The notes under the pieces were generated by a model. That model was not told the origin of the DNA. It made no database searches and saw nothing but the letters and a program-made list of their open reading frames with translations. This document shows positions 1 through 32,017 of a stretch of DNA of 32,017 bases, piece after piece (the stretch's first letter is position 1; the number at the start of each line of letters is the position of its first letter). The DNA is from a virus. The translations under genes and the position numbers were made by a program. Where the stretch lies: positions 1 to 32,017 of the IMG/VR virus record IMGVR_UViG_3300013132_000153; one strand, written 5' to 3'.

Positions 1-1
1 T

Positions 2-1048
2 ATAAGAAAGACATATCAAAAAACTATTACATTTCATGTAAAAACATATCAGTACTACAATACCAAGTTTATGCAGAGTAAACGTGCACTACCTAATAAG
101 TGGAGCAAAGAATATGACTATATGTACACAGGAAAAAATCAAGACATCTTAAATTTAGATATCGATTTTAATGTTATGTTTTTTGTTGCTATTACCGCCT
201 ACGAACAAAAAAATCAAGCAGGTACTGTGTCGGAAAAAGACGAGGAACAGGACAAAGAAGATTCAGTGGCATCTGGCGAGTCTGGTAGTGCTCAAAATCT
301 TCGTACCAACACTGTTAGTCAACACACACAAGAAACCAGCCAAGCTACTAATGTTACCAAAAAGCAAGTTGAAGCCAATGACCTGTATAAGAGTATCATG
401 AGCAGCAGTCGCGGAGACATGGTCAATGTTAAAATGAAAGTAGCAGGAGATCCTGATTTTATCAAACAGGATGATGTATTTTATCCCCCGGGCGGTGGCT
501 CGGGCAGTAGTATCAGTATGGATCAGCATGAAGTATTTGTTAAGTTGCGTTTTAGAACACCCGACGACATCAACCAAGACACAGGTTTATATAATTTTGC
601 GTCAGACGGGGAAAACACTTTTAGTGGTCTTTACAAGGTTATTACGGTTGAAAATCATTTTGAACGTGGTATGTTTTATCAAAATTTAGACATGGTGCGC
701 CTGTTTGAGCAACCCGACGATGCGGTGGGTGGCGGTGGCCAAGGTTCACCAATGAGTGCAGTTGACCCAAGAGATGCCATACGTGGTCAGCGTGGTTATG
801 ATCTTCCGCCAGAAGCTCAAGCAGCCTATGATAGTGAACGCATGGCAGCACAGGGTGCTGCCAGAGATGCCATACGTGGTCAACGAGGTTACGGCGAAGA
901 AGATCCTAATAATTTTGTTGATTACTATACTGACCCAGGGGACAGCTCAGTGGCTGGTATAGATTTTGCAACTCCAGATTCTGGGTTAGTGGCAGCAGCC
1001 GACCAAGAACCCAGAGAAGCTAACAACGATGATTTTTATCTCGGATAA
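2..1048 (+). CDS. Baseplate hub-like tail protein (5' end outside window)
   Basis: The frame is open from base 2, and the first in-window ATG at 71 is preceded by in-frame codons with no stop, so the gene very probably starts before the window and 71 is an internal Met. At least 348 codons are visible. The middle holds a beta-rich stretch ending in GLYKVITVENHFERGMFY followed by QNLDMVRL, the kind of 'F.G.Y.V..V...F..G.F.Q.L...R' ending seen in phage baseplate hub and tail-tube-associated proteins (family memory, not searched). Residues around 62-110 counted from Met71 are acidic and Ser/Thr/Gln-rich, probably a flexible linker. The C-terminal ~90 residues are low complexity and carry a duplicated RDAIRGQRGY decapeptide. 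It ends three bases before the spike gene, so the two are probably co-translated. A T4 gp27-like hub role is inferred mainly from position next to the gp5-like spike. It could be another tail-centre protein. Confidence 0.6.
   Translation: MRKTYQKTITFHVKTYQYYNTKFMQSKRALPNKWSKEYDYMYTGKNQDILNLDIDFNVMFFVAITAYEQKNQAGTVSEKDEEQDKEDSVASGESGSAQNLRTNTVSQHTQETSQATNVTKKQVEANDLYKSIMSSSRGDMVNVKMKVAGDPDFIKQDDVFYPPGGGSGSSISMDQHEVFVKLRFRTPDDINQDTGLYNFASDGENTFSGLYKVITVENHFERGMFYQNLDMVRLFEQPDDAVGGGGQGSPMSAVDPRDAIRGQRGYDLPPEAQAAYDSERMAAQGAARDAIRGQRGYGEEDPNNFVDYYTDPGDSSVAGIDFATPDSGLVAAADQEPREANNDDFYLG
770..893 (+). repeat. Direct repeat of 31 bp inside the hub-like gene
   Basis: Two copies, at 770-800 and 863-893, differ at three positions, all silent or nearly so. 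Both encode RDAIRGQRGY. They are separated by 62 bases encoding an Ala/Glu/Gln-rich spacer. This looks like a recent local duplication in the disordered C-terminal tail. Confidence 0.8.
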
Positions 1049-1051
1049 TAG

Positions 1052-3280
1052 ATGAGTTATAATACCGATTCAAGACTAGGTCGTACAGTACCCGAATTTG
1101 TTAGAAAAGAAGATGCACCGGGTGTGCGTTTTGATGCTGGTCCATACCTTGGCATAGTAAAAGAAAATCGTGATCCTACTAGATCCGGCAGACTACAAGT
1201 ATGGATACCTGACTTAGGTGGTGACCCAAGTTTACCAAACAATTGGCGCACAGTGTGGTATGCTAGTCCTTTCTTAGGCAGTACTGTACAAGATCCCCCG
1301 GATGGTAAAAGTAAGTCTGGTAGTAAAGAAAATAAATTTAGTCGAGTACGACATACCTATGGTATGTGGTATAACGTACCAGATTTAGAAAATTTTGTTA
1401 TCTGCACATTTTTAGCTGGTGATCCCGAACGAGGCTTTTGGTTTGCCTGCGTGCCTAATCAACTAGGGCATCATATGGTTCCTGCTATAGGAGCTAGTAA
1501 AGATATTGAAGGCATAGACAAAATAGAAGATGAACAACTCAAGAAAGTTGTTAAGCAAGGCTTACCTTATCCGGTTGCCGAGTTCAATGAATACCGTGAC
1601 GAAGTCAAATTTGATCAGTTTACCAAAGAAAAGAAACCCATACACGAACCTCAGGTCAAAATACTGGTAGAACAAGGAACCGATAGAGAAAACCTAACCA
1701 AGACCAGAGGTATTATTCAAAGTAGTAGCCAACGCGAAACACCAGCTGGTGTATTTGGTATCAGCACACCGGGTCGTACCAAAGGCAAGCCACCCGCTGC
1801 CAATGCTAAAACTGCTGAGCGTAAAGTATCTACTAGATTAGGTGGACATAGTTTTGTATTAGATGATGGTGACGAAAGTGGTAATAATAATTTAACTCGC
1901 TGGCGCAGTGCAGGCGGCCATCAAATCTTAATGGATGACAAAGAAAAAATTCTTTATATAGCCAATAGCAATGGCAGCGTCTGGATAGAAATGACCAACG
2001 CCGGTCACCTTAATATCTATAGTGCTAATAATTTAAACATACGTACACAGGCTGATGTAAACTGGCATGTGGACAAGGATTTTAATCTGCAGGTAGAAGG
2101 TGACATCAGAGTAAAAGCCAAGAAAAGCATAAACTTTGAATCAGAGTCCCTGACCTCGCGCACAGACAAAGATACTACAATATTTGGCGGTAGCGTAAAG
2201 ATAGGCAGTGAAGGTGCCATAGATATCATGACCACAGCTGGAGGTAGTATAACAACTGGCAAAGTACTTACAGTCAGTGGAGAAAAGATATTACTTAACT
2301 CTGGTAAAGGTCCTAGTATAAACAAACCTCGCGACCTACCACTCAAAAGCAGTGCTGATACTAAAAAGGATGGCAACGGTCAATGGCAAGTAGAAGAAAA
2401 CAAGATTAAGAGTGTTAGTAAGATTGTTCCGACACACGAACCATGGCCACGTAAAGCAGGAACCAGCAGTTCTAGTTCTAACAGTAACGAAGGCGGTGAA
2501 GGTGATAACCAAGATGTAACAGAAGGTAGTCCGCCATACAAAGAAGGTTCATCTGCTCCTAGCAATAGTCGCACAACCTCACGCGGTACTCCGGTAGTGA
2601 GCGGAACAGGTGGTGCAGTAACAGATAGTCAAGGCAATCCTATCTTAAGTGAAACGCCAGACGCTGAAGGCAGTCCGGGTATAGAACAAGCTCAACGCAA
2701 TAAATTAAGCAAAGCAGCTCCTGAGCACTTACTAAAAGGTGCAAATGCGCCAAACCCTAGTAGTGGGCTAGGTGACTTATCGCAGCAGGAATATAGAGGA
2801 TTGCTGACTCAAATTGGTTACTCGGAGTCGGGGTTAGACTATGGTGTGGTTGAAAAAACCAATGGTAATTATCTCGGACGTTATCAAATGGGCGCGGCTG
2901 CATTAGTTGACACAGGTTACATTCATCCTAGTGCTTATAAACAGTATGGCACTAAAGCGGTACAATACGAAAGCAGTTGGACTGGTAAAGATGGTATAGG
3001 TAGCAAGGACGATTTTCTATCTAGTGGTGGTGTACAGGAAAAAGCAGTACAAAATTATCATAGTAAACTGTATGCTTCAATGGAACGCAATGGTGCTATT
3101 AGACCTGACGATGATGCTGCCACCAAAGGCGGTATGGTTGCTGTAGCTCAGCTACTAGGGGCCAAAGGTGCTAAGGACTGGAGAGACACCGGTGTTGGTC
3201 AGGATGCAAATAAAACCACCGGTGCTACATATTTCAATCGTGGACGATATGCTGTGGAGTATTTAGGTGGGAAAGCCTAA
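1052..3280 (+). CDS. Central tail spike, gp5-like, with C-terminal muralytic domain
   Basis: This 742-aa protein is the probable cell-puncturing needle at the centre of the baseplate. Residues ~27-150 form an OB-fold-like start (YLGIVKENRDPTRSGRLQVW, then a conserved GMWYNVP and FLAGDPERGFW), typical of gp5/VgrG N-termini. Residues ~260-425 are short beta repeats (VWIEMTNAGHLNIYSANN, FNLQVEGDIRVKAKKSINF) as in the triple-stranded beta-helix. Residues ~455-560 are a Ser/Gly/Asn/Thr-rich linker. Residues ~575-742 hold YSESGLDYGVVE and GNYLGRYQMGAAAL, resembling lysozyme or lytic transglycosylase domains, with Glu592 a plausible catalytic acid. T4 gp5 has its lysozyme between OB-fold and helix; here it comes last. 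The start follows the preceding stop by only a TAG triplet (TAA-TAG-ATG) and has only a weak GGA upstream. The spike role is well supported; the exact enzyme class is not. Confidence 0.85.
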   Translation: MSYNTDSRLGRTVPEFVRKEDAPGVRFDAGPYLGIVKENRDPTRSGRLQVWIPDLGGDPSLPNNWRTVWYASPFLGSTVQDPPDGKSKSGSKENKFSRVRHTYGMWYNVPDLENFVICTFLAGDPERGFWFACVPNQLGHHMVPAIGASKDIEGIDKIEDEQLKKVVKQGLPYPVAEFNEYRDEVKFDQFTKEKKPIHEPQVKILVEQGTDRENLTKTRGIIQSSSQRETPAGVFGISTPGRTKGKPPAANAKTAERKVSTRLGGHSFVLDDGDESGNNNLTRWRSAGGHQILMDDKEKILYIANSNGSVWIEMTNAGHLNIYSANNLNIRTQADVNWHVDKDFNLQVEGDIRVKAKKSINFESESLTSRTDKDTTIFGGSVKIGSEGAIDIMTTAGGSITTGKVLTVSGEKILLNSGKGPSINKPRDLPLKSSADTKKDGNGQWQVEENKIKSVSKIVPTHEPWPRKAGTSSSSSNSNEGGEGDNQDVTEGSPPYKEGSSAPSNSRTTSRGTPVVSGTGGAVTDSQGNPILSETPDAEGSPGIEQAQRNKLSKAAPEHLLKGANAPNPSSGLGDLSQQEYRGLLTQIGYSESGLDYGVVEKTNGNYLGRYQMGAAALVDTGYIHPSAYKQYGTKAVQYESSWTGKDGIGSKDDFLSSGGVQEKAVQNYHSKLYASMERNGAIRPDDDAATKGGMVAVAQLLGAKGAKDWRDTGVGQDANKTTGATYFNRGRYAVEYLGGKA

Positions 3281-3296
3281 GGGTTAAATACATATT

Positions 3297-3671
3297 ATGC
3301 CCACTTACTACGGTTTTAGTACATATAATCGCGCTAGAAAATTTAAACTCACTGACTTTGAGTTAGTCAAACAGGACTTGTTTAATCATTTTCATATACG
3401 CCGTGGTGAAAAACTAATGAATCCAAATTTTGGTACCATAGTATGGGATATTCTATTTGAACCTTTCAATGATAGTACAAAAAAAATCATAGCAGATGAT
3501 GTGCGTAGAGTAATCGGATATGATCCTAGGCTGTCAGTAGAGGACGTTGCTATAACCGATTATACTGATGGTATACAGATTGAAGTAGCATTACGCTATG
3601 TTATGGACAATCAATTGGGATCTTTGATGTTAAAATTTGATCGTAATACACGCACATTGATAACGGAGTAG
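3297..3671 (+). CDS. 25: Baseplate wedge subunit, gp25-like
   Basis: The 124-aa product has the size and core pattern of T4 gp25 and the related type VI secretion TssE family: RRGEKLMNPNFGTIVWDILF followed by EPFND near residues 38-62, and a C-terminal strand pair (IQIEVALRYV, LGSLMLKFDRNT). In T4, gp25 is part of the inner wedge that links the hub to gp6. The order spike, gp25-like, gp6-like here fits that role. The gene starts 16 bases after the spike stop, in AT-rich DNA without a recognisable Shine-Dalgarno sequence, so translation may lean on coupling. The length matches the family and I see no anomalies. Confidence 0.9.
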   Translation: MPTYYGFSTYNRARKFKLTDFELVKQDLFNHFHIRRGEKLMNPNFGTIVWDILFEPFNDSTKKIIADDVRRVIGYDPRLSVEDVAITDYTDGIQIEVALRYVMDNQLGSLMLKFDRNTRTLITE

Positions 3672-3694
3672 TTATCTGATACTATAATTTTCAG

Positions 3695-3705
3695 AATAAA
3701 TACTT
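3695..3705 (+). promoter_or_regulatory. Possible T4-type late promoter element
   Basis: AATAAATACTT lies in the 50-base gap before the gp6-like gene and resembles the T4 late -10 element TATAAATA. A start site a few bases beyond its end would leave a leader of about 13 bases before ATG 3722. This is one of the few real gaps in the plus-strand block. The resemblance is by eye; AT-rich DNA gives such matches by chance. Confidence 0.35.
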
Positions 3706-3721
3706 AAATTACACAACTAAT

Positions 3722-6700
3722 ATGGCCATAATCTCACGTCAAACTGGTTTACTAAGCGCAGAAAACTGGAAGAAAGTTTACCAAACTTTCCGCGAAGCTG
3801 ATTTCACTGCCTACGACTTTGAAACTCTGCGTAAGACCATGATTGACTATATCAAGTTGAATTACCCAGAAGATTTCAATGATTTCACTGAAAGTTCAGA
3901 ATTTATAGCCTTAATTGATCTTATAGCTTTCTTTGGACAAAGCCTTGCATTTAGAACAGATTTAAATGCTAGAGAAAACTTCATTGACACCGCTGAACGC
4001 AGAGATAGTATACTCAAGTTAGCACGCCTAGTAAGTTATAATCCCAAGCGTACAGTGTGTGCGTCAGGTTATATGAAAATTGAAAGTATCAGTACCACAG
4101 AAACCATTTATGATAATGATGGTATAGATATCAGTAACACTATTATAAATTGGGCAGATCCTGGCAACGACAGCTGGTACGATCAATTTACTGCTATTAT
4201 GAATGCCAGTCTAGTAACTAGTCAGATTGTTGGTAAGCCCTCTAGAACAGCCATGGTCAATGGGTTGCGTACCGAAGAATACAGTATAAACGTTACACCA
4301 AACGTTGTGCCAGTCTATAGATTCAATACACAGGTCGATGGTAGAGATACCAGCTTTGAAGTAGTCAGTGCCACCAGTGCTAATAAAACTTACATTTACG
4401 AATCTGCACCACGCATAGATAATCCATTTAATCTACTTTATTTCAATGATGGAGAAGGCAACGGCAGCAATAATACAGGTTTCTTTTTACATTTTAAACA
4501 AGGTGAACTAGCAAGTTTAGATTTTGCAGTAAATGAAGTTATTGCTAACAAAGTAGTAAATGTAGACGTAAACAACATAAACAATAGTGATGTTTGGTTA
4601 TACAGCGTAACTGACACCGGTGCTGTGGATGATATGTGGACGCAGGTACCTAGTACTGCTGGTGTAAATGTTATCTACAATCAGATTCAAGATCGTAATT
4701 TATACCAAGTAACTTCTAGAAGCAACGATCAAATTAGCTTGGTATTCGGTGATGGTGCGTTTACAAATATTCCAAGAGGCAATTTTAGACTATACTATAG
4801 AGTAAGCAACGGTCTAACATATAGAATTACACCAGACGAAATGCGCGGTATACAAGTGAGTTTTGACTACGTTAGCCGTTACAATCGTGTAGAAACAATT
4901 ACTTTCCGCGCTAGTCTCAAATACACAGTGGCCAATGCCAACACACGTGAGTCAGTTGACGATATTAAACAAAGAGCACCACAGTTTTTCTATACACAAA
5001 ATCGCATGATAACCGGGGAAGACTACAATACCTTCCCCTACACTAGTTATAGCACTATCACTAAGGTCAAGGCCATCAATAGAACTAGCTCAGGTCTAAG
5101 TAGATATCTTGACATCTTAGATACCACAGGCAAATACAGCAGTACCAATATTTTTGGATCAGACGGTGTGCTCTACAGTGAAGAATCTGTGGATCAATTC
5201 ACATTTAATTTTAATAACTTGTTTGATATAAGACGTGTAATTTATAACCAATTGGTTCCTGACATCATTGCTGGTAAAGATCTCATGCATAATTATTACG
5301 CAAAGACAGCATCGGAACCACCACCAGAAGTTGACATTGATGCCAGTAACATGGTCAATGATCAAGTTTATCAAATTACATTCACGGGCAATACTAACTT
5401 TATTCAGTTTGGTAGTACTGATAACAATCTAGGTACTGTGTTTGTAAGCAGTAATTTAGAACGTAAAGAATTTGTACATGATGTAAAATTTGAAGTTACC
5501 TCAGCTGGGCCAAGTTATAAATTTAGTAATGCTGCTATAGTATATAATCCAACACTTAACATTGCTAGTGGCGACAAGCTGACATTTCGTATTGATACTC
5601 CAGGGCATCCGTTGTACATTAAGAGTGCAAGGGTAGCAGGTACAGCCAATGTTGTTACATCGGGCTTAATAAACGACAATGGTATTACATCAGGCACAAT
5701 AACCTGGGATACTACCGGTGTTCTGCCCGGCGAATATCATTATGTCAGCCAAACCAGTGTGGCGGTGGGCGGAACTATAAACATTGCCAGTTTTGGTAGC
5801 GGTAAGGTCAAAACCGAATTAGAATGGAATTTAAGTACCACTGGTGATAGTGGTTCCACTGGATATTTTAAGTACAATAGTTTTCCTATATTTTTAACCG
5901 GTACAGGTCAAAACAAATATCTTACTGTGGGAGCCATGATTCGATTTGTGGCCCCTGACAATTTTTATTTTAACAGTGTGAACAATCTTGTACCTGGTAC
6001 TCCTGACGATCCAGACAGTAGTCGTGTGTTATATGCTGCAATTACTAATATAACTGGCGATGGTGCCAATGGCGGAGTAGGTAATCTCAGCAATGGGTTA
6101 GGGCCAGTTACACTGAGTGTAAAAGTACCAGGTGGTGCTATTGTTGATACAGTAATTCCGGTATTTAAAAATGACATACCTGACAGCCTGGTCGATCAAA
6201 TTACACAGTTGATATCAGGTTATAAAAATTTTGGACTAGGATATAATAAAAAACTACCAGCCTGGGTGTTGATTCCCAGCGACGAAATCACTTACAGCAC
6301 TGACTGGTTAGTAAAATTTGACTACGATATAATAGGTAAACAATACTATGTTAGTTACAAGAGTTTAAAGTATATTTTTCATAGTGTTAAAGAAACTAAC
6401 TTTTTCTACGATGAATCCTTGTTTACCTATGACAACTTTAATAACAGAGTCATACGTGATCATGTAAACATTCTTAAAGTAAATGCAGTACCGGGCAAAA
6501 GTGGACTGCCATTGGGCAAAGATTATAGTTGGGCTGTGCACAAACCAATTCGTAGGTCTGATGGTTACATAGATAACCGTGGCGTATATTTGACTTTCTA
6601 TGATGGCAACGACGACGGTGTTCCTGATAACCCATTCATGTTTGAAACTATAGTTTTAAACACACAGAGATTAAGCACTACGATTATGGGTGCCAATGTT

Positions 6701-7801
6701 GAATCATATGCAGACAGTGTAAACAATTTTTATTACACATACACTGGTGATTACCCCAGCCAGTCCGATCTAGATCATTTTGTATCGCGTTTGAGCTTTA
6801 GCATAAATTCTTTAACTGAAGTAGAAAATATTATTAAGACCAGCAGAAACGCTGTGCTGTACGCCCAAGGTGCCAAGCCAAAAGATAAACTTGTTTTCTT
6901 TGAGCTGATTAGCCTATACGACAAATACGATCAATACCAGATAGTAGACAATAAATCTATAATTAGTAGTCTTAATAGTTTACGTGACATAGAAGCCATG
7001 AAGCGTAATTTTGAAGTAGGGCAGTTATTCTACATTCGTGCTTCTAATAAATTTTATCGTATAGTGTTGGATAGTGCTAAGATTAAGCAAATACAGGAAA
7101 TTACCACTCCGGCTAATACTAGTCCTAAGTACATAGCTTATATGGGTCGTCAATCTCTGTATTTCCAGTACAGACACAATAGTCCAAATACACATAGGAT
7201 TGATCCTAATATCAGTAATATCATTGATATCTATGTATTGTTAAACAGCTATGATCTAGATTATAGACGTTATATACAGGACACCAGTGGTGTAGTACCG
7301 GAGCCAACTGCGCCTACTGGTACAGAGTTAGCTAACAACCTAAGCGATCTAGAAAATTATAAAGTAATAAGTGATGCTATGATATTTCATAGTGCAGTAT
7401 TCAAGCCTTTATTTGGTAATAAGGCTGCCGCTGAATACCAAGCTATCTTTAAAGTAGTAAAAAATGCTAACCTCAATCTAAGTGATGCCGATATCAAATT
7501 AGATGTTATATCAGCTATCAATAGATATTTTGATGTTGCCAATTGGGATTTTGGTGAAACTTTCTACTTTAGTGAATTAGCTGCATACTTGCACAAAGAA
7601 TTAAGTCCTAATGTAGCCAGTATAACCATTGTACCAAAAGATTCTAATGTTGACTTTGGTACCCTATACCAAATCAATGCAGAAGCCAATGAATTATTGA
7701 TCAGTGCTGCTACGGTAAATGATGTTGAAGTTATTACAGCTATTACAGCTGGGCAGATTGTTCAATCGTTGTCGGACTCGAATCGTAGCATAGGGATCTA
7801 A
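3722..7801 (+). CDS. 6: Baseplate wedge subunit, gp6-like, enlarged
   Basis: The 1359-aa product opens with the gp6-type N-terminus: DFETLRKTMIDYIKLNYPED, FNDFTESSEF, then LAFRTDLNARENFIDTAERR at ~30-95. Residues ~330-480 look like the Baseplate_J-like core (FGDGAFTNIPRGNFRLYYR, then a QFFYTQNRMITGEDYNTFP segment). T4 gp6 is about 660 aa, so this copy is roughly twice as long. An inserted stretch at ~609-680 (ASGDKLTFRIDTPGHPLYIK, later NDNGITSGTITWDTTG and PGEYHYV) resembles a cupredoxin-like sandwich. The rest, to ~1359, is beta-rich and then mixed, ending in an assembly-type tail with KDSNVDFGTLYQIN. In T4, gp6 dimers form the ring joining wedges around the hub. There is no clear Shine-Dalgarno; a late-promoter-like element sits just upstream. 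Confidence 0.88.
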   Translation: MAIISRQTGLLSAENWKKVYQTFREADFTAYDFETLRKTMIDYIKLNYPEDFNDFTESSEFIALIDLIAFFGQSLAFRTDLNARENFIDTAERRDSILKLARLVSYNPKRTVCASGYMKIESISTTETIYDNDGIDISNTIINWADPGNDSWYDQFTAIMNASLVTSQIVGKPSRTAMVNGLRTEEYSINVTPNVVPVYRFNTQVDGRDTSFEVVSATSANKTYIYESAPRIDNPFNLLYFNDGEGNGSNNTGFFLHFKQGELASLDFAVNEVIANKVVNVDVNNINNSDVWLYSVTDTGAVDDMWTQVPSTAGVNVIYNQIQDRNLYQVTSRSNDQISLVFGDGAFTNIPRGNFRLYYRVSNGLTYRITPDEMRGIQVSFDYVSRYNRVETITFRASLKYTVANANTRESVDDIKQRAPQFFYTQNRMITGEDYNTFPYTSYSTITKVKAINRTSSGLSRYLDILDTTGKYSSTNIFGSDGVLYSEESVDQFTFNFNNLFDIRRVIYNQLVPDIIAGKDLMHNYYAKTASEPPPEVDIDASNMVNDQVYQITFTGNTNFIQFGSTDNNLGTVFVSSNLERKEFVHDVKFEVTSAGPSYKFSNAAIVYNPTLNIASGDKLTFRIDTPGHPLYIKSARVAGTANVVTSGLINDNGITSGTITWDTTGVLPGEYHYVSQTSVAVGGTINIASFGSGKVKTELEWNLSTTGDSGSTGYFKYNSFPIFLTGTGQNKYLTVGAMIRFVAPDNFYFNSVNNLVPGTPDDPDSSRVLYAAITNITGDGANGGVGNLSNGLGPVTLSVKVPGGAIVDTVIPVFKNDIPDSLVDQITQLISGYKNFGLGYNKKLPAWVLIPSDEITYSTDWLVKFDYDIIGKQYYVSYKSLKYIFHSVKETNFFYDESLFTYDNFNNRVIRDHVNILKVNAVPGKSGLPLGKDYSWAVHKPIRRSDGYIDNRGVYLTFYDGNDDGVPDNPFMFETIVLNTQRLSTTIMGANVESYADSVNNFYYTYTGDYPSQSDLDHFVSRLSFSINSLTEVENIIKTSRNAVLYAQGAKPKDKLVFFELISLYDKYDQYQIVDNKSIISSLNSLRDIEAMKRNFEVGQLFYIRASNKFYRIVLDSAKIKQIQEITTPANTSPKYIAYMGRQSLYFQYRHNSPNTHRIDPNISNIIDIYVLLNSYDLDYRRYIQDTSGVVPEPTAPTGTELANNLSDLENYKVISDAMIFHSAVFKPLFGNKAAAEYQAIFKVVKNANLNLSDADIKLDVISAINRYFDVANWDFGETFYFSELAAYLHKELSPNVASITIVPKDSNVDFGTLYQINAEANELLISAATVNDVEVITAITAGQIVQSLSDSNRSIGI

Positions 7802-7812
7802 TGGAATAAGTT

Positions 7813-10800
7813 ATGGCTGTTACAAGAAAGACTTTGGATTTTCTGCCGGGTATATTTAGAACTGATACCAATCGTAAATTTTTAGGTAGTACCTTAGATC
7901 AACTTGTTAGCGAGCCTAGTACCAGACGTATCGATGGATTCGTTGGTAGACGTTTCAGTCCCAGCAGTTTAAGTACAGATAACTTTAAACAAGAGCCTAC
8001 CAGTCGTAGACAAAATTATCAACTTGAGCCCGGTGTTGTAGTTAAGCAGGACGGCGAAATTGATGCTGTTGCCGATTACATCGACCTTATCAATAAGATT
8101 GAATACTACGGTGGCAATACTACTAACCATGATAGATTATTTGAATCAGAGTTTTACAGTTTTGATCCGTTCATCAACCTTGACAAGCTAGTAAATTACA
8201 GTCAATATTACTGGTTACCAAGTGGTCCCCCTACAGTAACCGTTAGCTCTAACACGCCGGATTTCGCAGGCAATGTTTTTAATTTTAACATAGATACCAG
8301 CACTGGTTCTCGTCGGTACAGCGTGGGAAGCCTAACCGGTAATCCTACTTTGTATTTGACTAGAGGTCAAACCTACACATTTACCCTACCAGCCGGATCA
8401 TTTCACCGTGGCAAATTATTCATTCAAACACAGCCAGGCATTGATGGTATAAATGATTTCCTTCCACAGGTAAGCACCAGAGAAATTCTAGGTGTGACTA
8501 ATAACGGTATCGAAATTGGTCAGTCAATGACATTCACTGTGCCTTTTAGTGATGCACAGGATAATCTTATTGATCTAGTGTTAGCTGAAGAAGTAAATTA
8601 TGCTATTGCTGTCGACTTTAACACCATTGACAACATGGTCTATACCAATGGTGCCACTATTGATGCACAAGACATATATCCTGATGATAAACTGGTAATT
8701 TTTACCGGCGCTAATAATGCCGACTCTGCTTGGACAGATCGTAACGGCATGGTTATCGCAGAAGCCAATCGAAGAGGAGTATGGCGTACTGATATTGTAA
8801 GATTGCCAGACGGAACCAATCGTGTGCATTTGACTTTTGTGAGAACACTGGCAGAAAATTATCGTGTAAGAATTTTATCAGGAAATCGTCAAGGGCGTAA
8901 TTTTTATAGAGTTGGAGTTACTTTCCAACTTATGCCAATGATTACTGCGCCATTAAATGTGCTTTGGTATCATAATGATACCGACGATGTCTGTGGCGAA
9001 ATACGTATTGTTGATCAGAATAGTCTTGCAATAAACGTTGACAACGACATTATTGGTAAGAAAACTTACACAGTAAACAATATAAGATTTACCAATGGAT
9101 TAAAAATACGCTTTGATACCACAGTACAACCAAGTACGTATCAGAATCAAATCTATGTGGTAGAAGGTGTAGGCACTGCTATTCAATTGATCCCATTTAC
9201 AAACTTATTTGGATCAGACACACTAGATCAAGATTATATCGTTGGAAACAGGGCCAGTGCTGATCTTAACCCTTGGGCCAGAGCTAATAAATGGTATCAC
9301 ATAGATACTATAATAGAAAGTTACAGAATCAATCGTTTACCACTTACGTTTGCTAATACAAGACGTGCACAACGTCCTATCATTGAATTCAAACCAAATC
9401 TAGAATTGATAAATTCGGGGCGTGTATTTTTATCCTTGGTAGATACTTTATTTGACAGCGATAGCTACCGTGTAGTAAACGCAGTAAGAATACCCATCAA
9501 TAATGCATTTACGCAGATCGAAAATAAACCATTTGATGAGCTTGCTCGTGAAAAGCTAATACTGCGCCAGGGTCAACTAGTAGTTTTTGCAAACGATACC
9601 AATGAAGTAGTTCGTAATAAGATTTACAGAATTGATTATCAAGATCAAACTACTAGCACTGCATTTACTGGTACCGTAACAGGTAATGTAACTGGACAAC
9701 AAGGTCTACGCCAGCTTCGAGGAACTAACACACAGTTTTTAAGTCAGGTGTTTCCCGGAGTGGATATATTTGATGCTGCCAACCAATTTGTTGGACGAGT
9801 GGTCGCCGTACGAGATAATTACGAATTCACCATTGATAGGGATCTTGCTGCCAACGTCGTTGCAGCAGGTGGTTATAAATTTATCAGACCTAAGGTTTTA
9901 TTGACCATTGTGGGCACCGCTGATAACAGGCATTGTATCTTTATTACCAAAGGCGCTAATCGTAATCGAACATATCATTACTTAAACAAGCATTGGAATC
10001 TTAGTCAACAAAAAACTGACCGAAACCAAGCTCCTTTATTTGATGTTGTACTACCGGGTGTTGATAGCGTAACTGGATTATACAATACTATCAGTTTGAG
10101 TCAATATTTTCCAAATAGTGAATTCACTGGTAGTAAACTGTTTAGTTACAAAACCAGCGAAACTAGCCCAATTGATCCTATACTAGGATTTGCTATGAGT
10201 TTCCAGGGTGCTGCTGATTTCATTGCAGATATCAATTTTGTGAATAACTATGAAGCCGATCAATTTAAGTACACCGAGGAACTTGGAGTATTCACTAGCA
10301 AAATTTATACTATTCCGGTAAATCGTGGTTATGTTCGTAAAAACGTAGGTCTAGCTGACTTTGAATTATTGACTCCGTGGAACAGTATAGGTATCGCGCA
10401 GCCTAGACCTACTCGACAGTACCAAATCATTAGTACTGTATATGATGGTTATACAAGCTACATTGAACTTGGGGCTAGACCCGAACCCAATCCTACTGCT
10501 GCTGAAGATAGGCCAAATATAAGAGTTTACGTAAACAATGATTTATTGACTCGTGAAACACCGACACAGGCTTCGAAATATAATTACGAACAGGTTGGCG
10601 TAAAACACTGTCTACGTATTGATCCTAACTTCATAGTTGCCGGTGATCGCATCGACATCGAATTCTACAGTAGAACAGCCAGTAGCTTGGCCTACTACGA
10701 AGTTCCAGACAATCTCGAATTTAATCCACAAAACGAAACTATTACCAATATCAATCTAGGACAACTACGTCGTCATTTAACTCGAGTGGCAGAAAATACC

Positions 10801-13800
10801 CAAGGACTAATTGGGCGTCCAATTGGTCAATCAAATATACGGGATATTGATACAGATCATAGTGCCGGGTCTATTATGCAGCATAGCTCTCCGTTGACCT
10901 ATGCTATGTTGTTCTTAACTGATGACAGGCTAAGTTTTATTGATAGTCTTGAGTATGCTAAACGTGAGTATACCAAGTTTAAAAACAAGTTCTTAGAATT
11001 AAGCACAGTACTAGATACAGTGAGTGCAGATCGTATTGTGGACAGTGTTGATGCGATACTTAAAAATATCAATCAAACTAAAAAACCTGGGGACGCCTTT
11101 TATTATAGTGATATGGTACCTTCAGGCAAAGCTACCAAAATTACCAGACTGCCGGTTATATTAGACACAATAACCAATGCTGTTAAACGTAGCTATGGCG
11201 CTGTTGGGAGTTCATTTAGCAAGGATAGTTTTCCAAGTAGTCGTGCTATTCTAGTGCATTTAGATGACCGTCAATTGATATTGGACAAAGAATATAAATT
11301 TGATACCAGTGGGTTGATTCGCATAGAAAGCTCAGTTTCTCTTACTGTTGGGCAACAAATTGTGATACGTGAGTATGACAATACCGATGGGTCATTTATT
11401 CCAGAGACTCCAACCAAATTAGGACTATACCCGAAATTTGAGCCAGTAAAATATTTAGACAATACGTACCGCGAACCTATTCAAGTCATTCAAGGGCACG
11501 ATGGTAGTCTTACTCCGGCATTCGACGATTATCGCGATGATTTATTACTAGAGTTAGAACGTAGAATATACAACAATCTAAAAGTAGACTATAACCCTGT
11601 TACTTTTGACCTTACCCGTATTATTCCTGGGTACTATAGGTTGACAGATTATACACTAGCTGAATACAATCGTGTATTAAGTACAGAATTTTTAAAGTGG
11701 ATTGGTCGCAATCAGGTTGATTACAGCACAAATAATAATTTTGTAAACAATGACGAGTTCAGTTACAACTATAACAGAATAGTAAATGAACGTAATACCA
11801 GATTACCCGGATACTGGCGTGGCATCTACAAATATTATTATGATACCGACAGACCACATACTCATCCATGGGAAATGCTTGGTTATTCGATCAAACCAAC
11901 TTGGTGGGACGCTAATTATTCCTGGACTGATCCTGTAAAACGAGCCAGTTTGATTATTAGTATAACACAAGGAATGGTTGGGAATCCTGCTAGTCCTACC
12001 ACCAATCAATTATATGCTAGACCTGGCTTTAGCCAAGCTGTGCCTGTAGACTCTATAGGTAATCTAGTAAGTCCTTTACGTTTGGTGGTACGTGATTTTG
12101 ATAGTGCACAATTTGCTCGTGGGTTCAGCATTGGGGATCATGGACCTGCGGAGACTGCATGGCGTCGCAGCAGCGAATATGCGTTTGCTGTACAAAGAGC
12201 AATGGCCTTGCTGAAGCCAGCACGTTATTTTGCTATGACCGCAGACACTAGCCGCATAGTCAAGACGAATACAAACGGGCTACAGTATGTTCATAGAATT
12301 ACAGGTAAACGTTGGGCTACTGGTGATGTTACTCTAAACGGCGAATTTAAGAATGGTCTAACTACCAGAGCCAGCGGTTATCTAAATTGGATTTTAGGTT
12401 TTCTAAGCGGCTTAGGATTAGAGTCCAGCTCACTGGTAAGAACTAGCCTAAACAATATTACGGTAAATCTTGTACACAGATTGGCCGCATTTACAGATAA
12501 AAAGTTTATTGATGTACTAGCAGATCAAGGTAGTCCTACCAGTATAAATGATACTGTGGTGATTCCTAATGAAAATTATCATTTGACAATGAGTGCAGGG
12601 ACTCCGGTCCGCAAAGCCACCTACAGCGGTGTTATAGTTGAAAAAACTTCTGCAGGTTGGTCAGTAAACGGTTATGACTTGACTTATCCTTATTTTACAG
12701 TAATACCTAGTGCTACCACCGGAAACAGTTATACTATTGATGTATTGGGTAATCGTGTTACTGTATTCACAGATTTTAGAAACGAAAAGCTAATTGTACC
12801 ATATGGATTTGAATTCAGCACAATTCAGCAGTTGGGCGATTTTCTAATCAGCTATCAACGCTATCTTGTAAGCCAAGGGTTTCAATTTAATTACTACGAT
12901 CCAGTGCTGGCAGTAGCACGCGATTGGGAACTTAGCGTACGAGAATTTCTAACATGGACTACCCAAGGATGGCCAGAAGGCACAGTGTTGATTCTAAGTC
13001 CAGTGGCAGATGTATTAAATTTTTATAGCAGTAATACTGCGGTAGATGGTATTTACAATCGTAGCTACAATAGTCAAATTCTTGGGCCAAATTTTAACGT
13101 TATTCCTAACACAGAATTTACTGTATTAAGAGATAACAAGGTTACCAAAATTACTACCATTAGTGGACAAACTATTGCTTTTGCTCAATTTAATCTTGTT
13201 CAGTATGAAAACCTTCTGGTGTTTGATAACACCACAGTGTTTAACGATGTGTTATATCTACCTAACCTAGGTAACAGACAATATAAATTAAAAATTGTCG
13301 GTAGCGTGACTGATGGGTGGGATGGCGATCTAACTCCGCCTGGATTTGTTTATCAAAGTGGCAAGGTAGAATCTTGGCATATCAATACTGATTATCGTAA
13401 GGGCGATGTAGTCAAGTACAAGGGCAAAAATTATACTGCTGTACAAAATATCACTGCTACTTCTACATTTAATTACAACTATTGGGTAGAATTAGATAGT
13501 ATCTATGATGCAGAATTGATACAGAACTTTGCACATGATGCAGCACAGTTTGAATCGTTCTATGACGTAGATAACTTGCCAATTGATGAAAACTTCGCTA
13601 GATTCGCTATGAGTTTGATTGGTTATCGTAATAGATCATACCTAGAAGATCTTGGTATGAACATGATTACCCAAACCAAGTTTTATCAAGGCTATATCAA
13701 AGAAAAAGGCACCTACAATGCGGTACGTGCTCTAAGCAGGGCACATTTTGATAATTTAGATAGTTCAGTTGAAATTTATGAAGAATGGGCTGCACGAGTA

Positions 13801-16800
13801 GGTGAGTATGGTGCTATTGACAGCAATCCAGAAATCAATTTAATAATTAGAGAAAGTGTCTATAACGATAATCCTATTGCGTTAGAGTTTTTAGATTATA
13901 ACCAGTTACCTACATCACGCAGTGTTCCTGCGGTATATCCTAACCAATTACTAACTAAAAAACTAGATTATACCAAAAACATATTTCTTAATCGCAACCC
14001 AGATTTTAAAACCGAATTGAATCATATTGAGATGTTCGGGGATAGTTCAATCTGTGGACAGCAGCCTAAGTCGTTGGTAGCATATAGTATTGCTGGAATT
14101 GAAACTGCATCCTATAGTGTAGAAGTTATACAAGCCAGCGAAAACTATAGCGTCACAATGGTATATTCTAGCAACGGCGGAACCATTGTAGACAGCATTG
14201 GGTCTGGTGTTAGATTTGACCTGCGTATTACCAGTGAATTCCTACTAGAAAGTCTTGAATATCAAATTGATGAAGTTGCAGCAGATGAACAGCCGGGAAC
14301 AATCTCTGGCCTCGGTGAATTGTCGGCTGGCGAAGTTGATCCTGGCACTATATTAAATCTTCATGTTACCAGTTTGGATTCTGAAGATCTGAGCTACAGC
14401 ATTGAAGTACCTAGTCCCGAAGATATTCCTGGCAGTACCACCGATACTGTACGGTTAGTTAAGATTGTACCGGCAGGTGAACAGATCAAGTTCGGTGTGA
14501 CCGGTATTGACAACAACGAAACACTATGGTACAGCATTGAGACTCCCACTAATGATGATGCTCCAGGTTCGATGACTTATGATGAATTCATCACTGCCTG
14601 TACTATAGATCGTGTAACAAATCGTGTCCCTGACACTCCTGATTACTTGCTATATGAAGCATTAGATGATGATATTCGCGCTGCGGTAATTATTCGTTCT
14701 GTTGGTAATAGTACCAGTGGTAACCTGCTATATGGCGAAGATGGAGCTAATCAACTATGGCCAGATGAAATTGATGCTGACATAGTTGTTATAAATCATG
14801 GTATGCGTGATGCTGAGTTTAATGTTAGTTTAGGTGAATATAGAAATAATCTAATTCAGCTCAGAAAGAGATTGCCTGCACAAAAAATTGTAATTTGGTT
14901 GACGCCAACACCAATCTATACCGGACTAACCAATATTGTTGCTTTACCTGATCCAAGATTGGGATGGGCTCGACGAGTTGACATCAACAATTATGTAACA
15001 GTTATGCGTCAGGTTGCACGATTGTACGGTGATTATTTGGCCGACGCTACTAATATTCCAAATTGGTTTAGTTATTTGACTGAGGATGGTATACATCCTA
15101 ATCAACAAGGCTATCGTGTATTAGTCGATACCGTACTGGCTCCACAAGTACGAGAAGCTGTACGTGATTTATCTAGAAGAAAACTCAAGAAATATGAGGA
15201 TGACATAATCAGTGCAGGTTATGTAAATCGTAACGACGTTGATGAATTGATATTTGACATCACTAAGTATGTACCGACTACAGACAAACTTGAAAGCTAC
15301 TACTCAGGTTACAAAATTTGGGTAGCAAAAAACTACAACAAGGATTGGCAAGTATATAGACTGCACCAGCATGATCTTAACGTAATTGCTGCCGAACCAG
15401 ACTTAGACAGTAGATTTACCTTTGTATGTGACCAACCACATAACTTGAAGATCAACGACGCTGTGGCTATTCGTAATATCAATTCTGTGATAGATGGTTT
15501 TTATCAAATCTACCAAGCTGATGATCTGACATTCACTGTGTTTGGTACTGAAGAACAAATACGCTATCTCGATGGCAATGATGTAGCAGGCAAAACCGGA
15601 GAGTTGTTTGCATTTGTGCAAATGCGTTTTGCTTCTATCAAACAAAGGGATCTAGCTGAACCTGTCGACGGGTGGTTGCCAGATGACTTATTGTATGTAG
15701 ATGATACTGGATTTGGAACCTGGGCAGTTTACAAGCCGCGTATCATTGATGTCGATTATGTCACTGATTATGTGGACACGGTTGTACTAAGCAATGTATA
15801 CAGTGTGGTAGCGCATGATTGTGATTTTCCTGATGACAGTCTAGTAACTGATGTAAGCGACGGCGAAGATATAAACTTTTGTGTAACTAGTGCCAATGAA
15901 ACAGAAACATTATACTGGACCGTTGAACAACCGGCTGGTGACGATCTTGTGGCCACAGTAGTTACTACAGGAATCAGTAACACTTTATTGACAACTACAC
16001 AATTAAGATCTGTAAATCGATATGACTTAGTTGAAGTCAAGCGTGAAACACCTAAGGTTGACATTGACAGCATAAACAATCTTTACCTATATGATTATAT
16101 CAGTAAGCGTATACTAGCACGTTTAGATATATTAGATCCTGCTAAAGGTCGTGTACTAGGTGCTGCACTACAGGATATTGATTTTACTAGTACCTATGAT
16201 CCAGCTCGTTATCGCTATGCCGAAAATTATATAGCTACTCAAATTGACACTGAATATTACTGGGGAGAGGAGCAAGTAGGTACTTACTGGTGGAACATAG
16301 ATACTTGCAGATATTTAGATTACGAACAAGACAGTCTTGATTACAGATTAGAAAATTGGGGTCGACTATTTCCAGGATCATCAATTGATATCTACGAATG
16401 GATCAGCAGTGATGTAATTCCTTCTGAACACGTTGATCAAGGTCGCGAAGGTATTCCATTGTATGCAGATGATTCGCGTTACTCAATGAGAATACATTTA
16501 GACCCGGCCACCAATGCTTACCGCACAGTTTACTATTTTTGGGTCAAAGGACGTATTCCTCGTTACAATAAGAACAAGCGTAATAGCACCTATGTGATTG
16601 CAGATATGATAGCTAATCCTATTCAACAAGGGATACCTTATCTGGTAGCACTGCGCGATAATGCTATTGCATTATACAATGTTGGTGCGTACCTGCAAAA
16701 CGATACTACTGCGCTTTTCGTCAGCAGTAAAAAATTGATCAACGAAAATATTGTTCATACTGATTATCAATTGATACAAGAAGGCAACGAGGACAGCAAG

Positions 16801-19800
16801 TTTCCTGCTCGTGTAGAAAATAAGATCATTGACAGTATAGCTGGCATAGATGCTTATGGCAGATATGTTCCTGATAATAATTTATCAACCACAGAAAGAG
16901 TTGGCTATGAATTATTCCCAAGGCAAACTGTTATTGCTAATAGGTTTAAAGCAAGACGTAATGTAGTTCTTTACGCAAATGAAGTAATGGCACGTTATCC
17001 TATTGCAAGACGTGTAATAGACAGATACCGTGTTAGTAATGATAACTTTTACGCAAGTCATGAACCTTTAAGTACAGACTACGATATTGCTATCGCCAAC
17101 TTTGCTTCATTGGATGCTATTGTTCCTGTTGACAACAATCGTGTTTTGGTACAGATCGATGAAGCCTCAGACAATTACTGGAGCATTTATCGATGTGTGA
17201 AAATAATAGATCTCGCTAATACAGCTGATCAAAATGCAGACCAATATTATAACTTGTACAACAAGATTATAGCTGAACAAAAAAGTATTAGACAGCCCAA
17301 TGGCGATATTATTAAAAAATACAATATTTTTGGTTATAAACGTTTACAGCGTCAAAGCTATAAAGTACCTAACCATTGGAGTTTCATCAATTGGTACGCC
17401 GAAGGATACAGCGATCTAACTGTGCCTACATACACTGTTGACCGTGTTCCGGATCTGCATAAATTACAATTAGGTGACGGAGACACAGTAAAGATTCTCC
17501 AAGTTCCATTTGGAACTGTAGATTTTCAGAATCCTAGTAATACCATGCTACAAAAGTTTGAGATATATGAATTCAAACTAGTAGATAACAAGTTACAACA
17601 ACGGTTGGTTGGATTACAAGATGGCACAATCAAGATCAGCGAAAACTTTTTCCTTGAACAAGGCTTCGACAGCACTGCTTTTGATAGTAATGAATTTGAC
17701 TTTAGTATTGACACAGAGTTTAGATATATTCTACAAGGGTTAAAAGAAGACATATTCGTTGCCGACCTGGAAAATGAATATAACAAATTGTTGTTTTATA
17801 TCATTGACTATATCCTTGGCGAACAGCGTTACATTGATTGGTTCTTAAAGACCAGTTTCATTACTTTAAAGTACCGTGTAAATGGTCTGTTACAGTCGCC
17901 TAGTTATGTACAAGATAGACAGCAAAATTTCGAAGATTATGTACAAGAAGTTAAGCCATATCGTGTTAAGTTACGTCAGTACATCTTGAATCACGGACAA
18001 ACAGATATTCTAAGCACAGGTATTAGTGATTTTGATTTGCCAGCTTACTATGATTTTACCTTGAACAGATTCCGTAGTCCCAACGGTGAGATAGATTACA
18101 TTGACGAGCTACAGTTAGCTAAACCTGAATACAGAGATTGGTTTAACAATTATCGTTACAGTCTAGCTAATGTGGCTATTGCTAGTGGAGGATATGGATA
18201 TTTTGGTTGTCACGATGGTCGAAACACTCCAGTGCTGGTAGTAGACCGAGTTGACACTGAGACTGGTGCTAATGCTGCTGCACGTTTAACTGTGGGTGGT
18301 ACAACATCAGCAATTACCGCAGTCACAGTGACCAATCCGGGATCTAATTATGTTCAAACTCCTCGAATTAGCCTGATTGGATATGGTGGTACCAGAGTAA
18401 ATGATCTTATTGTAGACGATTATCGTGTAGTCTCCATTGGTAGCAATGATTCGTCAAAAGGTGCAAAAGCAGATTTCGGTCTTTATAGACAACGTCGTAA
18501 CGCACTAACTAACTTATATGTAAGTACTGATGCAACTTATGTGTTACATAAAATTCGTAGATACGATGGTAAAGTTACTTTTACTGGTAAGTATCAAACC
18601 ACTACCGGCGCCGACGAAGCTCGCAAACTAGCATTTGAACTTGGTATTACCAACGCTGACTCTATAGTAGTAATACATACCTATGGTGATGCTGCTGCTA
18701 ATAGAATAGATGAGCTGCAAGAACAAATGTATCGTTGCGGTGCCAGCGAAGAAGTTTTTGGTTCCTTAAACTTTATGTCTGGTGCAGCGTACATACTAGT
18801 AGGTATTCCCGGAGTAGGTAAAGGCAATGGAATAGAAAACTACAGTGGACTTACCGCTAACAGTAGTACAGCATATGCTAGTTTAGTATTTAGGTTACAG
18901 CGCGGGCGATTGGTACCTATTTCTGCAGACCCGCATATCTATAGCATTGGTGCACCTATTGCGTTCCCTGCCAATTTCCCAGAAAATCAAATCTTTACTT
19001 ATGCTAACAAGCAGTGGATCAGAATCAACAATGAATCTACTCGCCCCGGCTGGGCAGTATATAAAAGACCAATTGGTATGTTAGCAGGTGAAAAGGAATT
19101 TGTTCGCGCCCAATTGGTGCCTGTATTGGGTAACAATCCTATACGTAAAATTAAAACTGTACTGCGATTCGACCGTATTAGTAGAGGTAGTAATTTAGTT
19201 GATTGGACCGCTAACACAGCCTATAGTGCAGGAATCTACCTGGTTTACGGTGGCAGAGTTTATCTTGTGAAAGAAAATATGCCTGCTAGTGCAGTATTTT
19301 TATTTAATAATACAGAAGAAGTAGGGGCCGATGCTGCTCTGGCTGCAACAAGAAATTACAGAAATGGGTACTTTGATAATGCCAATGATAGAATAATGAG
19401 TTACTACGTGCCCAGCGAAAGCAACGGCAATGTACCTAAGGAATTATCAAGGTTAGTGGACGGTTTACAAGTTACCAGCAGTATTGTAGCGTCCCAGGCC
19501 ATTGGCCCTGATACAATATTGTTAGGAGATGCTCAAAGTAGCGATCAGGGTATACTCAGTGGTAATATTAAGGTATCCGGCGGACGCTTTGTAGACAGTA
19601 TGTTTAGTGTAAGTCCTGAAGAATTACTGCCAGGAATAACCTACGATACCATAAACATCAGATTAGAAGATCAAACTGATCCTACAAAGAATGTTAAAAT
19701 CTTTGTAAACATGAACCGTCAAACCACATACCTTACACATGGCGCAGTTTATACAACTACTCTTGCTCAAGCAGTAAATATCAACGATACCACAATTACT

Positions 19801-20034
19801 GTCCAGGATGGTAGCGTACTGGCCGAACCGAACCCAGGAACATTGACTCCAGGCATAATTGAAATAAACGGGGAAAGAATAAGTTACTATACAAAAACAG
19901 GTAATGTGCTAGGACAATTACGTAGAGGAGTTGGTGGTACAGGAACTCCTGCTCAACATCTGACTGGCAGTCGCGTTGAAGATGTTGCACAGCGCAGAGT
20001 AATACCAGCACCGGTATCTAGTTCACCGTTATAA
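7813..20034 (+). CDS. Giant virion (baseplate/wedge-associated) protein with embedded SGNH hydrolase-like domain
   Basis: This single 4073-aa frame stands where T4 has gp7. The N-terminus (FLPGIFRTDTNRKFLGSTLD, FEPFINLDKLVNYSQYYWLP-like region by ~130) looks like a conserved start of large marine-phage structural proteins (memory only). Residues ~177-256 form a cupredoxin-like module. A conserved-looking core at ~1330-1380 has WRGIYKYYYDTDRPHTHPWE. Residues ~1854-1896 (NTDYRKGDVVKYKGKNYTAV) resemble a CBM5/12-type carbohydrate-binding module, and ~3793-3835 resembles it weakly. The SGNH signature has GDSS at 2076-2079 (nucleophile Ser2078), a block-II-like SVGNSTSG near 2295, block-III-like INHGMRD at 2327-2333, and DGIHP with Asp2425 and His2428. 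A ~200-residue insertion with three repeats separates blocks I and II. The C-terminus has a GIIEINGERISYY strand motif. GGA lies 7 bases before the ATG. Its position and length fit a tail structural protein, and the embedded domain may act on surface glycans. That function is inferred. Confidence 0.75.
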   Translation: MAVTRKTLDFLPGIFRTDTNRKFLGSTLDQLVSEPSTRRIDGFVGRRFSPSSLSTDNFKQEPTSRRQNYQLEPGVVVKQDGEIDAVADYIDLINKIEYYGGNTTNHDRLFESEFYSFDPFINLDKLVNYSQYYWLPSGPPTVTVSSNTPDFAGNVFNFNIDTSTGSRRYSVGSLTGNPTLYLTRGQTYTFTLPAGSFHRGKLFIQTQPGIDGINDFLPQVSTREILGVTNNGIEIGQSMTFTVPFSDAQDNLIDLVLAEEVNYAIAVDFNTIDNMVYTNGATIDAQDIYPDDKLVIFTGANNADSAWTDRNGMVIAEANRRGVWRTDIVRLPDGTNRVHLTFVRTLAENYRVRILSGNRQGRNFYRVGVTFQLMPMITAPLNVLWYHNDTDDVCGEIRIVDQNSLAINVDNDIIGKKTYTVNNIRFTNGLKIRFDTTVQPSTYQNQIYVVEGVGTAIQLIPFTNLFGSDTLDQDYIVGNRASADLNPWARANKWYHIDTIIESYRINRLPLTFANTRRAQRPIIEFKPNLELINSGRVFLSLVDTLFDSDSYRVVNAVRIPINNAFTQIENKPFDELAREKLILRQGQLVVFANDTNEVVRNKIYRIDYQDQTTSTAFTGTVTGNVTGQQGLRQLRGTNTQFLSQVFPGVDIFDAANQFVGRVVAVRDNYEFTIDRDLAANVVAAGGYKFIRPKVLLTIVGTADNRHCIFITKGANRNRTYHYLNKHWNLSQQKTDRNQAPLFDVVLPGVDSVTGLYNTISLSQYFPNSEFTGSKLFSYKTSETSPIDPILGFAMSFQGAADFIADINFVNNYEADQFKYTEELGVFTSKIYTIPVNRGYVRKNVGLADFELLTPWNSIGIAQPRPTRQYQIISTVYDGYTSYIELGARPEPNPTAAEDRPNIRVYVNNDLLTRETPTQASKYNYEQVGVKHCLRIDPNFIVAGDRIDIEFYSRTASSLAYYEVPDNLEFNPQNETITNINLGQLRRHLTRVAENTQGLIGRPIGQSNIRDIDTDHSAGSIMQHSSPLTYAMLFLTDDRLSFIDSLEYAKREYTKFKNKFLELSTVLDTVSADRIVDSVDAILKNINQTKKPGDAFYYSDMVPSGKATKITRLPVILDTITNAVKRSYGAVGSSFSKDSFPSSRAILVHLDDRQLILDKEYKFDTSGLIRIESSVSLTVGQQIVIREYDNTDGSFIPETPTKLGLYPKFEPVKYLDNTYREPIQVIQGHDGSLTPAFDDYRDDLLLELERRIYNNLKVDYNPVTFDLTRIIPGYYRLTDYTLAEYNRVLSTEFLKWIGRNQVDYSTNNNFVNNDEFSYNYNRIVNERNTRLPGYWRGIYKYYYDTDRPHTHPWEMLGYSIKPTWWDANYSWTDPVKRASLIISITQGMVGNPASPTTNQLYARPGFSQAVPVDSIGNLVSPLRLVVRDFDSAQFARGFSIGDHGPAETAWRRSSEYAFAVQRAMALLKPARYFAMTADTSRIVKTNTNGLQYVHRITGKRWATGDVTLNGEFKNGLTTRASGYLNWILGFLSGLGLESSSLVRTSLNNITVNLVHRLAAFTDKKFIDVLADQGSPTSINDTVVIPNENYHLTMSAGTPVRKATYSGVIVEKTSAGWSVNGYDLTYPYFTVIPSATTGNSYTIDVLGNRVTVFTDFRNEKLIVPYGFEFSTIQQLGDFLISYQRYLVSQGFQFNYYDPVLAVARDWELSVREFLTWTTQGWPEGTVLILSPVADVLNFYSSNTAVDGIYNRSYNSQILGPNFNVIPNTEFTVLRDNKVTKITTISGQTIAFAQFNLVQYENLLVFDNTTVFNDVLYLPNLGNRQYKLKIVGSVTDGWDGDLTPPGFVYQSGKVESWHINTDYRKGDVVKYKGKNYTAVQNITATSTFNYNYWVELDSIYDAELIQNFAHDAAQFESFYDVDNLPIDENFARFAMSLIGYRNRSYLEDLGMNMITQTKFYQGYIKEKGTYNAVRALSRAHFDNLDSSVEIYEEWAARVGEYGAIDSNPEINLIIRESVYNDNPIALEFLDYNQLPTSRSVPAVYPNQLLTKKLDYTKNIFLNRNPDFKTELNHIEMFGDSSICGQQPKSLVAYSIAGIETASYSVEVIQASENYSVTMVYSSNGGTIVDSIGSGVRFDLRITSEFLLESLEYQIDEVAADEQPGTISGLGELSAGEVDPGTILNLHVTSLDSEDLSYSIEVPSPEDIPGSTTDTVRLVKIVPAGEQIKFGVTGIDNNETLWYSIETPTNDDAPGSMTYDEFITACTIDRVTNRVPDTPDYLLYEALDDDIRAAVIIRSVGNSTSGNLLYGEDGANQLWPDEIDADIVVINHGMRDAEFNVSLGEYRNNLIQLRKRLPAQKIVIWLTPTPIYTGLTNIVALPDPRLGWARRVDINNYVTVMRQVARLYGDYLADATNIPNWFSYLTEDGIHPNQQGYRVLVDTVLAPQVREAVRDLSRRKLKKYEDDIISAGYVNRNDVDELIFDITKYVPTTDKLESYYSGYKIWVAKNYNKDWQVYRLHQHDLNVIAAEPDLDSRFTFVCDQPHNLKINDAVAIRNINSVIDGFYQIYQADDLTFTVFGTEEQIRYLDGNDVAGKTGELFAFVQMRFASIKQRDLAEPVDGWLPDDLLYVDDTGFGTWAVYKPRIIDVDYVTDYVDTVVLSNVYSVVAHDCDFPDDSLVTDVSDGEDINFCVTSANETETLYWTVEQPAGDDLVATVVTTGISNTLLTTTQLRSVNRYDLVEVKRETPKVDIDSINNLYLYDYISKRILARLDILDPAKGRVLGAALQDIDFTSTYDPARYRYAENYIATQIDTEYYWGEEQVGTYWWNIDTCRYLDYEQDSLDYRLENWGRLFPGSSIDIYEWISSDVIPSEHVDQGREGIPLYADDSRYSMRIHLDPATNAYRTVYYFWVKGRIPRYNKNKRNSTYVIADMIANPIQQGIPYLVALRDNAIALYNVGAYLQNDTTALFVSSKKLINENIVHTDYQLIQEGNEDSKFPARVENKIIDSIAGIDAYGRYVPDNNLSTTERVGYELFPRQTVIANRFKARRNVVLYANEVMARYPIARRVIDRYRVSNDNFYASHEPLSTDYDIAIANFASLDAIVPVDNNRVLVQIDEASDNYWSIYRCVKIIDLANTADQNADQYYNLYNKIIAEQKSIRQPNGDIIKKYNIFGYKRLQRQSYKVPNHWSFINWYAEGYSDLTVPTYTVDRVPDLHKLQLGDGDTVKILQVPFGTVDFQNPSNTMLQKFEIYEFKLVDNKLQQRLVGLQDGTIKISENFFLEQGFDSTAFDSNEFDFSIDTEFRYILQGLKEDIFVADLENEYNKLLFYIIDYILGEQRYIDWFLKTSFITLKYRVNGLLQSPSYVQDRQQNFEDYVQEVKPYRVKLRQYILNHGQTDILSTGISDFDLPAYYDFTLNRFRSPNGEIDYIDELQLAKPEYRDWFNNYRYSLANVAIASGGYGYFGCHDGRNTPVLVVDRVDTETGANAAARLTVGGTTSAITAVTVTNPGSNYVQTPRISLIGYGGTRVNDLIVDDYRVVSIGSNDSSKGAKADFGLYRQRRNALTNLYVSTDATYVLHKIRRYDGKVTFTGKYQTTTGADEARKLAFELGITNADSIVVIHTYGDAAANRIDELQEQMYRCGASEEVFGSLNFMSGAAYILVGIPGVGKGNGIENYSGLTANSSTAYASLVFRLQRGRLVPISADPHIYSIGAPIAFPANFPENQIFTYANKQWIRINNESTRPGWAVYKRPIGMLAGEKEFVRAQLVPVLGNNPIRKIKTVLRFDRISRGSNLVDWTANTAYSAGIYLVYGGRVYLVKENMPASAVFLFNNTEEVGADAALAATRNYRNGYFDNANDRIMSYYVPSESNGNVPKELSRLVDGLQVTSSIVASQAIGPDTILLGDAQSSDQGILSGNIKVSGGRFVDSMFSVSPEELLPGITYDTINIRLEDQTDPTKNVKIFVNMNRQTTYLTHGAVYTTTLAQAVNINDTTITVQDGSVLAEPNPGTLTPGIIEINGERISYYTKTGNVLGQLRRGVGGTGTPAQHLTGSRVEDVAQRRVIPAPVSSSPL
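14038..15103 (+). other. SGNH hydrolase-like domain, interrupted, inside the giant protein
   Basis: GDSS (residues 2076-2079) gives the nucleophile block and DGIHP (2425-2429) the Asp/His block of the SGNH/GDSL esterase family. Between them, SVGNSTSGNLL fits block II and VVINHGMRD fits block III, where the usual GxND reads GMRD, so the oxyanion-hole Asn appears replaced by Arg. Blocks I and II usually lie a few tens of residues apart, but are ~215 apart here because of inserted beta modules. Catalytic activity is therefore uncertain. Confidence 0.6.
14206..14589 (+). repeat. Three beta modules inserted in the SGNH domain
   Basis: Copies begin near 14206, 14341 and 14476, exactly 135 bp apart, and share the pattern 'G..I.F.VTs.d.e.L.YsIE.p..dd.PGs': RFDLRITSEFLLESLEYQID, LNLHVTSLDSEDLSYSIEVP and IKFGVTGIDNNETLWYSIET. 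This is diverged protein-level repetition, not recent DNA duplication. They resemble short beta-strand repeats of other virion proteins. Confidence 0.7.
15862..15975 (+). repeat. Fourth copy of the inserted beta module
   Basis: INFCVTSANETETLYWTVEQ followed by PAGDD matches the three modules inside the SGNH domain, but lies ~1.3 kb further on, past the last SGNH block. The module thus occurs at two separate sites in the same protein. Confidence 0.6.
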
Positions 20035-20049
20035 CCCAGGAAATTAGCT

Positions 20050-20196
20050 ATGATAAATATAGAAACAACTCAACCTGAACCTCAGGAACCAGTGCCGGAG
20101 TCCGAAGTCGATGATACCAGTGGTATTGTGGTAACAGGCTTTTTAAGAATTTCGGATCCAGAATCAGGTGAAATTATTGTGCAAGGTCGTGCTTAA
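20050..20196 (+). CDS. 48-aa protein, partial paralogue of the next gene's N-terminus
   Basis: A short ATG frame fills the gap between the giant gene and the 200-aa virion gene. It has a good Shine-Dalgarno (AGGAAA at 20038-20043, six bases before the ATG) and ends two bases before the next start. The first ~25 residues are Pro/Glu-rich and acidic. The rest, TGFLRISDPESGEIIV, aligns with SGHVKIWDPETSQVLV at the start of the next protein, sharing G, I, DPE and V plus mostly conservative changes. The ribosome site, tight packing and resemblance to its neighbour argue that it is real. It may be a small virion or assembly protein built from one strand module, or a remnant of a duplicated gene. 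No known function. Confidence 0.65.
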   Translation: MINIETTQPEPQEPVPESEVDDTSGIVVTGFLRISDPESGEIIVQGRA

Positions 20197-20198
20197 AA

Positions 20199-20801
20199 AT
20201 GGAAACAAACAGAATACAAATATCTGGACATGTAAAAATTTGGGATCCTGAAACCTCGCAGGTATTAGTTGATCGCCATAATGCCATACACTATGAAAAC
20301 ATTAGTGAAGCGTTAGCCTTTAGCCTAGCACACAAAGGTAGTAATTTTGTTGCCGAAATGCACTTCGGCAAAGGTGGCACCAGCATTGATGCCACCGGTG
20401 CTATTGTGTATCTGCCGCCGAATGTCAACACTCAAAACAGTGATTTATACAACCCTACATTTTTTAAAAGTGTAGATGAAAATGATGAAAATAACGCAGA
20501 CCCAATAAGAAATAATATGAGTATTAGACATATTCCTGGCACAGTCTACAGCGATGTGTTAGTAACTTGTTTAATTGACTATGGTGAGCCAGCTGGCCAA
20601 TTGGCATTCGACAATGCCAGTACCATAGAAAGCAATTTTATTTTTGATGAGTTAGGTCTGAAAGGATGGAGTGCAGCCGGTCCCGGAACTGGTAAATTAC
20701 TAAGTCATGTAGTTTTTCATCCTGTACAAAAAAGTATAAACCGTTTAATACAAATTGATTATACCATAAGAATACAGAGCTTGACTAATCTTACCGCATG
20801 A
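20199..20801 (+). CDS. Virion structural protein of unknown role (200 aa)
   Basis: I do not recognise a named family. The N-terminus GHVKIWDPETSQVLVDRHNA, followed by IHYENIS, has a pattern I associate with short structural proteins of large marine phages (not searched). The middle holds a Gly-rich MHFGKGGTSIDATGAIVYLP and an acidic segment near residue 90. The C-terminal half has FIFDELGLKGW, a signature common in phage tail-associated proteins, then a beta-hairpin ending with IQIDYTIRIQSL. It sits between the giant gene and the S74 fibre, so a tail-fibre base or connector is a fair guess. It starts two bases after the 48-aa gene and is followed by the fibre gene after an 8-base gap, so translation is probably coupled through all three. 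Confidence 0.7.
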   Translation: METNRIQISGHVKIWDPETSQVLVDRHNAIHYENISEALAFSLAHKGSNFVAEMHFGKGGTSIDATGAIVYLPPNVNTQNSDLYNPTFFKSVDENDENNADPIRNNMSIRHIPGTVYSDVLVTCLIDYGEPAGQLAFDNASTIESNFIFDELGLKGWSAAGPGTGKLLSHVVFHPVQKSINRLIQIDYTIRIQSLTNLTA

Positions 20802-20809
20802 GTGAATAA

Positions 20810-21979
20810 ATGGATTACTTAATAAACAAAGCCAATGGTGATCTGCTAGTAAGGGTACGCGAAGGTACTCTAGATACTACCACTACTAGTTTAGCCCTAG
20901 TTGGCAAAAACTACTCGGGCTATGGTGAAAGTATCAATGAAAACCTGGTACATCTACTAGAAAGTCATGCAGGTGAAACTGCACCGAGAGCGCCGTTACG
21001 TGGGCAGTTGTGGTTTGATAGTGTAACGAAAATTCTAAAAGTATTTGATGGTTTGGAATTTACCAATGCCGGCAACGGTATTACTTTGGATCAACAAAGC
21101 AACATACTACATTATCTCACATTTGTTGAAGTAGAAGCAGGTGCTCCACCATTTAAAACAGCCAAAGAAAAAGGTATAAGTTTTCATCCACTAAGTGGAC
21201 ACGTTGGAATAAACAAAGCCAATCCTAGTGCAAGCATGTTGGAAATAAATGGTGGCACAACTCCTATCAGGAACTTGGCTCCACCTATCAGTACAGTAAA
21301 TCTGGGTGAAACTGTAGTACATGTTCATGGCGACGATAATAAGAGTTCCAGACTGGTTGTGGACAGTTACGGTCATCTTATCAATGAAAGTGTGTTTGGA
21401 TCCAGTGTAAACCTGCGCCGTGCTAGAAAAATCAATAATAATCTCACTGCGCTACAAATTTATGATACCATTGGTGGTGTATTTGGGCACGGCTATGATG
21501 GACAAAGTTACACCAGGTTCCAGGCCGGCATGGTATTTAAATGTGCTCAAGACTGGGACAATAGCACACATGCCACCGATATTGAATTTTGGGTAACGCC
21601 AGTTGATGGGCTTATCCCACTTAAAAAAGCTACATTACATGGCAATGGTGATTTTAGAGCATTAGGCGATGTTATAGCTTTTACCAGCAGTGATATTAGA
21701 CTTAAGACCAATCTACAAAAAATCGCAGACCCACTACGCAAAGTTGTTAGCCTAGATGGCTGTACCTATAATTACAATGAATATGCCATTGGCAAAGATC
21801 AAACCAAACGGGAAGTAGGTATAATAGCACAACAAGTTCAAGAAGTCTTGCCCGAAGCTGTGGAAAAACGTGAAGATGGATTCCTGGCTGTGGATTATGA
21901 AAGAATGGTTCCGCTCTTAATAGAAGCTATTAAGGAACTCAAAACCCAAATTGATGAGTTAAGTAAAAAGGTTAAATAG
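20810..21979 (+). CDS. Tail fibre with C-terminal intramolecular chaperone (peptidase S74)
   Basis: The 389-aa product begins with DLLVRVREGTLDTTTTSLAL, then GKNYSGYGESINENLVHLLE and APLRGQLWFD, a recurrent start of phage fibre-type proteins. The C-terminal ~100 residues carry the S74 chaperone signature: SSDIRLKTNLQKI, then GIIAQQVQEVLPEAV and FLAVDYERMVPLLIEAIKEL, ending in a short coiled coil. In this family the chaperone helps trimerisation of the fibre and then cuts itself off using a Ser-Lys pair. Here Ser294 and Lys299 have the right spacing (S-x4-K), giving a predicted mature fibre of about 293 residues. The middle is short and beta-rich, so the fibre is small. The next gene follows after eight bases. 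Confidence 0.88.
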   Translation: MDYLINKANGDLLVRVREGTLDTTTTSLALVGKNYSGYGESINENLVHLLESHAGETAPRAPLRGQLWFDSVTKILKVFDGLEFTNAGNGITLDQQSNILHYLTFVEVEAGAPPFKTAKEKGISFHPLSGHVGINKANPSASMLEINGGTTPIRNLAPPISTVNLGETVVHVHGDDNKSSRLVVDSYGHLINESVFGSSVNLRRARKINNNLTALQIYDTIGGVFGHGYDGQSYTRFQAGMVFKCAQDWDNSTHATDIEFWVTPVDGLIPLKKATLHGNGDFRALGDVIAFTSSDIRLKTNLQKIADPLRKVVSLDGCTYNYNEYAIGKDQTKREVGIIAQQVQEVLPEAVEKREDGFLAVDYERMVPLLIEAIKELKTQIDELSKKVK

Positions 21980-21987
21980 GAACGGTT

Positions 21988-24369
21988 GTGACGCTACCCA
22001 AGTGGACTAATGAACCTAGCTTAACTCCATTATCACTTAAACAAATTCAAGATGAATTTGGTTGTGAGCCAATTAAGTTTGCAGCGTTTGTACCTCCACC
22101 ACTTCCGAGTCCTGCAATAACTAGCAGTACTACCGCTGGTATAATAATTGGGCCGCCTACCACTGCGACTCCTACAACCAGTGGACCCGTTGTATTACCT
22201 AATCCCTTTGATGGATATAATGAAACTCTAACCACTACGCCTGGTGGTACTTTGTCTGGTGGTGTATATACAGTAACAATTACTGCAAAAACCACATTAG
22301 AAATTAGATTAGCCAATGGCGTACCTAATACCACAGTTGATTGGAAAAGTAGTCGCAGTTCAGAAAATTATACCTTAGGTCCAGCGAATCGGCAACCCAG
22401 TGGCGGATATGTAATAAAAGAATTTTTTGAAAATACAGGCACCTTTGTTTTCCGTGCTACGTTTACACCAACTCAGCATACCAGAGTACTAAATGTTATA
22501 GTTATTGCCGAGGCTGTAGATGATCCTAGACCGCTTACAGTTACTCCAGTTGCTAATCCAGTGGATAGCTATCAACCAGTGCAAGTTAGTATAACCGGAC
22601 ATCCAGGTGATACCATACGCTGGTTTTATATAGATCCTGATATTGAGGATCTGTACTTTGATCATTATCCTGATGTAGCTGCAAGCTACGCTCTAAACAA
22701 TCAAAGCAAGAGCAAGAGAAAGTTCGGCGATGACCACTTTACACAGTTTGGCAACGGTGAAGGTCGTAAAAATTACGCAGATCTACAAAAACTACCGAGA
22801 CCAGCTGATTCTGAAGTTAAGTTAAGCGCAGCAGGAACTGCCACAGTTGATATCAGTGGGGGCACAGGGTATCTTGGGCGTAGTACTTTGTACAGGTGGA
22901 ATTTTGTAGGCTACAAAAGCTCAGGCGTCAAATTGGTAAATTTTACAATTGAGCCAATCTATTACATACAAGTAAGAGGCGCTACCACTGCCAAATTGAA
23001 TACCACAGTTACTTTGCAAATTTCAGGGCCGCCCGGCGACACAGTGACCTATACAAGATTAGATACCAATGTGTCTAATACTATTACGTTAAACTCAACA
23101 GGTGCTGGTACTCTTAGTGTCACGTGGTTGAACTCAGTTCAGACTTATGATATTAAATTTAAAGGTCTGAAAGCCAGTAACACAGTATATCATGGTATCA
23201 CTGTAAGAAATTATGTTATTGCAGTTTCACCTGCTAGTGCAGTAGTAGAAACTGGCGATGTTGGCGTACAGAGGGCTTTGGTCACAATCAGCGGAGCGCC
23301 CGGTGAAACTGTAACCTATGAATGTACTAGTTTAGCTGTGAACAACCGAGGCACATTCAAATTGGATTCCGTCAATGGCACTGCCGAAGGCGATATTATA
23401 AACGGTAGCTATCTAGCTCCTGGGACTTATGTATGGAATCTTACAGGCGACATCAGCACTAACACTGTAACTTATACTTTAGTAGTAATTAAGTATAATG
23501 AAGTAATAGGTCCGGGCACCAGTCCTTACAATAACCCTATTCATCAAACCATACAAATCACTGTCAGTGGAGGTAAGCCAAATACTGGTCTTTACTATAG
23601 CTGGACTGGACCCAATGGTATCACAGGATCCAGTGATGCAGTTGGTCCTGGGTTGTCTGGGCGGTACCAGATAAAGTTAGACAGCACTGGTAACTACACA
23701 GCACTGGATGCCAGATACGGTGTTGCAGGAACATATACTTATAGATTTGAATTTGAAGGCAGCGGTAATACCAGACAGTATGTGGTAAATGTAACATCTC
23801 AGCTATTTACAGTAGAACATAAAAATTACACTATAAATCAATACTTGGCTGCGTACCATTGGGATCAACCTATGCGAGTCACTATAAAGGCTAATCCCGG
23901 TGACAGGATTAAGGTTGGCCGTCCTACCTATCCTACCTTGGTAGACAATCCCCAAGACATAGGAGACGGGGGAATATATAGTAGATGGGAAGAAGTCACT
24001 TACTACGAGGGTCAAATTGATTCTTTAATTGACACTAGCTACTATGGAAAAAATTTAAATGGATTTCCGGAACGGACTATAGTTAGCACTGGTGATGATC
24101 TTGTAGATATCAATGGATCCGTAGCAGCAGGTATACCGTTTATTACTCAATTTAATAAAACAGTAAGAGGTTATAAAGATGGTTTTGATTTGGAAAATCA
24201 ACCAATCAAAACCATCGATTACGTTGAATTTATTCCTTATACATTTACTTTCACTAATCTAACGTCTCAGCGGGTAATTACTCAAACGATATACATTTAT
24301 AAGTATGTTGATAGAACTTACATTGATTTAAGCGGTCAAGGTGATCAAAGTGGTGGACCCACTGAATAA
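21988..24369 (+). CDS. Ig-like repeat virion protein, probable adhesin A (793 aa)
   Basis: The start is GTG, chosen because AGGAA lies five bases upstream, overlapping the fibre stop. Residues 10-35 (SLTPLSLKQIQDEFG) match a short N-terminal motif common in phage host-recognition proteins. A Thr/Pro linker (PPTTATPTTSG) follows at ~56-66. From ~190 to 640 come about five beta-sandwich repeats recognised by SITGHPGDTIRW, QISGPPGDTVTYTR, TISGAPGETVTYE, TVSGGKPNTGLYYSW and TIKANPGDRIKVG. Repeats often end in a strand such as PGTYVWNLTGDIS. No catalytic motif is visible. The position after the fibre and the close kinship with the next gene suggest an outward virion part that binds the cell surface. 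Its attachment site and ligand are unknown. Confidence 0.7.
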   Translation: MTLPKWTNEPSLTPLSLKQIQDEFGCEPIKFAAFVPPPLPSPAITSSTTAGIIIGPPTTATPTTSGPVVLPNPFDGYNETLTTTPGGTLSGGVYTVTITAKTTLEIRLANGVPNTTVDWKSSRSSENYTLGPANRQPSGGYVIKEFFENTGTFVFRATFTPTQHTRVLNVIVIAEAVDDPRPLTVTPVANPVDSYQPVQVSITGHPGDTIRWFYIDPDIEDLYFDHYPDVAASYALNNQSKSKRKFGDDHFTQFGNGEGRKNYADLQKLPRPADSEVKLSAAGTATVDISGGTGYLGRSTLYRWNFVGYKSSGVKLVNFTIEPIYYIQVRGATTAKLNTTVTLQISGPPGDTVTYTRLDTNVSNTITLNSTGAGTLSVTWLNSVQTYDIKFKGLKASNTVYHGITVRNYVIAVSPASAVVETGDVGVQRALVTISGAPGETVTYECTSLAVNNRGTFKLDSVNGTAEGDIINGSYLAPGTYVWNLTGDISTNTVTYTLVVIKYNEVIGPGTSPYNNPIHQTIQITVSGGKPNTGLYYSWTGPNGITGSSDAVGPGLSGRYQIKLDSTGNYTALDARYGVAGTYTYRFEFEGSGNTRQYVVNVTSQLFTVEHKNYTINQYLAAYHWDQPMRVTIKANPGDRIKVGRPTYPTLVDNPQDIGDGGIYSRWEEVTYYEGQIDSLIDTSYYGKNLNGFPERTIVSTGDDLVDINGSVAAGIPFITQFNKTVRGYKDGFDLENQPIKTIDYVEFIPYTFTFTNLTSQRVITQTIYIYKYVDRTYIDLSGQGDQSGGPTE

Positions 24370-24387
24370 CAGGTCATAAGTAATAAT

Positions 24388-27300
24388 ATGTCTAAACAGT
24401 TTATTGTACGATTAAGAAAAAACGGTAAAATTGTAGCTAACTCACAAATAGTTACTATAAATGGCCTGGGCGATGGCTCAGTGAGTTCCAATGATTTTTC
24501 TGATCGTATCCTACGTGCGAATTTTACTACTGTCAGTGGCGTAGCTAGTTTACGAAAGATAGTTACCACACCCGGCTGGACCTTAATTGCTACAAATCCC
24601 GCCATCAACGGTGGTATAAACCTAAATTTTAGTTGGTCAACTACACGTAGAACTGTTGATGCTATTAGTTGGTATGCTGTTTATCCTGATACCACAATAA
24701 TTTATTCTGGACCGGCACTATCAAACACCGGTTCTCCATTTAATTTATACACACCCGGAACATCGGGTAGTTTCTTTGTACCAACTTTACCGGTTGGCAC
24801 AGAACAGCAATTTCAAATTGTTTTGTATAACGGAAACCTTAGTTCGGGTACATTTTTAGCAAGATCAGGAACATGTACAGTACAAGCATTACGTTTAGAA
24901 GTTTCCGGTGCTAGCCCAATCAATGTAGGTAATACTGTATTGGTTAAGATCAAAGGTGCACCATTTGAAGTGGTAAACTACACTGGGGAAACCAGTGGTC
25001 AGGTTACATTAGATTATAAAGGTGATTTTTACGGTAGTCTAACCAGTAGTGTCACATTGGGCATTGGAAATTATACTTGGACTTTTGATGGTAGTATTAC
25101 TGATAACGTAGAACAGTTGACAGTAAAAATTACTAGTGGTAAAGCACTATCTGTGACTGGACCTAGTAAGGTTGCCAAAGGCAAAATGTTTACTGTGTTT
25201 ATCAATGGTGAACCCGGCGACGAAATCAAAGCCACTCCTAGTGGAGCGCAATTAGGACAACCACCATTATTCTTTTATCTGCCTGCCACAGGCCCGTCAG
25301 CTGGCAGCACCACAGCAGATCTTAGTAAGAATGGCAACTTAGCAATCGGTACTTACAATTGGGTATTCAGTGGTAAGACCAGTGAGCCAGCCAGAAATTA
25401 TCAAGTCAGCGTTGAAGAATTCATCCTGCGAGTTAAGGGTCCAGCTCAGGCTCTAAGTAATAGTCCAGTGGTAGTTCAGATCAGTGGTGCTCCTGAGGAA
25501 AATGTAGAAATACGCAGATCTGGAGTACAAAAACTCACTAAACGCTTGTTATCAGATGGAAACATCAATGTTGACGTCAACGCAGATCGTAGCTTAATCA
25601 GTGGAGAGTATACGTGGGAATTTGATGGTGATGCAACTTTCAATACTCCTAATCCTACTCACACTGTGACCATAGTCAGTGAATATAGCATCAATGTGTT
25701 TGATGGTGACGGCTTAACCTATAGTAATGTATATGTACAGGGACAACCGATCAATGTAGCCATACATGGTGCTCCTAGTGAAAAAATTACAGTACGCCGC
25801 GACAGTAACAACGACGGCGTACCCGATGTAACAGATCGTTATACATTCCTTGATGCATTTGGCAGCGGCAGTATCAACCTTGCTCCTACTACTTTAGCAT
25901 TAGGAAACTACATGTGGAATTTTACTGGTAATATCAGTAAGAATCGTGCTTATTGGCCAGTCAGTGTAGTGAGTGTAAAAAATATCTCAGTTACTCCAAC
26001 GAGTCCACAGACTATCTTAGTTGGTGAGCGTGCCAATGTTATTGTAGATGGCAATCCTTATGAATTAGTTACATCAACCAGAGCAGGCAGCGAATCAGTG
26101 GATTTTGCACTTGATGTAACTGGTACAGCCAGTGGTGATTTATTTAAAGGACTTAGTCCTCCGGTTGGTTCATACAAATATTATTTTAGTGGAACCAAGG
26201 CCCCTAACAAAGATTATCCATACCAGGTAAATGTGTTAGCTGCGCCTATAGTGCCTGTGACCCCAAGTTATACAGTACGTGCTAAGAATCCCCAAAACAA
26301 TTTAACAATAACCAGCGCCGGCGAAGGTGATAGTATAAAATTTGAAGTTGAGTCAGTTGGGCCTCCTCTTAACACTACCTTGGCTTATACAATAACTGGT
26401 ATTGATGGTAATGATGTCACAGTAACTAGTTTCTTATCTGGTGCATTGGTAGTTGGTGATGATGGATATACTAAGGCCACTGTAACAGGGTTCAGTAGTG
26501 TGGTATTACCTCTGCGAATGGACGAACTAACAGAAGGCACCGAGTATGTCAAGTTTCAATTGACTATTGCTCCTACTGCTAATGTAACCATACCAATCAC
26601 TGATACCAGCAAGTCACAGTTAGCAATGATTGTTCATCGTGGTGGCAGTAACCAAGTACGCGAAGGTCAAGTTGCTATATTTGATGTGACTACCAGCAAC
26701 GTACCAAACGGGCGTACTCTATATTATAGAGTTTTTAAAGCAGCTGGTTATAATGAAGTGGTAGCACTAGACTTCCAAGGTGGTAGCTTGGGTGTTGAAA
26801 ATAGTTTAGTTCGTGGTAGTTTCACTGTGACAGCAGATGATTCAACCGGAATTGGGTCTGGCAGTTTCCAATTTAATATTGCCAGTGATTCATTTATTGA
26901 TGCTGATGAAGCATTTATTGTGCAAGTATGGAAAGACCCAAGTAATAAAAATACCATGGTTGGTATAACTAATGTACCTATTAGTATAATTGATGCTAAT
27001 ACACCTAGTGCCGATTTTGAAATTACTAACTTTTATATTCTTAGTGTAGTAGATCAGTGCATCGATGCATTTTGGTCAGTGACTGGTAATATCATTGCAC
27101 ACGAAGTTAGATACACACCAAATGCTAGTAACTATAACTCTGATAATAATTATCAGGCCTACAGTATCATAAATCCCGGTAATGCAGTATTCACTGAGCT
27201 AAGTTGGGGGCCGATACCAGTCGGTCTACAAACAGAATCTGGATTCACGCATACTTTTAGACTATGGGTGACTGGTACAGATGGTACAAGAAAATATCGC

Positions 27301-29007
27301 GATGTAACAGCATTGATTCGTCATCCAGCTAGTTTAGTAAATTACGGGCTAAACACTGTTAGTAATGTACCGTTCTTAGTGAACGAAGGCGAATTCTTAG
27401 ACATGATTGTCGACAGTAATTCCAGTGGATCTGTGTTTATTACATTCGACATGGCCGGGCAGATGACCAGTAATGTTACGTCTAGTGCTCTAAGTCTTAA
27501 CACAAGTACCGGTAGATGGACTAGAGTTTTTAGAGTAACTAGTACCGAGGACACAGCATATACCGGAAACAGAGATGTCAATGTACAGATACGTACCGGC
27601 AGCATAACAGGTAATATTAAAGTACAAAAGCCTGTAACCATTGTTGAAGATGATCCGAATTATTCGGGATGGACTATTGAGCCAGCTGATGTTGATGACG
27701 TTATAGGGGGTGGTTCGTCGGCTGTGTTTGATGTGACAATACCAAGTGGTCAAAGAACAGCCGCGCAAGGACAAACATTTTATTGGTTCCTTACAGTACC
27801 AAGTTCAAACACAGCCTTTTCGGGGTCGGCGGTTAGCTCAAGCAATCGCAGTGGAACCGTGGTAATTCCAAGCACACATCCATTTCAGATTTCGGTGCCC
27901 ACTAACACCATAACTGGTGCAGCACAACAAACAGAATTAGTTATTGCAATCACTAATTCTATAACTGGAACTCAAGTAGGTAGAAGTAGCGTACTAACTA
28001 TAGCTTCTGCACCAACAATAACATATCCTACAACATCAACACATGGCACACTGTTTTCCTGGAGCATTTCCGGTGCTCAGCCTAATGAAGGATGGTTTGC
28101 TCAAACTACTACAAACTGGCCTGGTGGCGGAGCAGCGTCAAGAATACCTGGCGTAGGGTACTTGTATGTAAATGCGTCTGGTAGTGCAAGTTATACCGAC
28201 GGTAATTGGGGTTCAATTGCACCTGGCTATACAACCAACACAGGCGCAGTTACAGTGCGCTTCACTTTTGAAAAGTCTGGACTAACTGTGGATAAATCCC
28301 ATACAGTAAGTGCAGCAGCAACTACAGCAGCACCGACCACAGCAACACCGACCACAGCAACACCGACCACAGCAACACCGACCACAGCAACACCAACCAC
28401 AGCAACACCGACCACTTCTGGTACCACAGCCGCACCAGCAACCACCGTGTCGCCTACTACATCAAGTGCCAATCCTTATGCTGGCAATTTACAGTTTGGA
28501 AGAGTCCCTACTGGACAAGTAGATGGGGATGGTGTACCTATCGCGTATGATGGATTTAAATATGCAAATAAGGGAAATATTACACGTATTGTAGTAAAGA
28601 CAAGACTTTCTGGCGCATTATTACCGTCTGAATATGATCAAATGACAGACCCACTCGGGGCCGAAGAAGTTCGTTATGACAGTACTTGGCCCGATAGCAG
28701 TTATTATGATTCCGATGGCGTACAGCAGCCAATAAGTTATGCTCTACCTGCTAATAATGTACTTAAAGTCTTCCCAACTAGTATAGGACACAGTTATGAA
28801 CAGTATGTCCAATTGGACGGTGGTCGTCTCGCATCTAGAATATTTGTGTACGAAAATAACAGCTCCACACCCAATTGGAGTTCGACACACAGTTCTAATC
28901 CTTCAGACTTTGAAAGATCGGGCGGAACTATGACCAGCGGCGGTGGTGACATTGATGGTAATGTTGAGCCATTGACCACTACAACTACAACATTACCCCC
29001 AGCGTAG
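24388..29007 (+). CDS. Ig-like and Calx-beta-like repeat virion protein, probable adhesin B (1539 aa)
   Basis: Residues ~170-620 carry about five repeats like those of the preceding protein: KIKGAPFEVVNY, FINGEPGDEIKA, QISGAPEENVEI, AIHGAPSEKITV, VDGNPYELVTS, most closing with a strand like GNYTWTFDGSI or GTYNWVFSGKT. Residues ~640-870 resemble Calx-beta modules (GEGDSIKFEVESVGP, DELTEGTEYVKFQL; then REGQVAIFDVTTS, SFIDADEAFIVQVW). Residues ~1310-1365 are a Thr/Ala/Pro linker with a TPTTA repeat. The final ~170 residues form a separate domain ending in a Thr run and PPA. No enzyme motif is visible. It overlaps the convergent minus-strand gene by 15 bases. Tail-exterior adhesin or head-decoration protein are both possible; location next to fibre genes favours the tail. 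Confidence 0.7.
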   Translation: MSKQFIVRLRKNGKIVANSQIVTINGLGDGSVSSNDFSDRILRANFTTVSGVASLRKIVTTPGWTLIATNPAINGGINLNFSWSTTRRTVDAISWYAVYPDTTIIYSGPALSNTGSPFNLYTPGTSGSFFVPTLPVGTEQQFQIVLYNGNLSSGTFLARSGTCTVQALRLEVSGASPINVGNTVLVKIKGAPFEVVNYTGETSGQVTLDYKGDFYGSLTSSVTLGIGNYTWTFDGSITDNVEQLTVKITSGKALSVTGPSKVAKGKMFTVFINGEPGDEIKATPSGAQLGQPPLFFYLPATGPSAGSTTADLSKNGNLAIGTYNWVFSGKTSEPARNYQVSVEEFILRVKGPAQALSNSPVVVQISGAPEENVEIRRSGVQKLTKRLLSDGNINVDVNADRSLISGEYTWEFDGDATFNTPNPTHTVTIVSEYSINVFDGDGLTYSNVYVQGQPINVAIHGAPSEKITVRRDSNNDGVPDVTDRYTFLDAFGSGSINLAPTTLALGNYMWNFTGNISKNRAYWPVSVVSVKNISVTPTSPQTILVGERANVIVDGNPYELVTSTRAGSESVDFALDVTGTASGDLFKGLSPPVGSYKYYFSGTKAPNKDYPYQVNVLAAPIVPVTPSYTVRAKNPQNNLTITSAGEGDSIKFEVESVGPPLNTTLAYTITGIDGNDVTVTSFLSGALVVGDDGYTKATVTGFSSVVLPLRMDELTEGTEYVKFQLTIAPTANVTIPITDTSKSQLAMIVHRGGSNQVREGQVAIFDVTTSNVPNGRTLYYRVFKAAGYNEVVALDFQGGSLGVENSLVRGSFTVTADDSTGIGSGSFQFNIASDSFIDADEAFIVQVWKDPSNKNTMVGITNVPISIIDANTPSADFEITNFYILSVVDQCIDAFWSVTGNIIAHEVRYTPNASNYNSDNNYQAYSIINPGNAVFTELSWGPIPVGLQTESGFTHTFRLWVTGTDGTRKYRDVTALIRHPASLVNYGLNTVSNVPFLVNEGEFLDMIVDSNSSGSVFITFDMAGQMTSNVTSSALSLNTSTGRWTRVFRVTSTEDTAYTGNRDVNVQIRTGSITGNIKVQKPVTIVEDDPNYSGWTIEPADVDDVIGGGSSAVFDVTIPSGQRTAAQGQTFYWFLTVPSSNTAFSGSAVSSSNRSGTVVIPSTHPFQISVPTNTITGAAQQTELVIAITNSITGTQVGRSSVLTIASAPTITYPTTSTHGTLFSWSISGAQPNEGWFAQTTTNWPGGGAASRIPGVGYLYVNASGSASYTDGNWGSIAPGYTTNTGAVTVRFTFEKSGLTVDKSHTVSAAATTAAPTTATPTTATPTTATPTTATPTTATPTTSGTTAAPATTVSPTTSSANPYAGNLQFGRVPTGQVDGDGVPIAYDGFKYANKGNITRIVVKTRLSGALLPSEYDQMTDPLGAEEVRYDSTWPDSSYYDSDGVQQPISYALPANNVLKVFPTSIGHSYEQYVQLDGGRLASRIFVYENNSSTPNWSSTHSSNPSDFERSGGTMTSGGGDIDGNVEPLTTTTTTLPPA
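28332..28415 (+). repeat. 15-bp tandem repeat, about 5.6 copies, encoding TPTTA
   Basis: The unit ACCGACCACAGCAAC is repeated perfectly four times from 28332, once with a single G-to-A change (28392-28406), and then partially to 28415. It codes for a Thr/Pro/Ala-rich linker. As the unit is a multiple of three, copy-number slippage changes linker length but keeps the frame. Confidence 0.95.
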
Positions 29008-29223
29008 TAAAAAGTAAGTAATATCCTGCTCGGTCAAACGAGCAGCGATCTGGTACTTATACCCGTATAACATATAATCCACCTGACGCTGCCAGATAGG
29101 TGTTTCGAGAGCGTTTTCCATAACCCACCGGCCTTTCTCACTTTGTTGAAATTCCCATAAGTGATGACCAGCGTAGAGATCTGGATCATCTACATCTCCC
29201 ATAGAGAATTCATGTACTACAAT
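28993..29223 (-). CDS. Small conserved-looking phage protein of unknown function
   Basis: The frame reads IVVHEFSMGDVDDPDLYAG, then HLWEFQQSEKGRWVM and a Tyr-rich YGYKYQIAARL tail. This strongly resembles a short hypothetical family in T4-like phages (memory, not searched), in which conservation begins before the Met of MGD. No ATG, GTG or TTG stands at that point. An ATT codon at 29223 lies one base after the thyX TAG, with AGGG seven bases upstream, so I place the start there. Alternatives are ATG 29202 (69 aa) or ATG 29334 (113 aa, overlapping thyX by 110 bases, unlikely). The stop overlaps the convergent adhesin gene by 15 bases. The frame is probably real; start and function are uncertain. 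Confidence 0.6.
   Translation of the reverse strand: MVVHEFSMGDVDDPDLYAGHHLWEFQQSEKGRWVMENALETPIWQRQVDYMLYGYKYQIAARLTEQDITYFLLRWG
29026..29045. terminator. Possible transcription terminator hairpin between convergent genes
   Basis: CTGCTCG and CGAGCAG form a perfect 7-bp stem with a 6-base loop (GTCAAA), starting 18 bases after the plus-strand stop at 29007. No U-tract follows directly on either strand. It also lies inside the coding region of the opposing gene, so it may be chance or may need another factor. Confidence 0.3.
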
Positions 29224-29224
29224 A

Positions 29225-29920
29225 CTACGACCCTGACCCTGACTCTGCGGCAAGGGATTCTGCCATTGGGAAGATTTGGGTAATAGCTGCGGCACAAGCC
29301 CTGGCAACTTCGACATGTTCTTGCTGAGTGCCATGGGCGCTCCTTAATTCAATATAGTGTATCCATGATCTCAACGTACCATTCATGTACAATCGACTTT
29401 CCATTAAGCCTTCGGGTAGTACTGCGCGAGCCTGTTCTTTGGCAATACCATTTTGTATAGCCCATTCATAAGCAAACTTGGCTTCTCGTATAACATTGTC
29501 CTGCAAGGCTTGCCAAGAGTCTTGGATAAGACTATTGTTGGTAGGAATACTATTCTGTCTATTCTTAGGATCCTGTAACCTAGCTTCACGATGTACAAAG
29601 TTTAAGTCCTTTGTTGGATCAGCATAGCGTTGGCTAAACTCTTGGAAACTGAAACTACGATGGCGTAGGATTTGTCTAGCAATATCTCTAGTAGTAGTAA
29701 TTTCTAAACAGGCACTAACCATTTCCAGTGGTGACCAGTGCTGATGTTTAATCAAATAACGAATAAGTCGTTCACTGGTTTCTGTGTTTAATTGATTGCT
29801 GGGATTACTTACACGGGCGCAATAAGCAATAAGATCCTGTGCATCGGGTGGGAGATGTCGTTCATATTCCGCTAACATCTCCTTAGCGGCCTGCGAATAA
29901 CTAATTAGTTTTACTTTCAT
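29225..29920 (-). CDS. thyX: Flavin-dependent thymidylate synthase ThyX
   Basis: ThyX makes dTMP from dUMP using methylenetetrahydrofolate and FAD with NADPH, supplying thymidine for phage DNA synthesis. The 231-aa length is normal for the family. The signature RHRSFSFQEFSQRY at ~84-97 fits the RHR-x7-S motif exactly, and a C-terminal ESRLYMNGTLRSWIHYIELR, then a R-S-A-H-G-T-Q-Q-E-H segment, matches the ThyX substrate-binding end. The start ATG overlaps the upstream gene's TGA (ATGA, 29917-29920), so translation is probably coupled. AAAGGA lies only three bases before the ATG. The last residues (ESGSGS) come from a small TCAGGG duplication right at the end. It is the only recognised metabolic enzyme in the window. 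Confidence 0.96.
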   Translation of the reverse strand: MKVKLISYSQAAKEMLAEYERHLPPDAQDLIAYCARVSNPSNQLNTETSERLIRYLIKHQHWSPLEMVSACLEITTTRDIARQILRHRSFSFQEFSQRYADPTKDLNFVHREARLQDPKNRQNSIPTNNSLIQDSWQALQDNVIREAKFAYEWAIQNGIAKEQARAVLPEGLMESRLYMNGTLRSWIHYIELRSAHGTQQEHVEVARACAAAITQIFPMAESLAAESGSGS

Positions 29921-30255
29921 AAGTCCTTTAAGATTTCATCAGTGATAGGTTGAACACGTTGAGCAACATTGTCGATACTGATCAAAAAGTCTATATCAAT
30001 GATAAAATCCTCAATGGCCTTGAATTTAAGATCTAACATTTGTTCAATGGCCGAAGGATCGCTACCTGATTCAAGAAGCTGTTTAATATCAATGTCTACT
30101 CTAGTTCCATCTATTAAGTTTACACTGATTGTCAACAATAAGTCAATTGGTATATTGCCCTTATCTACATCTCGTAAAATGCTTTTCCACTTAGCTTTTT
30201 CTGAAACACTAATCTTTTTTAGTCTTGGTGGCTTTTTTCTTGGTGGTCGGGGCAT
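29917..30255 (-). CDS. Unknown phage protein, 112 aa
   Basis: I recognise no named family. The N-terminus is basic and Pro-rich (MPRPPRKKPPRLKK); the rest is acidic and mostly helical with one strand pair (LLLTISVNLIDGTRVDIDIK), then helices and an ending VQPITDEILKDL. The ATG start at 30255 overlaps the upstream gene by 47 bases and has no Shine-Dalgarno. An alternative is the ATT at 30213, where it overlaps the upstream TAG as ATTAG and where the conserved-looking part (ISVSEKAKW) begins; that would give 98 aa. The stop overlaps the thyX start. The basic tail could contact nucleic acid or another protein, but this is a guess. Confidence 0.65.
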   Translation of the reverse strand: MPRPPRKKPPRLKKISVSEKAKWKSILRDVDKGNIPIDLLLTISVNLIDGTRVDIDIKQLLESGSDPSAIEQMLDLKFKAIEDFIIDIDFLISIDNVAQRVQPITDEILKDL

Positions 30256-30859
30256 TTAGGTTAGGGTCCAAACTTTTTGCTTCTGTTTCCAACACTTCTG
30301 CTTCTTGTAATAATCTAGCAGCATCTGCTCGCATACGATTAGCTTGTTGTAGCCTGTCTCGAGCTAGCTGACTATCACTCAAAACATCAGCTATTGATTC
30401 TTCTACTACTGCATTTGCTTGAACTGGTTCACCTAGATCACGACCAGGTTTTTTCCGAGCAGCTTTTTCTTTAGCTCGTTCAATATCTTGAAGACGTTTG
30501 GTTGCAGCTTCACCTTTTTCCATTTCGTCTAATATAGTATTTAACTCATCCAACTGTATTTTGCTATTGTTGTTGGGAGTGATAGTAACTTGACTGGTTT
30601 GAACTTTTTTGATCAATCCATCGGCGTGCAAGGCTTCAAGAGCGTTACGTCCGTCGGGTAGTATGTTTCTATGCAGTACATCGCTGAAACTTTTAGCTTG
30701 TTGACCGGTACTACCTTCCAAGATTTTCATTATGTTATCGTGGTATAGACTTGGCAGTGAATCGCTGTAGCTCACTAAACACATATGTTCTTCGCCAGGG
30801 ACTTCTCTAAACAACAATATTATTCGTTTACCCTTGTGGGTACCAACATGTTTCATCAT
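30209..30859 (-). CDS. Unknown phage protein, 216 aa, with long charged helical tail
   Basis: The N-terminal half is compact: KHVGTHKGKRIILLFREVPG, EEHMCLVSYSDSLPSLYHD, then a region with LPDGRNALEALHADGLIKKV. From about residue 105 it becomes highly charged and helical (LDEMEKGEAATKRLQDIERA, RLQQANRMRADAARLLQEAE), consistent with a coiled coil, and it ends in a Lys-rich tail (TKKKATKTKKD). A strong AAGGAG (30867-30872) stands seven bases before the first ATG, and that ATG overlaps the upstream TGA (ATGA), so both coupling and direct initiation are possible. The first half looks like a protein widespread in T4-like phages (memory), but I can name no function. The tail suggests oligomerisation or DNA/RNA contact. 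Confidence 0.8.
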   Translation of the reverse strand: MMKHVGTHKGKRIILLFREVPGEEHMCLVSYSDSLPSLYHDNIMKILEGSTGQQAKSFSDVLHRNILPDGRNALEALHADGLIKKVQTSQVTITPNNNSKIQLDELNTILDEMEKGEAATKRLQDIERAKEKAARKKPGRDLGEPVQANAVVEESIADVLSDSQLARDRLQQANRMRADAARLLQEAEVLETEAKSLDPNLNAPTTKKKATKTKKD

Positions 30860-31074
30860 GATTGATCTCCTTGGTCGGACATGGGTTTCTTGACCTCAAC
30901 ACCGGCACCTTCTAAAAAGGTAACCAGACGGTCATACAGTTGACCTACCACTGTTAGTTCATTGATTTTCCAAACTCCTCGTTCGGTAACTACTCTGAGG
31001 ATTTCAACGACCGATGCAATATCTTGCAGCGTAATATTTGGTCGCTGTTCTGGACTATTTGATTCTTCAGACAT
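30856..31074 (-). CDS. Small unknown phage protein, 72 aa
   Basis: I choose ATG 31074 because GGAG (31082-31085) lies seven bases upstream; the frame stays open to ATG 31125, but that 17-residue extension (MAPNLSLNK...) lacks a ribosome site. The product is mainly helical: ITLQDIASVVEILRVVTERG, then KINELTVVGQLYDRLVTFLE. It resembles small hypothetical proteins of T4-like phages with a 'QDla..v.iidv...RG.f...El..VG..yd.l..FLe' pattern (memory). The function is unknown. It ends in an ATGA overlap with the 216-aa gene, so the two are probably made together. Confidence 0.75.
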   Translation of the reverse strand: MSEESNSPEQRPNITLQDIASVVEILRVVTERGVWKINELTVVGQLYDRLVTFLEGAGVEVKKPMSDQGDQS

Positions 31075-31125
31075 TAGAGCACTCCATAATCTAGTACGTT
31101 TATTTAACGATAGATTAGGAGCCAA

Positions 31126-31416
31126 TTAAAATTTGTTTAGCTCTGGTAGTACAATAGCAAAATAACTAGCTTCACTGTGAATTTCAAAAGCAGCTCTTTT
31201 GTTCATGGTGACATATTTTTTGTTACTGGTTGAGTCACGATTGATAGAGTAAGCATCACCAAAATAAAAACGACCCTGCAGATTTTCCCAAATCCAGTCG
31301 CGTAATCGTTTTTCCGCAGTGGTAATACCAAAGTCCACCGCAAAAAAATGCGGTGGACAATGTTCCAGTTCACGTAGACCAAATGTGTTAAGCGGGTTAG
31401 GCTGATACTTTCTCAC
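31126..31416 (-). CDS. Unknown phage protein, ~96 aa
   Basis: I place the start at GTG 31416, with a weak GAAG six bases upstream and a 20-base overlap with the previous gene. A TTG at 31434 would give 102 aa with no ribosome site. The body reads LEHCPPHFFAVDFG, then EKRLRDWIWENLQGRFYFGD and a C-terminal strand set (YVTMNKRAAFEIHSEASYFA), a small alpha/beta fold. The WIWENL-GRFYF pattern looks conserved in T4-like phages (memory), but has no function I know. The CPPHFFAVDF stretch is encoded by a perfect 10-bp inverted repeat. A 51-base gap to the next start is one of the few gaps in the minus operon. Confidence 0.7.
   Translation of the reverse strand: MRKYQPNPLNTFGLRELEHCPPHFFAVDFGITTAEKRLRDWIWENLQGRFYFGDAYSINRDSTSNKKYVTMNKRAAFEIHSEASYFAIVLPELNKF
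31333..31358 (-). other. Perfect 10-bp stem-loop inside a coding region
   Basis: GTCCACCGCA and TGCGGTGGAC pair without mismatch around a 6-base loop, which is UUUUUU in the minus-strand mRNA. In that mRNA the hairpin is followed by UUUGG. It is too long and GC-rich to be expected often in this AT-rich DNA. It may act as an RNA stability, pausing or protein-binding element, or simply be fixed by codon choice for CPPHFFAVDF. Confidence 0.6.
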
Positions 31417-31678
31417 GGTCGTCTTCGATAACAATGTTAGGGCGATCTAGATCCGCTTGAGATACTTCAGGCATGGTCAAACGGTCTTCAAGGCACACTT
31501 GAGCAGCCTCAACGAAAGTCTGCATCAAATGGGTCTGTTTGGTAATATCTGCAATCTCAGCACTACGAGCTAGATCATCTAAGGCTTGTTCACACTTGAA
31601 CAACCTCCGCTGAAAATCTAAGATAAGCTCTCGTGCTGCCTTGATCTTGGTGACTGATTTAGGATCAATAATTTCCAT
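31397..31678 (-). CDS. Small helical protein of unknown function, 93 aa
   Basis: The ATG overlaps the upstream stop as TAATG (31676-31680), and a strong AAGGAG (31689-31694) lies ten bases upstream, inside the end of the VWA-type gene. The product is almost all helical: KIKAARELILDFQRRLFKCE, then LARSAEIADI and TFVEAAQVCLEDRL, followed by an acidic tail with IVIEDDREKV. This could be a short coiled coil or helical bundle acting as an adaptor. I recognise no family. The tight coupling to the VWA-type gene suggests the two products are made together. Confidence 0.75.
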   Translation of the reverse strand: MEIIDPKSVTKIKAARELILDFQRRLFKCEQALDDLARSAEIADITKQTHLMQTFVEAAQVCLEDRLTMPEVSQADLDRPNIVIEDDREKVSA

Positions 31679-32017
31679 TATTGCTTTGCTCCTTTCTTAG
31701 AGTCCTCGTAATGTGCCCAAATACCAAAGGGCGGCTCGGCATTTTTGTTACCTTTGATAATCCACACAGTATCGCAGTAGTCTGCGTCACCCCATGAACC
31801 ATATGGCATACCATCTGTGAACACAATAAACTTCTTGGGCTCAATGCCATTCTCTTTCATGTATTCCCAGTTAGCAGTAAAGTCAGTGCCACCACCACCT
31901 TTGGGTTCATAGCTAGTAATAGAGTCCATGTTCTCGCTAGTAAAACTTTGATCATTATAGACTTCAGTGTCAAAACTCCACACGCGAATCTTGTACTCGT
32001 CATAACTTTCCATGATA
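31678..32017 (-). CDS. C-terminal part of a VWA-domain protein (5' end outside window)
   Basis: The visible frame includes an ATG at 32013, but it stays open to the window edge and the sequence enters mid-domain (MESYDEYKIRVWSFDTEV), so the gene almost surely begins beyond 32017. Visible parts match the second half of a metal-binding VWA-like domain (DUF2201-type): GGGGTDFTANWEYM supplies the MIDAS Thr, and KKFIVFTDGMPYGSW the FTDG Asp. The first MIDAS motif (DxSxS) would lie outside. In many genomes such proteins work with a MoxR-type AAA+ ATPase encoded next door, and that partner would have to lie to the right. It is the first visible gene of the minus-strand operon. VWA membership is fairly sure; the phage role is unknown. 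Confidence 0.75.
   Translation of the reverse strand, partial: IMESYDEYKIRVWSFDTEVYNDQSFTSENMDSITSYEPKGGGGTDFTANWEYMKENGIEPKKFIVFTDGMPYGSWGDADYCDTVWIIKGNKNAEPPFGIWAHYEDSKKGAKQ

Follow-up and report, generated by a model that had tools for sequence, protein, structure and literature searches.

The analysed stretch of viral DNA (32,017 nt, hereafter the window) exhibits a 48-aa ORF, here called the mini-gene, located between the gene of a giant virion protein and that of a 200-aa fibre-type protein (the "body"). This mini-gene is a genuine conserved gene under purifying selection. Sequence comparisons suggest that its product is probably the N-terminal arm of the fibre-type tail/baseplate protein next to it, made as a separate chain and supplied in trans. 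No published account of such a mini-gene was found in the literature.

The mini-gene within the tail module

Profile searches against PHROG and Pfam identify the window as a myophage tail/baseplate module. The gene order is a hub/lysozyme-like protein, gp25-like and gp6-like wedge proteins, the giant protein, the mini-gene, the 200-aa protein and a fibre-like Peptidase_S74 protein. The mini-gene starts at an ATG (position 20050) and stops at a TAA (20194-20196), exactly as given in the preliminary description of this DNA. That description also ascribed to it a Shine-Dalgarno sequence of its own and a tight packing between two genes. Both are confirmed: an AGGAA precedes the start codon (Table 1), and the gaps are 15 nt to the stop codon of the upstream 4073-aa gene and 2 nt to the ATG (20199) of the 200-aa gene. 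The mini-gene was further said to fall under the usual limits of gene calling, yet its 41-aa counterpart in Pseudomonas phage PA5oct, gp356, has been annotated.

Table 1. Positions of the mini-gene, its parts and its neighbours in the window
Feature	Position	Strand	Description	Evidence
Giant virion structural protein, 4073 aa	7813..20034	+	phrog_10938; upstream of the mini-gene
Shine-Dalgarno AGGAA	20038..20042	+	7 nt 5' of the mini-gene ATG	Same in the nearest relative (L001)
Mini-gene, 48 aa	20050..20196	+	Acidic/proline-rich leader and beta-hairpin; end QGRA*	ORF, homologues, purifying selection
Conserved C-terminal block of the mini-protein	20110..20193	+	PDE-like motif (here VDDTSG), hairpin and QGRA	Alignment, codon analysis
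Mini-protein hairpin TGFLRISDPESGEIIV	20134..20181	+	Common to the 200-aa neighbour	Alignments; L089 counterpart predicted as beta-hairpin
200-aa leaderless body	20199..20801	+	Fibre-type virion protein, phrog_11259	PHROG E-value 6.7e-70; AF2 pLDDT 86.8; PA5oct counterpart gp357 noted in ESI-MS/MS
Body's own N-terminal hairpin SGHVKIWDPETSQVLV	20223..20270	+	Fast-evolving	39% mean identity within the clade
Fibre-like protein, 389 aa	20810..21979	+	Peptidase_S74 chaperone domain; directly after the body

The body matches the phrog_11259 profile over residues 2 to 193 and is a clear member of this family. Its named relatives are nearly all from jumbo-phage records (e.g. RaK2 ORF064, CBB gp230, PA5oct gp357 and Atu_ph07 gp177). 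No function is assigned to the family. The mini-protein shares homology with the N-terminal segment of the leader-bearing members, but has no PHROG or Pfam match of its own, phrog_11259 included; its counterpart in Agrobacterium phage Atu_ph07 reaches only an E-value of 0.068 against this profile. In XacN1 and RAS14 the body domain makes up the N-terminal portion of longer proteins, each about 400 aa in size (L109:2471-3679, L110:2474-3670). The family therefore occurs also with a C-terminal extension.

In the AF2 model of the body (pTM 0.84), the N-terminal hairpin (residues 6-15 and 22-27) is an integral and confident part of the fold. No solved structure related to the body was found by sequence or by fold (best E-value = 0.02). 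Its BFVD matches are uncharacterised and fibre-type phage proteins, and the fused family member L012 exhibits a weak match to a tail-fibre PHROG. The two ORFs of locus L089, which lie in one frame, were folded as an artificial single chain of mini-protein and body with the stop codon read as Gln. The leader was disordered in this model and the mini part formed a separate hairpin (pLDDT 63-74); the mini half derives from one sequence and is uninformative on docking. An alignment including rows of the mini-protein only set these rows on the hairpin of the body, and was left unused.

Several features of the neighbouring genes are described here in their own right. Within the giant protein, a GDSL-type lipase/acylhydrolase domain spans residues 2279-2436 (window 14647-15120; Pfam PF13472, E-value = 1.7e-13), and residues 1855-1884 form a CBM_5_12 carbohydrate-binding module (E-value = 1.2e-07). 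An enzymatic domain is thus embedded in a tail structural protein. The 389-aa fibre-like protein begins with MDYLINKANGDLLVRVREGTLDTTTTSLALVGKNYSGYGESINENLVHLLE, and in the split loci examined the gene after the body has a similar start; an N-terminal segment shared among fibre-like proteins thus sits immediately 3' of the body. The two genes further downstream (21988-24369, 793 aa; 24388-29007, 1539 aa) have no PHROG or Pfam match and may encode host-recognition proteins.

Similarity to the N-termini of fused proteins

According to the preliminary description, the mini-gene copies the N-terminus of its neighbour. The resemblance itself is significant. Segments DTSGIVVTGFLRISDPESGEIIV of the mini-protein and ETNRIQISGHVKIWDPETSQVLV of the neighbour align with a BLOSUM62 local score of 51, above all of 5000 shuffles (mean 23.7, maximum 45), and a chance resemblance is thereby rejected. 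It lies in the C-terminal half of the mini-protein. A beta-hairpin segment is common to both products, and the mini-gene is also tied to its neighbour by position.

The direction of the proposed copying proved wrong. In many jumbo phages of the group, a single fused protein of 210-240 aa comprises leader, beta-hairpin and body. The N-terminal extension of such bodies, in relatives lacking the mini-gene, consists of an acidic Asn/Gln-rich leader, a PDE-like motif and a hairpin (e.g. MINNDNTDKTMEEKTQDIVQKKPDETSGIHVQGHIKIFDPESGEVYIDKRNAIHYEN in L012). The mini-protein exhibits scores of 90-101 against three fused N-termini, with alignments covering most of its length, and its end falls near the point where the fused protein runs on into NAIHYEN. 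Over the window clade, the mean score of the mini-proteins is 91 against 70 fused N-termini and 36 against the N-terminus of their own neighbour. Most of the small ORF is thus homologous to the fused N-terminal extension, as expected for a split gene. Within the same clade, the mini hairpin and the body core are conserved at 72% and 74% identity, respectively, versus 39% for the hairpin of the body itself. The higher scores against fused N-termini and the conservation of the mini hairpin together argue that the ancestral N-terminus survives in better-conserved form in the mini-protein, and that the present N-terminus of the neighbour is a divergent one, freed from constraint.

These comparisons bear on the role proposed in the preliminary description, namely that the mini-protein is an assembly regulator, which could compete with a beta-sheet of the body or complete it. 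Spelled out, the mini-protein would compete with this sheet or temporarily complete it during folding or oligomerisation, without being a structural part of the virion. Such a role would agree with the hairpin common to both products and with the position of the mini-gene immediately upstream. As the hairpin of the body is predicted with confidence to be integral to its fold, a mimic could exchange with it. It would also agree with the mass spectrometry of PA5oct virions, where the body gp357 is noted in ESI-MS/MS and the mini-protein gp356 is not; the small size of gp356 could explain this. However, the mini hairpin is poorly similar to that of its own body, with scores down to 17 in L088, while strongly similar to fused N-termini, and it is better conserved than the hairpin that it supposedly mimics. 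Competition also leaves unexplained why the leader is placed either on the mini-protein or on the body (see below). We therefore regard an assembly regulator as unlikely.

Leader distribution and recurrent splitting

The loci compared comprise 80 IMG/VR loci encoding the 200-aa family, 19 found with a pattern of the mini-gene end, 80 distant relatives and 80 found with a profile of the mini-protein; because the scans were pattern-based and two of them favoured mini-genes or close relatives, the frequencies in this set are not population estimates. All 19 pattern matches lie in ORFs stopping right after GR[ADV]. The downstream sequence was long enough in 18 of them, and in each of these a gene of the 200-aa family follows within 1-25 nt. 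Over all sets together, a mini-gene lies upstream of 34 distinct phrog_11259 bodies, that of the window among them, and within about 70 nt in 32 cases. The preliminary description had suggested looking for the same small frame in related phages, and took its loss in close relatives as evidence against the gene. The frame recurs in front of these 34 bodies and is unbroken in every distinct relative within the supported clade of the window. More distant relatives lack the mini-gene; many of them exhibit the same module fused to the neighbour, and some have no such module. Mini-proteins of several deep lineages end with NKRG, TGN, TRGD or EGRA. A search for the mini-gene elsewhere in 17 records without a body-adjacent copy returned only matches to the body N-terminus or weak matches. 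The phage collection contained no nucleotide-level relative and no tblastn match to the window mini-protein. RaK2 gp063-gp065 are not mentioned in two papers on RaK2 (PMC10253068, PMC3622015).

Counterparts are found in named phages. PA5oct gp356, annotated as a hypothetical protein, lies between the giant virion protein and the body, and exhibits an acidic leader, PDE, a hairpin and a short basic end. It shares only 12% identity with the window copy, and ends with NKRG* instead of QGRA*. Atu_ph07 gp179 is a small mini-like ORF with the hairpin IQGHVLIRDPESGEVFV, upstream of a leaderless body. It differs from the window copy by the intervening GIY-YIG/NUMOD3 endonuclease gene gp178 and by its C-terminus, and it has no P[DN][ED] motif.

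The motif P[DN][ED] was found in the body N-terminus in none of the 34 loci with a mini-gene, versus 70 of 154 without (Fisher test, 2e-8, relatedness ignored). Where the small ORF is present, the leader is missing from the body, as expected for a split gene. Conversely, 31 of the 34 mini-genes exhibit P[DN][ED] or VD[ED]. The median length of the body N-terminus is 29 residues with a mini-gene and 44 without (p = 9e-13). The other 84 of the 154 bodies without a mini-gene have no P[DN][ED]; some possess a leader with another motif, others a short leader or none. The L211 body has an ambiguous start codon. Because the records of RaK2 and SCTP-2 exhibit neither leader nor mini-gene, the arm is dispensable in some lineages and the leader not universally needed.

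On a phylogenetic tree of the body core, from which the N-terminal segment was left out, the split state requires 8 changes. A careful tree thinned to 60 rows, from which the farthest lineages were removed, requires 7 changes, at least 5 of which are forced by well-supported branches, and on this tree the grouping of all split forms in one clade is rejected (p-AU = 2.9e-5). Even close relatives differ in state (L059 split, L050 fused). A single origin being rejected, switching between fused and split states is recurrent. Where split lineages are nested in fused clades, splitting is the favoured direction. As in other split (fission) genes and separately encoded domains, one ancestral polypeptide would correspond to two adjacent ORFs in some lineages. 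Here, unlike in those, both halves possess a hairpin, the split is recurrent and, of the two hairpins, it is the detached one that has been conserved.

A homing-endonuclease-like gene of the GIY-YIG/NUMOD3 type lies between mini-gene and body in two lineages, Atu_ph07 (gp178; L084:3279-3992) and L114 (L114:3309-3980). This suggests that insertions recur at the mini/body junction, and that they perhaps opened a way to the duplication. No endonuclease gene is present at the junction in the window, and a gene split by a homing endonuclease was accordingly rejected as a description of this locus.

It may also be asked whether the mini-protein became an independent small protein with a role away from the body (e.g. 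through binding of its leader to the giant protein or to a host factor), its position reflecting only history. The strong divergence of the PA5oct-like clade, whose copies share 12-31% identity with that of the window, and the retention of the mini-gene where endonuclease genes between it and the body are tolerated are consistent with this. On the other hand, every mini-gene found precedes a body gene wherever the contig permits the check, usually by a few bases, and its leader motif is never found in the body as well. A role away from the body is for these reasons improbable.

Selection and probable role of the detached arm

The codon statistics of the mini-gene are those of a protein-coding gene. 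For the last 28 codons of 18 window-type copies, mean pS is 0.69 and mean pN 0.20 (pN/pS = 0.29). Read in the two alternative frames, they give pN/pS of 1.36 and 1.71, and variability is by far the highest at third codon positions. Compared with the nearest relative (L001), the mini-gene exhibits 8 synonymous and 1 non-synonymous codon differences, and the body 35 and 1. The preliminary description had proposed a low ratio of this kind (dN/dS) as a check.

The spacing from the mini-gene stop to the body start takes the values -4, -1, 0, 1, 2, 3, 8, 10, 15, 16, 17, 20 and 25 nt among adjacent pairs. As this spacing is variable and the frame relation is not conserved among relatives, a programmed frameshift into the body, or readthrough of the stop codon, was rejected as unlikely. 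The very short spacing or overlap in most loci, together with the QGR codons (CAAGGT) that can double as a weak Shine-Dalgarno sequence for the body, could point to a translational leader, i.e. a short upstream frame mainly coupling or tuning translation of the body gene. However, the amino acids are conserved while the codons vary, loci with gaps of 15-25 nt possess a separate AAAGGG-type site and still end with GRA or GRD, and L015 retains GRA by other codons; this explanation is very unlikely. The mini-gene is by homology a partial duplicate, but strong purifying selection and persistence over deep divergence leave scarcely any room for a decaying, non-functional remnant of a partial tandem duplication, and a pseudogene is rejected by the codon statistics.

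We thus return to the arm supplied in trans as the probable explanation. The window phage and several other lineages carry the leader-plus-hairpin module on its own mini-gene, and the body restarts with a second, divergent hairpin and no leader. Under the proposed scheme, mini-gene and body gene would be translated in tandem. The fold of the body would be completed by its own hairpin, and the mini-protein would dock via the conserved hairpin at the assembly site used by the fused arm, presenting its disordered leader in trans. The repeated alternation between fused and split states suggests, by the Rosetta-stone argument, that the mini-protein and the body act in one and the same assembly. The placement of the leader on either one or the other fits a structural arm in trans better than a competitor. 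We infer that the mini-protein is physically associated with the body, that it is present in the virion and that its leader has a binding partner.

In donor-strand complementation, known from pilus biogenesis, a beta segment is supplied by another chain. By analogy, the mini-protein could supply a beta segment from a separate chain. Unlike in that system, the modelled body possesses its own N-terminal hairpin with high confidence and exhibits no sign of a missing strand.

With a detached arm, the phage might also set the number of arms independently of that of body subunits, for instance decorating a symmetric baseplate or fibre-attachment ring at only some of its positions and so resolving a symmetry mismatch. 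We propose this as a speculation, with little expectation that it holds. If it did, the repeated switching between fused and split states would represent the repeated evolution of such tuning in jumbo-phage tails.

A mini-gene easily missed in annotation thus turns out to be a conserved part of the jumbo-phage tail module. The N-terminal arm of a virion protein has been separated from its body, or rejoined to it, several times, and can apparently work detached from the protein that carries it in many relatives. The function of the leader thereby becomes testable by comparing the natural fused and split versions, which provides a handle on an unnamed family of tail proteins across jumbo phages of many hosts.
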